A model generated the notes under the pieces. The model ran no database searches. It was given only the letters and a program-made list of their open reading frames with translations, and had not been told where the DNA came from. Positions 1 to 64,000 of a DNA stretch of 64,000 bases are shown here, piece by piece (positions within the stretch are counted from its first letter, which is position 1; every line of letters starts with the position of its first letter). This DNA is from Desulfosarcina sp. BuS5 (GTDB taxonomy: Bacteria > Desulfobacterota > Desulfobacteria > Desulfobacterales > BuS5): positions 2,647,041 through 2,711,040 of the forward strand of contig NZ_CP087952.1 in NCBI RefSeq assembly GCF_028752835.1, written 5' to 3'. A program made the position numbers and the translations under genes.

Positions 1-478
1 GTTGAAGCTTTAAAAAACTTACCAGCCGCGTTACATCAGGCAAGTGGTCCTGTGCATCCGGTTCGGTAAGTTCCAGGTAAATCTTTTCCACCGGGGGTAT
101 AAAAAGCCCTTCTTCCTTTAATTGATTAAAATCAATCTTCCTGATGCGGGCTGTTTTTCTGGGTGTGCTCTGAAGATTCAGAACCCTGGCATCTATAGTC
201 GATTCTGTGGGAATCCTTATTACAAGATCGCTCCTGACTTTCGATTGACAGGCCAGCCGGTAACCATTTTCAATATCCTCCCGGCTCAGTTTTTCGGAAA
301 TCCCACCTTCAAGCTCTCCTTCTTCAAGAAGCACACGACACTTACCACAAAGACCTTCACCACCGCAGGAGGCGTTTATATGTACTCCGGCCTCCATGGC
401 AGCCCGAATAAGTTTTCGTCCATCAGAAACGATTATCTCTTTATTGTGAGGTAAAAATTTTACTTTAAAAGAGCTCAT
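1..478 (-). CDS. RACo-type 2Fe-2S ferredoxin/ASKHA protein, N-terminal part
   Basis: Reverse-strand translation from the ATG at 476-478 stays open to the window edge, so about 159 N-terminal residues are visible. Residues 35-65 hold a plant-type ferredoxin cysteine pattern (C-x5-C-x2-C, in CGGEGLCGKC, then a fourth Cys in YRLAC). In the family, this domain precedes a linker and a C-terminal ASKHA (DUF4445) ATPase that reductively reactivates corrinoid proteins of methyltransferase systems; that part would lie outside the window. It is the last visible gene of a minus-strand cluster of small metal-cofactor proteins. It could instead be a shorter ferredoxin, but the linker after the fourth Cys favours the RACo type. 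Confidence 0.75.
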   Translation of the reverse strand, partial: MSSFKVKFLPHNKEIIVSDGRKLIRAAMEAGVHINASCGGEGLCGKCRVLLEEGELEGGISEKLSREDIENGYRLACQSKVRSDLVIRIPTESTIDARVLNLQSTPRKTARIRKIDFNQLKEEGLFIPPVEKIYLELTEPDAQDHLPDVTRLVSFLKLQ

Positions 479-544
479 AAAGGATCTCTCTCTATTATTG
501 GTCTTTTAGGGTTAATCCGGGTTAGGTGTTTAGAACTGTTTTGA

Positions 545-889
545 TTAGTGGTAATCGTGAGTTCCCTGTATAACCTTAATGCCTGTCTTATTCTCCAGAA
601 TCTTGGCCATCTCATCGGCGTTTGAATAGGGACAGCCGGGTTTAGCATTTACAAGACAGGTGCTGAGATAAATTGCGTCGGCTTTTATATCGGCCATCTT
701 CATGGCCATTGCCACAGTCGGCACAAGCGCCCGTCCGGGACATTCACATTTTACAAAAGCGCTTACATTGGAAGGCTTTTCTATCTTGCCTTCCCCCAGT
801 GAGGCCGCCTTAAGACATCTCCATTCTCCCGGACAGCCATATCCGCTGTCCATATAGGCACCGCAACCTACAACTACTATATTGTCCAT
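545..889 (-). CDS. CGGC-domain putative metal-binding protein
   Basis: This 114-residue protein is rich in conserved cysteines: VGCGAY near the N-terminus, GYGCPGEWRC at about 17-26, CECPGRA at about 48-54, and a late Cys pair in STCLVNAKPGCPYS. This fits the CGGC domain, a small predicted metal-binding family common in anaerobes. The function is not established. It follows a NifX-like gene on the same strand, with a 105-bp palindromic repeat in the gap between them, so it was probably once part of the same transcription unit. Confidence 0.75.
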   Translation of the reverse strand: MDNIVVVGCGAYMDSGYGCPGEWRCLKAASLGEGKIEKPSNVSAFVKCECPGRALVPTVAMAMKMADIKADAIYLSTCLVNAKPGCPYSNADEMAKILENKTGIKVIQGTHDYH

Positions 890-908
890 ATCTTTCCTCC
901 CTTTAATT

Positions 909-1013
909 TATAGAGTTTAATATAAAGATTTTGGGTGCGTTATCGGTCGTCGGAGTATTATAATACGCCTTCCTCCCTCTGGCCTTCCCAAAATCATTAT
1001 CTTAAAATCTATA
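909..1013. repeat. Palindromic repeat A, copy 1 (105 bp)
   Basis: An imperfect inverted repeat with ends TATAGA and TCTATA. The arms TAAAGATTTTGGG and CCCAAAATC pair. Inside them, TGCGTTATCGG faces GGCCTT, and the centre is a GGAGTATTATAATACGCC hairpin. It matches the copies at 13244 and 56269 closely over the core, and both of those are also 105 bp. It sits between two genes of the metal-cofactor cluster. Confidence 0.85.
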
Positions 1014-1016
1014 GCT

Positions 1017-1349
1017 TTAATGATCGCAAAGATTATCGCCGCTAATCAAGGCATTATTCAGATAGCTCTTAACCAGTATTTCAGGGTCTTCTACCGGAGC
1101 GCCCACGATTACAGTTATATCCTGCTCAGTAAAAAGGGTCTGGGCTCTCTGACCCATTCCGCCTGCTATAATAACATTTGCGCCTTGTTCGTGAAGCCAC
1201 CTGGGCAGGACTCCGGGCTCGTGGGGCGGCGGCACAAGAATCTCCTTGGCTTTTATCTCTTCGCCTTCAACATCTATGAGAGCAAATTCCTGGCAATGCC
1301 CGAAATGGGCGGTTAATTTACCTCCAGCTAACGGTATAGCAAATTTCAT
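1017..1349 (-). CDS. NifX/NifB-C-terminal-like (dinitrogenase Fe-Mo cofactor biosynthesis fold) protein
   Basis: A 110-residue single-domain protein with the family hallmarks: MKFAIPLAGGKLTAHFGHC at the N-terminus (FGHC is the typical FGH/FGR turn) and NVIIAGGMGQRA at about 58-69. Proteins of this fold bind or carry iron-sulfur or Mo-containing cofactors. Outside nitrogen fixers they occur in clusters with Mrp ATPases and DUF134 genes in sulfate reducers. A second NifX-like gene lies at 1847-2392. No nitrogenase genes are visible here, so nitrogen fixation is not implied. Confidence 0.85.
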   Translation of the reverse strand: MKFAIPLAGGKLTAHFGHCQEFALIDVEGEEIKAKEILVPPPHEPGVLPRWLHEQGANVIIAGGMGQRAQTLFTEQDITVIVGAPVEDPEILVKSYLNNALISGDNLCDH

Positions 1350-1411
1350 TTTATTATTCTCCTGTTAAAAATTTAAATAGTTTTTTTTCTGACGGATTAT
1401 CTGGCCGGGCC

Positions 1412-1840
1412 TTACATTTTTACCAATTTCCCTTTAACACGTTGAATATTTTCACTTTTACAGGACGGACATCCCTTTGTCCTGCCTGTGCCGAAAGGTT
1501 CCTCCCATCCATGATCACAGGCGCAGCATATAAACTTGCGCGTTGCTTCAATAATATTATAATGTCCGCCTTCTACCTTAATGGCCTTACCGGTAATCAA
1601 CGCATCCGCGACTATTTTTCGCGCACGTTGCACAATTCTACCAAAGGTGGCCCTTGAAACACCCATTTCCCGTCCTGCATCCTCATGGGACAAACCGAGA
1701 AGATCCGCCAGCCTTATTGCTTCACGTTCATCAATGGTAAGGCTCACCTCCTCAAGATCAAAGATGGGAATACCCCTTGGTTTAAAATAGACAACATCAG
1801 GGTTAAATTTAACAATTCTATTTTTTTTTGGTCGCACCAT
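1412..1840 (-). CDS. DUF134 (UPF0251) putative DNA-binding protein with C-terminal zinc ribbon
   Basis: The 142-residue product has the DUF134 core (MVRPKKNRIV start, IDEREAIRLADL at about 37-48, then a sigma-factor-like helix-turn-helix around SHEDAGREMGVSRATFGRIV). Beyond the usual length it carries a C-terminal zinc ribbon, CCACDHGWE...CPSC, at about 104-128. It is likely a transcription factor for the surrounding metal-cofactor genes. A shorter paralogue without the ribbon is encoded divergently at 2925. It lies 6 bp downstream of the Gly-rich NifX-like gene, so the two are probably co-transcribed. Confidence 0.85.
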   Translation of the reverse strand: MVRPKKNRIVKFNPDVVYFKPRGIPIFDLEEVSLTIDEREAIRLADLLGLSHEDAGREMGVSRATFGRIVQRARKIVADALITGKAIKVEGGHYNIIEATRKFICCACDHGWEEPFGTGRTKGCPSCKSENIQRVKGKLVKM

Positions 1841-1846
1841 ATTTTC

Positions 1847-2392
1847 TCAACCGCGACGACCGCCGCCACCCATGCCTCTTCCTTTTCCGCTGCCACCTCC
1901 CATCCCTTTGCCTCCGCCGCCGCCCATTCCTCGACCGCCGCCGCCTATGCCTCTACCCATCCCACGGCCACCTCCCATACCGCCGCCGGCGGGCTGAGGT
2001 TTTCCTGAGCCTCCAATCTGGGCGACTCTGTCAAAGCCTGATTTTTCAGGCACAAACGCCTCCGGCTTTGAAATTGCAGTACCTTTAATATAATTCTGAA
2101 CCACATCTCTAACCGAACCGGACTGACCCGTAATTATCTCGATACCGCCTTGAACAAGGGCCTGGGCGGCCTTGGGCCCGCAATTACCTGTTAATACGGC
2201 TGTTATTCCTTGCGATGCTACAAGGCTTGCGGTTTGAATTCCGGCTCCGCTGGTCAAACTGGTAGTCTCATTCTTGATTGTTTCATAATTCATAGTCTCG
2301 GTTTCTACTATTAAAAAATATGCACTTCTGCCAAAACGGGGATCTATCTGGGAATCCAGATTATCTCCGGATGAACTGACTGCAACCTTCAT
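1847..2392 (-). CDS. NifX-like protein with long Gly/Met/Arg-rich tail
   Basis: Residues 1-115 form a NifX-like domain (MKVAVSSSGDNLDSQIDPRFGR, then a VLTGNCGPKAAQAL motif). Residues from about 130 to 181 are a low-complexity tail of GGGMGGGRGMG-type repeats with Lys and Arg. The tail is GC-rich and unlike the rest of the window. Similar tails occur on NifX-like proteins of anaerobes, but their role is unknown; metal handling or protein contact is a guess. The gene is 1 bp from the FmdB-like gene upstream, indicating one operon. Confidence 0.85.
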   Translation of the reverse strand: MKVAVSSSGDNLDSQIDPRFGRSAYFLIVETETMNYETIKNETTSLTSGAGIQTASLVASQGITAVLTGNCGPKAAQALVQGGIEIITGQSGSVRDVVQNYIKGTAISKPEAFVPEKSGFDRVAQIGGSGKPQPAGGGMGGGRGMGRGIGGGGRGMGGGGGKGMGGGSGKGRGMGGGGRRG

Positions 2393-2393
2393 T

Positions 2394-2654
2394 TTATACC
2401 TCCTGTTTATTCATACCACAACAACTCCCCGGCCCCGCGCATCCGGCTTCGGTGGGCGCCAATCCGCAGCATGTCGTGTCACCCGCGCCCGGAACCCTGT
2501 TTTTAGAAACACCGGACATGGAAGAATGTGCGGAGAGTAATTTTTTAAGATTTGCGCTGTCACAATGGCAGCAGCCTGGCGGGTTATCCGAATCGGTAAC
2601 CAGGATCTCGCTGACTTTTCCACAGTCCAGGCACAAATAGTCGAATAACGGCAT
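2394..2654 (-). CDS. FmdB-type zinc-ribbon protein
   Basis: An 86-residue protein. The N-terminal FmdB-like zinc ribbon, MPLFDYLCLDCGKVSE, followed by CCHCDSANLKKLLS, gives two CxxC pairs. The C-terminal part is Cys/Gly-rich (TTCCGLAP, GPGSCCGM) and may bind metal. It is the first gene of the minus-strand operon, preceded by a good promoter (2721-2749) and a 20-bp palindrome (2697-2716). The family role is unproven; a regulatory or chaperone function in metal-cofactor assembly is suggested by context only. Confidence 0.8.
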   Translation of the reverse strand: MPLFDYLCLDCGKVSEILVTDSDNPPGCCHCDSANLKKLLSAHSSMSGVSKNRVPGAGDTTCCGLAPTEAGCAGPGSCCGMNKQEV

Positions 2655-2696
2655 GACAATCCTCCTGATTTATTATAATAAAAAAGCTTAGGGATG

Positions 2697-2716
2697 TTAT
2701 GAGCATATACTCATAA
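2697..2716. promoter_or_regulatory. 20-bp palindromic operator for the metal-cofactor cluster
   Basis: TTATGAGCATATACTCATAA is a perfect inverted repeat with 7-bp arms. It lies immediately downstream of the -10 box of the minus-strand promoter, so a protein bound here should block transcription start. The DUF134 proteins encoded on both sides are the obvious candidate binders; that is an inference. Confidence 0.65.
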
Positions 2717-2720
2717 GGTC

Positions 2721-2749
2721 AAATTAAAACCTCAACCTTATATTGTCAA
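2721..2749 (-). promoter_or_regulatory. Sigma-70-type promoter of the fmdB-nifX-DUF134 operon
   Basis: On the minus strand, TTGACA (2744-2749) and TAATTT (2721-2726) are separated by 17 bp. The palindromic operator begins 4 bp downstream. Confidence 0.55.
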
Positions 2750-2828
2750 GTTTTTTTAAGCTAAAGCACATAAAGAGTGGTATAAAAAAACAGATCTATC
2801 CATATTGAGCATACGCCCGGAACAATAC

Positions 2829-2857
2829 TTGACAAATCAGACGCGTGCTGTTAATCT
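2829..2857 (+). promoter_or_regulatory. Candidate sigma-70 promoter of the divergent DUF134 gene
   Basis: TTGACA at 2829 and TAATCT at 2852 are spaced by 17 bp, about 70 bp upstream of the start codon at 2925. Confidence 0.45.
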
Positions 2858-2924
2858 GTAATCAATTGATCATTTATTAATTGGTCAATAACTGGTTGAA
2901 AAAAATAGACATTAAAAAAATTAT

Positions 2925-3248
2925 ATGCCGAGACCTAAAAAACCGAGATTCATATCAGGCTACCCTTCCATAAACGCTTTTGTGCCCAGGGGTATGCCTC
3001 AAACAGGCGAAACCACTCTTCCTGTAGAAGGGCTTGAAGCCTTACGATTAAGTGATTTTGAGTGTCTTGACCAGGAAACGGCCGCAAAGATAATGAATGT
3101 ATCGCGTCAAACATACGGGAGGATTTTAAATGAGGCCCGGTCAATAGTTTCCGGTGCGCTTGTTACCGGGAAGGCGCTTGTGATAAAAGGGGGAACATAT
3201 ACAATGCACCACGGAACGAAGCTTCGCAGACGAAGAGGAAGGAGGTGA
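2925..3248 (+). CDS. DUF134 (UPF0251) putative DNA-binding protein
   Basis: A 107-residue protein of the usual family length. It has an MPRPKKPRFI start, GLEALRLSDFECLDQETAAKIM at about 42-63, and a helix-turn-helix continuing through NVSRQTYGRILNEAR. The basic tail RRRRGRR probably contacts DNA. It is a paralogue of the 1412-1840 product but lacks the zinc ribbon. The stop overlaps the ribosome-binding region of the next small gene, so the two are likely co-transcribed. Confidence 0.85.
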   Translation: MPRPKKPRFISGYPSINAFVPRGMPQTGETTLPVEGLEALRLSDFECLDQETAAKIMNVSRQTYGRILNEARSIVSGALVTGKALVIKGGTYTMHHGTKLRRRRGRR

Positions 3249-3253
3249 ACATT

Positions 3254-3439
3254 ATGCCTAAAATAAATGGAACAGGCCCGCAGGGTCAGGGCCCAAAAAG
3301 CGGAGGCGGCCGGGGCGGCTGCTCCGGAGCAGGGAAATCTCCATCACCGCAAGGCGGGTGCAAAAAAGGATCAGGACAGGGCAAAGGACAGGGACGGTGT
3401 TCTAATAAGGGCTCCGGCCAAGGCAGTTGCAAAAGATAA
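3254..3439 (+). CDS. Small Gly/Cys/Lys-rich protein (DUF5320-like start)
   Basis: About 61 residues starting MPKINGTGPQGQGPKSGG, the hallmark opening of small Gly-rich proteins (DUF5320-type) that accompany NifX/DUF134 genes in anaerobes. The remainder is Gly/Ser/Lys with four cysteines. The ATG at 3254 is preferred over an earlier GTG because AAGGAGG lies at 3238-3244, a good spacing. The function is unknown; metal binding is plausible. Confidence 0.7.
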   Translation: MPKINGTGPQGQGPKSGGGRGGCSGAGKSPSPQGGCKKGSGQGKGQGRCSNKGSGQGSCKR

Positions 3440-3452
3440 ATTGAGAGCATTA

Positions 3453-4625
3453 ATGAACAACAATAAATGGGCATCCGAAAGAACCAAACGGATGCCCGCA
3501 AGCATGTTTAGTATAATGGATGCGGCCATTGATGAAGCCCGCCAAAAAAGACTGGAACTTATCGATCTCTCTATTGGATCGAGCGACCTGCCGGCGCCTG
3601 AAGCGGCCATGAAAGTTTTACGCCGGGCAACAAGGCTTTCCGAAACACACGGATACTGTCTCCATGCATGCACACAACCTCTGCGTAATGCGGCAACTGT
3701 TCAGTTAAATAAACGCTACAGCATAAACCTCGATCCTGAAAAAAATATAATTACCCTGATCGGCTCACAGGAAGGTTTTGGACACCTTTTATTTGCCGTG
3801 ACAGATCCTGGAGATCAGGTTTTAGCCCCGGATCCTGGGTACCCTTCTTATTTCGGCGCCACTTCCGTGGCCGGATTGAAACAGGTTGTTATGCCTCTGC
3901 TGGAAGAGAACATGTTTCTTCCGGATCTTACAGCAATTCCGTCTGAAACAGCAGAGAATGCCAGAGCAATGATTATCTCATACCCGAACAATCCCACTGC
4001 TGCAGTAGCTCCTGCCGCTTTTCTGCAGGAAGCTATAGATTTCTGTCTCTCTTACGACATCCTGCTGATTCACGATTTCCCCTATGTTGATATGGTTTAC
4101 GGTGATTACAAAGCGCCGTCGGTTCTTGCACAGCCTGGAGGAATCGATATTGCCGTAGAGTTATATTCATGTAGCAAGAGCTACCACATGGGAGGTTTCA
4201 GGATAGGCTGGGCCGCAGGTAATCAGGATGCTGTGCAAGCGCTGGCAAGGGTTAAGGGAGCTATAGATTTTAATCAGTACTTCGGAATTCAGCAGGCCGC
4301 TATTGCCGCCATAACTCAGCCCCGTGCCGCAACCCTCAAGGCCGCCGCTCTATTCGAAACCCGCCGGAATGTGCTGGTTGACACGCTCAACAAATCCGGC
4401 TGGCAGACATCCCTGCCCCAGGCAAGCATGTACGTCTGGACACGTCTCCCTTCAGGGCTGACCGATTCTTTTGATTTTACAGTAAACCTGGCCAAAGAGA
4501 CCGGAGTCTGTCTGGCCCCTGGAAGAGGGTTCGGAAAAAGGGGCGAAGGCTTTGTCCGATTTGCCCTTGTTCGGGAACCTGATGCCCTGGTGGAGGCTGT
4601 TAAAAAAATTTTTAACTTCCTATAG
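3453..4625 (+). CDS. Class I/II PLP-dependent aminotransferase (LL-diaminopimelate-aminotransferase-like)
   Basis: A 390-residue fold-type I aminotransferase. Visible features are the substrate-side loop IDLSIGSSDLPAP (about 31-43), SYPNNPTA in the cofactor pocket, and the Schiff-base lysine in SCSKSYHMGGFRIGW. The closest remembered groups are DapL and alanine/aspartate-type transaminases; the exact substrate cannot be read from the sequence. An earlier in-frame ATG exists inside the Gly-rich gene but gives an unrelated extension, so the start at 3453 is chosen. The TAG stop is formed by the first bases of a palindromic repeat (copy at 4621). Confidence 0.8.
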   Translation: MNNNKWASERTKRMPASMFSIMDAAIDEARQKRLELIDLSIGSSDLPAPEAAMKVLRRATRLSETHGYCLHACTQPLRNAATVQLNKRYSINLDPEKNIITLIGSQEGFGHLLFAVTDPGDQVLAPDPGYPSYFGATSVAGLKQVVMPLLEENMFLPDLTAIPSETAENARAMIISYPNNPTAAVAPAAFLQEAIDFCLSYDILLIHDFPYVDMVYGDYKAPSVLAQPGGIDIAVELYSCSKSYHMGGFRIGWAAGNQDAVQALARVKGAIDFNQYFGIQQAAIAAITQPRAATLKAAALFETRRNVLVDTLNKSGWQTSLPQASMYVWTRLPSGLTDSFDFTVNLAKETGVCLAPGRGFGKRGEGFVRFALVREPDALVEAVKKIFNFL

Positions 4626-4748
4626 ATTGTCAGATAACAATCTGATTTTAAAATTTGGCACAAGGCCAGAGGGGGTAGGGGTTCAAAATCTTGAACCCCT
4701 ACTCCGACGACCGATAATGCAGTGAAATTATTTATGTGGAAATCTATA
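4621..4748. repeat. Palindromic repeat A, variant with GTAGGGG core (128 bp)
   Basis: It has the same TATAGATTGTCAGATAA end and AAGGCCAG...ACGACCGATAATGCAGTG arms as the 105-bp copies. The centre, however, is the hairpin GTAGGGGTTC...GAACCCCTAC. A second 128-bp copy is at 56455. It overlaps the stop codon of the aminotransferase and ends 12 bp before the prsK start. Confidence 0.85.
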
Positions 4749-4760
4749 TAACTTCCCTTC

Positions 4761-6848
4761 ATGTTGATCCCCTTCTTCTATACACTGAATTTATTGCTAT
4801 TACTCTCAGGACTTTCAGGCATTCGCCTGGATAGTGGTGAGCGGCGCTTTTCCCTCGCGCTGGTTCAAACCCTGCTGATTTTGCCTCTGCTTGCCGGAGA
4901 ATATCTCTATCTTGCCTGTCACATGGAGACTCAGGCAGTTAAGGTAGTACTTTTTTCCGAAATCGTCTTTGCCCTTATATGGCTCTCCATGGCCCTGCGC
5001 TTCCGCGATGCAACGGTCGCAACCGTGCGTGCGTCACGGCTTAATTTCTTGCGTGAAATGCTTTTTGGGGCGGTGGTGACGGCAGCGGCCGGTTACTTCC
5101 TGGTCTACCGCTCTGTGGTCGAAATATCCGATTCAATACTGATTTTCCACATTTACAGCCCTGTCTATTTTTCGACGGCCTTTATCATGATGGCGGTTCT
5201 TTACGCTGCCTGGCGTCTTGAGCAGTTTTGGCGCGCCCTCAATGTTGCGCGACGCTGGGAGTACAAGTTCCTGATGGTCGCCAGCTACCTGGTCTGTGGA
5301 GCCCTGGCCTGGAGTGCCTCCTATCGTCTAACATGCCTGGCCATTGCTCCGAAACATTTTTTGCTGTTAGCGGCGCTTTTGCTTTTTGGCTGGATTTTGA
5401 TGTCCTATGCAGTGGCCCGTCACCGGCTGCTGAACCGCAAGATCTTTATTTCCAGAAAGGTGGTCTATTCCTTTGTTGTTCCTTCCCTTCTTGCCGCCTA
5501 TCTTTTAGGTTTCGGGATGGTCTCCCTGATTATGCGCACCTTCGGGCTTCAGATGTCCTTTGTCCTGAAGTGGCTGTTTGTTGCTCTGGGGTTTGTTGCT
5601 GCCGGTATTTTTGCCTTCTCCGGGAAAATACGCCGCCGGGTCCACTTTTTTATCAGCACCCACTTCTATATCAACAAATACGAATACCGGGATGAGTGGC
5701 TGGCCCTTTCGCAGCAGCTCCAGGGTGCCATGATCGAGGCCGATGTTGTTAATGCCCTGCGCCAGGTTCTGGCGAAGAGTCTTTATACCACTAAAATTTT
5801 TATCTGGTTTGGGGATTCGTCCCAAGGGTACAAATTGGTTTCTTCATCTAAAAAACCTGGAACCCGGACTAATAAAAAATGTATCACTTCAAATGATCCA
5901 CTGGTGCGATTTATCACAACCCATTCCCATTTTCACGTTAAAGAGAAAGAACCGGATCCGGAATGGCAAAAAGTCATGAAAAGCAAGAAGGCCTTCCTGA
6001 CCTCCCTGAATCTGATACTCATTGCTCCCATTTCTATCGGCAATCATCTTGTCGGGCTGATCGGTCTAGGGCCGGAGTTTACCGGCGGACAATACGGCTA
6101 TGATGATTTTGACCTGCTCACCGTCATTGGCAGCCAGACGGCCTCGGCCCTGCTGGCCGTACGCATGGCCGAGAAACTGGCTCACACCCGGGAGCAGCTG
6201 GCCTGGAACCAATTGTCAGCCTTCGTACTCCACGATATCAAAAATGCTGCCACCATGCTCTCCCTGGTGCGAGAAAACGCACCGGAGCATGTACATGAGC
6301 CTGAGTTCCAGCAGGACATGCTGGAAGTGTTGGACGACGCTTTAAGAAGAATGGGCCGTGTGGAGCAGCGCCTGGGGACATTGAAAGATGAGATCACACC
6401 GGTGCTGCAGAACCTTGAACTTGGCCAATTTTTACGGAATTGCCGCATCAGGCTGAAAAAAAAACTTTCATCAATGGAAATAACTGTTGAATGTAAAAGC
6501 GAAATGCAGGTAAATACCGATCCGGAGCTTCTCTTCTCCATCCTGGAAAATCTGCTGCTAAATGCTTTTGAGGCGCGGGGAGAAGGGACTGTTGCGCAGA
6601 TCAGTACCGGCAGTAATGATGACACCGGACAGGCGGTTGTGGTAATTATCGATAACGGCCCTGGAATCGCGGAAGAACTATTGCCCGATGCCCTGTTTGA
6701 ACCCTTTAAGACCGATAAGGACGGTGGCAGCGGTATTGGTCTTTGGCAGGTCAAAAGATTGGTTGCCGGGCTGGGGGGCAGTGTTTCGGCTGAAAACAGG
6801 CTGGAAGGTGGTGCACGGTTTGTGGTGAGACTTCCGTTATTTTTGTAG
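4761..6848 (+). CDS. prsK: PrsK-type membrane sensor histidine kinase (PEP-CTERM system)
   Basis: A 695-residue protein. Residues 1-290 form multiple membrane helices, followed by a GAF-like region at about 310-460. The phospho-acceptor region FVLHDIKNAATMLSLV is at about 491-506. The HATPase domain shows N (ENLLLNAFEA), G1 (IDNGPGIA) and G2 (GGSGIGLWQVKRL) boxes. This architecture is that of PrsK, the kinase that pairs with the sigma-54 activator PrsR; a prsR gene is at 10793. The start lies just after a palindromic repeat and has no clear Shine-Dalgarno, so it is provisional. Confidence 0.85.
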   Translation: MLIPFFYTLNLLLLLSGLSGIRLDSGERRFSLALVQTLLILPLLAGEYLYLACHMETQAVKVVLFSEIVFALIWLSMALRFRDATVATVRASRLNFLREMLFGAVVTAAAGYFLVYRSVVEISDSILIFHIYSPVYFSTAFIMMAVLYAAWRLEQFWRALNVARRWEYKFLMVASYLVCGALAWSASYRLTCLAIAPKHFLLLAALLLFGWILMSYAVARHRLLNRKIFISRKVVYSFVVPSLLAAYLLGFGMVSLIMRTFGLQMSFVLKWLFVALGFVAAGIFAFSGKIRRRVHFFISTHFYINKYEYRDEWLALSQQLQGAMIEADVVNALRQVLAKSLYTTKIFIWFGDSSQGYKLVSSSKKPGTRTNKKCITSNDPLVRFITTHSHFHVKEKEPDPEWQKVMKSKKAFLTSLNLILIAPISIGNHLVGLIGLGPEFTGGQYGYDDFDLLTVIGSQTASALLAVRMAEKLAHTREQLAWNQLSAFVLHDIKNAATMLSLVRENAPEHVHEPEFQQDMLEVLDDALRRMGRVEQRLGTLKDEITPVLQNLELGQFLRNCRIRLKKKLSSMEITVECKSEMQVNTDPELLFSILENLLLNAFEARGEGTVAQISTGSNDDTGQAVVVIIDNGPGIAEELLPDALFEPFKTDKDGGSGIGLWQVKRLVAGLGGSVSAENRLEGGARFVVRLPLFL

Positions 6849-6849
6849 G

Positions 6850-6867
6850 TGTCGGAACATTTTACAG
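6850..6867 (+). promoter_or_regulatory. TGTCGGAAYATTTTACAG motif, copy 1
   Basis: TGTCGGAACATTTTACAG begins 2 bp after the prsK stop. The same 18-mer with one change, also followed two bases later by TGGC, occurs at 7829. A PrsR-type regulator site is proposed because of the PEP-CTERM context. Confidence 0.4.
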
Positions 6868-6920
6868 GATGGCATGATTAGCCACAGACCCACACGGACG
6901 GACACAGACAAAATGCAATA

Positions 6921-6954
6921 AAAAAAATCCCCCGGTCAACACCGGAGGATTTTT
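6921..6954 (-). terminator. Rho-independent terminator of the PEP-CTERM gene
   Basis: The stem ATCCCCCGGT/ACCGGAGGAT has a 4-nt loop, followed on the minus strand by a run of T. The other strand also has a T tract, so it may act in both directions for the convergent prsK gene. Confidence 0.75.
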
Positions 6955-6995
6955 ATGAAACTATATCTGATTTTTATAATACTGTTAAAACCTGT

Positions 6996-7535
6996 TTAAC
7001 TTTTTTTGCTGAAACGCTTGCGGCTGTAGCCCACCAGACCGAGAAGTCCTACGCCCATGAGCAGGATTGTAGAGGGTTCTGGTACGGGGGCAACGCCGGG
7101 CTCTGTTCCTTCAGCGGTAAGTGTTGCGCTGTTGAAATAGAAATCACCAAATGTCGCAGTGAGAGTGGCATCAACGGTGCCAGTATTACTTAATGTCATT
7201 AGCGACGTAATCGTGAAACTAACATCACCTGTGTCAACTTCCCACGAGAAGGAATTTGTCCCGACATCAAGAGCCGCCCATTCCCAAAAGTCCCAGCCAC
7301 TATCATCTTGTAAGTTGAGTTCGACCGACGCAGATGTGACATCCTGTGTAACTGGATTAAAACCGTCATCGGTGATATCAAATGTCCACGAAACACTGTC
7401 ATTATAACCCCACAAGGAGCCCCTCATGTAAAGGTGACCTGCATCATATGTATCTGTATACGAAATAGCACTCGCAGTTCCCACCATCCCAAAAACCAAC
7501 ATCATGGCACACAAAAACATTAAAAACTTTTTCAT
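6996..7535 (-). CDS. PEP-CTERM sorting-signal surface protein
   Basis: A 179-residue secreted protein. The signal peptide is MKKFLMFLCAMMLVFGMVG up to ASA. The mature part is low in Cys and rich in aromatic and beta-forming residues. The C-terminal tripartite sorting signal is VPEPSTILLMGVGLLGLVGY followed by SRKRF. Such proteins are processed by exosortase and exported to the surface or exopolymer matrix; the exosortase gene is not in this window. AGGGAGG precedes the start, and a -24/-12 promoter lies about 73 bp upstream. Confidence 0.9.
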   Translation of the reverse strand: MKKFLMFLCAMMLVFGMVGTASAISYTDTYDAGHLYMRGSLWGYNDSVSWTFDITDDGFNPVTQDVTSASVELNLQDDSGWDFWEWAALDVGTNSFSWEVDTGDVSFTITSLMTLSNTGTVDATLTATFGDFYFNSATLTAEGTEPGVAPVPEPSTILLMGVGLLGLVGYSRKRFSKKS

Positions 7536-7607
7536 TTCTCTACCTCCCTAATTAAAAGATTAAAAAAATAATTATTAAACCCATTTGTTTCTTACTTAAG
7601 TTTATAT

Positions 7608-7623
7608 AGCAACTATTATGCCA
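7608..7623 (-). promoter_or_regulatory. Sigma-54 (-24/-12) promoter of the PEP-CTERM gene
   Basis: On the minus strand TGGCATAATAGTTGCT has the -24 GG and -12 GC with 10 bp between them, the exact RpoN arrangement. An inverted CACTT...AAGTG abuts the -24 element. rpoN itself is encoded at 29913 and the matching activator prsR at 10793. Confidence 0.75.
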
Positions 7624-7828
7624 CTTGCATAAGTGTTTGAAATTCAACATCTTTTCAATCTTTAGCCCGCCTGCGGCCCGGCCATTGTAAAAAAATCCGA
7701 CAGTTATAGGAAGCCGCAATCCATGCCTTTTTTTGCGATACAATCACTTAGAAGCTTGTAATTGCAATAGTTCACACTATTTTTATAAAAAAAATGGAAA
7801 ATTGAATGGAAAAAGCTTTTCAGAATTG

Positions 7829-7846
7829 TGTCGGAATATTTTACAG
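7829..7846 (-). promoter_or_regulatory. TGTCGGAAYATTTTACAG motif, copy 2 (candidate PrsR enhancer site)
   Basis: TGTCGGAATATTTTACAG lies about 206 bp upstream of the -24/-12 promoter of the PEP-CTERM gene. That is a normal distance for an upstream activating sequence. It differs by one base from the copy at 6850. Confidence 0.45.
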
Positions 7847-7868
7847 TTTGGCGAGGAATGTTTTGCCT

Positions 7869-7990
7869 GGTTCCCATGCTCCAGCGTGGGAATCTCATAT
7901 GGTATGCATTCCCACGCTGGAGCGTGGGAACGAGAAAATGTTGCTTTTCGCCTCGTTCCCAGGCTCTGCCTGGGAATGCATACCACAAGG
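7869..7990. repeat. GTTCCCA...TGGGAAC hairpin repeats
   Basis: Two neighbouring hairpins are built from GTTCCCACGCTCCAGCGTGG-like units (7869-7931 and 7954-7980). They belong to a dispersed hairpin family widespread in environmental bacteria. They fill the gap between the PEP-CTERM promoter region and the end of the AAA_14 gene. Confidence 0.7.
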
Positions 7991-8001
7991 CTCTGCCTTT
8001 T

Positions 8002-9204
8002 TTAGTGAGTATTTTGCTTCAAGTCAAACTGATTTTCCATCTCTGCCAGCAGGAGGTGAATTCCCCTGGCTGGTCGAACGAAAATGCCTTGACGTTGCTG
8101 CCGTTCTTCACCAGCATAGAGCAGGCCTGCCCCTAGTGGAAGATCAAAAAGCCTGGCAACAGCTCGTAATCCCTTGAAATAATCCCTGTTCAGCGTCATC
8201 CCGGCCTTGATTTCCACTGGGAAAAGATCAGGACCATAGTTGAGCAGCAAATCCACCTCATTACCATTACTGTCACGATAAAAGTGAAGGTTACTGCGGC
8301 GGCCGCTGTGCAATCGATACTTAAGCGCCTCCATCACCACCAGATTTTCAAAAAGATTTCCGCGTAATGGATCCCGGCTAACGTGGAGTTCGCTTTCCAG
8401 GCCGAGGAGATTGGCGGCAAGGCCGACATCATAAAAGTAAAGTTTAGGCGACTTTACCAGTCTTTTTGCGATCTTGGCAAAATAAGGCGGCAGCCGGAAG
8501 ACGATATAGCTTGCCTCCAGCAGGATTAACCAGTTACGAGCCGTCTGGTGGGAGATACCGCAGTCAGCCGCCAGGCTGTTAAGGTTAAGTAATTGCCCCA
8601 CCCGGCCGGCACACAGGGTGGTAAAACGCTGAAAAAGAGTTAAATCCTTCACGGCTGCCAGCTGACGAATATCCCGCTCCACATAGGTTTCGATATAGTC
8701 GGCCATGGCCCGAGCCGGCGATAACCCTTCACGCCAGATGCGAGGGTAGAAACCGGTAAGCAATAGTCCGTTGAGGCTGACACCCTCTTGATGGTGACCG
8801 AGCTCATTGAGAGAAAACGGCAATAATTTAAGGAGAGCTGTGCGTCCGGCCAGAGACTGATTGATTGTAGTGGCCACCTCAAATTGCTGACTGCCGGTGA
8901 GGATAAAGAGGCCGTTACGTTGATCTTCATCTACTAATGTCTGGATGTAGGAAGAAAGTTCCGGTACATGCTGAATTTCGTCGAGGATGGCGCCGTCCGG
9001 CAGGCCGGCCAGGAAACCACGCGGGTCTTCCCTGGCAAAGATCCTGGTATCCATATTTTCCAGGCTGACATATTTTTTTTCGGCAAAAACCTTGCGGCAC
9101 AAGGTGGTCTTGCCGCTCTGGCGTGGGCCTGTCACAGTAACTACCGGATAATGGCGGGCGCTGTTAATAAAGACTGATTCCAGGGTACGGTCAAGAATTT
9201 CCAT
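8002..9204 (-). CDS. AAA_14/DUF4143 ATPase
   Basis: A 400-residue protein. Its Walker A motif is TGPRQSGKTTL at about 24-34 and its Walker B is GAILDEIQHVPE. A sensor-type LTGSQQFE follows, and the C-terminal DUF4143 nuclease-like domain includes SNGNEVDLLL and FPVEIKAG. The family is common, often mobile, and of uncertain function; toxin-antitoxin or DNA-related roles have been suggested. A paralogue of the same length is at 52399. A toxin-antitoxin pair lies just upstream on the other strand. Confidence 0.85.
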   Translation of the reverse strand: MEILDRTLESVFINSARHYPVVTVTGPRQSGKTTLCRKVFAEKKYVSLENMDTRIFAREDPRGFLAGLPDGAILDEIQHVPELSSYIQTLVDEDQRNGLFILTGSQQFEVATTINQSLAGRTALLKLLPFSLNELGHHQEGVSLNGLLLTGFYPRIWREGLSPARAMADYIETYVERDIRQLAAVKDLTLFQRFTTLCAGRVGQLLNLNSLAADCGISHQTARNWLILLEASYIVFRLPPYFAKIAKRLVKSPKLYFYDVGLAANLLGLESELHVSRDPLRGNLFENLVVMEALKYRLHSGRRSNLHFYRDSNGNEVDLLLNYGPDLFPVEIKAGMTLNRDYFKGLRAVARLFDLPLGAGLLYAGEERQQRQGIFVRPARGIHLLLAEMENQFDLKQNTH

Positions 9205-9401
9205 GGTTTTTACAGTAGCTTACTTTTATGTAAAATGCAATTTAAAATTTAAATATGCATAAATTGATTCCGGAAGACACCTTATTTAATTCATAGCTGT
9301 TCACGGTTATCAGTCGATTTCCAGTTTAAAAGTCAAATTTTGCTATGTTTTTCAACCGTTAACTGTGAACGGACAACCGCGAACGGTCACTGAATATATA
9401 C

Positions 9402-9430
9402 TTGACTTAGTTTCGAACTTAGTTCATAAT
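9402..9430 (+). promoter_or_regulatory. Promoter and direct-repeat operator of the antitoxin gene
   Basis: TTGACT (9402) and CATAAT (9425) have 17-bp spacing. The spacer holds the direct repeat CTTAGTTTCGAACTTAGTT, a likely site for autoregulation by the Phd-type antitoxin. The preceding 100 bp contain inverted GTTCACGGTT-like motifs but no gene. Confidence 0.6.
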
Positions 9431-9477
9431 ATATTTAACTTGATGATCATCGCAAGGTAAAAAGGAGATTGACGGAT

Positions 9478-9708
9478 ATGCTGACAGTGAATACACACGA
9501 AGCCAAAACCCAATTATCCCGTTTATTAGTCAGGGTTAGCCATGGCGAAGAAATAGTTATTGCAAAATCGGGTAAACCGGTTGCCAGACTGGTTCCGGCT
9601 AAACAAAATTTTGCCAAACGCAAGCCGGGAATCGATAAAGGTAAAGCATGGGTGGCCGATGATTTTGATGCGGCCTTACCGGAAACACTGCAGTCATTTT
9701 TTGAATAG
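9478..9708 (+). CDS. Phd/YefM-family antitoxin
   Basis: A 76-residue protein: MLTVNTHEAKTQLSRLLVRV, then HGEEIVIAKSGKPVARLVP, the signature of Phd/YefM antitoxins. The N-terminal half binds DNA and represses the operon; the C-terminal half (GIDKGKAWVADDFDAALPE) wraps the toxin. The ATG at 9478 is chosen over a TTG at 9469 because AAAGGAG ends about 10 bp upstream of it. The PIN toxin gene starts 3 bp after the stop. Confidence 0.9.
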   Translation: MLTVNTHEAKTQLSRLLVRVSHGEEIVIAKSGKPVARLVPAKQNFAKRKPGIDKGKAWVADDFDAALPETLQSFFE

Positions 9709-9711
9709 ATT

Positions 9712-10113
9712 ATGCATAATTCTACGGATTACCTGATTGATACGCACTGTTGGCTGTGGTGGCATATTGAGCCCGATCGACTTGCCGGTCAGACCCTTGA
9801 GCTGATTAAAAATGCGGAAACCGTGATTTTCTTTTCCGTTGTCAGTGCCTGGGAGATTATCATCAAGTACAATTTAAAAAAACTCAGACTGCCTCTATCT
9901 CCTTCCCTTTATATAACCAAACGTCTCGAAATAAGTTACATGGAAGTTATGCCGGTACATTTTGCCCATGTCCTGCAGGTTGAAAAACTGCCGGATTACC
10001 ATAAAGATCCATTCGACAGGCTGTTGATTGCCCAGGCTGTTACAGAGAATTTAACGGTAATTACCTGTGATCATCAATACCGGCAATACGATGTTAAAAT
10101 AATAGACGGCTGA
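9712..10113 (+). CDS. PIN-domain (VapC-type) toxin ribonuclease
   Basis: A 133-residue PIN domain with the acidic triad in place: LIDTHCWLW near the N-terminus, SAWEI at about 44-48, and KDPFDRLLIAQA at about 99-110. It is followed by the late ITCDHQY. It is predicted to cleave RNA (typically tRNA) when freed from the adjacent Phd-type antitoxin. All catalytic acids appear intact, so the pair is probably functional. Confidence 0.9.
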   Translation: MHNSTDYLIDTHCWLWWHIEPDRLAGQTLELIKNAETVIFFSVVSAWEIIIKYNLKKLRLPLSPSLYITKRLEISYMEVMPVHFAHVLQVEKLPDYHKDPFDRLLIAQAVTENLTVITCDHQYRQYDVKIIDG

Positions 10114-10230
10114 AAGCGATAGCAGCGTTGATGTAAGTTCTGTATACGTTTTCATGTATGGAGCATGGTAACGGGAACCAGGCAGAAAGCAACATATAAA
10201 AGGTGAGATGTTATATGCTGCCGGCCGGTT

Positions 10231-10434
10231 TCAAAAGGAAATCAATGAGATTAAGGCGCTTGATTCCTTATCATCCCATTTTAGTTTTCCACGTAAATTT
10301 TTCAGACGTTCCTGCTTTTTTATTTGAACTAATAATTTCAGGCTGGTTTCAACAACATCTTTTTTTGTTTTTAAGAGACTGAGTGTCATTGCCTCCTTCA
10401 TAAGATCGTCGTCTATAACAATATTGGTTCGCAT
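10231..10434 (-). CDS. VapB-type antitoxin without a toxin partner
   Basis: A 67-residue ribbon-helix-helix antitoxin: MRTNIVIDDDLMKEAMTLS, then TKKDVVETSLKLLVQIKK. It resembles VapB proteins whose usual end is a GKLKWEGDL-type toxin-binding tail. Here that tail diverges after RGKLKWDDKE into ALISLISF, and no vapC follows on the minus strand. GAGGAGG precedes the ATG, and TTGACA with a TATTAT-like -10 lies upstream. It is probably an orphan left by deletion of the toxin, with a changed C-terminus. Confidence 0.75.
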   Translation of the reverse strand: MRTNIVIDDDLMKEAMTLSLLKTKKDVVETSLKLLVQIKKQERLKNLRGKLKWDDKESSALISLISF

Positions 10435-10503
10435 ACTTCCTCCTCGTACCTGTGTGTATGCTTATTGTATAATATACACATTTAATAAGTGTCAATGTAA
10501 AAT

Positions 10504-10632
10504 CGGATCCTTCATATCACTTCAAAAGTACTTTACACTTTTTTAAAAAATAAACCTATCTGTGTTTATCTCTGTGCATCTGTGTCCCATGGTTGTTGTT
10601 TCAAAAGTTTCAACGGACAAATGAAGGATACC
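10504..10632. mobile_element. MITE-like element C, copy 1 (129 bp)
   Basis: The ends CGGATCCTTCAT and ATGAAGGATACC form imperfect terminal inverted repeats. The subterminal TTTACACTTTTT matches copies at 22294 and 56419. No ORF is inside. No clear target duplication is visible for this copy. Confidence 0.6.
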
Positions 10633-10656
10633 CATAAATTTTCATTTAGTTATGCT

Positions 10657-10818
10657 TAGGGCTCGCTCAAAAATAACTTTACATTTTAAGCGCCGATGCA
10701 TCCCGCCTGGCTACGTTCCGAAAGCGCAGAAATATCTTGATATTCCTGCGCTTTCGCGCCTTGCCAGCCAGGCGCCTCAACACTTAAAATTGCTAATTTA
10801 TTTTTAAGCGAACCCTTA
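10657..10818. repeat. Palindromic repeat B, copy 1 (162 bp)
   Basis: The ends TAGGGCTCGC and GCGAACCCTTA are inverted. Inner stems are CTGGC/GCCAG with TACGTTC facing CGCCTT, then CGAAAGCGCAG/CTGCGCTTTCG around a central hairpin. The copy at 48057, also 162 bp, is in the opposite orientation. The right end overlaps the 3' end of prsR and supplies its last codons and stop. Confidence 0.85.
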
Positions 10819-12169
10819 TTCCATGTTTTTTCAAAAGATCGTGCAAGGTCGGGCGGCTTATTTCGAGGAGTTTGGCGGCCCGGGTGATGTTGTTGCCGCT
10901 AAGGGCCAGTGCCCGGCGGACAGCATTTTTCTCCGCAGTCTCGCGGGCATCTTTCAAGGTGGGCAGTTTCTGTTCTTCCTGTTCTACGGATTTCTCTTCG
11001 AGTCCCAGGGCAACGGGAGTGATAACCCGATCCATGGTGGTGCCAAGGGCACGGCGGATGCGGTTCTGTAGTTCACGGACATTGCCCGGCCAGTCATGGG
11101 CGGTCAAGGCGGCAATAGCTTCCGGTGAAAAAAATGTCCGCCCCCGCTGCAGTTTTCGAGTCTCCTCCAGCAGGAAGTTATGCGCCAGCAGCAGGATATC
11201 TTCCTGTCGTTCATGCAGATCGGGGAGTTTCAAGTTCATGACATTCAGGCGATAAAAGAGGTCTTCCCGAAAAGTTCCTTGTTTGAAGGCCTCTTCCAGT
11301 TTGATATTTGTGGCAGATATAATCCGCGTATCCAGGGTAATTGTTTTTGTTCCTCCCAGCCGTTCAATGGTGGATTCCTGCAGAAAACGCAGAAGCTTCA
11401 CCTGCAGGAGCAGGGGCAGCTCCCCAATCTCATCCAGAAAGATTGTACCCTGGTCGGCCTGTTCAAACTTTCCGATTTTACGGCCGACCGCCCCGGTAAA
11501 GGCCCCTTTCTCGTGACCGAAGAGCTCACTTTCCAGCAGATTTTCCGGAATCGCACCGCAGTTAATTATGACCAGGGGTTTTTCGGCTCTCTGACTCAGG
11601 CTATGCACCGCATGAGCCGCCATCTCCTTGCCTGTCCCCGTGCTGCCGGTTATCAGAACCGGATAATCTGTTTTGCTGATGTATCTGATAATTTCAAAAA
11701 TTTTTCCCATGGCCGGAGAAATACCTATCATGCCGAACAGAGATCCGCCCTGGATGCTTTGCTGCTGGAGCAGGCGATTGGTCTCTTCCAGTTGATAGAT
11801 TTTAAACGTACGGGAAAGAATGATCTTTAATATCTTTAAATCAATCGGTTTTGCGCAAAAATCGGCAGCTCCCAGCGCAATGGCCTTCACCGCGTTTTCT
11901 TCCTCAGCATTGCCGGTTATGACAATCACCCGGGTATGGGGGGAAAGGGAAGATATTTCTCCGAGTAGTTCAAAACCCTGCCGGGGGGTGTCCGGATAGG
12001 GCGGCAGGCCGAGGTCCAGGGTGGCTACCGGAAAAACGCCGGAAGCAAGCAGCGGCCTTGCCTTAGCAGCGCCGGATGCAATAGTGATTTCATATTCCTT
12101 TCCCAGACCCCACCTGAGCTGTTTGGCTACCGATTTTTCATCTTCAATCACAAGGAGCTTTTTTTTCAT
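10793..12169 (-). CDS. prsR: PrsR, sigma-54-dependent response regulator of PEP-CTERM genes
   Basis: About 458 residues. A receiver domain (IEDEKSVAK, phosphorylatable Asp in ATLDLGLPP) covers residues 1-120. An AAA+ domain follows with TGSTGTGKEMAAHAVH (Walker A), GAFTGA (sigma-54 contact loop) and GTIFLDEIGELPL (Walker B). The C-terminal Fis-type helix-turn-helix is NNITRAAKLLEISRPTLHDL. It should activate RpoN promoters such as the one at 7608. The start is taken as the ATG at 12169; a TTG nine bases earlier overlaps the upstream stop. The last residues RVRLKIN and the stop come from repeat B, so the tail may be altered from the ancestral one. Confidence 0.9.
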   Translation of the reverse strand: MKKKLLVIEDEKSVAKQLRWGLGKEYEITIASGAAKARPLLASGVFPVATLDLGLPPYPDTPRQGFELLGEISSLSPHTRVIVITGNAEEENAVKAIALGAADFCAKPIDLKILKIILSRTFKIYQLEETNRLLQQQSIQGGSLFGMIGISPAMGKIFEIIRYISKTDYPVLITGSTGTGKEMAAHAVHSLSQRAEKPLVIINCGAIPENLLESELFGHEKGAFTGAVGRKIGKFEQADQGTIFLDEIGELPLLLQVKLLRFLQESTIERLGGTKTITLDTRIISATNIKLEEAFKQGTFREDLFYRLNVMNLKLPDLHERQEDILLLAHNFLLEETRKLQRGRTFFSPEAIAALTAHDWPGNVRELQNRIRRALGTTMDRVITPVALGLEEKSVEQEEQKLPTLKDARETAEKNAVRRALALSGNNITRAAKLLEISRPTLHDLLKKHGIRVRLKIN

Positions 12170-12174
12170 AATTT

Positions 12175-13230
12175 TCAAGGAGAGGCAATAAGACCCTTCC
12201 AGGATCCGCCATGTACCCGCGCCACATGTTTTATTAACCTGTCCAGCCTATTTTGATCGGCCCTGCCCAGTATTAAACCTTTATCGATAGTTGCAAGGCC
12301 GGCCATCTCCTTTAAAATTTCTTTTACAGAATCACTGAGTCCCTGGAGATTGTATCCGCCTTCAAGAGTGATAACAAATTTACCATCGCAGCATTCGTTA
12401 CTGATATCCATAACCGACCTGGTCAGTCCCGCAAAACCACCAGGGGTTACGCGCATACCTCCAAGAGGATCATCCATATAAATATCAATACCGGCCGAGA
12501 CAAGAATCAATTCCGGCTCGAATTCAAGGGCTACTGGTTTTAATATTTTTTCAAAAATCTCCAGATACTCCCCGTCACCATAACCTGCCGGCAAAGGCAC
12601 ATTGACAGTAAAACCTTCCCCCTTCCCCTTCCCTGCCTGTTCAAAAGCACCGCTACCAGGATAAAATGGATACTGGTGGGTTGAAAAATAAAGGATGGAA
12701 TCGTCCTCTTCGAATGAATGCTGGGTTCCATTGCCGTGATGAAGATCCCAGTCCACAATCAGAATACGCTTCAGGTTGTGAGATTCCTTGGCATACCTGG
12801 CGCCTATGGCCACATTATTAAAGAGGCAAAAGCCCATTGCCCGGTCTCTTTCGGCATGGTGTCCCGGAGGTCTCACAAGAGCAAAGGCATTATCAAGTTC
12901 CCCCGATATCACCATCGAAATAGCCTGACAAAGCCCGCCGGCAGCCAGCAGGGCAGCTTCATATGAACCCGGAGATGTGGAAGTGTCAGGGTCAAGCGAA
13001 CAATGCGGCTTTCCATCTGTAGCCGCAACCAGATCAACATATCGCCCAGAATGGATCATAAGGAGTTCATCCCTTTCAGCTCTTCGTACCGGCACTTCAA
13101 CAAACTTACCGGCCATATCGACTTCTTCAAGCATTTCATAGATTACCTTAAGCCGTTTATGGGTTTCAGGATGGAAATCTCCGGTTCTATGTTCCAAATA
13201 TCGCTTATCTTTAACAATGCCTGTTTTCAT
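12175..13230 (-). CDS. Class II histone-deacetylase-like amidohydrolase (AcuC/acetylpolyamine family)
   Basis: A 351-residue arginase-deacetylase fold. Active-site elements are present: RPPGHHAERDRAMGFC with the catalytic His pair, the zinc site DWDLHHGNGTQ, THQYPFYPGSG, and SAGIDIYMDDPLGGM with the last Asp ligand. These enzymes remove acetyl groups from lysines, polyamines or small amides; the substrate is not evident. It ends 5 bp before prsR, so the two are probably one transcript. Repeat A copy 2 lies just upstream of it. Confidence 0.85.
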   Translation of the reverse strand: MKTGIVKDKRYLEHRTGDFHPETHKRLKVIYEMLEEVDMAGKFVEVPVRRAERDELLMIHSGRYVDLVAATDGKPHCSLDPDTSTSPGSYEAALLAAGGLCQAISMVISGELDNAFALVRPPGHHAERDRAMGFCLFNNVAIGARYAKESHNLKRILIVDWDLHHGNGTQHSFEEDDSILYFSTHQYPFYPGSGAFEQAGKGKGEGFTVNVPLPAGYGDGEYLEIFEKILKPVALEFEPELILVSAGIDIYMDDPLGGMRVTPGGFAGLTRSVMDISNECCDGKFVITLEGGYNLQGLSDSVKEILKEMAGLATIDKGLILGRADQNRLDRLIKHVARVHGGSWKGLIASP

Positions 13231-13243
13231 AATCTTTTACTCC

Positions 13244-13348
13244 TATAGACTTTAAGATAAAAATTTTGGGTGCGTTATCGGTGGTCGGAGTATTATAATA
13301 CGCCTTCCTCCCTCTGGCCTTCCCAAAATCTTTATCTTAAAGTCTATT
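13244..13348. repeat. Palindromic repeat A, copy 2 (105 bp)
   Basis: Nearly identical to copy 1. Arms AGACTTTAAGATAAA and TTTATCTTAAAGTCT pair better than in copy 1, then ATTTTGGG/CCCAAAAT, with TGCGTTATCGG facing GGCCTT. It lies between the NupC-like gene and the deacetylase-like gene. Confidence 0.85.
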
Positions 13349-13384
13349 ATATAAGTTGATACTAATTAATAAGAGAGTCAAATG

Positions 13385-14629
13385 TTATACCCCGATTATC
13401 CCCACAACAGCGCCGGTCATACAGGTTGAGAGTGTGCCGGCTACTATGGACCGTAAACCGAGGGAAACAATTTCATTCCGTTTTTCAGGAACCATGGTTC
13501 CCATGCCTCCGATCATGATGCCCAAACTTCCGGGATTTGCAAAACCGCACATGGCATATGTCATTATAAGCAGACTCCTATGATTCAAAACCCCTTCGGG
13601 GAGTCGGCTCATCTCAACATAGGCAATGAATTCATTTAAAATAGTCTTGTTTCCCATAAGCGCTCCGGCAGTAAAAGCCTCATCCCAGGGGATACCCATC
13701 AACCATACCACCGGTGCCATGATATAACCGAGCAACCGCTGCAAAGTAACCGGCTCACCCCCGATAGATGGTAAAAGGCCTGCAATAATATTAACAAGAT
13801 GAACCAGGGCAACCAATACTATGAGCATGGCTATAATATTAATAAGGAGCTGTATTCCCTGGATAGTTCCTTTAGTAAGAGCATCCATGGAACTTAAAGC
13901 TTTTTCCGATATAACCATTTCACCGGAAGTCGATTCCCCGGTTTCAGGTATCATTATTTTTGATATAGTGATTGCCGCAGGGACGCTGATAATGGAGGCG
14001 ATCAGGATATGCCCCATAATGTCAGGTATAATACTGCTGAGGATACTCGCATAAAGCACCATAACAGTGCCGGCTATGGTTGCCATACCGCTGGTCATAA
14101 GGGTAAAAATTTCGCTTCTGCTCATATCCTTGAGATATGGGCGTATAAAAAGAGGAGATTCTATCATGCCCACAAATATATTGGCAGATACACCCAAACC
14201 TTCGGCGCCGCCAAGCCCCATGGTTTTTTGTAAAAATGTATTAAAGCCCTTAACAACCAAAGGCAGCACCTTCCAGTAAAACAACAGCGCGGATAGAGCG
14301 CTCATCACAAGAACAAGGGGGAGAGCCTTAAATGCCAATATAAAGCTTGCTCCCTGAATTTTTTCAACAAAGGGAAGTTCTCCGCCTCCAAGATAACCAA
14401 ACACAAATGAGGTTCCGGCGATTGTCGATTCTTCAAGGGCTGCAACCAATCTGTTTAAAACAAGAAAGATATCCTTGAAAAAAGGGAGTTTTAAAAGCGC
14501 CGCGCCCAGAGCCATCTGCATTATTACACCGGCGATCACGGTTTTTAGAGAAATCCGGCTCCTGTTCTCACTAAGAATCCAGGCAAAAAACAGAAAAGCC
14601 CCAAGACCAAGCATACTCTGTATAATCAC
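13385..14629 (-). CDS. Concentrative nucleoside transporter (CNT/NupC family)
   Basis: A 414-residue polytopic membrane protein. CNT hallmarks include FVFGYLGGGE, the ALPLVLVMSALSALLFYW gate region, GLGVSANIFVGMIESPLFI, the SGMATIAGTVMVLYAS loop, and a late CGFANPGSLGIMIGGMG. It imports nucleosides with a cation gradient. The GTG start overlaps the last base of the upstream lpd stop (TAGTG), so it is translationally coupled; an ATG five codons later is an alternative. Confidence 0.9.
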   Translation of the reverse strand: MIIQSMLGLGAFLFFAWILSENRSRISLKTVIAGVIMQMALGAALLKLPFFKDIFLVLNRLVAALEESTIAGTSFVFGYLGGGELPFVEKIQGASFILAFKALPLVLVMSALSALLFYWKVLPLVVKGFNTFLQKTMGLGGAEGLGVSANIFVGMIESPLFIRPYLKDMSRSEIFTLMTSGMATIAGTVMVLYASILSSIIPDIMGHILIASIISVPAAITISKIMIPETGESTSGEMVISEKALSSMDALTKGTIQGIQLLINIIAMLIVLVALVHLVNIIAGLLPSIGGEPVTLQRLLGYIMAPVVWLMGIPWDEAFTAGALMGNKTILNEFIAYVEMSRLPEGVLNHRSLLIMTYAMCGFANPGSLGIMIGGMGTMVPEKRNEIVSLGLRSIVAGTLSTCMTGAVVGIIGV

Positions 14630-16050
14630 TACTCATCCAAAGCCTTGCGTGCGACATCCGCCATAACTTCCGCAATTGTGGGATGGGCATGAATTGTCTC
14701 CGCAAGTTCCTTAAGTGTTATACCGTTTTTAACTGCCAAAGCTCCTTCGGCAATCAGATCTGTAACATGTGATCCTATCAGATGAACACCTATAATCAGG
14801 CCGGTTTCAACATCGGAAACAATCTTTGCCTCTCCCGCAATTTCACCTATTGCCTGGGCCTTGCCCAGGGTCCTGAACAATATACTATCCGCACGGCTAT
14901 TGAGACCGCGCTCGCATGCCTGAGCCTCTGTTAATCCAACACAGGCTACCTCGGGGATTGTGAAAATAGCATTTGGAACAGCACTGTAATCAATTTCCGT
15001 TTTTTTTCCCATTGAGTTGTCAGCGGCAACAAGGCCTTCGGCAGACGCCATATGGGCAAGCATCACTTTTTCAGGCCCAAGCATATCTCCGACAGCATAA
15101 ACTCCTTCCGCACCTGTCTGCATATGTTGATCCACAAAGACCCATCCGCCGCTGTCAAGCTCAAGGCCGATATTTCCAAAACCCATACCGGCTATGTTCG
15201 ATCTTCTACCCGTGCATATCAGAATCTTGTCTATTTCCAGCTCAACAGGCTTTAAATTTTTCTTTTCACTATTTTTTTCAGATATTACAGGAATTATTGT
15301 TACAATAGCCCTTTCTCCTTTAATATCCACCTTTCCAACGGTGCTGTTCAGGTTAACAGCAATTTTTCGCTTTTTCATTTCCCTTTGAAGTACTTTTGAA
15401 CAGGCATCATCGACTGCTGAAAGGGGCAGCAGACGTGATAAAGCTTCCACAATGGTTACCCTGGAACCAAAGGCAGAAAAAATCGAGGCAAACTCGCATC
15501 CGATCACTCCGCCGCCTACTATTATTAGTGAATCAGGTATTTCAGAAATATTAAGGATGTCATCGCTGGAAATTATCCGCTCACCGTCATAGGGGATTGA
15601 AGGGATACCCCCAGGTTCAGAGCCGGTTGACAAAATAAGCCTGTCCCATTGCACTTCTTTAGTTAAACCATCCCCGTGCCTTACACTAACCAGTCCATGT
15701 TTGTTTACAAATCCTTCACCTTTAAGGATGGTAACATTCTGCTCCTTTAACTGCCCGCGCATACCATGGTTCAGTGTTTGAATTACTCTATCTTTTTTTC
15801 CCATCAAACGCCTGATATCCAGCGACGGAGAATTTTTACAATTTATTCCGAACTCTTTTGCCCGGCCTAAATTTTCGAATATCTCGGCTGCGGTTTTCAT
15901 GGTTTTAGATGGTATGCAGCCCCTGTGTAAACATGTGCCTCCAATCTGGTCTCTTTCCACCAGCGAAACTTTTGCTCCCAGCCGTGCAGCACGAAGAGCG
16001 GCCGCATAGCCCCCGGGCCCTGCTCCTATAATTGTAATTCTGGAAGTCAT
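14629..16050 (-). CDS. lpdA: Dihydrolipoyl dehydrogenase
   Basis: A 473-residue flavoprotein disulfide reductase. It has an FAD site, IIGAGPGGYAAALRAARLGA, at about 6-25. The redox-active disulfide is GGTCLHRGCIPSKT, an NAD site is VIVGGGVIGCEFAS-like, and the C-terminal His-Glu base pair is HAHPTIAEVM. It reoxidises dihydrolipoamide of 2-oxoacid dehydrogenase or glycine-cleavage complexes. No E1/E2 or gcv genes are adjacent; it is coupled to a nucleoside transporter instead. Confidence 0.93.
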   Translation of the reverse strand: MTSRITIIGAGPGGYAAALRAARLGAKVSLVERDQIGGTCLHRGCIPSKTMKTAAEIFENLGRAKEFGINCKNSPSLDIRRLMGKKDRVIQTLNHGMRGQLKEQNVTILKGEGFVNKHGLVSVRHGDGLTKEVQWDRLILSTGSEPGGIPSIPYDGERIISSDDILNISEIPDSLIIVGGGVIGCEFASIFSAFGSRVTIVEALSRLLPLSAVDDACSKVLQREMKKRKIAVNLNSTVGKVDIKGERAIVTIIPVISEKNSEKKNLKPVELEIDKILICTGRRSNIAGMGFGNIGLELDSGGWVFVDQHMQTGAEGVYAVGDMLGPEKVMLAHMASAEGLVAADNSMGKKTEIDYSAVPNAIFTIPEVACVGLTEAQACERGLNSRADSILFRTLGKAQAIGEIAGEAKIVSDVETGLIIGVHLIGSHVTDLIAEGALAVKNGITLKELAETIHAHPTIAEVMADVARKALDE

Positions 16051-16080
16051 GAATTAAATCCTTAGAAATAAGGAAGGTTA

Positions 16081-16881
16081 TCAAATACGTGCTAAAGCGG
16101 TGAATTCCTGTATTGCCTGCATATAATCTTCGAAGCCTGCCGCAAAGATTGAGTTATGGTTAGCGCCGGGTATCATGAGCATATTTTTTTTTGTTGAAGG
16201 AGAGGAGTCAAAGAGAGCCTTGCCGTCACTAAAGGGAATTATATGATCGAATTCGGCATGTATGACAAGGAATGGTTTTTTAAATCCGGCGGCCTTATCA
16301 ATATTGCGCATGCCGTTTTTTTCCGCAATACCCAGGCGGTCCACGTCAACGCCCAGAATTCTCAACAGCGGCAGGGCATAGGCAAAGCCGCTCTCTATAA
16401 TCAGCCCGTCTATCAGGTCTTCATAATGTGCGGCTATTTCAAGCGCTGATGCGCTTCCGAGCGATCTTCCCATTATGAACAAAGGTCCTGTAAAGAAGTT
16501 CTCTTTAAGCCGGTTTTTAACAAATTCAAAAATAATATGCGCATCGCGCATCATGCCGGTTACAGTGGGCATACCGGTTGAAAGACCGTAACCCCTGTAA
16601 TCGACAGGCAGAAAATTTATCCCCCTGTCAAGATATAAAGGGCCAAGATCATCATAATCCGACACAATCTCGCCATTACCATGAAAATAGAGGATAACCG
16701 GCGCCTCTTTGTCGGCATGATGAAACCGCGCTCCTATTAAAAAACCGTCTTCCACAGGTATCAGCATATCCTCAGCCCGGCCTGGTTTGGATGGATGGAT
16801 TTCTTCCCGGGGATAAAATAAACGGGAAAGGATCTCCGGCCTGTCAAAATAAGTATAATCTATATCTGATAAATCTTTCAT
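16081..16881 (-). CDS. Alpha/beta hydrolase
   Basis: A 266-residue serine hydrolase. Visible are the oxyanion-hole motif ILYFHGNGE, the nucleophile elbow GRSLGSAS at about 137-144, a late Asp in VIHAEFDHIIPF, and the catalytic His in PGANHNSIF. It has no signal peptide. It resembles the YfhR/BEM46-like group; the substrate is unknown. The start overlaps the stop of the preceding small gene (ATGA), indicating coupling. Confidence 0.85.
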   Translation of the reverse strand: MKDLSDIDYTYFDRPEILSRLFYPREEIHPSKPGRAEDMLIPVEDGFLIGARFHHADKEAPVILYFHGNGEIVSDYDDLGPLYLDRGINFLPVDYRGYGLSTGMPTVTGMMRDAHIIFEFVKNRLKENFFTGPLFIMGRSLGSASALEIAAHYEDLIDGLIIESGFAYALPLLRILGVDVDRLGIAEKNGMRNIDKAAGFKKPFLVIHAEFDHIIPFSDGKALFDSSPSTKKNMLMIPGANHNSIFAAGFEDYMQAIQEFTALARI

Positions 16882-17171
16882 GGCTTGACCCTATCCAGTA
16901 TCTTTCCTTGTTTATCCAGAAAAAAAATCATGAAATTGTTTTTGGAAGCGTAATTCTCAAGGTCTTCCAGGATCATCGCCTGAACCTCATATCTGTTGCC
17001 CGCTTCCCGCGGCATGTTGATAAAACACTCTGCGGCTTCTTCCTTTTCCTTAAAAGCGGGGATGAAATCAATTCCTGACTCCTGGTCGTGCATACCTACA
17101 ACCAGTTCATCTGCGCCGGCATTCTGAATCACAACAAAAATCCATTTTTCTTTATCACTATTTATGTTCAC
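16878..17171 (-). CDS. Hypothetical protein, 97 residues
   Basis: A soluble acidic protein (WIFVVIQNAGADELVVGMHD; EKEEAAECFINMPREAGNRY). No family is recognised; the look is of a small data-carrier or SseB-like fold, but that is only an impression. It overlaps the hydrolase gene by 4 bp, so it is a real coding gene expressed with it. Confidence 0.6.
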   Translation of the reverse strand: MNINSDKEKWIFVVIQNAGADELVVGMHDQESGIDFIPAFKEKEEAAECFINMPREAGNRYEVQAMILEDLENYASKNNFMIFFLDKQGKILDRVKP

Positions 17172-17196
17172 GCTATTTCTCCGTTATTGCGACCTG

Positions 17197-18123
17197 TTAT
17201 TGCGATTGGGCTTGCTGCACAAGCTGATAATATTCGTAAGTCTTTTTCATGCCTGCCACAAAAGGCGTATATTCAAAGCCTAATGTTTTTTCAATCTTCC
17301 TGCCTGAATATACAAGATGACTGTCAAGGGGAAATGGTAAGGGGATCCCCTTTTGATTGATCAATTCAATGCTCATCTTTGATGTCTTAATATTTTTTCC
17401 GCAAACTTCCTTAAATACTTCCATAAGGCGTTTATAAGAAACAAGTTCCTCTCCGGCAACATTAAAGGCCTGATTAAAAACCTTTTCATTTCCAATGGAT
17501 TTCTCAATAATTTTAGCCAGATCAACTACCCAAACAAAACTGAAAAGGCCAAGTTCATTATCAGGTAAAAAAATACGTTTATTATCCCTTATAAGATCAA
17601 AAAAATATGTCTCACGGGGAGCATAATTATATTCCCCGAAAATTATTGCCGGCCGCAGTGAGGTATATGGAATCCCGTTTCGCCCGCATTCTATTTTAAG
17701 TTTACACTCGGACAGCCATTTGTTGTATCCGTAGTCTGCATACTGGCCCAATTCGGGCTGAATACCTGCAAGTTTTGGGGCATCCTCCTTGATGGGCAGA
17801 TCGAGTACGTTTTCATTTACAGTTGTCGTGCTGATGAAGATATAATGCCCAATATTTCCGGGAACCGCTCTGATCATTTTTTCTATCTGATCCGGTGTAT
17901 AGGCGCAGAAATCAATCAAGGCATCCCAGTCCAGATCCGGGATGACCTCTTTAATTCTCTGCTCATCATTACGGTCTCCGACCAGTTCCGTCACATCACC
18001 CCTGTTAAAGGGCATATTGCCTCTATTATAAACATATATATTATAATTTTTTCTTTGGAGCAGCTCTTCCACAAGAATCCGGCCGGCAAAATAACTACCC
18101 CCGATAATTAGAATATTTTTCAC
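17197..18123 (-). CDS. NAD-dependent epimerase/dehydratase
   Basis: A 308-residue short-chain dehydrogenase-like protein. It has an N-terminal dinucleotide site, ILIIGGSYFAGRILVEELL, then FISTTTVNE, the YGYNKW catalytic Tyr-x3-Lys, and a substrate region with LRPAIIFGEYNY. It resembles extended SDRs that modify nucleotide sugars; the exact substrate is unknown. It is 18 bp downstream of the DUF4037 gene on the same strand. Confidence 0.85.
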   Translation of the reverse strand: MKNILIIGGSYFAGRILVEELLQRKNYNIYVYNRGNMPFNRGDVTELVGDRNDEQRIKEVIPDLDWDALIDFCAYTPDQIEKMIRAVPGNIGHYIFISTTTVNENVLDLPIKEDAPKLAGIQPELGQYADYGYNKWLSECKLKIECGRNGIPYTSLRPAIIFGEYNYAPRETYFFDLIRDNKRIFLPDNELGLFSFVWVVDLAKIIEKSIGNEKVFNQAFNVAGEELVSYKRLMEVFKEVCGKNIKTSKMSIELINQKGIPLPFPLDSHLVYSGRKIEKTLGFEYTPFVAGMKKTYEYYQLVQQAQSQ

Positions 18124-18141
18124 TTTTGCCTCCCGATAATA

Positions 18142-19065
18142 TTATCCCGCCCATACATCGCGCTGTCTCAGGTTATCATCACTTATCTTGTCGTGGATTA
18201 CCGGACCGTGATCCAGAAGAAAATTACTCCCTGAATGACTTAAATCTTGATTCTGTAATTCTTTGACAACTCCCGCGCCTATCTCTTCGATAATCCTGTT
18301 TTTAAGCGCCGGGTCGTGGTTTTGCACCAGCTCATTGATTTTTTGATAGATAAATTCCCCCAGGACAGGAAGCTTTCGCACTGCCCGATGGCACCATTTA
18401 TAGTATGGAGTATAACTTCTGTTCAAAAGGAAAACAAGAGAAATGATATCTGCACAGAACTTGGTTTCAGAGTATAGGGCCGCGAAATATTCCTTGCGCT
18501 TGATCGATCTTATATAATTATACTGCCCTGCCTGGGCCGCAGTCATGCACCTTGCCGCGACCTTGACAAGCCTGACATCCTCCGGGTAAAATTCAAGCAA
18601 CTTTTCCCTTATCCGGGAAAATTCCCCGGACGGATCTGAAAAGACCTTGCCGTTGGTGCATTTTGCAAGATTATTCTCCGGAAGATAAAGCCAGTCATCA
18701 AGGGAACCAGGTGCCTGAACGATTCCGATAAATTTTACGTAAAACTCATCTATTGTAAACACCCCTACCCTGCCGCCGCCCCACTTGCTCATTAATCTTT
18801 TGAATCCATGGAAGCTATCCGGAAGATTGTCATATTCCCGTTGCAGATCCGAGCCTATTGCTCGAAAATTTTCATCATTAAGCCAGATGCAAAAACCAGG
18901 ACCCCAGTCGTGGTCTTTTGATATTTTATCGTCAAGCCCATAACATTCGGAGCCATCCCCCACAAGGCCTGTGGCAATCATATGCTCGAATTCAGGGAAT
19001 TTTTCCCTTATCATGGGAGCCCCGCAAGATTTGTAATATTCTTCGGAGAGCTTTAATCCTTTCAT
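18142..19065 (-). CDS. DUF4037 protein (nucleotidyltransferase-like)
   Basis: A 307-residue protein with MKGLKLSEEYYKSCGAPMI, GLVGDGSECYGLDDKISKDHDW and GPGFCIWL. The two Asp of the DHD motif resemble a nucleotidyltransferase metal site, as described for DUF4037. The biochemical role is unknown. A divergent radical SAM gene starts 200 bp away; the gap shows no structure beyond AT-rich promoter-like sequence. Confidence 0.75.
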   Translation of the reverse strand: MKGLKLSEEYYKSCGAPMIREKFPEFEHMIATGLVGDGSECYGLDDKISKDHDWGPGFCIWLNDENFRAIGSDLQREYDNLPDSFHGFKRLMSKWGGGRVGVFTIDEFYVKFIGIVQAPGSLDDWLYLPENNLAKCTNGKVFSDPSGEFSRIREKLLEFYPEDVRLVKVAARCMTAAQAGQYNYIRSIKRKEYFAALYSETKFCADIISLVFLLNRSYTPYYKWCHRAVRKLPVLGEFIYQKINELVQNHDPALKNRIIEEIGAGVVKELQNQDLSHSGSNFLLDHGPVIHDKISDDNLRQRDVWAG

Positions 19066-19265
19066 ATAGCATTCCTCGGTTAAGGTTAAAAATTAGATTA
19101 AATTAAATTAAAACAAGCAGTCTTTCATAAAATTATTATCATCTATTACAGATTTATTCAACAGACTGAATCTGCTCCATAGCCATGACATATCCTTGCT
19201 TCCCATCCATAAAAGTGATAAAAGTTATAAAACTTGTTTGATATTATTACACGAGGCTATCAGAT

Positions 19266-20198
19266 ATGACTCTTTTTGAACCGGCTTATATCAAAACCTG
19301 TAACAGCGGATTGCTGAACCAAAAAATAGAAGAGGCTAATGAAGCCTTGCGTAACTGCACCCTCTGCCCCAGGGGATGCGAGGTCGATCGCTACGCTTCT
19401 GAAAAAGGCACTTGCAAAACAGGGGCCAGGGCACGGGTTGTGACATATCTCCCACACTTTGGAGAAGAGCTGCCGTTAAGGGGAACCAAAGGTTCAGGCA
19501 CCATTTTTTTTGCGTCTTGCAGCCTGCTCTGCAATTTTTGTCAGAATTATCATATAACCCATAAAACAGCAGGCAAAGAAGTTTCAGATAATGAGCTGGC
19601 CGAAATGATGATTTCTCTGCAAAACAATGGTTGTCATAATATCAGTTTTGTTACACCGTCCCACGTTGTTCCGCAGATTCTTTCCGCTCTCAAAATTGCC
19701 ATAGCAAAAGGTTTAAAGATACCCCTGGTTTATGATACAAGCGCCTATGACAGCATCAAAGCGCTTAAACTTCTTGAAGATATTATCGATATATATATGC
19801 CGGATTTTAAATTCTGGAATCCGGAAACAGCAAAACTGACATGCAATGCAAAAAATTATCCTGAAGCTGCGCGCAAGGCGATTATTGAAATGCACAGGCA
19901 GGTGGGAGATCTTGTTATCAATGAAGCAGGCCTGGCTGAACGGGGTCTGCTGATCAGGCATCTTGCCCTGCCGAAAGGGCTTGCAGATACACCCAGGATT
20001 ATGAAATTCATCGCAAACGAAATATCTCCCCAAAGTTATGTAAATATAATGCCCCAGTACAGGCCCTGCGGCACATCCTTTAAAATACCTGCGCTTGCAG
20101 TTCACATACGTAAAAAAGAGTTTGAAACAGCCCTTAAGGATGCTGAAGAGGCGGGCATTACCCGTTTGGAGGAGCAGAAATACGATTTTCTGTTATGA
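19266..20198 (+). CDS. Radical SAM protein (PflA/AmmeMemoRadiSam-like)
   Basis: A 310-residue protein. An N-terminal Cys cluster, CTLCPRGCEVDRY with a further Cys in GTCKTG, precedes the radical SAM 4Fe-4S motif CSLLCNFC (C-x3-C-x2-C) at about 80-87. It resembles the uncharacterised PflA-like group of radical SAM enzymes present in anaerobes. It is 9 bp upstream of nadE and probably co-transcribed. The target is unknown. Confidence 0.85.
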   Translation: MTLFEPAYIKTCNSGLLNQKIEEANEALRNCTLCPRGCEVDRYASEKGTCKTGARARVVTYLPHFGEELPLRGTKGSGTIFFASCSLLCNFCQNYHITHKTAGKEVSDNELAEMMISLQNNGCHNISFVTPSHVVPQILSALKIAIAKGLKIPLVYDTSAYDSIKALKLLEDIIDIYMPDFKFWNPETAKLTCNAKNYPEAARKAIIEMHRQVGDLVINEAGLAERGLLIRHLALPKGLADTPRIMKFIANEISPQSYVNIMPQYRPCGTSFKIPALAVHIRKKEFETALKDAEEAGITRLEEQKYDFLL

Positions 20199-20207
20199 TG
20201 AGTTTAA

Positions 20208-21878
20208 ATGAAGATAGCTATTGCACAGATTAATCCTATAATCGGGGATTTTAAATATAATTGCCATAAAATTAAGGAGTATGCAGCAAGAGCCATGGAT
20301 CTTGACTGCGACCTGGTTGTATTTTCCGAACTGGTTATATCAGGCTACCCGCCCCGGGATCTGCTTGAGAGAAAAGAATTTGTCGATGCAAATATCGAAC
20401 ATCTAAACAAGCTTATAAATTCCATAAAAGGTATCGGCCTTATTTGCGGTTTTTCAGATTACAGTCTTTGCAAAAACGGAAACCCGCTCTATAACTCAGC
20501 CGCTCTTTTTGAAAACGGCAAGCTTTTGTACAAGGCTCATAAAAGGCTGCTACCCACTTATGATGTTTTTGATGAAAGAAGATATTTCCAGCCCTGGCGG
20601 GAGCATTCAATTTTTTTATATAAGGGATCCAGAATAGGGCTTACAATTTGTGAAGATATTTGGAATGACAGCAGCTTGATTCAAAAGCGATTCTATCAAA
20701 AAGATCCTGTCGCCATTCTGGTAGAGCAAGGCGCTGATTTAATCATCAACATATCCGCCTCTCCTTTTGTTATCAGCAAAAAAGAATTGAGATGGAATCT
20801 GCTCAGCTCAATTGCCTCTAAATATAAGATTCCTTTAATCTACGCCAACCAGACCGGAGGCAATGACAGCCTGATTTTTGACGGATCCAGCGCAGCTTTT
20901 GACAAATACGGACAGATGGCGGCGCGAGCCGGTGATTTTACTGAAGATCTTGTGGTTTTTGATCTTGACAGTCAGAACGATGCTGAATCGTATCGGGATA
21001 ATATCCATCCGGTTTCAAGCTCTGATGAAGAATCTGTATTAAAAGCCCTTGTCTCCGGAACAAGAGATTATGTAAGCAAATGCGGATTCAGCCAGGCGGT
21101 TATCGGTTTAAGCGGCGGGATTGATTCCGCCTTAACGGCATACGTCGCGGTAAAGGCGCTGGGCCGCCAAAATGTATCTCTAATTTTTATGCCTTCGGAG
21201 TATACATCAAAAGATAATTATGAAGATACGGAAGAATTGGCTGCAAACCTGGGGATAAAACAGAAAATAATCCCGATAAACGGGATGTTTAAGGAATTTT
21301 TAAAATACATCTCTCCTGATTTCGACAAGAATAATCCCGATGTAACTGAACAGAACCTGCAGGCCAGAATACGCGGCACAATCCTGATGGGATTGTCCAA
21401 CAAGCATGGCTCTATTCTCCTGACAACCGGAAATAAATCAGAATGCGGCTTAGGATATTGCACTCTATACGGTGATATGAACGGAGGTCTGGCAGTTATT
21501 TCCGATGTGCCGAAAACAATGGTTTATGATATTGCGAAATTTATTAACAGGGATAAAGAGCATATCCCGGCACGAATTATTGACAAAGCCCCTTCAGCGG
21601 AACTTAAGGATTCGCAAACCGATCAAGACGATCTTCCACCGTATGAAATCATAGATCCCGTGCTAAAGGGGTATATCGAAGATTTGAAAAGCGCGGATGA
21701 ACTTGTTAAAAGCGGTTTTGACAGAAAAATAGTTGAAAAGATTATTAAAAAGGTAACCCTTAGCGAATACAAAAGACAACAGGCCGCGCCCGGCCTGAAA
21801 ATCACATCCAAGGCATTCGGATATGGACGAAGATATCCCATAGCGCAAAAGTACTATGAGACAGGAGTAAAGGCATAA
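20208..21878 (+). CDS. nadE: Glutamine-dependent NAD+ synthetase
   Basis: A 556-residue two-domain enzyme. The N-terminal nitrilase-like glutaminase has its triad visible: Glu in VFSELVISGYPPRDLL, Lys in HKRLLPTYDVFDERRYF, and Cys in GLTICEDIW. The C-terminal synthetase has the ATP loop IGLSGGIDSALTAYVA and TTGNKSE. It amidates nicotinic acid adenine dinucleotide in the last step of NAD synthesis. An IS3-type remnant begins 4 bp after the stop. Confidence 0.95.
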   Translation: MKIAIAQINPIIGDFKYNCHKIKEYAARAMDLDCDLVVFSELVISGYPPRDLLERKEFVDANIEHLNKLINSIKGIGLICGFSDYSLCKNGNPLYNSAALFENGKLLYKAHKRLLPTYDVFDERRYFQPWREHSIFLYKGSRIGLTICEDIWNDSSLIQKRFYQKDPVAILVEQGADLIINISASPFVISKKELRWNLLSSIASKYKIPLIYANQTGGNDSLIFDGSSAAFDKYGQMAARAGDFTEDLVVFDLDSQNDAESYRDNIHPVSSSDEESVLKALVSGTRDYVSKCGFSQAVIGLSGGIDSALTAYVAVKALGRQNVSLIFMPSEYTSKDNYEDTEELAANLGIKQKIIPINGMFKEFLKYISPDFDKNNPDVTEQNLQARIRGTILMGLSNKHGSILLTTGNKSECGLGYCTLYGDMNGGLAVISDVPKTMVYDIAKFINRDKEHIPARIIDKAPSAELKDSQTDQDDLPPYEIIDPVLKGYIEDLKSADELVKSGFDRKIVEKIIKKVTLSEYKRQQAAPGLKITSKAFGYGRRYPIAQKYYETGVKA

Positions 21879-22144
21879 AGTTAAAGTGGACCCAAAGTCA
21901 AGGACAGATTTTATGTTTTGTTAAGGTGTGCCATTATTGATATCAACAAAAAAATAAACAAAAAAATGAAATATGTTTATATGCGCCATAAAAATGTTCA
22001 TAAGTAATTTAACTTGTTGATTTAATAGATAATAATATCAGCTTAAAATGTTCATAACTTGTTGATAAAATGTTGATAACTTTTCCATATATCGTTAACG
22101 TACTATTAAAATTTAATATTAATATGTTCATAACTTATGCCGCA

Positions 22145-22938
22145 CGCTGAATGGCTAATTCACCAAAATATATCTCTGCGGGAGTGTTTCTATTCAGCGA
22201 TTGATGAGGCCGTTCAAAATTATAAAATTCAAAATATTGCTTCAATGCATTTATTAGATCTTTGACATTCGAATATTCCTTGATGTATATTTCGGTATCC
22301 TTCATAAACCATAAAAAGTAGTTTACACTTTTTGAAAACGATATTTGATTATATTAACTATTTACTGATTATAATGAATTTGATGGAGTAAGCATTTTAG
22401 CCCTGAAAGGGCGCCACATACCAGCCCAGGGTTTTCGACTAAAGTGCAAACTAAATTTGAAGGATGCCTATATTTCTTCATATTTTACAGAACGCCATAA
22501 ACGCTCTATGAAGATATTATCCATACAACGCCCCTTGCCATCCATGCTAATCCGGATTTGATGCTGTTTTAACACGCCGGTAAAGTCATTGCCGGTGTAT
22601 TGGGAACCCTGATCGGTATTGAAAATATCCGGTTTGCCAAAACGTCGGATGGCGCTCTGCAATGCGTTTACGCAGAAAACGTCATCCATCGTTGTTGACA
22701 CTTCCCAGGAAAGTACATAGCGGCTGTGCTAGTCCATAACAGCCGTCAGATAAACAAAACCGCCAGGCATACGAATATAGGTAATATCCGAACATCAGAC
22801 CTGATCCGGTTTCGTTATTTTCATTCCCTTCAGCAGGTAGGGGTATATTTTGTGCTCTTTGCGAGGAGCACTCGTATCAGGTTTAGGCGCTATGGACTGG
22901 ATTCCCATTATGCGCATCAGGCGCTGTATCCGTTTTGT
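22145..22938 (-). pseudogene. IS3-family transposase orfB remnant (rve integrase domain)
   Basis: Translating the minus strand gives a recognisable IS3 OrfB from IQRLMRIMGIQSIAPKPD, through SDITYIRMPGGFVYLTAVMD and NTDQGSQYTGNDFTGVLK, to NRNTPAEIYFGE and the end IQRAA. Two tryptophan codons (after PDQV, and after AVMD) have become TGA and TAG, and a 175-bp MITE interrupts the reading at VKYEE/IYIKEY. It is dead. It is related to, but distinct from, the intact OrfB at 49455. Confidence 0.85.
22294..22468. mobile_element. MITE-like element C, copy 2 (175 bp) with 8-bp target duplication
   Basis: The ends GGTATCCTTCA and TGAAGGATGCC are inverted repeats. It is flanked by TATATTTC at 22286-22293 and 22469-22476, a clean target duplication inside the IS-A transposase. 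It has no coding capacity. The subterminal AGTTTACACTTTTT recurs in the other copies. Confidence 0.85.
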
Positions 22939-22983
22939 TTAGAATTACACCATAACATATTGTCGCATTTTTGGGGTCCACTA

Positions 22984-23062
22984 TACATCATAATGAGTAG
23001 AATTGAGCGTCGAAAAATATTCATAAATGAGAGGGATCGGGAGGATATGTTAAAGCGGCTGG
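22984..23062 (+). pseudogene. Y1 (RAYT/Transposase_17-type) transposase N-terminal fragment
   Basis: The plus-strand reading YIIMSRIERRKIFINERDRE, then DMLKRL, matches the typical start of REP-associated tyrosine transposases. It is cut on the left by the IS-A end and on the right by a TAAGGGTTCGC repeat terminus. The C-terminal part of another such gene is at 52263. Confidence 0.7.
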
Positions 23063-23063
23063 C

Positions 23064-23080
23064 TAAGGGTTCGCGCAAAG
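23064..23080. repeat. Terminus of palindromic repeat B (fragment)
   Basis: TAAGGGTTCGCGCAAAG matches the outer end of repeat B (compare 48057). The rest of the element is absent. Confidence 0.6.
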
Positions 23081-23095
23081 TGCATCTGTGTCCCC

Positions 23096-23911
23096 TTAGA
23101 CCAGACGATTAGCATGATTGAAGATATATAAACCGTTCCCCGGCGCAAGGCATGCAAGTGTTATATTAAGCTGAAACGCAAGTTGAACCGCCAGAGAGGT
23201 TGGTCTGGAAATCGCTAAAATTACCGGTATCCTTGCCTGCGCCGCCTTTTGTACCAGTTCATAGCTTATGCGGGAAGAGAGGGTTAAAACAGAAGCGTTG
23301 CCAAGCATCTCTTTCAAAAAAAGTTTTCCTACTGCTTTATCAAGTGCATTGTGCCGTCCAACATCCTCTGCAGCAGAAAGAAATTCAAGATCAGAGCTGT
23401 AAAAAGCTGCGGCATGGGAAGCTTTTGTCCTGGCGCGCAGGGGTTGATGTTTAGATAAATCTTCCAGGCAGCTCAGCGCCTTTGTCCTGTTTATAACAAT
23501 ATCTTCAGAAATGGGACGAATTTCCTGATACAGATCCTCCACAATCTCCTTGCCGCAAAGTCCGCAACTAGTCTGACTTATAAAGCCGCGTCTTTCAAGA
23601 ATCTGTGATATTAGTTTTCTTCTTTTTTGGTTGAGAGTAACTGCAACAACATTTGTATCATCTTCATCGCAGAATGCTATGGATATAAAATCATCAAGAG
23701 TATCAATAACCCCTTCAGCAAGACAAAAGCCGGCCGCATGTTCAATCTCATCGCCGGGCGTACGCATTACAATCGCGTAAGGACTGCCCTGCACACGAAT
23801 AGACAATGGTTCCTCGACAATAATATCATTAACCGTGGAAATTTCCGACTCTGTATTCCAGCAAATTATCTTTTGTTCTAAAAAACTCTTCAAGACTAGC
23901 TCCAACGCCAT
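23096..23911 (-). CDS. fdhD: FdhD sulfur carrier for molybdopterin-dependent enzymes
   Basis: A 271-residue FdhD. The conserved sulfur-relay motif is SCGLCGKE at about 116-123. It also shows VEEPLSIRVQG, MRTPGDEIEHAAGFCLAEG, and the AEDVGRHNALDKA and LTLSSRISYELVQKA blocks. It passes sulfur from a cysteine desulfurase to the Mo/W-bis-MGD cofactor of formate dehydrogenase and relatives. The ATG shares one base with the stop of the upstream DUF39 gene (TAATG), so translation is coupled. No formate dehydrogenase gene is in the window. Confidence 0.95.
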   Translation of the reverse strand: MALELVLKSFLEQKIICWNTESEISTVNDIIVEEPLSIRVQGSPYAIVMRTPGDEIEHAAGFCLAEGVIDTLDDFISIAFCDEDDTNVVAVTLNQKRRKLISQILERRGFISQTSCGLCGKEIVEDLYQEIRPISEDIVINRTKALSCLEDLSKHQPLRARTKASHAAAFYSSDLEFLSAAEDVGRHNALDKAVGKLFLKEMLGNASVLTLSSRISYELVQKAAQARIPVILAISRPTSLAVQLAFQLNITLACLAPGNGLYIFNHANRLV

Positions 23912-25077
23912 TAACTCGGGAGAGTAAATTGCGGCTCACCAAGCAGAAAATCTCCGCCTGAAATCCATTTTTTTAAAATATTCGCAATCTCACGGGCTTT
24001 GACAACACTGGAAAGCGGGGCTGTGGGAATCTGCTTACCATTGAACTTAATATGTCCGCTTTTAAGTTCCGCATAACTGACCTTGCCGTAACTTTTATCT
24101 ATTCCATTGGGATAATCATTCCCGTAATCAACAATATGAGTAAAAATATCCTCATCCGCAACGGATGTAAATGCCGCCATCTCTTCATTCAAAATAGGAA
24201 TAGGTATTCCCACGCCTACAGACATTGAACATCCATATCCCTGGATACTTACCCCCACAAGCCATTCCGGTTTCATCTGTTTCAAATCACCCATCAGCCA
24301 TAATGTTCCGGAAGGTGTTATCGGAACGCCCTTTTCGGTTCTATCAGAGGGCGGTGAATGCTGAGTGCCGTGCCAGGTAACATATCCTGTGCCTCCTCCA
24401 AGAAAAATCCTTGTTCCAAGGCCTATTGTTTTAAAAGAAGGGTCATTCAGAAGCGGGCTCAACGCTCCTGCTGAACAGTAGTTGGCATTACCGGCCAAAG
24501 GCTTCAGGGTTCCCATATATGTATAGATTGTTTTTTTGGTCATATTAATTGCGCAATTATAATTCTGATAACAGTTCCTGGGATTGCACAGGGTAGCATC
24601 GGAGATACTGTTCAAATCGATCTTTTTTTCTATTGACCGGTTGGGATAACAGTCCGTACCGTAGCCGACAGCCTTTAACATAATTTTTTTTTGGGCCACA
24701 AGGTCATGAATAACATGGCCTCCGCCATAATTGAATTCACCAGGAGGGACTTTATTTAAAGGATCATCTTCACAGGTCTCCGTGGCCCCTATATAGCAAT
24801 CCACCGCTGCAATACCGGCATAGGCGGAAACATTGTTCAGCCATGTTTTGGATGCCTTTATTTTAGGGGTGGAATGTCCGAAATTAAGAAAAAGACCGGA
24901 GGAACACATTGGAGCGAATGTTCCGGTTGTTACCACGTCAACATTCCTGGCAGCTTCGACCGGTCCATCATTTTTTACAATATCTATGATCTCCTCGGCC
25001 GTTACGACAACCGCCTCGCCCGATCTGATTTTATCATTTATCATCTGATAAGTTTTATTGACCGTATATTTTTTCAT
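23911..25077 (-). CDS. DUF39 homocysteine-biosynthesis protein
   Basis: A 388-residue protein of the DUF39 family: MKKYTVNKTYQMINDKIRSG, MCSSGLFLNFGHSTPKIK, FNYGGGHVIHDLVAQKKI, CNPRNCYQNYNCA, and GGTGYVTWHGTQHSP. In methanogens and sulfate reducers this family takes part in reductive sulfur insertion into aspartate semialdehyde to make homocysteine. Its usual ferredoxin/CBS partner is not visible here. It lies upstream of and coupled to fdhD, another sulfur-transfer gene. Confidence 0.88.
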   Translation of the reverse strand: MKKYTVNKTYQMINDKIRSGEAVVVTAEEIIDIVKNDGPVEAARNVDVVTTGTFAPMCSSGLFLNFGHSTPKIKASKTWLNNVSAYAGIAAVDCYIGATETCEDDPLNKVPPGEFNYGGGHVIHDLVAQKKIMLKAVGYGTDCYPNRSIEKKIDLNSISDATLCNPRNCYQNYNCAINMTKKTIYTYMGTLKPLAGNANYCSAGALSPLLNDPSFKTIGLGTRIFLGGGTGYVTWHGTQHSPPSDRTEKGVPITPSGTLWLMGDLKQMKPEWLVGVSIQGYGCSMSVGVGIPIPILNEEMAAFTSVADEDIFTHIVDYGNDYPNGIDKSYGKVSYAELKSGHIKFNGKQIPTAPLSSVVKAREIANILKKWISGGDFLLGEPQFTLPS

Positions 25078-25090
25078 GCAGGTGTTATCC

Positions 25091-26440
25091 TTATTTTTGA
25101 ATGAGCCCTAACTTTGAAGATATATTATTTTTTATCCAGGCCTTATCCCACCATTCAAGCGGATTTACAAAAACATTATTAACAAGGATGCTGAAATGAA
25201 GATGATCACCGCCGGCAAGGCCTGTAGTTCCGGTACGGCCTAAAATCTCGCCTTTTAATAAAATTTGATCCTTTTGCACCGCGATACTGCTTAAATGGGA
25301 ATACATGCTGAACAAATAAAAACCATGATCTATAATCACTGTTTTTCCGTAAATACCTATTGATCCGGTAAAAGCCACCCTGCCTTTATTCGCAGCAGGC
25401 ACAGGCGAATGCGCGACTGAGGCAAGGTCAATACCAAGGTGAATCTGATGATCAATAATCTCTCCATTATATTTATACGAACGGCGGTCTGCAAATCCGG
25501 CTCTGGTGGCGGATTTCGGCAATCTTAAAAAAGCTCCTTTCCAGTATAAAATTTTATCCGTTTTTTTCACAACCTGAGCTATTTTTTCAAAATTAGCCTT
25601 ACGCAATTTATTATTTATATTCAAAAATTTATCCTTCATTGATGATCTGTCCGCCACTGGTATATCAGGCTCGAACTCAGGCATTTTCCAGCCAAGAAAG
25701 CTGTCGGAAATATTAATAATGTCCTGTTTGAATCGCCTGGCCTTTATATAATAGGGAAAACCTGCTTTAGCGCAGTTGCCGGCCTTATCCGTAGCCTGCA
25801 CAAAAAGTTTGGTACCTTTACCTTGTTTATAGTCAAGAGCAAAGAATGAAATAAAGACCGTTTGATCTTTTGAATATCCTGCCTGTCCGGGAAAAAAGTT
25901 GTCTCCGGCCATGACGCCGCTTTTGATGCAAGGCTCTAATAGCCGATAAATAACAAGCCCTGCCCCGCCCTGGGTTATGTTGTGAACGCGGCTGAGGATT
26001 TCAATTTCAGGGGGCCTGGTATCTATGATTATTGTTTTTTCCAGATACGCCCTGTTCCCGTGCCACCACCCATGCCATGAATAATCAGCAACAGCAACCC
26101 GCAAAAGGGCTTTACCATCCGTAAGGCCTGCCTGTTCAGGCTCTATAATGACTTTAACCGACTCTTCAAGCACATATCCGCTTCCTGTAAGGTTGGAAGC
26201 GGAAAACTCCTTTTTATACAGGGGACTCTCCTTACCGTTTTGCACAAGATCTATCCGGATATTTCTAATTCCGCTTTTAATATCAGAAATATTTAAAATA
26301 ATTTCCTGCGATGCCCCAATAGAGTCCGGCATGGATTCTATTTTTATTGACGGTTTTTCGCTCTCCAAGCGTAAGGTAGTTATAAATGCCGCCGAAACTG
26401 CAATAACAATAAACATAATTATAATTAATCGTGTTTTCAT
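25091..26440 (-). CDS. M23-family (LytM/Gly-Gly) metallopeptidase, membrane-anchored
   Basis: About 449 residues with an N-terminal signal anchor, MKTRLIIIMFIVIAVSAAF. A long periplasmic region with two beta-rich segments follows. The C-terminal LytM domain has QIHLGIDLAS (first His and Asp ligands) and GDHLHFSILVN (HxH). It is predicted to act on peptidoglycan or regulate amidases at the envelope. The ATG at 26440 is chosen over an upstream alternative because it places the hydrophobic helix at the N-terminus. Confidence 0.85.
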   Translation of the reverse strand: MKTRLIIIMFIVIAVSAAFITTLRLESEKPSIKIESMPDSIGASQEIILNISDIKSGIRNIRIDLVQNGKESPLYKKEFSASNLTGSGYVLEESVKVIIEPEQAGLTDGKALLRVAVADYSWHGWWHGNRAYLEKTIIIDTRPPEIEILSRVHNITQGGAGLVIYRLLEPCIKSGVMAGDNFFPGQAGYSKDQTVFISFFALDYKQGKGTKLFVQATDKAGNCAKAGFPYYIKARRFKQDIINISDSFLGWKMPEFEPDIPVADRSSMKDKFLNINNKLRKANFEKIAQVVKKTDKILYWKGAFLRLPKSATRAGFADRRSYKYNGEIIDHQIHLGIDLASVAHSPVPAANKGRVAFTGSIGIYGKTVIIDHGFYLFSMYSHLSSIAVQKDQILLKGEILGRTGTTGLAGGDHLHFSILVNNVFVNPLEWWDKAWIKNNISSKLGLIQK

Positions 26441-26608
26441 AATCTGAAGATCTATATGCTGAATAGCCCCACTTAATGTTTTGATGATTATAAAATAATA
26501 AATCGTAACAGCTTGAAAGAGTCTAATCAAGACAAAGTTTTTCGTCCCTTGACTTTTCGCAGTCCTGACTATAAATTGTGAAAAAAAATTACGGAACTTG
26601 CATAAATT

Positions 26609-27430
26609 ATGGCTGATTTAATAGAAAAAGATAATATTGTAATCGGACGCAAAGCGCCTTTATTGCTGATTGCAGGGCCCTGCGTAATTGAAAATTATGA
26701 AACTGCTTTTGAAATTGCTTTGTTTCTCAAAGAGGTTACACTGAAATTAGATATACCTTTTGTTTTCAAGGCATCATATGATAAGGCAAACCGCACCTCT
26801 ATCAGTTCATTCAGAGGTCCCGGCATAAATGAAGGGCTTGAAATCCTTGGGAGTATTAAAAAGGAACTCGACATAAAGATACTCTCTGATGTCCACAGGA
26901 TAAACGAAGTTAAAGCAGCGGCAGACGTTCTTGATATCATACAGATACCAGCCTTTTTATGCAGGCAGACGGACCTGATCCTTGAAGTTGCAAAAACTGA
27001 AAAAATAATCAATATAAAAAAAGGACAATTTCTTGCTCCATGGGATATTACAAACATAGTTGAGAAGGCGACCTCAGCCGGTAATGACAGGGTTATTATC
27101 ACTGAACGTGGCGTTATGTTCGGATATAATAATTTAGTAGTTGATTTTCGCGGCATAAAGATTATGCAGGATTCAGGGTATCCTGTAATATTTGACGCAA
27201 CACACAGCATCCAGTTACCTGGAGGGGCGGGAACAAGTTCGGGCGGGCAGAGAGAATTCGCGCCTGTCTTGGCAAAATCAGCCGTAGCAGCAGGCGTTGA
27301 TGGTGTTTTCCTGGAGGTTCATCCGGATCCCGACAATGCTCTTTGCGACGGACCGAATTCATTAAAACTCAGTACTCTTCAAGATCTGCTTTCCAGACTG
27401 AAGACAATAAGCAACGTTGTCCGCTCCTGA
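26609..27430 (+). CDS. kdsA: 3-deoxy-8-phosphooctulonate (KDO-8-P) synthase
   Basis: A 273-residue protein with LLIAGPCVIENYETA, VFKASYDKANRTSISSFRGP, AFLCRQTDLI, and a late PVIFDATHSIQLPGG. It condenses arabinose-5-P and PEP for the inner core of LPS. It opens the LPS/rpoN run. A weak TTGACT/TATAAA promoter candidate lies at about 26550. Confidence 0.95.
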   Translation: MADLIEKDNIVIGRKAPLLLIAGPCVIENYETAFEIALFLKEVTLKLDIPFVFKASYDKANRTSISSFRGPGINEGLEILGSIKKELDIKILSDVHRINEVKAAADVLDIIQIPAFLCRQTDLILEVAKTEKIINIKKGQFLAPWDITNIVEKATSAGNDRVIITERGVMFGYNNLVVDFRGIKIMQDSGYPVIFDATHSIQLPGGAGTSSGGQREFAPVLAKSAVAAGVDGVFLEVHPDPDNALCDGPNSLKLSTLQDLLSRLKTISNVVRS

Positions 27431-27491
27431 TAATGCTTGTTGTCGTTAAAGTTTTTGCAAATTAAACCCGATAATATATTCAGAACCCTAA

Positions 27492-28022
27492 ATGAAGATA
27501 ATACCCGAAATAGCAGATAAACTCAAACGCATAAAACTTCTTATTCTTGACGTTGACGGTGTTTTAACAGACGGCAGCATCATATATAATAATGATTTTG
27601 TCGAAACTAAAATTTTTAACGTCAAAGACGGTCTCGGTATCAGACTCCTTATGCGGGCCGGTATAGATGTATGTATAGCAACCGGCAGAAGCTCGGAAGC
27701 TCTTCACCACAGATGCAAAGATTTAAATATTATACATATTTTTGACGCATTAAGCGACAAGACGGCTGTTCTGAAAATGATTGTTGAAAAGCTGGATGTG
27801 TCCGTCGAAGAGATTGCATTTATTGGTGATGATTTGCCTGATATCCCTCTTATGAAGCTGATCGGTCTTCCTATTACTGTTGCGGACGCGGCTGAAGAGG
27901 TTAAACAAATAGCGGATACTGTTACTGAAGCCAAAGGCGGCGCAGGGGCCGTGAGGGAAGTATGTGAAGCTATATTAAAAGCCGGCGAACTTTGGGATGA
28001 GACTTTGCATCACTATGTATAA
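27492..28022 (+). CDS. kdsC: KDO-8-phosphate phosphatase
   Basis: A 176-residue HAD-superfamily enzyme without a cap domain. The nucleophile motif is LLILDVDGVLTDGSI, motif II is CIATGRSS, and the metal loop is FIGDDLPDIPLM. It makes KDO from KDO-8-P, directly after KdsA in the pathway and on the chromosome. Confidence 0.95.
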   Translation: MKIIPEIADKLKRIKLLILDVDGVLTDGSIIYNNDFVETKIFNVKDGLGIRLLMRAGIDVCIATGRSSEALHHRCKDLNIIHIFDALSDKTAVLKMIVEKLDVSVEEIAFIGDDLPDIPLMKLIGLPITVADAAEEVKQIADTVTEAKGGAGAVREVCEAILKAGELWDETLHHYV

Positions 28023-28060
28023 AGTTGCTTGCAAAAGATTTTAAACAAATTTATCATACA

Positions 28061-28645
28061 ATGGTTTTTCCAAAAAATATTAAACTTGTAAATTTAAAAT
28101 TTATTTTAATTCTTGCCATTGTTATTATATTTTGTGGAATTTTAGCCATTTTTTTTTGGTACCGTAGTATTTCAGAGCATCCGGAAAAACTTTTAGCGCT
28201 GGTGCCTAATGATGCAAACATATCAATAGGCAGAGTTTACCAGGAATCAATAAAGAACGGAATAAAGGAATGGAGTCTCAATGCGTCTTCGGCAGATTAT
28301 TTTGAAGAGGATAAGAATGTAAAATTAAAGGATGTGTCCGTAACTTTTTTTTTTAAAGATGGGGACAAAGTAATACTTAAAGCGGATCGAGGTATTCTGC
28401 AGACGGATTCCAATGATATTGAAGTTTCCGGCAATGTAATTATTACTAATAAAAATTATAAGCTTTTAACAAAAAAAATCTTTTATGATAATAAAAGACG
28501 TATAATTTTCTCAAAAACCCATGTGCATATTACAGGAGATTCTTTTGATTTGGAAGCAGATGCCATGTCCCATGATTTAAAGACTAACAAGGCCTCACTT
28601 GAAGGGATGGTGACGGGTGTATTAAGTGACAAAATCACCTTTTAA
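28061..28645 (+). CDS. lptC: LptC, LPS export periplasmic bridge protein
   Basis: About 194 residues. A single N-terminal membrane helix (FILILAIVIIFCGILAIFFW) precedes a periplasmic OstA-like beta fold with repeats ending SHDLKTNKASLEGMVTG. It joins the LptB2FG transporter to LptA. The start is uncertain: a TTG at 28025 would add 12 residues, and neither site has a strong Shine-Dalgarno. The 3' end overlaps lptA by 20 bp. Confidence 0.88.
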   Translation: MVFPKNIKLVNLKFILILAIVIIFCGILAIFFWYRSISEHPEKLLALVPNDANISIGRVYQESIKNGIKEWSLNASSADYFEEDKNVKLKDVSVTFFFKDGDKVILKADRGILQTDSNDIEVSGNVIITNKNYKLLTKKIFYDNKRRIIFSKTHVHITGDSFDLEADAMSHDLKTNKASLEGMVTGVLSDKITF

Positions 28646-29180
28646 TAAAAATATTATTTTTTTATTTACTGTCGCCGCATTAATTGTCTGGGGGGAATCG
28701 CTTGTACGCGCTGATGAGGCTATAGATTTTCAGCCCATAGAAAACAATGATAAAGTTCACATAGTATCCGACAAACTTGTCTCCGACAGCAAAGGAGGCA
28801 TTGCAGAATTTTCAGGGAATGTAAGAGTGACCCAGGGTGCAACCACAATTACATCTGACAGCCTGGAAATATTTTATGATAAAAACAAGAAAGACAAACA
28901 ACCTGAAACAAACACAGAATCTATAAAAAAGCTTATTGTTTCTGGAAATGTCAAAATAATTATGGACAACATGATTGCGACAACTCGACAGGCAGAATAT
29001 ATTATAAAGAATAAAGTTCTAATATTAACAGGTGCCGGTTCAAAAGTAATCAGCGGGAATGATTCTGTTTCCGGAAGCAGGATCATTCTTTACAGAACCG
29101 AAGGGCGTGTTATTGTGGAAGGAGGGAGCAAAAGTCGTGTCGAAGCTGTCTTTACTCCCGGAAACAAAGGAATAAATTAG
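28626..29180 (+). CDS. lptA: LptA, periplasmic LPS transport protein
   Basis: A 184-residue protein starting at GTG inside the lptC end. The signal peptide [23 protein letters not shown] is split by a Sec site after RA. The body is an OstA beta-jellyroll with [20 protein letters not shown] and [14 protein letters not shown]. It forms the periplasmic bridge carrying LPS to LptD. Confidence 0.9.
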
Positions 29181-29188
29181 GCTGGCAT

Positions 29189-29911
29189 ATGCCGACATTA
29201 CTATTACGAAATTTGATAAAGGCCTATAATGGAAGAACGGTAGTCGATTCTATAACTATAAAGATAAAAGAGAATTCCGTTACAGGGCTTCTTGGTCCGA
29301 ACGGAGCGGGAAAAACTACAACTTTTTATATGGCTATCGGCATTATAAAGCCTGATGAAGGTCAAATCTTTCTTGACGATGAGGAGATCACGGAATATCC
29401 TATGTATCTGAGATCACGTAAAGGGATAGGATATCTTCCCCAGGAGGCTTCAATATTTAGAAAGCTTACCGTTAAACAGAATATAATGGCTATTCTTGAA
29501 ATTAATCCAATATCAAAACCAAAAAAAATAAATCTTGCAGAAACTTTGCTTGATGAACTGGGAATACTTAACCTTTCAGACCATAAAGCCAGTCAACTTT
29601 CCGGCGGGGAGAGACGCAGACTTGAAATCGCTCGTGCACTTGCGACTAAACCATCTTTTATTCTTTTGGATGAACCTTTTGCGGGTATTGATCCCCTTGC
29701 AGTAATAGATATAAAAAAAATTATAAATTATCTAAAAAATCGTGGTATAGGTGTCCTGATTTCCGATCATAATGTAAGGGAAACCCTGGAAGCATGTGAT
29801 AAAGCATACATACTAAATGACGGCAAAGTAATAGAATCGGGTAACCCTGATCAAATAGCTTCCAGTGAAATTGCGCGCCGCATATATTTAGGGGAAGAAT
29901 TTAGATTGTAA
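29189..29911 (+). CDS. lptB: LptB, LPS export ABC ATPase
   Basis: A 240-residue ABC ATPase. Walker A is [16 protein letters not shown] and the Q-loop region is [16 protein letters not shown]. The signature is [14 protein letters not shown], Walker B is [14 protein letters not shown], and the switch His is in [10 protein letters not shown]. The pattern is typical of LptB. It powers extraction of LPS from the inner membrane and is followed 1 bp later by rpoN, the common arrangement. Confidence 0.95.
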
Positions 29912-29912
29912 A

Positions 29913-31343
29913 ATGGCATTTGACTTAAGACAACAACTCAAATTAGCTCAGCAACTTGTAATGACGCCACAGTTGCAAATGGCAATCAAGCTGTTGCAGT
30001 TAAACAGGCTTGAGCTTTTAGATACTATTCGTCAAGAACTCGAGGAAAATCCTACTCTTGAGGAACTTCAGGAGGTTATTGAAAAAGACCCGGAAACCGA
30101 AAAAAATGAAGAAACAAGTGAAATAAAAGAGGTGGACGTAGAAGAAACAGCGCGTGATGATATTGATTGGGAGAATTATCTTAATGAATATAATTCAACC
30201 GGGAAGTCCCATTTTGAAAACGAAAAAAAAGAGACTCCAAGCTTTGAAAATTTTATTGGGAATAAGGAGTCGTTACATGACCATATGCTTTGGCAGCTTC
30301 GTATGATTTTCCCTTCAAAGGAAGTAGAGCATATAGGAAGCCTTATAATCGGTAACTTAAAAAGCGATGGTTATCTTGATGCATCGATTGATGATATAGC
30401 AAGTTTGAGCGGATCATCCCCTGAAAAAGTAAATGAGGTTTTAACTACTCTTCAGTCATTTAATCCTGCCGGTGTATGTGCCAGAGATTTAAAAGAATCT
30501 CTGGCAATACAGGTAAAGCAGTTAGGTCTTGAAAACAGTATTGTTAATGAAATAATTCTACATCATCTAACCCATTTGGAAAACAAAAATTATAATGCCA
30601 TAGCAAAAGCATTAAAGATAAGTATAGATGATGTTATCTCGGCAGTGGATATTATTCAAGGGCTGGAGCCCAGGCCGGGACGACTTTTTTCCGATGATGA
30701 GCCTAAATATATAACCCCGGACATTTATATATATAAACTCGAAAATGAATTTATGATCGTTTTGAATGATGATGGAATGCCCAAACTTCACATTAATTCA
30801 TATTATAAAAACACCATGAAACGGAATAGTAAATTTTTAGACAAGGAAAGAGAATATATTGATACAAAAATGCGTTCCGCGGCATGGTTGATACGCAGTA
30901 TTCATCAGCGGCAAAAAACAATTTTCAAGGTTATGGAAAGTATATTAGGTTTTCAGCGGGAGTTTTTTGAAAAAGGCTCTGCCTATCTTAAGCCGATGGT
31001 GCTGAGAGATGTCGCACAGGATATAGGAATGCACGAATCTACAATCAGCAGAGTGACAACTAATAAGTATGTTTATACGGATCAGGGTATATTTGAATTA
31101 AAATATTTTTTTAATAGTTCTATTAATAAGGTCAGAGGAGGATCGGTAGCATCCACTAGTGTTCGGGAAAAAATTAAGGAAATAATTAAAACCGAATACC
31201 CTGAAAAACCGTATAGTGATGATAAAATCGCTGTACTTTTAGAAAAACATAATATTAGTATCGCACGAAGAACCGTAGCAAAATATCGTGAGGCTTTGAA
31301 AATCCTGCCATCCAATAAGCGCAAGCAATTTAGGAGGTTGTAA
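29913..31343 (+). CDS. rpoN: RNA polymerase sigma-54 factor
   Basis: A 476-residue sigma-54. The Gln-rich activator-interacting region I is at residues 5-50 (QQLKLAQQLVMTPQLQMAIK). An acidic linker follows, then the core-binding domain (DGYLDASIDDIA, FNPAGVCARDLKESL), an HTH (MHESTISRVTTNKYV), and the RpoN box ARRTVAKYRE near the C-terminus. It recognises -24/-12 promoters such as the one at 7608 and works with PrsR here. Confidence 0.97.
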   Translation: MAFDLRQQLKLAQQLVMTPQLQMAIKLLQLNRLELLDTIRQELEENPTLEELQEVIEKDPETEKNEETSEIKEVDVEETARDDIDWENYLNEYNSTGKSHFENEKKETPSFENFIGNKESLHDHMLWQLRMIFPSKEVEHIGSLIIGNLKSDGYLDASIDDIASLSGSSPEKVNEVLTTLQSFNPAGVCARDLKESLAIQVKQLGLENSIVNEIILHHLTHLENKNYNAIAKALKISIDDVISAVDIIQGLEPRPGRLFSDDEPKYITPDIYIYKLENEFMIVLNDDGMPKLHINSYYKNTMKRNSKFLDKEREYIDTKMRSAAWLIRSIHQRQKTIFKVMESILGFQREFFEKGSAYLKPMVLRDVAQDIGMHESTISRVTTNKYVYTDQGIFELKYFFNSSINKVRGGSVASTSVREKIKEIIKTEYPEKPYSDDKIAVLLEKHNISIARRTVAKYREALKILPSNKRKQFRRL

Positions 31344-31345
31344 AA

Positions 31346-31879
31346 ATGCAGACAAATGTAATGTTTAAAAATCTTGACCATTCAGAAGATCTAAAATCTT
31401 ATGTTCAAGGCAAACTCGACAAATTCGATAAACTTCTTGATAACCCCGCGATGGCTACCGTGGTTCTTTCTATGCGAAAATTTCGAAGAATAGCGGAAAT
31501 CAATATTTCCGGTGACAGATTAAACATTAAGGGCAAAGAAGAAACCGAAGACATCTATTCTGCCATTGACAATGTCCTTGATAAGCTGCAAAAACAAATA
31601 AAAAAAAATAAACAAAAAACAAGGGCCCATAGAGGAGTGCGTAATGATAAAGTTCAAACAATTCCTGTAGAAGAGACCGCTCCTGGTACTTTTGAGCCTA
31701 AAGAGCAAGTAAGCGTAAGTAATATTGAGTATAAACCCATGGGCGTGGAAGAAGCTATTATGCAGATGGATATAGTGACCAACGACTTTCTTGTTTTTAC
31801 TAATGCAAAAACTGATAGAGTTAATGTTCTTTACCGACGTAAAGATGGCGGCTATGGACTGATTCAGCCTAACCGGTAA
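31346..31879 (+). CDS. hpf: Long-form ribosome hibernation promoting factor
   Basis: A 177-residue protein. The N-terminal S30AE domain (MQTNVMFKNLDHSEDLKSYV) is followed by a linker. The C-terminal dimerisation domain (KPMGVEEAIMQMDIVTNDFL, VLYRRKDGGYGLIQP) marks the long form that forms 100S ribosomes. It starts 2 bp after rpoN. Confidence 0.93.
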   Translation: MQTNVMFKNLDHSEDLKSYVQGKLDKFDKLLDNPAMATVVLSMRKFRRIAEINISGDRLNIKGKEETEDIYSAIDNVLDKLQKQIKKNKQKTRAHRGVRNDKVQTIPVEETAPGTFEPKEQVSVSNIEYKPMGVEEAIMQMDIVTNDFLVFTNAKTDRVNVLYRRKDGGYGLIQPNR

Positions 31880-32015
31880 ACACTCTTATACAGCCTTCGG
31901 CATAATGTTCCTTGTAACCGTTCACGGTTGAAAAAACAGATTGCATCGCAATAAAATAAAAAGAGGACTGTGAACTGTTATTTTTTATGATTTCGGATTC
32001 ACTTTGCTAAATAAT

Positions 32016-32474
32016 ATGAAAATTCTTGATGTATTAAAAAAAAAGGCTATTTTAGCCGACTTAAAAGCCAAAGATAAAAAAGGGGTTCTGGAAGAACTAG
32101 TAACCCCTGTAGCCCGTATAGCCAATCTTAACAGGGACGATCTTATAAGAGTCCTCCTGGAAAGGGAAAGGCTTGGAAGCACCGGTATCGGGGGAGGAAT
32201 AGGTATACCACATGGTAAAATGAAAGGCCTTGACAATCTGGTGGTCGGTTTTGGTTTAAGTAAAAAAGGTATTGACTTTGAATCTATTGACGGCAGACTT
32301 TCCTATATATTTTTTCTCCTGATAACACCTGAAGATTCAACCGGATTACATTTGAAAGCGCTGGCAAGAATTTCCAGGATTCTCAAAAATGATCTTTTTA
32401 AAGAAAACCTTTTAAAGGCATCGAATAGAGATGAAATATATAAGATAATTAAAGAGGAGGATGAAGAATTTTAA
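32016..32474 (+). CDS. ptsN: PTS IIA-like nitrogen regulatory protein PtsN
   Basis: About 152 residues of EIIA(fru/ntr) type. It has MKILDVLKKKAI, ELVTPVARI, and the phosphorylatable His in GIGIPHGKMKGL. The ATG at 32016 is preferred to a TTG 12 bases earlier. The usual HPr and PtsP genes, and a rapZ/hprK gene, are not visible nearby. The 125-bp gap to hpf holds a short GTTCACGG...GTGAAC inverted motif. Confidence 0.9.
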   Translation: MKILDVLKKKAILADLKAKDKKGVLEELVTPVARIANLNRDDLIRVLLERERLGSTGIGGGIGIPHGKMKGLDNLVVGFGLSKKGIDFESIDGRLSYIFFLLITPEDSTGLHLKALARISRILKNDLFKENLLKASNRDEIYKIIKEEDEEF

Positions 32475-32478
32475 GGGG

Positions 32479-32516
32479 GCTTGGTGGAGACGCAAAATTT
32501 TGCGTCTCTACCAAGC
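32479..32516. repeat. 38-bp GTAG-type hairpin
   Basis: A near-perfect palindrome with one mismatch, GCTTGGTGGAGACGCAAAA then its complement. Read on the minus strand it starts GGTAGAGACGC, similar to REP units led by GTAG. It separates ptsN from the next PTS gene and could also fold in the mRNA. Confidence 0.65.
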
Positions 32517-32540
32517 TATACCCCTTGTCACAAGCATATT

Positions 32541-32954
32541 ATGATAGGAATAGTAGTTGTAACCCATGGTAATTTTGGTGAAACATTGATTGATGCCGCT
32601 GAATCGATTATCGCTTCCAAGGTAGATGGCCTTATCTCGATTTCCATAAATTTAACTGACGACGCGGATAATCTAAGAAAAAAAATTGAGGATGGCATAA
32701 AAAAAGTCGATCAGCATGAAGGCGTACTGATATTAACGGATATGTTCGGTGGGACTCCGTCTAATTTAAGTTATTCCTTTCTTGATGAAGGGTGCGTGGA
32801 AGTCTTATCCGGTGTTAACCTGCCTATACTGATAAAGGCAGCAGATTCCCGTAACAGGTTAAAGCTTGGGGAGCTTGCGGTAACCTTGGAGGCATTCGGC
32901 AAGAGAAGTATATCCCTCGCAAGCGGAATTTTAAAAGCAAGGAACAAAAATTAA
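32541..32954 (+). CDS. PTS mannose/fructose-type EIIA protein
   Basis: About 137 residues of EIIA(Man): IGIVVVTHGNFGETLIDAAE with the active-site His, GVLILTDMFGGTPSNLSYSF, and VLSGVNLPILIKAA. The reading frame extends upstream through the hairpin, but the ATG at 32541 (MIGIVVVTHG) is the natural family start. It is likely regulatory; no EIIB/C/D permease genes are near. Confidence 0.9.
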   Translation: MIGIVVVTHGNFGETLIDAAESIIASKVDGLISISINLTDDADNLRKKIEDGIKKVDQHEGVLILTDMFGGTPSNLSYSFLDEGCVEVLSGVNLPILIKAADSRNRLKLGELAVTLEAFGKRSISLASGILKARNKN

Positions 32955-32982
32955 AAGAATTAAACTTATAAAACTGGTCTAA

Positions 32983-33996
<1,014 letters not shown>

Positions 33997-34060
33997 ATTT
34001 TTGTAACTGTTCATGGTGAACTGTTGACTGTTTACAATTTTTTTTAATGGAGAGCATATA

Positions 34061-34819
34061 ATGAACATACGCAGGCCTCTTATCGCCGGAAACTGGAAGA
34101 TGTTTAAAACTTGTTCCGAGGCGGTAGAAACGGCGAAGCACCTTGTTACACGTGTGGATGATGTTACTGATGTTGATGTTATGATTGCACCTGCTTTTAT
34201 AGCACTGGCACAGGTTGCGGATATTGTCAAAGGAAGCAAGGTCTCTCTTGGCGCGCAAAATCTTTTCTGGGAAAAAGAAGGAGCCTTTACAGGTGAAATT
34301 TCTCCGCATATGATTGTATCTACAGGATGCAAATATGTTATTATCGGCCATTCCGAGCGCAGGCAATTTTTTGAAGAAACAGATGAATCTGTAAATAAAA
34401 AAATTAATGCTGCTGTAAAAAACGGAATAGAACCGATTCTTTGTGTTGGCGAATCTGAAAAAGAACGGGAATCAAATGAAACGTTTTCCGTACTTGACAA
34501 ACAGATAACAAAAGGGTTACAAGGATTGTTTACAGATAATCTTAAACATTTGACTATAGCATATGAACCGGTTTGGGCAATCGGAACAGGAAAGACCGCA
34601 ACCGATGAGCAGGCCCAGGAGGTTCACTTGTTTTTACGTTCCTTGATAGAAAAAAAATTAGGAAATAAATTTGCTGAATCTATAAAGATATTATATGGCG
34701 GAAGCGTCAAACCGGACAATATTACTTCACTGATGTCTATGCCTGACATAGACGGCGCTCTTGTTGGAGGCGCAAGTCTTGACGCTGAAACCTTTAGTAA
34801 AATAGTTCACTTTTTATAG
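34061..34819 (+). CDS. tpiA: Triosephosphate isomerase
   Basis: A 252-residue TIM barrel. It has NWKMFKT with the active Lys, IIGHSERRQFFEETDE with the electrophilic His, AYEPVWAIGTGKTA with the catalytic Glu, and LYGGSVKPDN for phosphate binding. It interconverts dihydroxyacetone phosphate and GAP, the substrate of the upstream gap product. Confidence 0.97.
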   Translation: MNIRRPLIAGNWKMFKTCSEAVETAKHLVTRVDDVTDVDVMIAPAFIALAQVADIVKGSKVSLGAQNLFWEKEGAFTGEISPHMIVSTGCKYVIIGHSERRQFFEETDESVNKKINAAVKNGIEPILCVGESEKERESNETFSVLDKQITKGLQGLFTDNLKHLTIAYEPVWAIGTGKTATDEQAQEVHLFLRSLIEKKLGNKFAESIKILYGGSVKPDNITSLMSMPDIDGALVGGASLDAETFSKIVHFL

Positions 34820-34840
34820 TATTCCGGGAAAGAGTATAGA

Positions 34841-35179
34841 ATGGGAATTCTACTAACCATTGTTCATGTTATTGTATGCATCGCGCTAATACTGATTGTA
34901 CTTTTGCAGACAGGTAAAGGCGCAGACATGGGAGCAGCTTTCGGAGGTGGTTCCAGCCAGACACTTTTCGGTAGTTCAGGAGCATCAACCTTTTTGGGCA
35001 AAGCAACAACAATTGTGGCGGTTGTTTTTATGATTACCTCGGTTGGGCTTGCATATATGGTTAGTAACAAAACCGAAAAATCTATAATACTCGACACAAC
35101 AACGCCCATAGAGGAGAAAGCACAGACTCCCGTTCCCGAGAGTAAGACTCCTGCGGCTGAACCTGTCAAAACAGAGTGA
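34841..35179 (+). CDS. secG: SecG preprotein translocase subunit
   Basis: A 112-residue membrane protein. It has two helices (LLTIVHVIVCIALILIVLLQ and AVVFMITSVGLAYMV) around the conserved loop GKGADMGAAFGGGSSQTLFG. A Pro/Glu/Lys-rich tail follows, longer than in E. coli. It is part of the SecYEG channel. The tpiA-secG-tRNA-Leu order is common in bacteria. Confidence 0.93.
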   Translation: MGILLTIVHVIVCIALILIVLLQTGKGADMGAAFGGGSSQTLFGSSGASTFLGKATTIVAVVFMITSVGLAYMVSNKTEKSIILDTTTPIEEKAQTPVPESKTPAAEPVKTE

Positions 35180-35198
35180 TATCATAATACTATATTGT

Positions 35199-35285
35199 GC
35201 CGAAGTGGTGGAATTTGGTAGACACGCTATCTTGAGGGGGTAGTGGGCTACGCCCGTGCCGGTTCAAGTCCGGCCTTCGGCACCA
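35199..35285 (+). tRNA. tRNA-Leu (anticodon GAG)
   Basis: 87 nt with an encoded CCA end. Acceptor GCCGAAG pairs with CTTCGGC. The anticodon stem CTATC/GGTAG holds the loop TTGAGGG, so the anticodon is GAG. The long variable arm TGGGCTACGCCC is typical of class II Leu tRNAs, and GTTCAAGTC forms the T loop. Confidence 0.95.
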
Positions 35286-35378
35286 CCTATGCAGTTCTTC
35301 TGCGCTTTCTGCCACCTTCCTTTCTTCCCTGCTTTTTTGTTGACTTTTTCCCATACATTATATTATTTTATTTATAAA

Positions 35379-35540
35379 TTCAGGTGCTCATAATGAGCTT
35401 AAGAGGGAACTCCGTTAAATTCGGAGACGAGCCCGTCGCTGTAATCGGGGACGAACACCGCTGTTTAATGCCACTGTCCGATCATTGGATGGGAAGGCGC
35501 GGTCAGTAGGTTGATCCGAGAGTCAGAAGACCTGCCTGAA
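35379..35540 (+). promoter_or_regulatory. Cobalamin (AdoCbl-type) riboswitch
   Basis: The closing pairs TTCAGGT/ACCTGCCTGAA enclose the conserved blocks AAGAGGGAA, TCGCTGTAATCGGGGACGA and ATGCCACTG. Then follow GGGAAGGC with GTAGG, and the P1-side AGTCAGAAGACCTGCC. It lies 155 bp upstream of a BtuB-type receptor gene and before a terminator, so corrinoid binding should switch off expression. Confidence 0.92.
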
Positions 35541-35605
35541 TAAGTAAGTATTGCATGCCTTCGTGGAAAAAAGGCAAAGCAAATAAGATCTATCAGGATA
35601 AAAAG

Positions 35606-35649
35606 GGAAATCCCCAGATCGTAAACCAACGGTCTGGGGATTTTTTTTT
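35606..35649 (+). terminator. Riboswitch expression-platform terminator
   Basis: AAATCCCCAGA and TCTGGGGATTT form a strong stem followed by nine T. It is located between the cobalamin aptamer and the receptor start codon. Confidence 0.85.
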
Positions 35650-35695
35650 GCCCGGCCGGAAATACAAATTTTTCAGAAGAAGGAGAAAGGAAAAA

Positions 35696-37699
35696 ATGAA
35701 AAAAAAGTATTTTATATTTTTAATTTGTATGGTTATGCTGCTCCCTGGTTTAACCCAGGCAAAAGATGAAGAGCCGGTATCAACTTTAGACGAAATGGTG
35801 GTTACAGCCAGCCGGGTTCCGGAAAAGAAAAAGGATCTTACCACAAATGTAACTATTATTGATGAAAATGATATTAAACTTTCCGCAGCAAAAGATTTAG
35901 GCGATCTGTTGTCCGAAAAAGCCGGGGTATATATTAGAAAATATCCAGGTAATATGACTAGTATTGGTTTACGTGGTTTCAGAACTGAAACTCACGGTAA
36001 CGACCTGAAAGGTAATGTGTTAATATTGCTAAACGGCCGCAGGGCAGGCACTGGCAATGCTGCCAAAATTATGACAAAAAATATCGAAAGAGTCGAAATA
36101 ATACGTGGTCCGGCCGCCGTTCAATACGGTTCGGCAGCCATGGGCGGCCTTGTAAATGTTATTACTAAGCAGGGTAAGGATAAACCCACTTTTTTTGCTG
36201 AAGGATTGTTGGGAAGTTATGGATATGAAGAGGGAAGCGCCGGTTTTTCAGGAAAAATAGAAAATTTTGATTTTTCAGGCAGCTTCACCAGAACAACCAA
36301 AGATGATTATGATATTAGCGATGGAGATAAATATGATAATACCGGTTATGATGAAAAAACAAATTGCAGTTTAAATCTCGGATATGAGTTTTTGCCCGGC
36401 AACCGTATTGGAATGATATACACTTCATTTGATGCGGATAAAACAGGTTCTCCATATTATTTTATAAATCCTGACCCTGATAATTATGCAGATAATGTGA
36501 ATAAATCTATTGATTTTATTTATGATGGCACAACTGCAGATGAACTTTTTTCATGGAAAGCCAGATATTTTAATGGAGAAGACGATTATAAATATACATA
36601 TGTAGATCCTCTTTATCCATCTATTTCCAACAATAATTATGACCAGGAAGGTGCTCAAGGGCAAGTTACTTTAGATTTAGAAAATTTTTCTACAACAATA
36701 GGTGTTGATTGGCTAAATTATGACTATAAAAATAGTGACACCAATAGTTTTAATGTAGCTCTTAAGTCTAATTACGAAAATACTGCCGGTTTTATGCTGG
36801 CCAAACTTAAGTTGTTTGATAAAAAATTAATTATTTCAGGTGGGCTAAGATATGATGAATATGATCTTGAGTTTAAACAAACTGATAAAAACGATGATAA
36901 TGATGATAATTGGACACCAAGCATTGGATTAGCATATCTGGTTAATGATTGTTTAAAAATCAGAGCAAATTATGCTGAAGCCTTTGTTATGCCTGCTGCC
37001 AATGAAATGGCAGGAAAGTATACTTACTGGTATGGTAGTTATATCGGCAACCCGGATCTTGATCCTGAAAAAAGCAAAACCTATGAAGCTGGTTTTGACT
37101 TTTCTTATAGCAGTTTTAATTTATCTATAACTTATTTCTATACTGATTTCAAAGATAAAATTGAGGAAGCTTATATTCCTGGAGATCCTGATTTTACCAA
37201 ATCATTTTATAATATAAATGATGCCACTATTTCGGGATTTGAAGGCGAATTTTCTTTTAACTTAGGAACATTCTTTGATTTAAATTTAGAATTAAAACCA
37301 TATTGTAATATTACTTACCTTGATGAATATGAATCTGACGACGCTCCTGCCGGAGAAACTCATAAAGAGCTTAAATATACATCTGATATTACAGCCTCAT
37401 ATGGTATACTTTTTAACGATTTAAACGGATTATCAGCTAATTTAAATTTTTCATATACAGGCAAGCAGAATATTGATGATCGTGTGTATGGATCATGGCC
37501 ATCATACCCGATAATTGAAAAGGGTGGATTTACTGTTGCCAATATTACAATAAGTAAAAAAATCTATGATTTTTCCCAGTACGGCAAACTTACCTTAAAA
37601 GGAGAGATAGAAAATCTCTTCGACAAAGACTACGCTTATGTCCAGGGGTATCCGATGCCCGGCAGAAGCTTTTATATCGGTTTAAGATACGATTATTAA
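35696..37699 (+). CDS. btuB: TonB-dependent corrinoid receptor (BtuB-like)
   Basis: About 667 residues. A signal peptide (MKKKYFIFLICMVMLLPGLTQA) is followed by a TonB box (DEMVVTASRVPE), the plug (LRGFRTETHG, VEIIRGPAAVQYGSAAMGG) and a 22-strand barrel. The barrel ends in an aromatic residue (GRSFYIGLRYDY). The reading frame extends further upstream over the terminator, but AAGGAG before the ATG at 35696 fixes the start. The cobalamin riboswitch upstream makes a corrinoid the likely ligand. Confidence 0.9.
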   Translation: MKKKYFIFLICMVMLLPGLTQAKDEEPVSTLDEMVVTASRVPEKKKDLTTNVTIIDENDIKLSAAKDLGDLLSEKAGVYIRKYPGNMTSIGLRGFRTETHGNDLKGNVLILLNGRRAGTGNAAKIMTKNIERVEIIRGPAAVQYGSAAMGGLVNVITKQGKDKPTFFAEGLLGSYGYEEGSAGFSGKIENFDFSGSFTRTTKDDYDISDGDKYDNTGYDEKTNCSLNLGYEFLPGNRIGMIYTSFDADKTGSPYYFINPDPDNYADNVNKSIDFIYDGTTADELFSWKARYFNGEDDYKYTYVDPLYPSISNNNYDQEGAQGQVTLDLENFSTTIGVDWLNYDYKNSDTNSFNVALKSNYENTAGFMLAKLKLFDKKLIISGGLRYDEYDLEFKQTDKNDDNDDNWTPSIGLAYLVNDCLKIRANYAEAFVMPAANEMAGKYTYWYGSYIGNPDLDPEKSKTYEAGFDFSYSSFNLSITYFYTDFKDKIEEAYIPGDPDFTKSFYNINDATISGFEGEFSFNLGTFFDLNLELKPYCNITYLDEYESDDAPAGETHKELKYTSDITASYGILFNDLNGLSANLNFSYTGKQNIDDRVYGSWPSYPIIEKGGFTVANITISKKIYDFSQYGKLTLKGEIENLFDKDYAYVQGYPMPGRSFYIGLRYDY

Positions 37700-37711
37700 T
37701 ATTGTTATAAG

Positions 37712-37748
37712 GAGGGAGGTGCCGATTTTATCACACCTCCCTCTTTTT
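37712..37748 (+). terminator. Terminator after the receptor gene
   Basis: GAGGGAGGTG and CACCTCCCTC pair with a 12-nt loop and are followed by T5. It would end or attenuate the riboswitch transcript before the btuF-cbiZ fusion gene. Confidence 0.8.
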
Positions 37749-37780
37749 GATTATCGAAAAAAATCCCGCAAGGACATCAA

Positions 37781-39781
37781 ATGAAATACAGAAAAATTTT
37801 CTTAACTCTCATTATAATACTCTTTTTTTATGCGAGCGCGGCATTCCCCTACCCTTTCTCCTTTACTGATCATGCCGGTAATAAAACCACAATTACAGCC
37901 AGACCTTCCAATGTTGTTTCACTTGTGCCGTCGGTGAGTGAAATAATCTGTAAAATAGGCGCGGCTGATGTCCTTAAAGGTGTTACATGGCACAGTACGC
38001 TGCCCCCGGAAATCGCAAAAAAAGATGTCATCGGGGGCTTTTTTTCACCAAGCCTGGCTAAAATAGAAAATATTCAACCGGATATTATTTTCGCAGCCCG
38101 GATCCAGAAAAATGTAATAAAGCGTTTCAGTAATGGGAAACAGATTCTTATAGACCTGGAAACAGATTCCATTAATGACAGCTATGACAATATCATGCTT
38201 CTGGGCAGGATATTCGATAAGGAACATGAAGCCGCCGCTATCGTAAAAAAGAACAGAGACGAACTGAAAATGATAGCCGGAAAAGTTGCCCGGATACCTC
38301 TTTCTGAAAGAAAAAGAGTCATGCGGCTGATGGGGCGTAAATCAATAATGACCCCGGGAGATGATTCCTTTCAAAATGAAATAATCAGAGCGGCCGGCGG
38401 AATTACGCCTGTTCTGGGCAAAAAAGGGAATATCGTGCCTGTTACAAAAGAAGAATGGATCGCGTTTAATCCCCAGGTTATCTATGGCTGCGGAGGCGAT
38501 AAGGGAGCGGCTGATAAATTTTTCAGACTGCCAGGCTGGAAGGATGTGGATGCGGTCAAAAACAAACGAATATATAACTTCCCATGCGCTCTTACCTGCC
38601 GGGCCTCGACCAACACCGGATATTTTGTCTCCTGGCTCTCCGCCCGCATTTATAGAGATGAATATGCAGAGAGCAAAAACCGGATAAAACCTGAAAGAAT
38701 TACAGAGAATAGAAGCATTGAAATAGATTTGGAATATATAAAAAAAGCAGGAATTGCATACAGCAATATTTATGATTTTCCCAACAAGACCCTTATCGTA
38801 GATTTTAAGAGACCGATGAAGGTTGTATCGACCCTGGAGGGTGCACGGACAGGGATAACTTCGGTAGGCAACCATTATTCACCTCCACCGTGCTGGGGAA
38901 TAGGCCATCAATGCGGCCTTGCATCCTTGAGATCCCGTATTTACAAGGTGATCGAAAAAAACGAGGCCACCGCAAGTTTTCTTTTCACAGGCGCGGATAT
39001 GGATAACCTTGCAGTAAAAATGGAAAATTTTAAAGAAATGAAGGTTTATGCCCTGGTTACTGCCGGAGTTATGTCAAATGCCGTGCGCATGTCGAAAAGT
39101 AATGGAAATTATTATGAACCCGGCACTATCAATATAACAATTTTAACCAACATGAAACTGACAGACAGAGCCATGACAAGGGCCATTATATCCGCCACCG
39201 AAGCAAAAACAGCCGCGCTGCTCGATCTTGATATCAGGAGCAGCTATAATGCCAAGGAATACAGGGCAACCGGAACAGGAACCGATAATATTATTGTGGT
39301 ACAGGGCGCAGGAACTCTGATCGATAACACCGGAGGCCATACAAAAATGGGGGAACTGATCGCCAAAAGCGCTTATGAAGGAGTGAAAGAAGCAATATAT
39401 AAGCAGAACGGCATTGTTGCTTCCCGCAACATTTTTCAGCGGCTCAAGGATCGTAAAATAAACATATTCGGTTTAGTCACGGAAATCGAATGTGACTGCA
39501 ACATGAAAAAAAACGACCTGAGTACTGAGGTTGAAAAAATTCTGCTTGACCGGAAATATTCCGGTTTTCTTAAGGCCGCGCTTGTTATCAGCGATGATTA
39601 TGAAAAAGGGCTGTTGTCGGACCTGAGTGCATATAAACTCTGGGCAGAAAATATATCTTTTGAGATAGCCGGCCGGAATATCGAGGAGGATAAAGATTTT
39701 GTCGGAAATGCTGCAATGCCGCTTGTGCTGAAAACAGCCCTTAATGCTATTATAAACGGCGCCTTTTATAAAATAAAATAA
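37781..39781 (+). CDS. cbiZ: Exported BtuF-like corrinoid-binding protein fused to CbiZ (adenosylcobinamide amidohydrolase)
   Basis: A 666-residue protein with a Sec signal (IFLTLIIILFFYASAAFPYP). Residues 25-300 are a BtuF-type periplasmic binding domain (VVSLVPSVSEIICKIGAADV, KIENIQPDIIFAARI, FRLPGWKDVDAVKNKRIYNF). Residues 340-560 are CbiZ: VVSTLEGARTGITSVGNHYS, TAGVMSNAVRMS, TDRAMTRAIISATEAKTAAL, GTGTDNIIVVQGAG and GGHTKMGELIAKSAYEG. About 100 more residues follow without a recognised fold. CbiZ cuts the amide bond of adenosylcobinamides to salvage cobyric acid and is normally cytoplasmic. Here it appears to be exported and joined to a binding protein, between a cobalamin-riboswitch-controlled receptor and CbiK. 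Confidence 0.88.
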   Translation: MKYRKIFLTLIIILFFYASAAFPYPFSFTDHAGNKTTITARPSNVVSLVPSVSEIICKIGAADVLKGVTWHSTLPPEIAKKDVIGGFFSPSLAKIENIQPDIIFAARIQKNVIKRFSNGKQILIDLETDSINDSYDNIMLLGRIFDKEHEAAAIVKKNRDELKMIAGKVARIPLSERKRVMRLMGRKSIMTPGDDSFQNEIIRAAGGITPVLGKKGNIVPVTKEEWIAFNPQVIYGCGGDKGAADKFFRLPGWKDVDAVKNKRIYNFPCALTCRASTNTGYFVSWLSARIYRDEYAESKNRIKPERITENRSIEIDLEYIKKAGIAYSNIYDFPNKTLIVDFKRPMKVVSTLEGARTGITSVGNHYSPPPCWGIGHQCGLASLRSRIYKVIEKNEATASFLFTGADMDNLAVKMENFKEMKVYALVTAGVMSNAVRMSKSNGNYYEPGTINITILTNMKLTDRAMTRAIISATEAKTAALLDLDIRSSYNAKEYRATGTGTDNIIVVQGAGTLIDNTGGHTKMGELIAKSAYEGVKEAIYKQNGIVASRNIFQRLKDRKINIFGLVTEIECDCNMKKNDLSTEVEKILLDRKYSGFLKAALVISDDYEKGLLSDLSAYKLWAENISFEIAGRNIEEDKDFVGNAAMPLVLKTALNAIINGAFYKIK

Positions 39782-39802
39782 AGGAGTATTTTTATTTAAT
39801 GT

Positions 39803-41110
39803 CAGTAGTGTCCGGTTAGGTTTTTGCATGTTATATGGGATAAAAAAATTAGAAAAATGTTCATTTTTTACTTGACAAACCAAATAAAAATTTTTTATCG
39901 TTTTGTTATAAAATATAATTATAACAAGGAGTTAAGACAAAAATGGACATATTCAATATCCCAAAAAAGAATTTTAATCCCCAATCTCATGCTCGATTTC
40001 TCAAACCTTTGCAAAAGATTTTTCCTGACACGCCACAGCTTAAATCCCGAGGTCACAGGCCATTGAAAATGACTTTTGAAGATCAGCTTCACGCACTGAT
40101 ATTTTTCCATCTACAAGAACATGAATCAGCTCGTGATCTTATTCAACACCTTAAAGAAGACGATTTTGCCAAAGAATGTGTCGCTCCAGATGGAGGGATC
40201 AGTCGTAGCAGTTTTTCCGAAATTATCAATTCTCGAGGGCTTGAACAGCTTGAATATGTTTTTCAAGCTCTTTGCAGCCAGGCACAAAATGCTTTACCAT
40301 CAAATTATTCAGATCTCGGTGAACTCGTTTCCATTGATGGATCTTTAATTGATGCAGTTCTGTCCATGTACTGGGCTGATTACAGAAAAGGCGCTAAAAA
40401 AGCAAAAGGCCATTTCGGCTTTGATGTCAATCGCAAGATTCCTATAAAAATTCATCTGACAAATGGAAATGGCGCTGAACGCCCCTTTGTCAGGTCTATC
40501 CTTACAAAAGGCCAAACAGGAATCATGGATCGGGGGTATCAATCACATAAGGATTTTGATCTTCTTCAGGATGAAAAAAAACATTTTGTTTGCCGCATCA
40601 AAGCGAAAACAACAAGAACTATTATCAAAGAGCAGCCTGTTGATCCCGACAGCTATATTTTTTATGATGCTGTGGTTCTTCTTGGCACTCCTGGGGTAAA
40701 CCAGACCAGAAAGCCGGTTCGACTGGTTGGTTATAAAATTGCCGGTGTCAAATATTTTGTGGCAACTGATCGTTATGATCTTACAGCCGAGCAGGTTGCA
40801 ACCGTTTATAAGCTTAGATGGGATATCGAAACTTTTTTCAAATGGTGGAAGAAACATTTAAAAGTGTACCACTTGATTGCTCACAGTAGATATGGCCTGA
40901 TGGTTCAAATCCTTGCGGGGTTAATAACCTACCTGCTTATGGCCATATACTGCCATGAACAGTTTAATGAACCTGTATCAATAAAGAGGATTCGTCAGCT
41001 TAGAAATACCATCCAGAACGAATTACGTACTGACGAAAAAAACGTATGGTCTAATAATCTGATTATCAAAGAGCAAATGCTATATGCAAAAACTTAACCG
41101 GACACTACTG
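39803..41110 (+). mobile_element. IS4-family insertion sequence (1308 bp) with 9-bp target duplication
   Basis: The terminal inverted repeats are CAGTAGTGTCCGGTTAGGTT and AACTTAACCGGACACTACTG. It is flanked by ATTTAATGT at 39794-39802 and 41111-41119. It contains one intact transposase gene. The intact ends and duplication imply a recent insertion into the corrinoid locus. Confidence 0.95.
39943..41097 (+). CDS. IS4-family transposase
   Basis: A 384-residue DDE transposase. An N-terminal DUF4372-like region (FEDQLHALIFFHLQEHESAR) is followed by the DDE core: VSIDGSLIDAV (first Asp), GIMDRGYQSH (second Asp) and the YKLRWDIETFFKWWKKHLKV block (catalytic Glu, YREK-like motif). It appears complete and is bounded by intact ends, so it is probably active. 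Confidence 0.93.
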   Translation: MDIFNIPKKNFNPQSHARFLKPLQKIFPDTPQLKSRGHRPLKMTFEDQLHALIFFHLQEHESARDLIQHLKEDDFAKECVAPDGGISRSSFSEIINSRGLEQLEYVFQALCSQAQNALPSNYSDLGELVSIDGSLIDAVLSMYWADYRKGAKKAKGHFGFDVNRKIPIKIHLTNGNGAERPFVRSILTKGQTGIMDRGYQSHKDFDLLQDEKKHFVCRIKAKTTRTIIKEQPVDPDSYIFYDAVVLLGTPGVNQTRKPVRLVGYKIAGVKYFVATDRYDLTAEQVATVYKLRWDIETFFKWWKKHLKVYHLIAHSRYGLMVQILAGLITYLLMAIYCHEQFNEPVSIKRIRQLRNTIQNELRTDEKNVWSNNLIIKEQMLYAKT

Positions 41111-41171
41111 ATTTAATGTGATTAAAAAGCCTTTTTCCGGGCATTTTTTTCAGCCTTGGAATTTTTGCATG

Positions 41172-41457
41172 GGGAACAAGAAAAAAGCATATCCTTTATT
41201 CATTCCTTTTGGCGATTCTTGTAACTACGGCAACTCAGGCGATATTCCCATCCGGTACCGCCCTGGCCGGCGAAGATGTTCAAACTCTTGGAACCATTGT
41301 AGTAACGGCTGAAAAATTATCCGATTATATAAAAAATCATCCCCAGCAGGTTGTGATGCTTGATCAAAAAGAGATCGAGGAACAAAATTTTCTGGAAGTC
41401 GCAGAAGCAATCACTTCAATGCACGGGGTTGAAGTTAGGAGACACTATTATGAATAG
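41172..41457 (+). pseudogene. TonB-dependent receptor, N-terminal remnant
   Basis: A signal-peptide-like start (MGNKKKAYPLFI) shifts by one frame near 41208. It continues as LLAILVTTATQAIFPSGTAL, the TonB box LGTIVVTAEKL and the start of a plug (LDQKEIEEQNFLEVAEAITS, MHGVEVR). It then stops at 41457, where about 550 further residues would be expected. The frameshift and deletion make it a pseudogene. Its end overlaps the cbiK start. Confidence 0.8.
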
Positions 41458-42241
41458 AACAGCAGGAAAAACACCCATTCTCCTGGCAGCTTTCGGCACC
41501 ACCTCCAAAGCCATTGAAACATATTCTTTTATCGACGATATTGTAAAAAAAAGATTTCCAGGCCATGAAGTATTATGGTCTTATTCGTCCAGAATGGTTA
41601 AAGACCGGATAAAGAAAAAAAATAATACCGAGTTAAAACATCCCCATCAGGTTCTGTCTGAATTAAAGTCCCGGGGCTTCGCCTGGGCTGCGGTTCAATC
41701 CATGCACCTGATGTGCGGACATGAATTTTACCGCCTGGTGGATGAGGCCAAAGAATGCGAGATAAGAACATCAATAGGCCTGCCCCTGCTCTACTCGCCC
41801 ATAGACTACAAAAAGGTCTTGGCAGCGCTCGATTATTTAATTCCTTCCGTAAAAGAGGATGCAGTCGTATTTATCGGTCACGGCACTGATCATTCAGCCT
41901 GGGCAGCCTATGCCGCCCTTTTGAATATGCTGCGCGAGTCCGGCAAATCGAATGCCTATGTCGGAGTTGTGGAGGAAGGACACGCCTCAATGGAAGAAGT
42001 TGTCATAGCAGTCAGCCGGGCGGGATATAAGCATGTGCGGCTCGTGCCTTTGATGCTTGTGGCCGGAGTCCATTTTATGGAAGACATGGCCGGCAACGAA
42101 AATTCATGGAAAATAGCATTTGAAGCAAAAAATATTTCCGTATCACTGGAGCAGGATGGATTAGGCCTTAACAACAGTATTATAGAGATATTCTGCCAAC
42201 ATATTCATGATGCCCTTGATGTTATTCCATCAGGGCAATAG
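41450..42241 (+). CDS. cbiK: Sirohydrochlorin cobaltochelatase CbiK
   Basis: About 263 residues. It has TPILLAAFGTTSKAIETYSF, the first catalytic His in VVFIGHGTDHSAWA, the VGVVEEGHASMEEVV block, and the second His in MLVAGVHFMEDMAGNENSWK. It inserts Co2+ into sirohydrochlorin in anaerobic cobalamin synthesis. No signal peptide is seen, unlike the periplasmic CbiK forms known in some Desulfovibrio. The ATG at 41450 lies in the broken receptor gene. Confidence 0.92.
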   Translation: MNRTAGKTPILLAAFGTTSKAIETYSFIDDIVKKRFPGHEVLWSYSSRMVKDRIKKKNNTELKHPHQVLSELKSRGFAWAAVQSMHLMCGHEFYRLVDEAKECEIRTSIGLPLLYSPIDYKKVLAALDYLIPSVKEDAVVFIGHGTDHSAWAAYAALLNMLRESGKSNAYVGVVEEGHASMEEVVIAVSRAGYKHVRLVPLMLVAGVHFMEDMAGNENSWKIAFEAKNISVSLEQDGLGLNNSIIEIFCQHIHDALDVIPSGQ

Positions 42242-42295
42242 CGTTTCAAAAAAACGCACCGCTGTCGGCGGTCGGGTGACTGGTTGGCCATTTAT

Positions 42296-42420
42296 TTATT
42301 TCTTGGGGAAATACTTCACATCGTCTATATTCTTAAAATCTGAATCTTGGGTCCAGATGATAGCCTCGATTTTTTTTGCTGTTGCAAGAATAATACTGTC
42401 AGCCAAATGCCTCCCGGACT
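42296..42420 (-). pseudogene. PIN-domain protein, C-terminal remnant
   Basis: The minus strand reads RHLADSIILATAKKIEAIIW, then TQDSDFKNIDDVKYFPKK and a stop. This is the last third of a VapC-like PIN domain (ADSIILATA and TQDSDF are the third and fourth acidic motifs). A stop codon lies directly upstream in frame, and no N-terminal part or antitoxin is present. Confidence 0.7.
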
Positions 42421-42514
42421 ACTTTTGGTATAACGACTTAATATTTTGGTGATACGGTTACAGTTTGCATGTCAAAGTCTCCATCGATATTGTTTCGTAA
42501 TACAATAATATGAT

Positions 42515-42551
42515 CGATAACGCAGTGAAATTATTTATATGACAATCTATA
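42515..42551. repeat. Half of palindromic repeat A
   Basis: GATAACGCAGTGAAATTATT followed by TATATGACAATCTATA equals the right arm of repeat A (as in 4621 and 56269). The other half is missing; the preceding 90 bp show no recognised feature. Confidence 0.7.
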
Positions 42552-42553
42552 CC

Positions 42554-44335
42554 TTATATTTTTTTGAAACATACCCTCTCAAACCCCAGTGCCGCCACTA
42601 CAAATTTTTGCAGCCGCAAGTTCCCATGCCTTTGCTCAAGCTTTTTACCGTACTCTTTTACCTGTTTTTTGCCATCTTTCATCTGCTTTACAATCTCAGA
42701 GAGGCTGCAAAGCTCATCTTCAGACAACTTTTTTGCCTGTTCAGCACTTATTCCTGCATCTTTGAGCTTTATAAATTTAAATTCAATCAAAACATCAAAT
42801 ATTTTACCATACCTCTTGTCAGGTCTGATAATCATGGTGAGATCTGCATAGCGGCGGTCAATCTCTTTTTCAGAATCCATGATATAAATAATATCATTAT
42901 AAAGAAGAGTCAGAAAAGCGGTTTTTACAGTCAGTTCATTGGCCCACCTATAATCCCTGTTATGAAAAACCTTGAAATATCTTTCTTCCATAAATCTGCA
43001 CAAAGGAGCCATATCCCCTTTTTGATAGACCTTTTCCGCGGCAAGCTTTCCATTATCCCTGTCATCAGGCTCCGGCAAAAGCATCTTTTGAACCCGTTCC
43101 ACATAAAGACTTTGCATAACGAGATTGGGAACTTTTAAGATTACCTGCAAGTCTTCTGTATCACCTGCAATGGTCAATACCCCGAAATAATAGAGAAAAG
43201 AGACCAGAAATGTATTGTCGCGGGATTTATCCGTCAGCATCTCCTCTATGCCAAATCGTTTACTGATTTTTGCTGCAACAACCTGCTGTTCTTTTTCCAT
43301 CAGGCTCATCAACAGATCACTTCCCTTTGGAATTTGAGCAATGTATTTAAGCTTTGCCTCATCTACCGCAAGATTATCATCCAGCATCTCCCTTGGATAG
43401 TTGCATGATTTTTCAAATTGTTTAAAAAAATATAAGCAAAGAGTTGGATTATAAATTTGTTCATCTGCTGTATGGGAAAAAATATAACCATTATAATAAG
43501 TCTGCATTAAACTTACAGCTTCCTTGATTTTTTCTTTTTCAAAACCACATTCATCAACAATTTTTTTCAGAACATCTTCAATTTCATTCTGCTTAAATCC
43601 GCACAGATCATTAAACTCCGGCTCAAAATAGATATTTTCGGCAATATTATATCCGCTTGTAATATCGCTCATCACAACAGGCGAAACCCCTGTAATAAAT
43701 ACACGATCAAACATAGAGCTTGAAGTTGAGGCTTTTACTGCTTTAAAAAAAGTTCTAAGGGGGCCCTCCTCATGCACAAGAGCCTTATATCTGCCTTCAG
43801 AGCTTTGGACCCCCATCATAACTGTATTTGCAAAATTATCATATTCATCTATGAGAAGATATACAGGGTATGGGGTCATGCGGGCTGAAGTAATAAGAGA
43901 TTTCATTGAAAAAAGGGCATCTTCCCGATCAATCTCAATCGCAGGCAGTTCAAATCCTTTATAATTATAAACTTTATAAAATTCGATAATACATGCATTA
44001 ATATGATTAAAAAGAGCCTTTTTTACATCTTCAGCACTGCCGGTGGGATCAACACATGAAAAATCAAGCTTCAAAATAAAGTATGAATTACGCAGATCAG
44101 TGGGATTTTTTCCGATCTTCAATCCACCAAATATTTCTTCAAATTCATCTTTTTTTGCCACATCATAGTAATTTTCCAGCATGGAAAGTACAAGACTCTT
44201 GCCAAAGCGTCTGGGACGGATAAAGAGCTGAGATTTTGTATTTTCAAGCAGGGGAATTTTGTCTGTTCTGTCACAATAAAAATATTTTTCCCTGATAATA
44301 CTTCTAAAATCAGCTATTCCGTATGGATATTTCAT
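42554..44335 (-). CDS. AAA-ATPase-like / PD-(D/E)XK protein (DUF1703 type)
   Basis: About 593 residues starting MKYPYGIADFRSIIREKYFY. The N-terminal AAA-ATPase-like domain has the degenerate P-loop RPRRFGKSLVLSML and YLLIDEYDNF as Walker B. The C-terminal PDDEXK_9-type nuclease domain includes KRYGKIFDVLIEFKFIKLKD and KQVKEYGKKL. The family is abundant in anaerobes and spreads readily; its role is unknown. The start at 44335 follows AAGGGG and removes an upstream extension. A 185-bp piece of the same gene is duplicated at 48868. Confidence 0.85.
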   Translation of the reverse strand: MKYPYGIADFRSIIREKYFYCDRTDKIPLLENTKSQLFIRPRRFGKSLVLSMLENYYDVAKKDEFEEIFGGLKIGKNPTDLRNSYFILKLDFSCVDPTGSAEDVKKALFNHINACIIEFYKVYNYKGFELPAIEIDREDALFSMKSLITSARMTPYPVYLLIDEYDNFANTVMMGVQSSEGRYKALVHEEGPLRTFFKAVKASTSSSMFDRVFITGVSPVVMSDITSGYNIAENIYFEPEFNDLCGFKQNEIEDVLKKIVDECGFEKEKIKEAVSLMQTYYNGYIFSHTADEQIYNPTLCLYFFKQFEKSCNYPREMLDDNLAVDEAKLKYIAQIPKGSDLLMSLMEKEQQVVAAKISKRFGIEEMLTDKSRDNTFLVSFLYYFGVLTIAGDTEDLQVILKVPNLVMQSLYVERVQKMLLPEPDDRDNGKLAAEKVYQKGDMAPLCRFMEERYFKVFHNRDYRWANELTVKTAFLTLLYNDIIYIMDSEKEIDRRYADLTMIIRPDKRYGKIFDVLIEFKFIKLKDAGISAEQAKKLSEDELCSLSEIVKQMKDGKKQVKEYGKKLEQRHGNLRLQKFVVAALGFERVCFKKI

Positions 44336-44437
44336 TGCCGGCCCCTTTTTAAGGTCTCTTTCCATCATTATAATATATAAAATCTTAAATCTAAACCGGA
44401 TATTTTTTACAGGTTAATAAAAAAAGACGATTGCCTC

Positions 44438-44824
44438 TCAAACCCTTCTCAAACTTTGCGCCTTAATGACGCTTTTCCAAGATAGTGGCAAGGATGCATT
44501 TACACTGCCTTGCCAAAATGCAATTAATAACGCAGCACAAAGAGTTATAGCTACAGCAAGAAAGGATTTTAGCAATGCAAGGCGTAGCGCATTTGCGGAA
44601 TCAACTGCATTAATAAGGAAATCTCGCACCTTAGGCTTATATGTTCCTTTTTGATAGTTCCTTTTCAGGTCAGGAGCCTCTAAATTTATAGCAATATTGT
44701 GGTTAGCAGCTATCCTTTGATATTTAGAAAATTTAAAAATAAAAAGAAAAGTTGCCAACCAAATATTTGCTCTTTTATAGGAAATACTTGAGTTCATACT
44801 CGAACTGGTTATTATGACCACCAT
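44438..44824 (-). CDS. Hypothetical membrane protein, 128 residues
   Basis: No family is recognised. One clear hydrophobic helix near the C-terminus (SFLAVAITLCAALLIAFW) and a weaker one near the N-terminus (NIWLATFLFIFKF) are seen. It starts 2 bp after the mazF-like stop on the same strand, so it could be a third gene of that operon. The evidence for expression is only this spacing. Confidence 0.4.
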   Translation of the reverse strand: MVVIITSSSMNSSISYKRANIWLATFLFIFKFSKYQRIAANHNIAINLEAPDLKRNYQKGTYKPKVRDFLINAVDSANALRLALLKSFLAVAITLCAALLIAFWQGSVNASLPLSWKSVIKAQSLRRV

Positions 44825-44826
44825 TC

Positions 44827-45192
44827 CTAATCATCCAACTCACAATGCTCCGGATCAATGTCAAGAATTAGTGCGATTGCCTTCTTTATAAGGCGGATTT
44901 CATCGTTTGAGATGTTTCCGATTTTTTCCGCAAATCTTCTGTGGCTGATGGCTCTGATTTGAAAACAGTCAACTGCTGATTTTTTCTGGAGACCATTATT
45001 TGCATCAGGTTCTAGAGAAACGAAAAAAGGATTTTCCTTCCAATACGGGTTCCAGGCAGTAACAGGTAAAATAATTGCAAGCCTGAGATGCTTGTCATGT
45101 CCACCGTTCAAGACGAGTACCGGTCGTTTTTTTTTGATTTCATCACCAATAGCCGGATCAAGACCTACCCAATAGATTTCACCGGTTTTCAA
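44827..45192 (-). CDS. MazF/PemK-type toxin endoribonuclease
   Basis: A 121-residue protein: MKTGEIYWVGLDPAIGDEIK, KKRPVLVLNG, RLAIILPVTAW, and SAVDCFQIRAISHRRF. This is the MazF SH3-like fold with the conserved Arg after the basic loop and the catalytic Thr in LPVT. It cleaves mRNA at short sequences. It overlaps its antitoxin gene by 14 bp. Confidence 0.88.
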   Translation of the reverse strand: MKTGEIYWVGLDPAIGDEIKKKRPVLVLNGGHDKHLRLAIILPVTAWNPYWKENPFFVSLEPDANNGLQKKSAVDCFQIRAISHRRFAEKIGNISNDEIRLIKKAIALILDIDPEHCELDD

Positions 45193-45421
45193 AATCTTCC
45201 CCTTCTATTGATTCAAAAAGGTTATCATATTGTGCCCTGCCGATCATCTCCATAGCTTCCATCCTCTTAATTTCCCGAAGCCTTTTGCGGTCTTCTTTCA
45301 CTTTGGCGTTGATAGCTTCTCGCATGTACTCACTAAGGCTTTTGTAACAAAAGTCCTTATAAATCTTCTTGATAAAATCATAATTTTTGGCGTCAATCTG
45401 TACTTTTGTTTGAATTAGCAT
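45179..45421 (-). CDS. Ribbon-helix-helix antitoxin of the MazF-type pair
   Basis: About 80 residues: MLIQTKVQIDAKNYDFIKKI, then KSLSEYMREAINAKVKEDRK as the RHH and helical linker, then an acidic toxin-binding tail FESIEGEDFENR. The ATG at 45421 is chosen because GGGGGA lies just upstream; a second ATG 12 bases earlier overlaps that site. It precedes the toxin gene, the usual order. Confidence 0.85.
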   Translation of the reverse strand: MLIQTKVQIDAKNYDFIKKIYKDFCYKSLSEYMREAINAKVKEDRKRLREIKRMEAMEMIGRAQYDNLFESIEGEDFENR

Positions 45422-45548
45422 AATATCCCCCATTTTTTATTTATTTTGCCATACTTCCACCCCAATGTCAAGGGTAAGTAATGGGGACATTTTATAGGTA
45501 CACAAACTATGCCAAATCCTTTAACGGTAGGGTGCCCAACTGATTTAA

Positions 45549-45632
45549 TTATTCTCTATTCAGTTCGTATATCTTTTCACAGAACAGTCTGACCAGATTC
45601 AGGTCATGGCTAATAAAAAGATAACTTACTCC
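45549..45632 (-). pseudogene. Peptide/nickel-type ABC ATPase, C-terminal remnant
   Basis: The minus strand reads GVSYLFISHDLNLVRLFCEK, then IYELNRE and stop. YLFISHDL carries the switch His of an Opp/Dpp/Nik-type ATPase. Only 27 residues remain, directly after the permease remnant. Confidence 0.7.
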
Positions 45633-45889
45633 TTATCAATTTCGGGTTTTTTGTTTTTACCGGTAAACTTGTTCAAACAACCGGATCGGGAAAAATTGCC
45701 GGCGCCCAGGCTTTTTGCGCGCACAACAAAGGCGGCTTCGCGTACCTGAAGCACGCGCGCCTTGACTACCATGGCCGTACCTGACCATGACAGAAGAGAA
45801 ATGACAATAATAATTTTTCCTATTCCAGGCCCAAAATAAGCGGAAAAAGTATGAAACAGGATCAGTAAAATGGCCAAAAAAAACGGCAT
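45626..45889 (-). pseudogene. Dpp/Opp/Nik-type ABC permease remnant
   Basis: 87 residues match the central part of a DppC/NikC-like permease: PGIGKIIIVISLLSWSGTAM, VVKARVLQVREAAFVVRAKS, LGAGNFS. The EAA-like loop (VREAAFVVRAKSLGA) is visible, but the flanking helices are gone and the end is out of family. With the ATPase fragment it shows that a peptide/nickel-type transporter once followed the TonB receptor gene. Confidence 0.75.
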
Positions 45890-45960
45890 TATCTCAGAAA
45901 ATTCTCGAAGATTTGATTTTAATACATACGAAAATATTTTGGTTTGCTTTGCCCCTCTAC

Positions 45961-48009
45961 TTAAAATTGAAAAGAAAGAGAAGCATAAAAAAACCTTCCC
46001 GGCTCATATATAATCGCAGGATTAGCGCCTGAACCGGAAACAACATCCCATTCATATGAATTTGCCACAGCATAATGTTTGTCAAAAATATTTTCAACAC
46101 CAACATTCAGTGTAAACATTTTGTAATTCCAGCCTGCTCTGAAATTAACCAAGTCCCAGCCGGATAAAGCCTTTTCGCCGGCATCGGTATCAACATTGTC
46201 AGCGTTTTCCGAGTGAATCCATTCTAATGTTCCAAAAAGTGCCGGAGTATCATAGTGCAATGCAAGTTTGGTTTTAAGCGGCGGAACTTCGGCCAGATCA
46301 TTATCAGTATTATACTCAGGAGTGGAGTCTTTTCTGCCCCTTTGCCATGCCGCAGCGGTCTCTATGGAAAAATCTGATATAATATCTACAATTATTTTAA
46401 CGTCAGCGCCATAGATATGGGCATCAATATTTGTCCAGGTTTGATGCGAATCATAAGTCTGCTTTCCCTGTTGATAAATATAGTCCTTCAGATCACTGTA
46501 AAATGCCTTTGTTTTAAAACTGAATTTCCGGCCTGATAGCTGGAAACCGAGGTCAAACTCTCTATTCTTTGTGGCATCCAAATCCGGATTTCCGTGAAAA
46601 AAAGGGCTGGGGGACTGAAAATAACGTTCAACCGCTGTGGGAGTGCGGATACTTTGGCCGATCCCTGCAAAAATAAGCGCATTATCCGCTAAATAATATT
46701 CAGCGGACAGATATCCGCTGAATAGATCATCATTATTCCTATTGGTGGATGTTACGGCAATGCTTTGCTTGAGATCCTCATCAGCTTTTGATTCAAAATG
46801 GTCGTAACGAAAACCTGCGCTCAGCGATAAGGTGTCATAATTTTTATCCGCCTTAATATACAAGCCTAAATCATAGGTGTTAACATTCGGAATAAGCTCA
46901 TCATCCATATTTGCGCCGGTATCATCCCTGTACATATTCCCTTTCCAATTGTGTTTGTAAGCATCTATGCCATAAGTAAACCGGGCAAATCCGGCAGACT
47001 TTTTATTCTCTATTTTTAATCCGGTGATAGTCGATTTTACTTCATTATGCCGATGAAAGGGAGGATTGCCTGCAAGTTCACGATACTTGTCAAAAGGTTC
47101 ATGCTCTACCCTGTTTTGATAAAGAGAAAGCGTCAATTCGTCTGAAAAATTTCCCGGACCGGTTATGAAATAATCAGCCCTGCCCATATAAGTTTTTTCG
47201 GAATCAATATCCATTCCGGCTCTTGGTGTCATAATATCATCGGCTTCTCCATAGGCATACGAAAAAAGAATAGTTTGATTTTCTGCTGGAGTAAATTGCA
47301 GCTTGCCCCATACGTCATTTTTTTCAAAGGCCTGCATATTTTTCCCTTTGGAATTATAAGGGCGGCCTGCCGGAGCAAATTTGTAAAGCTTATTTCCATC
47401 TCCGTCTTCATACTGATCTGATTCCGAATAATTATAGCCGATTAACCCTTGAATTTTTTCGTTGCCGCCGGTTGTGTAAAATCCGCTGCTTAAAAAATCA
47501 TAGCTGCCGGCTTTTGTAAGGATTTCACCCAAAAACTCTTTTTCTGTTTTTCTTGTGATAACATTAATGCTTCCGCCAAGGGCTCCTGCTTTAGTAACAT
47601 CAAACGCTCCCTCTCTGACTTCTATTTTATCAACAGTCAACATATTGATATGTGACAGGGATGGATCTTTTCTGCTGCCGCAAGCGCCTTCAATAATCCC
47701 GTTATCCACCAGTACTCTTAAATCGGATTTCCCAAATCCCCTCAAGGAAACCTCATTTCCATATCCGCTTTTACGAATCATTGTCGCTTCTATCATTTCA
47801 TTTGAAAGAATTTCGGCAAGATCAACAATCTTGTGTGTCTTAAGCGTTTCAGCTTCTATATTTTTTTCATCCGTATCATTTTTAGCAGCAGTTACCACAA
47901 TAGTATCAAGGGTTATAGCCCCTGCATAAGTCAAAGTCTCACCGATCAGGACAAAGGAAAAAGTCCAAATAAGCAAAAAAAATAATCCTGTTGTGTATAA
48001 AAAATTCAT
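45961..48009 (-). CDS. TonB-dependent receptor, OprC/NosA (copper)-like
   Basis: A 682-residue outer-membrane receptor. After the signal sequence and TonB box (LDTIVVTAAKND) come the plug (VSLRGFGKSDLRVLVDNGII, VDKIEVREGAFDVTKAGALG) and a barrel ending in YASLSFQF. The loop GACGSRKDPSLSH resembles the copper-binding GACPNRMDPP loop of OprC, keeping the Cys but with Lys in place of the Met. It may therefore transport copper or another metal. AAGGAGA precedes the start. Transporter remnants lie downstream and a DUF2946-like gene upstream. Confidence 0.8.
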   Translation of the reverse strand: MNFLYTTGLFFLLIWTFSFVLIGETLTYAGAITLDTIVVTAAKNDTDEKNIEAETLKTHKIVDLAEILSNEMIEATMIRKSGYGNEVSLRGFGKSDLRVLVDNGIIEGACGSRKDPSLSHINMLTVDKIEVREGAFDVTKAGALGGSINVITRKTEKEFLGEILTKAGSYDFLSSGFYTTGGNEKIQGLIGYNYSESDQYEDGDGNKLYKFAPAGRPYNSKGKNMQAFEKNDVWGKLQFTPAENQTILFSYAYGEADDIMTPRAGMDIDSEKTYMGRADYFITGPGNFSDELTLSLYQNRVEHEPFDKYRELAGNPPFHRHNEVKSTITGLKIENKKSAGFARFTYGIDAYKHNWKGNMYRDDTGANMDDELIPNVNTYDLGLYIKADKNYDTLSLSAGFRYDHFESKADEDLKQSIAVTSTNRNNDDLFSGYLSAEYYLADNALIFAGIGQSIRTPTAVERYFQSPSPFFHGNPDLDATKNREFDLGFQLSGRKFSFKTKAFYSDLKDYIYQQGKQTYDSHQTWTNIDAHIYGADVKIIVDIISDFSIETAAAWQRGRKDSTPEYNTDNDLAEVPPLKTKLALHYDTPALFGTLEWIHSENADNVDTDAGEKALSGWDLVNFRAGWNYKMFTLNVGVENIFDKHYAVANSYEWDVVSGSGANPAIIYEPGRFFYASLSFQF

Positions 48010-48056
48010 AATTCCGCATCTCCTTATTTATTCCGCATATAATATCTATTAATGGC

Positions 48057-48218
48057 TAAGGGTTCGCACAAAAATAAGTTAGCAATTTTAAGTGTTAAGG
48101 CGCCTGGCTGGCAAGGCGCGAAAGTGTATGAATATCAAGATATTTCTACGCTTTCGTAACGCAGCCAGGCAGGATGCATCGACGCTTAAAATGTAAAATT
48201 ATTTTTGCGCGAGCCCTA
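48057..48218. repeat. Palindromic repeat B, copy 2 (162 bp, inverted)
   Basis: Ends TAAGGGTTCGC and GCGAGCCCTA. It is the reverse complement arrangement of copy 1 at 10657, with the same length and the CTGGC/GCCAG, TGCGTTA/CGCCTT and CGAAAGCGTAG pairs. It lies between the OprC-like receptor start and a palindromic operator. Confidence 0.85.
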
Positions 48219-48279
48219 AGGGCGAACATGTTTCAGTAATATCACTGATTACCACGCATCCGGATGAGGCACAGCCCTC

Positions 48280-48296
48280 TTATGCGAATTGCATAA
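48280..48296. promoter_or_regulatory. 17-bp palindromic operator upstream of the OprC-like receptor
   Basis: TTATGCGAATTGCATAA is a palindrome with 6-bp arms, of the size bound by Fur/Zur-family repressors. It lies 270 bp from the receptor start, but only about 110 bp if the inserted repeat B is removed. Confidence 0.45.
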
Positions 48297-48337
48297 CGAT
48301 AAGTTGCACAGTTCGTAAAATATTTTAAATCAGCTTT

Positions 48338-48742
48338 TTATTTCTGGAATAAACAAGGAGGCGAACGGGGCGGGATAAGTAAATAATCAATCCGTTTTAA
48401 AATATCAGATTTAAACAGAAATCTGAATATCGGCAACAATGCCAATAATGGCCCGAATGTACAGCGCTTTATTTTGTAAATGTAAAAATGTTTTAAAAAA
48501 GAACATATAGGGCAATTTTGATTGGCCTGGTATTCGATCTGCTTATTATGAATAAAAGGCGGGGATTGTTTGGAAGCAGCAGGCGCGTTGCACTGTAAAG
48601 ACTCTTTACTGTGATGATGTAAAAAAGGATGAAGAACATGTATCCCTGTCGTGGAAAAAAGAAACGCCGACAGGACAATTATAGTAATGGACCTAATAAA
48701 ATATATCGCTTTCAGAGGGTTCGTTTCAAAAGTAGACACCAT
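48338..48742 (-). CDS. DUF2946-like His/Cys-motif membrane protein
   Basis: 134 residues. An N-terminal hydrophobic helix (FIRSITIIVLSAFLFSTTGI) is followed by HVLHPFLHHHSKES, then NCPICSFLKHFYIY with a CxxC, and a second hydrophobic stretch. The His-rich plus CPxC layout fits small proteins (DUF2946) found beside copper receptors. The start has no strong Shine-Dalgarno. It probably forms a metal-uptake unit with the downstream TonB receptor. Confidence 0.6.
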   Translation of the reverse strand: MVSTFETNPLKAIYFIRSITIIVLSAFLFSTTGIHVLHPFLHHHSKESLQCNAPAASKQSPPFIHNKQIEYQANQNCPICSFLKHFYIYKIKRCTFGPLLALLPIFRFLFKSDILKRIDYLLIPPRSPPCLFQK

Positions 48743-48867
48743 TTACGCCCCGAAATGAATAAAATCTTTTTTCCAGGTTCTCTTTTAACATTTTTTCTGC
48801 AAAAGGAAATCAAAAATCGCATCCTATTCAAATCTCAGGGTAAGGACTCGCTCAAAAATAACTTCGC

Positions 48868-49052
48868 AAAATTATCATATTCATCTATGATAAGATATAC
48901 AGGGTATGGGGTCATGCGGGCTGAAGTAATAAGAGATTGTATTGAAAAAAGGGCATCTTCCCGATCAATTTCAATCGCAGGCAGTTCAAATCCTTTATAA
49001 TTATAAACTTTATAAAATTCTATAATACATGCATTAATATGATTAAAAAGTA
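48868..49052 (-). pseudogene. Duplicated internal fragment of the DUF1703-type gene
   Basis: A 185-bp stretch is nearly identical to 43836-44020 within the gene at 42554-44335 (same NHINACIIEFYKVYNYKGFE, AIEIDREDALFS and TSARMTPYPVYL encoding). It lacks any start or end. It is wedged between a fragment of repeat B (AAGGACTCGCTCAAAAATAA, 48840) and the IS3 left end. The preceding 100 bp (48743-48839) show no feature. Confidence 0.85.
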
Positions 49053-49129
49053 TAATACTCCCCAAAAACTGGACAGTTGTTTAAGGTGTAAAATGAGTAT
49101 ATCCTGATCAACAAAAAGGAGGCTCATTA

Positions 49130-49420
49130 ATGGGTAAAATTCGAAAAAATTACAGTGCATCATTCAAAGCTAAAGTAGCGCTTGAAACGGTTAAAAAGGA
49201 AAAGACGATTTCTCAACTATCTAGTGAATATGGAGTTCATTCAAATCAAATAAATCAATGGCGAAAGCGTCTATTAGAAGAATTGCCCGATATATTTTCA
49301 AAAAAGCGTCAAAAAAAAGAAAAAGACGCTGAAGAATTCCAGGCGGAGCTTTACCAACAAATCGGCCAATTAAAGGTCGAATTGGACTGGCTAAAAAAAA
49401 AATCTAACCTTCTCAATTGA
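49130..49420 (+). CDS. IS3-family transposase OrfA
   Basis: 96 residues: an N-terminal HTH (KNYSASFKAKVALETVKKEK, TISQLSSEYGVHSNQINQWR) and a C-terminal leucine-zipper-like helix (LYQQIGQLKVELDWLKKK). A strong AAAGGAGG precedes the ATG. A run of ten A at 49393-49402 near its end is a likely slippage site for making the OrfAB fusion transposase. Confidence 0.92.
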   Translation: MGKIRKNYSASFKAKVALETVKKEKTISQLSSEYGVHSNQINQWRKRLLEELPDIFSKKRQKKEKDAEEFQAELYQQIGQLKVELDWLKKKSNLLN

Positions 49421-49454
49421 TATAAAGCGTCAATACATTGAGCCGAATCATTCT

Positions 49455-50249
49455 TTGATACCGGTAATGCGCCAGTGTGATCTTTTGGGAATAAACAGAT
49501 CAACCTATTACTATCAATCCTGCAAAGATGAGAGCTATAACCTGGCTCTCATGCGATTGATAGACGAAGAATATACCCGATATCCGTTCTACGGTGTTGA
49601 AAAAATGACGGCCGTATTAAAGCGACAAGGGCACACTGTTAATCCTAAACGAATAAGACGTTTGATGCGGCTTATGGGACTTGAAGCTATATATCCAAAA
49701 CCAAATTTGAGCAAAGCATCAAAAGAGCATAAAATTTATCCATACTTGCTGCGAGGCGTTTCCATTGAGCAAGTTGACCAGGTGTGGTCAACGGATATTA
49801 CCTATATCCGTTTGAATTCAGGTTTTATCTATCTTGTAGCAGTGATAGACTGGTTTAGTCGGTATGTCCTGAGCTACGAATTTTCAACCACATTGGATAA
49901 GGATTTTTGTATAAAAGCCTTACAGGGTGCCTTAAAAATTGCAAAACCTAAGATTTTTAACACGGATCAAGGCAGTCAGTTTACCAGTGATGCCTTTACC
50001 GGCGTTTTAAAAAAAGCCGATGTGAAGATCAGCATGGACGGCCGGGGCCGTGCTCTGGATAACATTTTCGTAGAGCGCCTTTGGCGTACCGTGAAATATG
50101 AACGTGTTTATCTTCACAATTATGAGACCGTCAGGGAGGCTATTCAAAACATTGGAGAATATTTTGGCTTTTACAATAATGAACGACTCCATCAATCTTT
50201 GGATTACCAGACCCCGGCAGAGATATATTTTAAAACTTTTCCAGGGTAA
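49455..50249 (+). CDS. IS3-family transposase OrfB (rve integrase)
   Basis: 264 residues with an HTH_21 region (EEYTRYPFYGVEKMTAVLKR) and the DDE integrase core: WSTDITYIRL (Asp), FNTDQGSQFTSDAF (Asp) and FVERLWRTVKYE (Glu). It ends LDYQTPAEIYFKTFPG. The reading frame is open upstream into the A10 run at 49393, consistent with production as an OrfAB fusion. The catalytic residues are intact. Confidence 0.93.
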   Translation: MIPVMRQCDLLGINRSTYYYQSCKDESYNLALMRLIDEEYTRYPFYGVEKMTAVLKRQGHTVNPKRIRRLMRLMGLEAIYPKPNLSKASKEHKIYPYLLRGVSIEQVDQVWSTDITYIRLNSGFIYLVAVIDWFSRYVLSYEFSTTLDKDFCIKALQGALKIAKPKIFNTDQGSQFTSDAFTGVLKKADVKISMDGRGRALDNIFVERLWRTVKYERVYLHNYETVREAIQNIGEYFGFYNNERLHQSLDYQTPAEIYFKTFPG

Positions 50250-50483
50250 TTTCAGAACCACTTTGTATAATTAATTAGAATACCATTAAGTCGTATTGAT
50301 ATTATAAAAAATGTTTCCTGCTGCAAACAAGATAAAAGCGTACTATCCAACACATAATCAGTTGGTAGTAGAGTTTGTTTGAATATTGCATAACGCTAAT
50401 CAAATATATAGCGTATTTTTAGGATGATTTTTTGAATAGCGTTGCACTTAATTCAACATACTATATGTTTTGGAGGTAAAAAA

Positions 50484-50681
50484 ATGAGAGGAGGAAAACG
50501 TGCAGGGGCTGGTCGAAAAAAGAAACCAGACCATTTGAAACGAGAGCTTGTGACAATTAGATTACCACAGTGGATGATTTCACAGCTCAAGAGGAATGGT
50601 CAAATTGGTTATTTAATTGAGAGTCAATTGGCGAAAAAAGATTTTTTGAATTTGCCGGATGATTACGAAATTGATAGTTAA
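50484..50681 (+). CDS. Small basic protein with RAGAGRKKKP motif
   Basis: 65 residues: MRGGKRAGAGRKKKPDHLKR, ELVTIRLPQWMISQLKRN, and an acidic tail LPDDYEIDS. The GGxRxGAGRKKxP start is shared by many small phage- and transposon-associated proteins. The middle could be a ribbon-helix-helix strand-helix. GGAGG precedes the ATG; an upstream extension is rejected. The 210-bp gap before it holds three TAGCGT-type repeats that may be its operator. The function is unknown. Confidence 0.6.
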   Translation: MRGGKRAGAGRKKKPDHLKRELVTIRLPQWMISQLKRNGQIGYLIESQLAKKDFLNLPDDYEIDS

Positions 50682-50750
50682 GATCGGACAAATTAAAGGA
50701 AGTAACAGGCAAGATTTATCAGCAATGGTGATCAATGTGAGGTTGTAAAA

Positions 50751-51054
50751 ATAATATATTTTGGTGAATGCCCTATTCAACGTGCGGCATAAGTTATAAA
50801 CATATTAATATTGAATTTTAACAGTATGTTAATGAGATACAAAAAAGTTATAAACATTTTATCAATAAGTTATGAACATTTTAGAATGGTATTATTATTT
50901 ATTAAATCAATTAGTTAAGTTGTTTATGAACATTTTTATGATAAACAGAAACATATTTTTTTTATTTACTATTATTTTTTTAATTTTCAGGATTATTTAT
51001 AGCTCAAAAGCGCACCTTAAAAAACCTTGTTTTTTGTCTTGACAATGGGGAGTA
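50751..51054 (-). mobile_element. 3' tail of a second IS-A-like element (IS-B)
   Basis: It encodes only the last residues of an IS3 OrfB (IYFGECPIQRAA, read on the plus strand, then stop). The AT-rich tail with ATAAGTTATGAACATTTTA motifs follows; it aligns in inverted orientation with 21900-22150. It ends in GACAATGGGGAGTA, an IS3-type terminus. The remainder of the element is gone. Confidence 0.75.
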
Positions 51055-51076
51055 CCTTACTGTATATTTTTTAAAT

Positions 51077-51388
51077 TCATGCAGGCTTACCGGAAGGACA
51101 CGGAAGGTTCAGCAAATAATCATAGCGCGCATGGTCCGGCAGGTAGAGCCCGCATTTTTCAATGGCAACCTCATTAATCGGTTTTTCCCGGCGTGTGCCT
51201 TTGAGCTTTATATATTTTTTATGGATCTCTTTTTCATATTGACTGTACTTGTTGTCGGCAAACTTCAGAAAGATAAGCCCCAACACCGGAGTTGAATACT
51301 CTGTTGATTTTAAATCGGAATTGGCCCGTAAATTATCCGCAGACCGCCAAAGCGTTGCTTCCAGTTCTTTAAATCCCTCAGTTTTCAT
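51077..51388 (-). pseudogene. Type I restriction methyltransferase HsdM, N-terminal fragment
   Basis: 103 residues match HsdM_N: ELEATLWRSADNLRANSDLK, STEYSTPVLGLIFLKFADNK, and LPDHARYDYLLNLP. It breaks where the methyltransferase domain should begin; CPSGKPA and the stop come from the junction with the IS-B remnant. No hsdS or hsdR is present. The gene is non-functional. Confidence 0.88.
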
Positions 51389-51526
51389 AATAAAAAAATC
51401 TCTTGCCTTATGGTATAGTAGCTATCAAGCGGTTAATTTTGGCGGCGCTTTGGGGTCGGATACTTCCACCCTGCAACCCTTTTTTTTTATAAATGACAGG
51501 TTATCATCATATTATTTGATGACAAA

Positions 51527-52240
51527 CTATATTATTACGTTGTCTGTAAATATGCCCTCATTTTTAAAGGACATATATCCTTCGGGGCTGATTATGAAGT
51601 GGTCCATGGGTGTAAGATCCACGGCAAGGCATGCCTTGACCAGCTTCCGGTTAAGGGGAAGATCGTGCGGGCTGGGCTTTAAACTGCCCGAGGGATGATT
51701 GTGAACAAAGATGAGGGCGGTGGCATTTAGCTCAAATGCCCTTTTGATAATTTCTCGTGGATAGACAGCCGACTGGTCAACCGTCCCCTTGAATAAAACT
51801 TCGGCAGCCAGCACAACATGGGTGCTATCGAGATAAATAACCTTAAATACCTCCTCCTTAAGATTGGCCATGGACAAAGAGAGATATTCAATAACATCTT
51901 CCGGCCCGTTTATGACTTTTTTACCTACCACCTCTTCTTTTAACTGACGTTTGGCAATTTCGGTGGCGGCAAGCAATTGGGCAATCTTGGCGGGTCCCAG
52001 CCCCTTAATGTTTTCCAGATCCTTTTTCCCGGCACTGAGGAGCCCCCTGAGACCGCTGAATTGTTTGATCAGCTCTCGACCCAAGGCAACTGCATCTTGT
52101 CCCTTTACCCCGGTACGGAGCAATATTGCCACCAATCCGGCGTCAGATACATATTCAGGCCCCTGCTCCAACAATAGTTCTCTTGGCCGCTCTGATTTAG
52201 GCCAATTCTTTATCCCATGATTTTTATTGGATTCATCCAT
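51527..52240 (-). CDS. radC: RadC/DUF2466 JAB-domain protein
   Basis: 237 residues: an N-terminal helix-hairpin-helix (LLSAGKKDLENIKGLGPAKI), then the JAMM metal site FVHNHPSGSLKPSPHDLPLN (HxHPSGx5PSxxD). The ubiquitous family has no proven role in DNA repair. It lies upstream of the truncated hsdM on the same strand. Confidence 0.9.
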   Translation of the reverse strand: MDESNKNHGIKNWPKSERPRELLLEQGPEYVSDAGLVAILLRTGVKGQDAVALGRELIKQFSGLRGLLSAGKKDLENIKGLGPAKIAQLLAATEIAKRQLKEEVVGKKVINGPEDVIEYLSLSMANLKEEVFKVIYLDSTHVVLAAEVLFKGTVDQSAVYPREIIKRAFELNATALIFVHNHPSGSLKPSPHDLPLNRKLVKACLAVDLTPMDHFIISPEGYMSFKNEGIFTDNVII

Positions 52241-52262
52241 TTATGGTAATTCCCGGGACACC

Positions 52263-52388
52263 TTACTTATCTTTCTTTTTGGGCTTTTTGTGTCCAGGTT
52301 TTTTAAGTTTAAGTTTTCGGTCCAAAAAACGTTCCATTTTTTCGATAAAAGAATCCGCGCCTAAAGGCCGACAGGTTCGTTCGTGTTT
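52263..52388 (-). pseudogene. Y1 (RAYT-type) transposase, C-terminal fragment
   Basis: The minus strand reads KHERTCRPLGADSFIEKMER, then FLDRKLKLKKPGHKKPKKKDK. RTGRPLG...F...LE...GR.L.P.KPG is the standard end of REP-associated Y1 transposases. The catalytic part is missing; the fragment starts 11 bp after the end of the AAA_14 gene. Confidence 0.8.
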
Positions 52389-52398
52389 TCTTATCATA

Positions 52399-53601
52399 TT
52401 ACGGATCAATGGTTTCCAACAGTTCTGAAAACCGGTTAACAGTAATAACTTTGACATCAGTTCTGTTCTGGGTTGTGTATCCGGCATAAATTATTAATTG
52501 GCCGTATGGCAGGTCAGGGAAAAATTTTTTAAACTTTTTTAGTCCCTTAAAATAATCGGAAGTAATGGTCTGGCCGGATTTGATTTCAATGGGCAGTAGA
52601 TTATGGGAGATAGTATAAACAAGATCGATTTCATTGCCTGAGCTGTCGCGGAAAAAATTAAGATTATCTCTTTTGCCCAGGTTGTAACGGTATTTCAACG
52701 CCTCAATAACCGCCATATTTTCAAACAGATGCCCCCTTAATGGATGATTTTTGACATGAGTAATGTTTTCAATTCCGCAGAGCCAGCAGGCAAGGCCCAC
52801 ATCATAAAAATAAAGTTTTGGTGATTTTACAAGCCGCTTTTTAATATTACGGTAAAACGGGGGCAGTAAATAGACAATATAACTCGCCTGCAAAACAGTA
52901 ATCCATTCACGGGCTGTGCTGTGGCTGATTCCGGTATCATCGGCAAGGTTGCTCAGGTTGAGCAGTTGCCCGGTTCTGCCGGCACACAGGGTCACAAATC
53001 TCTGGAACAGACTCAGATTTTTTATATTTACAAGCCGCCGCAGATCCCTCTCAATATAAGTCTCAAAATAATCTCCATAGGCCTGGCGAGGTGGGATATC
53101 CTGATCATATATCCTGGGGTAAAAGCCTTTGAATATTATTTCATCCAGGGATTTAACTTTATATGTTTCAAGCTCTTTAATAGTAAACGGTAGAAGCTTT
53201 AATAATGCTGTCCGGCCTGCCAGAGATTGAGATACCTTCTCCATTAATTCAAACTGTCTGCTGCCGGTAAGGATAAAAAGGCTGTTTTCCTTTTTTTCAT
53301 CCACTATTACCTGCAGATACGACAAGAGTTCGGGCGCGCGCTGAATCTCATCCAGCACGGCTCCTTGAGGATACTGGTTCAAAAAACCGATTGGATCTTC
53401 AATTGCAAATTGCCGTACAACCGGATTTTCAAGGTTAGCATAGGGTTTGTTCGGAAAGGCCTGCATGGCAAGGGTTGTTTTGCCAGATTGACGGGGACCG
53501 GTTACGGTAATAATAGGGTATTTTGTGAATATATATTGTGCATAATCGGAAAGGGTTCTTTTTATCAAGGAGGCACCTTTTTCTGCAATATCATGTTGCA
53601 A
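52399..53601 (-). CDS. AAA_14/DUF4143 ATPase, second paralogue
   Basis: 400 residues, the same length as the 8002-9204 product. Walker A is VTGPRQSGKTTLAMQ, Walker B is GAVLDEIQRAPE, sensor 1 is FILTGSRQFEL, and the C-terminal DUF4143 includes SSGNEIDLVY and LLPIEIKSGQT. It is clearly homologous to the first copy over its full length but diverged, so not a recent duplication. The role is unknown. Confidence 0.88.
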   Translation of the reverse strand: MQHDIAEKGASLIKRTLSDYAQYIFTKYPIITVTGPRQSGKTTLAMQAFPNKPYANLENPVVRQFAIEDPIGFLNQYPQGAVLDEIQRAPELLSYLQVIVDEKKENSLFILTGSRQFELMEKVSQSLAGRTALLKLLPFTIKELETYKVKSLDEIIFKGFYPRIYDQDIPPRQAYGDYFETYIERDLRRLVNIKNLSLFQRFVTLCAGRTGQLLNLSNLADDTGISHSTAREWITVLQASYIVYLLPPFYRNIKKRLVKSPKLYFYDVGLACWLCGIENITHVKNHPLRGHLFENMAVIEALKYRYNLGKRDNLNFFRDSSGNEIDLVYTISHNLLPIEIKSGQTITSDYFKGLKKFKKFFPDLPYGQLIIYAGYTTQNRTDVKVITVNRFSELLETIDP

Positions 53602-54003
53602 TCTTCAATTTGCAAAAAAATATAAGGATATTAATTTTATGTCAATGCTTTTCTTCTTTTAACGGTTTAAAAACTGTTTTGATGAACATGCAGGGCGATC
53701 ACAAGGATCGCCCCTACTCCCCCACAAATATCTCGCACATATTATTATGCACGCCGCAAAAACGCCTGGTAGAGGGAAAAGAGATATTGATCTTTAACAT
53801 CGGGATAGGAAATGGGGGACATTATAAGTAAAAAATTTGTTATAGCAGATTGCAAAAGATGGAAAAACTCATGCCGGAATATTTCCCGTCATTGCTCTAG
53901 ATTCCATATCCAGATACTGTTTGGCGTTTTTTTTAAAGAGCAGTAAACATTGCTTATTTTAAAAATCTTAAAATCATCAACCCAACACAATAATTTTCGA
54001 TCT
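53602..54003. other. Gene-free region with one GTAGGGG hairpin
   Basis: About 400 bp without a supported gene. It holds a GTAGGGG-type hairpin at 53690-53717. The rest is AT-rich with a TTGAC-poor, featureless appearance; short open frames show no homology that I recognise. Confidence 0.5.
53690..53717. repeat. GTAGGGG-type REP hairpin
   Basis: Read on the minus strand: GTAGGGGCGATCC, loop, then GATCGCCCTGC. The same GTAGGGG...CCCCTAC frame forms the central hairpin of the two 128-bp repeats (4621 and 56455). Confidence 0.65.
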
Positions 54004-54016
54004 GTGCGAACCCTTA
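54003..54016. repeat. Terminus of palindromic repeat B (fragment)
   Basis: On the minus strand TAAGGGTTCGCACA equals the outer end of repeat B. Its TAA is the stop codon of the activator gene. Confidence 0.6.
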
Positions 54017-54760
54017 GCGGTTAGCCGCCAGCAATGCCGCACCCAGGGCTCCAACCATCTGCGGATTTTCATAAACAAGAATATCCGTTCCAACAGCCTG
54101 TTCCAGTAAATCACATATGCATCGATTTCGCGCGACCCCGCCTGCAAAACAGACCGGTTCTTTTAAGGAGACTTTTTTTAACATGCCCACCGCACGTTTA
54201 ACCACAGAGCGGTTTAATCCCAAGGCAATATTCTGGCGATTTTCTCCCATTGCCACCAGAGACGTGACTTCTGATTCTGCAAACACGGTACACATGCTGC
54301 TGATTTGAATATCTTTAGTTGCCTTAAGCGCCTCTATTCCAAACTGATCCAGATTATAGCCCAGAGCTTGAGCCATAATTTCCAGAAATTTCCCTGTTCC
54401 TGCTGCGCACTTGTCGTTCATCTCAAATTTTATAACTTTTCCATTATCATTAAGAGCAATCGCTTTTGAATCCTGCCCCCCAATGTCAAGAATTGTTCGA
54501 ACTTTCGGGAACAGGTATCCAGCCCCCACTGCATATGCCTTAATCTCTGTAATTGTGGAAGAATCAAACAACGTTTCAAAGAGGTGTCTGCCATAACCGG
54601 TCGCCATGATAAAATCATACTCCACCCCTTTAAGCAGTTTTTTTGCCTGGGCCATGGGGTCAAAACCGGTATTTATTTGCCTGTTTGCAACAATTTCGTT
54701 CTCGCTCAATACAACCAGCTCAATGGTTCGCGAACCAATGTCAATACCTGCATATTGCAT
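54014..54760 (-). CDS. BadF/HgdC-type activator ATPase (YjiL-like) of the double-cubane-cluster protein
   Basis: 248 residues of an ASKHA activator. It has AGIDIGSRTIELVVLSEN, the phosphate loop TILDIGGQDSKAIAL, and the 4Fe-4S cysteine ligands in DKCAAGTGKFLE and SSMCTVFAESEV, which a homodimer would share. It transfers an electron with ATP hydrolysis to a partner cluster. It follows the DCCP-like gene, its expected partner, in the same orientation. Confidence 0.9.
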   Translation of the reverse strand: MQYAGIDIGSRTIELVVLSENEIVANRQINTGFDPMAQAKKLLKGVEYDFIMATGYGRHLFETLFDSSTITEIKAYAVGAGYLFPKVRTILDIGGQDSKAIALNDNGKVIKFEMNDKCAAGTGKFLEIMAQALGYNLDQFGIEALKATKDIQISSMCTVFAESEVTSLVAMGENRQNIALGLNRSVVKRAVGMLKKVSLKEPVCFAGGVARNRCICDLLEQAVGTDILVYENPQMVGALGAALLAANR

Positions 54761-54804
54761 TTTAAAAATTCTCCCGGTTTTTACTGCCCCTATTTTAGGA
54801 TCGC

Positions 54805-54950
54805 AAATTAAATAACTTGAACAATATTATTTGTCTTTTAGCCCATCTGCTGTGTTGCATTAAAGGCCGAATACTTCGAGTATTCAACCTTTAATGCGCC
54901 TTGCAGATGAACCAAAATCCTTCATAATCTTTGTCCAATTTATTTAATCT
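54805..54950. repeat. Palindromic repeat D (146 bp)
   Basis: The outer arms AAATTAAATAA and TTATTTAATCT are inverted. Inner stems are CATCTGC/GCAGATG with TGTGTT facing GCCTT, then GCATTAAAGG/CCTTTAATGC and GAATACT/AGTATTC. It occupies the gap between the DCCP-like gene and its activator gene and includes the DCCP stop codon. Confidence 0.8.
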
Positions 54951-56230
54951 CCGATCCTTATTAATTCAATAAACGCTTCCACCCTTGTTTTAAGCTGCCC
55001 TATGTCTTCCATGCTGTAATCCGTATCGATACGAAGTACAGGGATATTTTTTTCTTCAAGGGCCTTTTCCGTGGGCATGGATTCCATGAGATAGGGCTGA
55101 CAAAACTGTAAACCATAAAGAATCACCCCGTCTGGCTTATAGTCTCCGACCATTTCAACTATATGGTCAAGACGATCGGGATTTGGCGTAAAAATGGCGC
55201 AATCTACTTTGAAATAGCGGTCAATAACAGCTTCCATGAGTTCTTCCACTGTGCTGCCTGTATTATCTGTCAAATTGCGGGTTCCTCTTTCTCCTACGCA
55301 GGATTCCTCACCAACAATTACTCCACCGGATGTTTCAATTATCCACGGAAGCTTCCAGTTTGGAACAGCCATTGGGCAGCCCGATATCAGGATGCGCTGC
55401 GTTTTTTCAGGGAATACGCCTTCCCTGTTTTGTATGCGCTTTTCAAGCTCATCGCATATACTGTTTACTGATTCAGTAAAACGGACCGGGTTATCATAGA
55501 AAAAAACCTGATTGGCCAAAAGGGCGTCAAGGCCGGAAACAGGAGCAGGAACAGCCTTGCGCAAAGCCGACAATCTGTGAATGGCCTTTCGTTTATTATT
55601 AACGATTTCAATTCCCTTTAAAAGCCTTTCGCTATCAATTTTTATACCTGCAAGTTCTTCAACAGCATCTTTAAAACGCCAATATTCGGTTTTCAGAAGA
55701 TTTCTTCCTTCAGTCGATTTAACCTGTGGTAAATCCATTACATAGAGGTTGGAAACAAGATTATTTAAGGTCTCATAGGCTTTTTTTTTGCCGTCGCAGG
55801 TGTTTTCTCCTACAATCATATCTGCTAATTCCAGATAGGGACAGACTTTCCCCAGCTTGAATCCAAAAGCCGATTTAATCAGGGCACAAGTATTTCGCGG
55901 AAGATAATTCTCCACTTCCTCCATAGCAAAATCCGCTCCGGAGCAAAGTCCCACAAGGGTTGCATCTGCTGCCAGCACGATCTCCTCCGGCACAAAAACA
56001 CAGAAGGAGCCGATCACTTTTCTGCCGGCTGCTTTTTCATCCATAAGTTCCTTGATTCGCAGGCCGTGCACTTCACTCATAACAAAATCAAAATACCCCA
56101 TGCCTTGGGGCCGGTTTTTCTGAGCACTATAAATATCCCGGTATCCTTTTCCAAGAATATCCAGCAACTCATCATGCGCTGCAAGATCCAGTTCCAGGCT
56201 TTCCCACATTTTTTTATAATCTTCGCTCAT
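54944..56230 (-). CDS. Double-cubane-cluster protein (HgdB/BcrC family, YjiM-like)
   Basis: About 428 residues. The start MSEDYKKMWESLELDLAAHD is preceded by AAAAGGAAAA. Family blocks include GYFDFVMSEVHGLRIKEL, SFCVFVPEEIVLAADATLVG, LPRNTCALIKSAFGFKLGKV, MIVGENTCDGKKKAYE, and FYDNPVRFTESV. Several conserved Cys would hold the [8Fe-9S] double cubane described for DCCP. With the activator it forms an ATP-driven low-potential reductase; the natural substrate is unknown. The absence of a second dehydratase subunit gene favours DCCP over a hydroxyacyl-CoA dehydratase. Confidence 0.85.
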   Translation of the reverse strand: MSEDYKKMWESLELDLAAHDELLDILGKGYRDIYSAQKNRPQGMGYFDFVMSEVHGLRIKELMDEKAAGRKVIGSFCVFVPEEIVLAADATLVGLCSGADFAMEEVENYLPRNTCALIKSAFGFKLGKVCPYLELADMIVGENTCDGKKKAYETLNNLVSNLYVMDLPQVKSTEGRNLLKTEYWRFKDAVEELAGIKIDSERLLKGIEIVNNKRKAIHRLSALRKAVPAPVSGLDALLANQVFFYDNPVRFTESVNSICDELEKRIQNREGVFPEKTQRILISGCPMAVPNWKLPWIIETSGGVIVGEESCVGERGTRNLTDNTGSTVEELMEAVIDRYFKVDCAIFTPNPDRLDHIVEMVGDYKPDGVILYGLQFCQPYLMESMPTEKALEEKNIPVLRIDTDYSMEDIGQLKTRVEAFIELIRIGD

Positions 56231-56268
56231 TTTTTTTCCTTTTGTGGATTTGTAATTTTTCAGGTGTT

Positions 56269-56373
56269 TATAGATTGTCACATAAATAATTTCACTGCGT
56301 TATCGGTCGTTGGAGTATTACAATACGCCTTCCTCCCTCTGGCCTTGTGAAATTTATTATCTGACAATCTATA
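56269..56373. repeat. Palindromic repeat A, copy 4 (105 bp)
   Basis: TATAGATTGTCACATAA pairs with TTATCTGACAATCTATA. TTTCAC/GTGAAA stems flank TGCGTTATCGG and GGCCTT, and the centre GGAGTATTACAATACGCC matches copies 1 and 2. It stands just upstream of the DCCP-like gene. Confidence 0.85.
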
Positions 56374-56418
56374 GGTAAAATACTGAAGGGAAGAACAACC
56401 ATTTTTGACAGAAAATCA

Positions 56419-56454
56419 GGCATCCTTCATTTTGTAGTTTACACTTTTTCAATA
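56419..56454. mobile_element. Half of MITE-like element C
   Basis: GGCATCCTTCAT followed by TAGTTTACACTTTTT equals the left end of element C. The right half has been replaced by the repeat A copy starting at 56455. Confidence 0.6.
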
Positions 56455-56582
56455 TATAGATTGTCAGATAATTACCCGATTTTAAAATTTGGTACAAGGC
56501 CAGGGGGGGGTAGGGGTCAAAATCCTGAACCCCTACTCCGACGACAGACAACGCATTGAAATTGTTTGTGTGACAATCTATA
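56455..56582. repeat. Palindromic repeat A, copy 5 with GTAGGGG core (128 bp)
   Basis: Same length and layout as the 4621 copy: TATAGATTGTCAGATAA end, AAGGCCAG arm, GTAGGGGTCAAAATCCTGAA with CCCCTAC core, and TGACAATCTATA end. Confidence 0.85.
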
Positions 56583-56656
56583 TCTGAATAGCTAAATAAA
56601 CTTTCTTTTTATATAGGATATTTTTTAATGTCAAACAGGAAATTACAATAATAAAA

Positions 56657-56841
56657 AGGGCTCGCTCAAGTTTTTTCTGCACGCAAATCGGGAAAAGAAT
56701 TATAATACTCCATATGTTTATCAAGAAATATCAGGAAACACTCAGGATAGAGTTAAAAATTGCTTTTGAAGGTCTGGAAGAGGTTATGTAGAATGAGGCA
56801 TGAGGAATTAAAACCCATGGCACCTTTTTGGGGTCCACTAT
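56657..56841. repeat. Fragments of repeat B and of an IS3-type end
   Basis: AGGGCTCGCTCAAG (56657) is a repeat B end. TTTTTGGGGTCCACTAT (56825-56841) equals the right terminus of IS-A (22968-22984). The DNA between them has no supported gene; one 25-codon frame starting at 56715 is not recognised. Confidence 0.55.
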
Positions 56842-56880
56842 AAAATGAATTTATAAAAATTATTGTAATCGTTCCCGGTT

Positions 56881-58887
56881 TTAAAGATATAGGTTCAATT
56901 TATTAAGTTCTTTAATCTGATCCCTTATCTCTGCCGCTCTTTCAAATGCAAGTTCCTTTGCAGCCTGCTCCATCTCATTTTCCAGTTGTTTTATTATGAC
57001 GTCAAAATTTTCTGTCGAGCCGTTTTCCTTTTTGCCATAAGATGCCAGGCTTTCTGCAACCTGGGTTGCAGGCAACTCATCCGATTTATACATATAATCA
57101 AAAACAGAATTCAGGTTTTTAGTAATTGTCTGCGGAACGATATCATATTGTTTGTTATAGGCTTCCTGAATTTTTCTACGCCGTCCCGTCTCATTAATGG
57201 CCTGGCGCATTGATTTTGTAACCTTGTCCGCATACATTATAACCCTGCCGCAAACGTTTCTGGCTGCCCTGCCGCAGGTTTGTATCAGCGACCTGGCAGA
57301 GCGTAAAAAGCCCTCTTTATCAGCATCCAGAATGGCAACCAGGGCAACTTCAGGTATATCGAGTCCTTCACGCAGCAAATTTATACCTATAAGGACATCA
57401 AATTTATCCGCCCTGAGATCTCTGATAATTTCCACACGTTCCAGGGTCTTTATATCGGCATGCAAATAACGGACTCTTATGCCAAGATCGGAATAATACT
57501 CCGTCAAATCCTCAGCCATCCGTTTTGTCAAGGTTGTTACAAGAACTTTTTCACTATTTTTAATGCATGCCATGACCTCTCCAAAAAGATCGTCAACCTG
57601 ATTCCCGGCCTTCCGAACATAAATTTCAGGATCCACAAGCCCGGTGGGCCTTACAACCTGTTCGACGATAGAACCATTTGCCTTTTCAAGCTCATAATCG
57701 GCCGGGGTTGCCGATATATATATTGCCTGCTGGATTTCAGACTCGAACTCCTCAAATTTAAGCGGTCTGTTATCCATGGCGGACGGAAGCCGAAAACCAT
57801 ATCGAACAAGAGTCTCCTTGCGCGACCGGTCCCCTTTGTACATTGCTTTAACCTGGGGGACAGCAATATGGCTTTCATCGATACATATCAAAAAATCATC
57901 GGGCAGGTAATCAATAAGCGTAGGAGGAGGTTCTCCGATTGATCGTCCGGTCAAATAGCGTGAGTAATTTTCGATACCGTTGCAGTAACCGATCTCGTGC
58001 ATCATCTCAAGGTCAAAATTGGTTCTCTCTTCTATTCTCTGGGCTTCGATAAGCATATCTTCTTTTCTAAAATAAGCGATCCTCTGCTTTAATTCTTCTT
58101 TAATCAATTTAGCGGCTTTTTTCAGATTGCTTTTTCCGGTTACATAATGACTGGCCGGATATATTACAGCCTGCTTGAGTCTTTTAATAACAACGCCCCT
58201 TAAAGGATCGATCTCGGAAATCCTTTCAACCTGATCACCAAAAAAATCTATCCGCACGGCCAGATCATCCTCGTAAGCAGGTAAAATTTCCACCCGGTCG
58301 CCCCTGACCCTGAAAATGCCTCTATGAAAATCAACATCATTACGTTCATAATGCATTGCAACAAGATCCGAAAGAAACTTATCTCTGACAAGCTCCATAT
58401 CTTCTTTAATATTAATACACATATTAAGATATTCCTCCGGGTCGCCGAGTCCGTAAATACATGAGACACTTGCCACAACGATGGCATCCCTGCGTGATAG
58501 TACGGATCTGGTGGCTGAATGCCGCAGCTTGTCTATCATCTCATTCATGGAGGAATCCTTCTGAATATATGTATCGCTGGAAGGGATATAGGCTTCAGGC
58601 TGATAATAATCGTAATAGCTGACAAAATATTCAACCGCATTATCAGGAAAAAGACTTTTGAATTCATTAAAAAGCTGGGCAGCAAGTGTTTTATTGGGCG
58701 CCAGAATCAAAGCCGGCTTACCAAGCCTGGCAACAACATTGGCTATTGTAAATGTCTTGCCTGATCCGGTAACCCCCAAGAGAACCTGATGTTTCTTACC
58801 GTTTAAAAGTCCCTTGCATAAAGCGTTTATTGCTTTAGGCTGATCACCGCGCGGTTTATAATTTGATACAAGATTAAAGGATGACAT
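56881..58887 (-). CDS. uvrB: Excinuclease ABC subunit B
   Basis: About 668 residues. Walker A is [16 protein letters not shown], and the beta-hairpin is [20 protein letters not shown]. Helicase motifs include [21 protein letters not shown], and [20 protein letters not shown]. The C-terminal UVR domain is [20 protein letters not shown]. It verifies damage in nucleotide excision repair. The ATG at 58887 ([10 protein letters not shown]) is preferred to a TTG three codons earlier. Confidence 0.97.
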
Positions 58888-59219
58888 TATATCCAAGGAT
58901 GTTTACTGATATTAAATTAATTGCAAAGAAATCGGAGCAGATGTCCAAATTTCAGACCTCGGGAAAAAATAGCATTTTAAGCATAATTTTTTGGACACTT
59001 TCCTTTTAAATAGTATCCGCTGAATTTCGATAATAACATAGTATATCAGCATTGTTCATATATTAATCATAGAGAATTTTAATCTAAAATTTTAAGCTCA
59101 TTTGTGGTATTTTAATTGAATTTTGGTAAAAAACGGCAAATTGTTAACACCTATAGACGCACCTCTCCTATCCGCATATTTTTTAAAATCAACTATTTTT
59201 GATAAAATCCTTGTTCGGC
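58888..59219. other. Gene-free AT-rich region between uvrB and a transposase gene
   Basis: About 330 bp without a gene. It contains TGTCCAAA (about 58950) and TTTTGGACAC (about 58990) in inverted orientation, which could be old insertion-sequence ends. Nothing else was recognised. Confidence 0.4.
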
Positions 59220-60536
59220 TTATGCCAGCCCGAGTTTCATCAGTTTTTTTTCTTCAATCTTTTCTCCCATTAGAAGCTGAATAAACTTTTTAAGATTATA
59301 AGCGGTTTGACAAAGCAATGACCATATACGGTCTCCTTCAAATCCTCTATAAAGACTGCATCCAAAACCTCTAATATTTTTTGCAATAGCTATGAAACCT
59401 TCTGTTGCTGAACGGGCTTTACAGCAAAAACTCTGTTTTTCTTCGGATACATCTTTTTTACGCCCCAAAAAAACGTTACTGATATTGTCTGCAATTTTAA
59501 AATTACCATTGCTTCTGTAACCAAGGTCGGTAATAATATTTTCCGGTTCGCCTTTCATCCGTTTTTTGAACTGTTCGAGTGTTCCAGCAAAAAGCGTTTT
59601 ATCATTTGGATTACCGATAAAATTTTCAATGGTAATCATGAATCCTTCCCTATTGAAAGTCATTTCCATTGTTGTGCCGAATTCACACTTCGGATGCTCT
59701 TTTCCTTTTACAATCGGGCGGGCATCCGGTTCATCAATGGATACAATCCGGTTTTTTATCTGTTTTTTACCTTCGAGTTTTTCTAAGGTTTGTGCTTCAA
59801 GAATAGTAAGAATAGCAAACATATTGTCAGCTTTTATTTGTTTTTTCTTTGTGGTCTTTAATGATTCAACTTTTTTATCAAATATTTTTAGAGCAGGAAT
59901 AAATAATATATTAAATTTGAGTAACCATTCCAAACGGTTTTGTTTTTTGTTCAAAAAAAATTCTCGCCATAATTTTTTTACTTCATTATTGTCCCACCAC
60001 AAGGAGATTTGATGCAAAACGGCAAATTGTTTCATTTTGTCAAAAGCTTTAAAAATTAAATGTACATCATTTGGATAGATAACGTTATTTTTCAATACGC
60101 TTGAATCTATCATAGCATTATCACCCTGTATTATCCCAGCTTTGCGTAGAACCTCAAAAACTTCTTTTTCTATAATTTCAACACCTTCTTCACCTATACG
60201 TTTTCGAAATACACATATAGAACTCGGATCCAGGCATGTTTGCAATTCCTCATTTGTGATGTTACAAAAATATTGAATATAGTGGTTTTCTTTTATATGC
60301 TTAACCATTTGCCTATCACTTAATTGATAGTATTTTATACAAATCAAAATCGCTGTCATCATCCTGAGAGATTTTCCAAAAGCACCCTGACTGGTGTTAT
60401 AAAATTTACACAACTTTGTAATCATTTTTTGCCATGGAATTATCCCACGGATAATAACCAATTCCTGAACTGGATTGGTTATATTTGCTTTCACCCATTC
60501 ATCAGAAAGAACTTCTTCAAAAGTATTTTTTATCAT
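59220..60536 (-). CDS. IS5/IS1182-type transposase
   Basis: About 438 residues from an ATG preceded by ATAGGAGG. An N-terminal DUF772-like region (GKSLRMMTAILICIKYYQLS, DRQMVKHIKENHYIQYFCNI) is followed by the DDE core: MIDSSVLKNNV, SIDEPDARPIVKGKEHPKCE, IITDLGYRSNG, and a late SATEGFIAIAKNIRGFGCSL. It looks complete. Terminal repeats were not identified. Confidence 0.85.
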   Translation of the reverse strand: MIKNTFEEVLSDEWVKANITNPVQELVIIRGIIPWQKMITKLCKFYNTSQGAFGKSLRMMTAILICIKYYQLSDRQMVKHIKENHYIQYFCNITNEELQTCLDPSSICVFRKRIGEEGVEIIEKEVFEVLRKAGIIQGDNAMIDSSVLKNNVIYPNDVHLIFKAFDKMKQFAVLHQISLWWDNNEVKKLWREFFLNKKQNRLEWLLKFNILFIPALKIFDKKVESLKTTKKKQIKADNMFAILTILEAQTLEKLEGKKQIKNRIVSIDEPDARPIVKGKEHPKCEFGTTMEMTFNREGFMITIENFIGNPNDKTLFAGTLEQFKKRMKGEPENIITDLGYRSNGNFKIADNISNVFLGRKKDVSEEKQSFCCKARSATEGFIAIAKNIRGFGCSLYRGFEGDRIWSLLCQTAYNLKKFIQLLMGEKIEEKKLMKLGLA

Positions 60537-60656
60537 CAGAATACCTCCTATCCTTTTTAGAGTGCTTAAAATACCATTTAGCTGCAATTTAAAAAATGGC
60601 ATATACTGCTATGGATAGCAAAGCATTTCTTTCATAAAAAAGAAATTCAGCAGATA

Positions 60657-62093
60657 CTAAATAGGTGACGAACCAACTTCAATCTGTAATATTTTTCCAA
60701 TCGGAATATAGGCGCTTAATGCATTCAATCTTTTACAAAATTGTTCCTGCGCTTTTCGGCGGCTTGGTTGTTGAAGAGGCTCCAATCGGACAACCACTCT
60801 GTCTGCTTCAGATTTGATCCATCCATGAGACTGAGTGATGGCATAAAACAAGTCCACATATTCATTTTCATTCGGGTAATGACACAATAACCAGTCAGTC
60901 ATATCCTTACGCGCATTCCATAATGAAGCTGTAACAAAATCAAAAAGATTTTTTCCTTCATTATCAATCTTCTTAAAGGAATTATAATCCTCAAGAGTAG
61001 AAACATCCACCTTTTCAGGCAGTTGTTTTTTCTCATTGAGGAGCTTTGTGAGCTCTGCCTCTAACTGGCTTATTCCTGATTCTAAACAGGCTTTCAAGCT
61101 GTTTTCGCGCCTTGAGCCATCTTTGTTTAAAACTTCCTTAGTCCTTGAATTTTTTTTATGCTTTTTATCAAGCTTTTTACGTACGGTCTTAATTTCTTTC
61201 TCAATGGATTTGATAGCAGGATTTGCTATAAGCTGTTTATCGCTATCTAATGTTTTAAAGTCGGGGTGATAATGAAAAAGCTGTTGCTTAAAAAATAATT
61301 TACAAAGAGATGTGGAAAATCGTAAATTACAAGCTGCATAGAACCATTGCCAAACATCTCTTTTTGGAGGCAATTTATTGAGGCCCAAAATAAGCCCCGC
61401 TTCTTTCTGGTTAATATTTTTCAGTTGTTCTATGGATTTGATATTATTGGCGACCATCAACAAGAAAACTAAAAATATTTTATAGGCAGAACCAAAATAA
61501 CCCATTATCAGCTTAAGCCATTGATTTGTACTAATTAAAACAATTAGATAAGGGAATATCCCTGCAAAACGAGTGAATTTCCAATCATGAAGGCTCTTAA
61601 ATGGTTGTTCGTCTTTTGAAACAAGTTGTTCGCCGAATTCAAAATCAAGCTCCTGCTGTTTTTTTTGATTTTCTAATCGTTTAGCTTTTCTCTCTTTAGC
61701 GAGAATGACAGCCTTGGTGCCCTGTATGCGTTTGTGCTGCGTGCTCTTGCGATGTTGTTCAAGATTTTTGCCCATTTTGGGATTATATCCACCCAATAAG
61801 CCTTCTGTCCCAAATTTTTTTTTGCTCTCAATGTAATTGTGTATCGTTTGTCTGCTAATATTAAGGGCACCAGCCAATAAAGATTTATTCGCACCCAATT
61901 CAACGGCATCAACAACAAATATTTTTTTTGCCGGCTTGTCAGAAATATCAACCTTTTTAACAATGATATCGCGGTTTTTAAGGGTAATCATGTGCTTATT
62001 TCTTCTGTTAAAAACCAACGACAAATTTGCGCCAATCATTTTGGTGTTATCGTTTTTTTTCTTTGGTATATCTGGAAATAGTTGTTTTTGCAT
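60657..62093 (-). CDS. Transposase-like HTH protein, possibly missing its catalytic core
   Basis: 478 residues. An N-terminal HTH (NKSLLAGALNISRQTIHNYI) precedes SIEQLKNINQKEAGLILGLN with KLPPKRDVWQWFY, a block typical of a group of large putative transposases. The middle is a Lys-rich helical region (IEKEIKTVRKKLDKKHKKNS), where those proteins, as I recall them, carry the DDE domain. The C-terminus (RRKAQEQFCKRLNALSAYIP) again matches the group. I do not see a DDE triad, so it may be an internally deleted, inactive copy. Family assignment is from memory. Confidence 0.5.
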   Translation of the reverse strand: MQKQLFPDIPKKKNDNTKMIGANLSLVFNRRNKHMITLKNRDIIVKKVDISDKPAKKIFVVDAVELGANKSLLAGALNISRQTIHNYIESKKKFGTEGLLGGYNPKMGKNLEQHRKSTQHKRIQGTKAVILAKERKAKRLENQKKQQELDFEFGEQLVSKDEQPFKSLHDWKFTRFAGIFPYLIVLISTNQWLKLIMGYFGSAYKIFLVFLLMVANNIKSIEQLKNINQKEAGLILGLNKLPPKRDVWQWFYAACNLRFSTSLCKLFFKQQLFHYHPDFKTLDSDKQLIANPAIKSIEKEIKTVRKKLDKKHKKNSRTKEVLNKDGSRRENSLKACLESGISQLEAELTKLLNEKKQLPEKVDVSTLEDYNSFKKIDNEGKNLFDFVTASLWNARKDMTDWLLCHYPNENEYVDLFYAITQSHGWIKSEADRVVVRLEPLQQPSRRKAQEQFCKRLNALSAYIPIGKILQIEVGSSPI

Positions 62094-62366
62094 AATTGAT
62101 ACCTTAATGTGGTGTACGCAATGTGAATTTTTAATAAGGTATCACAAAAAAATATTTTTTACAAAATAAATTTACATTAAATAAAAGAAATAGTTAAAAT
62201 AAAATAGGTTAAACATATGAATGTCCAACATTATGCTTGTCCAATAAATTACTGGAGAATAGTCTAACTACCTGAATAATAAGGCTTTACGCATTTCTAT
62301 TCACTTTGTACGTTCCGAGGTCTGTTGTAGAAGCATGGTTAAAACTCTATTCAAAGGATCGCAACC

Positions 62367-63386
62367 ATGCAAAATACAGCAAATACAGCCCTAACACTTT
62401 TTTGTCCCGGGAAAAGCTGCAAATGTTATCAATCAACCGAGAACAAAATCACCAAGGATGGAGTTTACATAACAAAATCCGATTTTGAGCCAAGACAAAT
62501 GTTTTACTGCAATGGTGGCAAACATAGATTCTCAAAAACAGGATATTCCGATCTTTTTGGAAAGCATGGCAGTTTTAAAGAATATGAGCAAACGGCAAAG
62601 CTAAACTCTTACGGCCTTGGCACTAATGCAATTGCCGATGTACTTCAAAAAGATCGAAGGACAATTGAACAATGGCAAAAAGGCCAGCAATTTCACCTAT
62701 TTCTTTGTTTTACTATCGGACTTACCATTGTATTTTTCCAGATGGATGAACTATGGTCTTACCTTAAAAATAAAAGTCAACAATTATGGGTTTTTATCGC
62801 TCTTGAATCAACAACAAAATTCTGGATCGGTTTCGAGTTGGGTTCAAGAACAACTTACACTGCAAACCGTTTAGTAAAGGGCGTTAAAAAGTTGGGCAAA
62901 TGGGGAAAAGATAATATATTAAAGGTCGCTGCAGATAAATTAGCGGCTTACAAAAATACGCTCGAAAACATTATGTCTGAAATTCCTTATGCTTACCTGC
63001 AAATTGTTAAGCGCCGAATAAAGCGTCGGCTTGTAACAGTTAAAAAATATTTTGTAAAAGGTACTGTAAAAGATTTCCCCGGAAAAAGCCAAAACACCTC
63101 ATTTATTGAGAGACTGAACCTTACCCTAAGGCAACATATCTCCTATCTTCAGAGAAAAACCCTGGGGTATTGCAAGAACAAGCTGAATTTTAGTAATGTA
63201 ATGTGGATTAACTTATTCAACTATAATTACATACAATTTCATAAGAGCTTACGAATACGAATTAACAATGAAAACGAGAAATTTATAAAAAAGTATAACC
63301 ATAATACACCGGCAATGCAGATGGAACTTACAAATTCTCCACTAAACTGGAGATATCTCATTACAGTCCCAATACCTTGTAAGTAG
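62367..63386 (+). CDS. IS1-like transposase
   Basis: 339 residues. An N-terminal zinc-finger-like part (CPGKSCKC, MFYCNGGKHRFSKTG) and HTH (YGLGTNAIADVLQKDRRTIE) precede a DDE core with FFQMDELWSYLKNK (Asp), FIALESTTKFWIGFELGSRT, KVAADKLAAYKN (Asp) and NTSFIERLNLTLRQHISYLQ (Glu). This fits the IS1 group with a QxDELW motif. It ends adjacent to a fragment of another transposase, into which it probably inserted. Confidence 0.8.
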   Translation: MQNTANTALTLFCPGKSCKCYQSTENKITKDGVYITKSDFEPRQMFYCNGGKHRFSKTGYSDLFGKHGSFKEYEQTAKLNSYGLGTNAIADVLQKDRRTIEQWQKGQQFHLFLCFTIGLTIVFFQMDELWSYLKNKSQQLWVFIALESTTKFWIGFELGSRTTYTANRLVKGVKKLGKWGKDNILKVAADKLAAYKNTLENIMSEIPYAYLQIVKRRIKRRLVTVKKYFVKGTVKDFPGKSQNTSFIERLNLTLRQHISYLQRKTLGYCKNKLNFSNVMWINLFNYNYIQFHKSLRIRINNENEKFIKKYNHNTPAMQMELTNSPLNWRYLITVPIPCK

Positions 63387-63416
63387 CTGATTTTTCAAAC
63401 CTGCATTGTTTTGTAG

Positions 63417-63797
63417 GGACTACCCTTCCGTGAGGTTAAACAAAACTGGCACTTTGAACACCCGCCTAAGAAAACAAAGGAAGGGGTTTATGTTCAAGCA
63501 TATATGACCATGGCCATGAAAGCTCTCACTACTGCTTTCCTGAAATGGCAGCAAGATCAACTTAAATTGGAAGCATTGGGCAAACCAGGCACCTGGCAGA
63601 TGTACCGCCGAAAGCTTAAGGTCATCAATCGGAACAAATTGATTGTCTTTGCAGACGACTACTTTGGCATCTTCCCGTCACATGAAGTTTTCATGCTGGC
63701 AAATGTTTCTGTGCGCGATACGGAAAAAGAACTCAATATCACTCGAGACCAAATCTACGCCAAGTACACTGAACTGGTGCACGATAAAAAATCCTAA
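63417..63797 (+). pseudogene. Transposase C-terminal fragment
   Basis: From GLPFREVKQNWHFEHPPKKT through EGVYVQAYMTMAMKALTTAF to ITRDQIYAKYTELVHDKKS, the frame is open with no start codon before 63504 and a TAG directly upstream. The LPFREVK...W.FE.PP.KT.EG pattern is the end of a large DDE transposase. The N-terminal part has been removed next to the IS1-like gene. Confidence 0.65.
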
Positions 63798-63958
63798 AAA
63801 AAATAAAGTTTTTTTTGCGGCCGACATATCTTCGCCACATACCTTATATCGGAGTTTTAGGTAAACAGGGAAAAAACTTGACATAATTTATCGTATCTGG
63901 CAATTTTAAAAAAATTTAAAATCTCATTGAATAATATTATATTTTCATAACGGCAAAA

Positions 63959-64000
63959 ATGATTAAAGTAGGAATTATTGGGGGCTCCGGTCTGGATGAT
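63959..64000 (+). CDS. mtnP: MTA/purine phosphorylase (MtnP-like), start only
   Basis: The last 42 bases encode MIKVGIIGGSGLDD, the characteristic first residues of S-methyl-5'-thioadenosine phosphorylases (IGIIGGSGLD). Only the N-terminus is in the window, so the assignment rests on this motif. Confidence 0.65.
   Translation, partial: MIKVGIIGGSGLDD

Follow-up and report, generated by a model that had tools for sequence, protein, structure and literature searches.

The window analysed here is a 64,000-nt stretch of Desulfosarcina sp. BuS5 DNA (NZ_CP087952.1, positions 2,647,041-2,711,040, forward strand). A palindromic element of family D occupies positions 54805..54951 (ends approximate) on the plus strand, and the module within it, CATCTGC-TGTGTT-GCATTAAAGG...CCTTTAATGC-GCCTT-GCAGATG, spans 54841-54912. 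Two copies of family A follow: an element at 56269..56372 on the plus strand, which runs from TAGATTGTCA to TGACAATCTA with TA on both sides and encloses the module TTTCAC-TGCGTT...GCCTT-GTGAAA (56286-56356), and a copy in reverse orientation at 56455..56583 on the minus strand, which has a long apical hairpin. Elsewhere in the window, family A is represented by plus-strand elements at 909..1012 (module 926-996, GATTTTGGG-TGCGTT...GCCTT-CCCAAAATC) and 13244..13347 (module 13261-13331, flanks TA/TT), by a reverse-oriented copy at 4621..4749 on the minus strand, and by a single end, GATAACGCAGTGAAATTATTTATATGACAATCTATA, at 42512..42551 (minus strand), a terminal repeat assigned to repeat family D5, with the rest of the element unrecognised. 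Family B elements lie at 10658..10816 on the plus strand, with ends GGGCTCGCTCAAAAATAA / TTATTTTTAAGCGAACCC and the module CTGGC-TACGTT...GCCTT-GCCAG at 10702-10772, and at 48059..48217 on the minus strand, with the module at 48103-48173 of that strand.

The module is best written as outer stem - T[G/A][C/T]GTT - inner stem - GCCTT - outer stem. The preliminary description of this DNA named eight copies, placed the loop between paired outer and inner stems in all eight, and stated that the outer stems always pair. We found this to be so in six of the eight, where the outer stem, a TGYGTT-type loop, the inner stem, GCCTT and the outer stem follow one another in register; the two reverse-oriented family A copies depart from it, as the copy at 4621 keeps TGCATT/GCCTT with an outer stem reduced to CAC/GTG, and the copy at 56455 keeps the loop letters TGCGTT/GCCTT and has lost the outer stem. 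A motif-plus-pairing scan of the window returned nine places on the plus strand (one element being counted twice) and two on the minus strand, compared with a mean of 1.65 places per strand in 20 two-mer shuffles. The scan recovered six named elements (909, 13244 and 56269 of family A; 10657 and 48057 of family B, the latter on the minus strand; 54805 of family D), and its four other places (35993, 44592, 56249 and 56854) resemble chance matches.

The same six modules are matched by a covariance model, R1, with E from 2e-11 to 9e-8; the scores are 46.1, 44.7 and 41.3 bits for the family A elements at 909, 13244 and 56269, 47.9 and 55.2 bits for the family B elements at 10658 and 48059, and 51.0 bits for the family D element. 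The matches at 13261, 48103 and 54841 arise partly by construction, because all three are rows of the alignment of R1. That alignment, A1, has 50 pre-filtered rows: 179 places that passed a pairing filter were reduced to 60 by removal of similar ones, 12 of the 60 were dropped as long-cored or chance-like, and 54840-54912 and one family H row were added. With filters off, R1 scored the copy at 4621 at 11.4 bits (E 0.87) and did not list the copy at 56455 at E<=10. No Rfam family exceeded its gathering score at the modules in the window, where only a cobalamin riboswitch was reported; at 20 loci with a match to the loop pattern, no Rfam family was found at the module, and only P24 and RsmZ were found elsewhere in the loci.

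Many further copies are present in this genome. In 465 kb comprising the window, an even sample of the genome and one E. coli locus, R1 found 20 elements at E<1e-5, seven of which are rows of its alignment, and across the 4.18-Mb genome at least 126 copies at E<=0.1 with 150 of 424 candidates scored, in families with differing stems. A survey that made no use of the loop letters, covering the window and 20 evenly spaced 20-kb stretches, yielded 66 nested palindromes against 17 in one shuffle. Two families found in this way, G (outer CGTCTTC, TACGTT, GCCTT, GAAGACG) and H (AATAGC-TGCGTT...GCCTT-GCTCTT), also carry the loop, and both of its sides are preserved in copies beyond those first named. 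Loop-free palindromes are present as well, so the loop is the mark of a class and not of every hairpin. Outside known hits, a seeded palindrome survey, which was too strict and missed family B and most family A copies, added at least 11 palindromes in this genome's own DNA and at least 20 in distant DNA, where two (L149 and L215) resemble loop variants by eye. Among 44 family A copies in DNA fetched from this genome, every copy has CCTT on the right, and the left loop shows 91-98% conservation, only slightly more than the rest of the element.

We compared the real motif pair with permuted motifs under a strict pairing rule. Over 459 kb from this genome the real pair occurs twice, compared with an average of 0.003 hits for the 1,799 permutations, and the loop is thus commoner than chance; the same control in 835 kb of distant DNA, with known hits masked, gave none for the real pair and a permuted mean of 0.009. 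The common loop is real and exceeds chance. The stems covary around it, as the preliminary description had proposed: in pre-filtered rows the covariation score is 0.634, against 0.149 in shuffled and at most 0.143 in slid alignments, and in the 50 rows of A1 both partners of a pair have changed in 276 cells, compared with 99 in shuffles. One of the five covariation measures in A1, that of further pair types, was unexceptional (reached by 51 of 500 shuffles), and covariation in A1 is inflated because its rows were pre-filtered for pairing. Among 112 loop-selected places taken with no pairing filter, the outer arms form 12.5 of 20 Watson-Crick pairs, compared with 7.5 (sd 1.7) for swapped arms, and 60 of these places exceed the 99th percentile of the swapped-arm control. 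The core measures 38-42 nt in 92 of the 112, with 26-56 nt permitted. This shows that what is fixed between families is the asymmetric loop TGCGTT/GCCTT and an inner-hairpin span of about 40 nt; terminal repeats and stems vary freely among families.

The elements have terminal inverted repeats, are shorter than 500 bp and carry target-site duplications, and they are MITE-like, about 100-175 bp long and palindromic over their full length. Family B copies with GGGYTCGC..AAAAATAA ends (157-159 bp) are flanked by a matched TWA direct repeat in 25 of 26 distinct copies, among them all 12 from this genome and 13 of the 14 from relatives; both TAA and TTA are seen in loop orientation, which makes the triplet part of the target. 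Family A elements (TAGATTGTCA...TGACAATCTA) have TA on both flanks in 18 of 20 cases, and these counts, which show a target duplication of TA for family A and of TWA for family B, bear out the earlier suggestion of a mobile class. One family A element is inserted in the apical loop of a family G element whose empty form is present elsewhere in the genome. Each family would depend on a cut-and-paste transposase supplied in trans, which duplicates a short target, and since the ends differ among families, several transposases are likely. An IS5-like or IS630-like mobiliser found no support: DDE_Tnp_4 is absent from the eight genomes searched and DDE_3 from G000. The commonest IS with DDE_Tnp_1 has other ends, CAGTAGTGTCCGG, and matched 9-bp flanks in 12 of the 16 copies read. 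In two places a pair of family A ends is separated by about 2 kb, and the interval contains ordinary genes and no transposase. When two complete elements were searched against plasmids, all matches were partial or at chance level.

The loop also occurs in other genomes. Of 40 related genomes, 31 match a looser form of its pattern, several of them through just one to three places that may be spurious; two of the 40 stand out, with 45 matches against two for a backward control and 30 against none, each having its own inner stem. Across the phylum, 20 of the 297 genomes contain a stricter pattern, with 53 matches against one for the backward control, some of the listed matches being chance-like. 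A scan of one genome per species yielded at least 118 stretches, some of them again chance-like (for example L113, L120 and L159). Palindromic cases among the matches listed include isolates of Massilia, Janthinobacterium, Acidovorax, Nitrosomonas, Pseudomonas and Shewanella, and bins labelled Desulfobacterales, Acidobacteria, Planctomycetota and others. The breadth in phyla thus describes finds among the matches listed and not a frequency, and many of the finds outside Pseudomonadota come from metagenome bins, which can be mislabelled.

ERIC repeats are a long-established tool for typing, and ERIC matches were found in 5,376 of 5,426 E. coli genomes. Wilson and Sharp's consensus for E. coli ERIC, which Table 1a of PMC2759123 reproduces, reads GCTGCAGC-TGCGTT-GGC...GCC-GCCTT-GCTGCAAC. 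It has the loop module in the same register: TGCGTT faces GCCTT, GCTGCAGC pairs with GCTGCAAC as the outer stem and GGC with GCC as the inner one, and 62 nt lie between the two sides. According to PMC2759123 and PMC2229807, ERIC is a palindromic MITE with a TA target duplication, the duplication also seen in family A. ERIC (IRU, RU-1) differs in its core of 62 nt, compared with 38-42 nt here, in its TATACC.. ends, and in having been described for Enterobacteriaceae and Vibrionaceae. The ERIC sequence (127 bp, TATACCCGTCAT.. ends) has ends and stems other than those of families A, B, D, G and H, which on this comparison are relatives or analogues of ERIC and not copies of it. R1, which was built without ERIC, aligns five of 18 ERIC loci (17 from Intestinirhabdus alba and one from E. 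coli) in register, at 19-23 bits and E from 6e-4 to 8e-3 in 54 kb; the other 13, the E. coli locus among them, were not aligned in register, and another E. coli ERIC copy scored 10.7 bits. ERIC, which the preliminary description did not mention, is therefore the closest known element and a probable member of the class, though not an established homologue.

Other known systems are less alike. Bacterial MITEs are short, with terminal inverted repeats, target duplications and stable hairpin transcripts (PMC10969869), and the elements here share the short length, the terminal inverted repeats and the target duplication; they differ from MITEs in general in that families with unlike ends and duplications have one inner loop in common. 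YPAL/RU-2 of Yersinia is likewise a mobile repeat with hairpin structure, of about 168 bp, but its sequence as printed in Table 1b of PMC2759123 is, by eye, without TGCGTT opposite GCCTT. Word searches of the open-access literature found nothing that unites ERIC and MITE families of unrelated sequence from different phyla through one loop, that describes strand asymmetry in such elements, or that links ERIC to such elements outside Gammaproteobacteria. MITEs, ERIC and conserved hairpins are each already known; what appears new on these searches is that ERIC and families from different phyla are joined by one loop, together with the strand asymmetry described below.

The two strands of the elements are not equivalent. 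We counted mismatches in the arms of 48 distinct elements, selected from 249 places for pairing arms and a similarity of no more than 0.70. On the TGCGTT strand, A.C mismatches outnumber G.T (105 vs 25), and T.C outnumber A.G (112 vs 12); per element, A.C exceeds G.T in 34 of the 48 and the reverse holds in two, with 12 ties (P = 2e-8). On the complementary strand (AAGGC/AACGCA) the same positions read as 105 G.T/U wobbles against 25 A.C, together with G.A mismatches. Composition would give a ratio of G.T to A.C of 0.81, whereas a larger set of 136 places, which is redundant, shows 0.20. ERIC shows the same asymmetry in its exact-loop copies (nine of the 31 loci examined), with 14 A.C against three G.T, or eight copies against none with one tie. 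The AAGGC strand is also the better folder in 86 of 108 loop-selected distant places, in 31 of 39 related ones, in 41 of 45 places of this genome (many of them near-identical) and in all nine exact-loop ERIC copies, whereas background windows show no strand preference in folding (102 of 216). It was the more stable strand in all five window copies folded; for example, 54836-54918 gave -45.1 vs -32.0 kcal/mol. The strand-asymmetric mismatches indicate that foldability is maintained on the complementary strand (5'-GC-AAGGC-GC...GC-AACGCA-GC-3'). The folded form of one strand seems to be under selection, probably as RNA and possibly as single-stranded DNA; DNA and RNA energy parameters favour the same strand and so do not separate the two.

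Orientation relative to genes is not consistent. With a crude ORF call, top-sense and bottom-sense copies number 12 and 19 in this genome, 22 and eight in distant DNA, and three and eight in relatives, or 37 and 35 over three sets with opposite leanings, and the lack of a consistent sense strand counts against a role in read-through transcripts. No clear replication-strand bias was seen in 71 hand-listed copies, of which 44 lie on the plus and 27 on the minus strand of the chromosome; GC skew is too weak here for replichore calls.

We favour, with modest confidence, the reading that these palindromes are several families of one structural MITE class, probably including the enterobacterial ERIC/IRU, in which one strand works single-stranded, likeliest as an RNA hairpin. 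The AAGGC strand would then act within read-through transcripts, where a conserved RNA-binding protein or ribonuclease might recognise the loop, and the element would thereby be tolerated in the host message or regulate it, as reported for ERIC, for which an effect at the message level via an RNase E site is described in PMC10969869. The families may all descend from one ancestor or may have converged on one loop.

The preliminary description had instead proposed REP/REPIN elements served by RAYT (Y1) transposases. The likeness is that both are repeated extragenic hairpins whose stems differ between families, and the genome in question has 32 Y1 matches. REPs, however, are 20-40 bp long and carry, on one side only, an unpaired terminal GTAG or CGTC motif (PMC3733652), whereas the elements here measure 100-175 bp, carry target duplications and have no GTAG/CGTC tag in the ends examined (families A, B and relatives). 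We took up 22 of the 32 Y1 matches, and the 20 usable flanks carry other inverted repeats or weak ones; where strong repeats are present they differ, for example GGGACGTC or GGGGACAC. The neighbourhoods of the Y1 genes, 212.6 kb in all, contain six R1 elements at E<1e-6, of which the closest lies some 2 kb from a Y1 match; this density is not above that of the even sample (20 in 465 kb). Neither the 20 usable flanks nor the R1 search of these 212.6 kb showed a RAYT gene flanked by the elements described here. The REPIN-like reading is therefore very improbable, and we reject the link to RAYTs on the evidence of the Y1 flanks and neighbourhoods.

It is also rather unlikely, in our judgement, that the folded form is single-stranded DNA, that is, a hairpin extruded in replication or transposition whose asymmetric loop is recognised by a transposase or host factor, as by TnpA of IS200/IS605 or by RAYTs. 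Strand specificity without a consistent sense orientation speaks for such a form, and the DNA energy model gives the same strand preference; however, the matched target duplications (25 of 26 and 18 of 20) point to double-strand cut-and-paste and not to Y1 chemistry, the elements are not concentrated at Y1 genes, and the 71 hand-listed copies show no clear bias in chromosome orientation. We give still less credence to an unselected loop, inherited as a remnant from one ancestral MITE whose arms are kept complementary by hairpin template switching, with a mutational origin for the asymmetry. Template switching is suggested by one family A copy (L280) that has become symmetrical (AAGGCCAG/CTGGCCTT) and by apical hairpins swapped among family A copies, and the loop is barely more conserved than the rest of the element in the 44 family A copies. 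Against this, the asymmetric loop persists across phyla in families without common stem sequence; template switching would erase an asymmetric loop, and its persistence therefore speaks for selection on it. A strand-specific mutation bias could be the source of part of the A.C excess, but the excess of T.C over A.G (112 vs 12) is not given by cytosine deamination.

Alongside the favoured reading of one structural class with a working single strand, we tentatively put forward a wider one, which is quite possible: ERIC would belong, as a single branch, to a superfamily of structured miniature transposons in at least four bacterial phyla, in which ends and stems turn over with the transposase and the one-strand loop is kept by an ancient factor that binds RNA or single-stranded DNA. 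The available parts of PMC2229807 and PMC10969869 name no transposase for ERIC. If a conserved factor binds the loop, a host-transposon interaction would have been preserved across phyla. One short RNA/DNA hairpin as bait and one strand for probing offer handles, and the covariance model makes scattered intergenic repeats one searchable class. Scored on at most 150 candidates per genome, so that counts are lower bounds, R1 found at least 50 copies in Janthinobacterium sp. LM6, at least 66 in the genome of L169, at least 24 in Massilia sp. IC2-477 and at least three in P. fluorescens PfAR1. Many of the distant families measure about 160-175 bp end to end.

A family A copy near G000:C1:124.1-124.2 kb of the host contig (stretches L014/L280) is symmetrical, reading AAGGCCAG...CTGGCCTT, and the asymmetric loop has been erased from it. 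We regard this copy as a sign of hairpin template switching. Nesting of one family within another is seen in stretch L059 (approximately 19440-19600), where a family G palindrome carries a family A element in its apical loop; a family G palindrome with an empty site, without the A element, is found in L078 (12390-12521).

The Pseudomonas elements of L193 and L222 have two modules in opposite orientation between AAACTAATTGAGAACGCCCC-like ends, with a linker of the CCCTTCGGGTTG type. By eye, an additional similar mismatch block is visible outside the loop, with approximately CGATNCATCC on the left versus approximately GGCGCCTCG on the right; this block is common to L112, L134, L138, L160, L189, L206 and family B of the window, and the families that have it come from different organisms. 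The palindromic repeat containing CTGGAGCGTGGGAACGAG at window positions 7850-7961 is without the TGCGTT/GCCTT loop, and is presumably widespread in bacteria.

Thirteen matches to Y1 (HUH) transposases lie inside 45 kb of the host genome (G000:C1:3849532-3894064; L039-L041). All except one belong to a single family (12/13), with full-length copies of approximately 334-338 aa, and several copies are broken. Where flanks were read, GGGACGTC-type inverted repeats border the clustered genes, which in this respect resemble the 'TIRYT' genes of PMC3733652.

The host also has a very abundant IS (39 copies of equal score, for example L385-L400), which encodes a DDE_Tnp_1 transposase of 390 aa and has CAGTAGTGTCCGGTTAAG as its ends; 9-bp flanks matched in 12 of the 16 copies read. 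Within the window, a cobalamin riboswitch (35365-35553; Rfam RF00174, 116 bits) lies immediately upstream of a 714-aa ORF at 35555.
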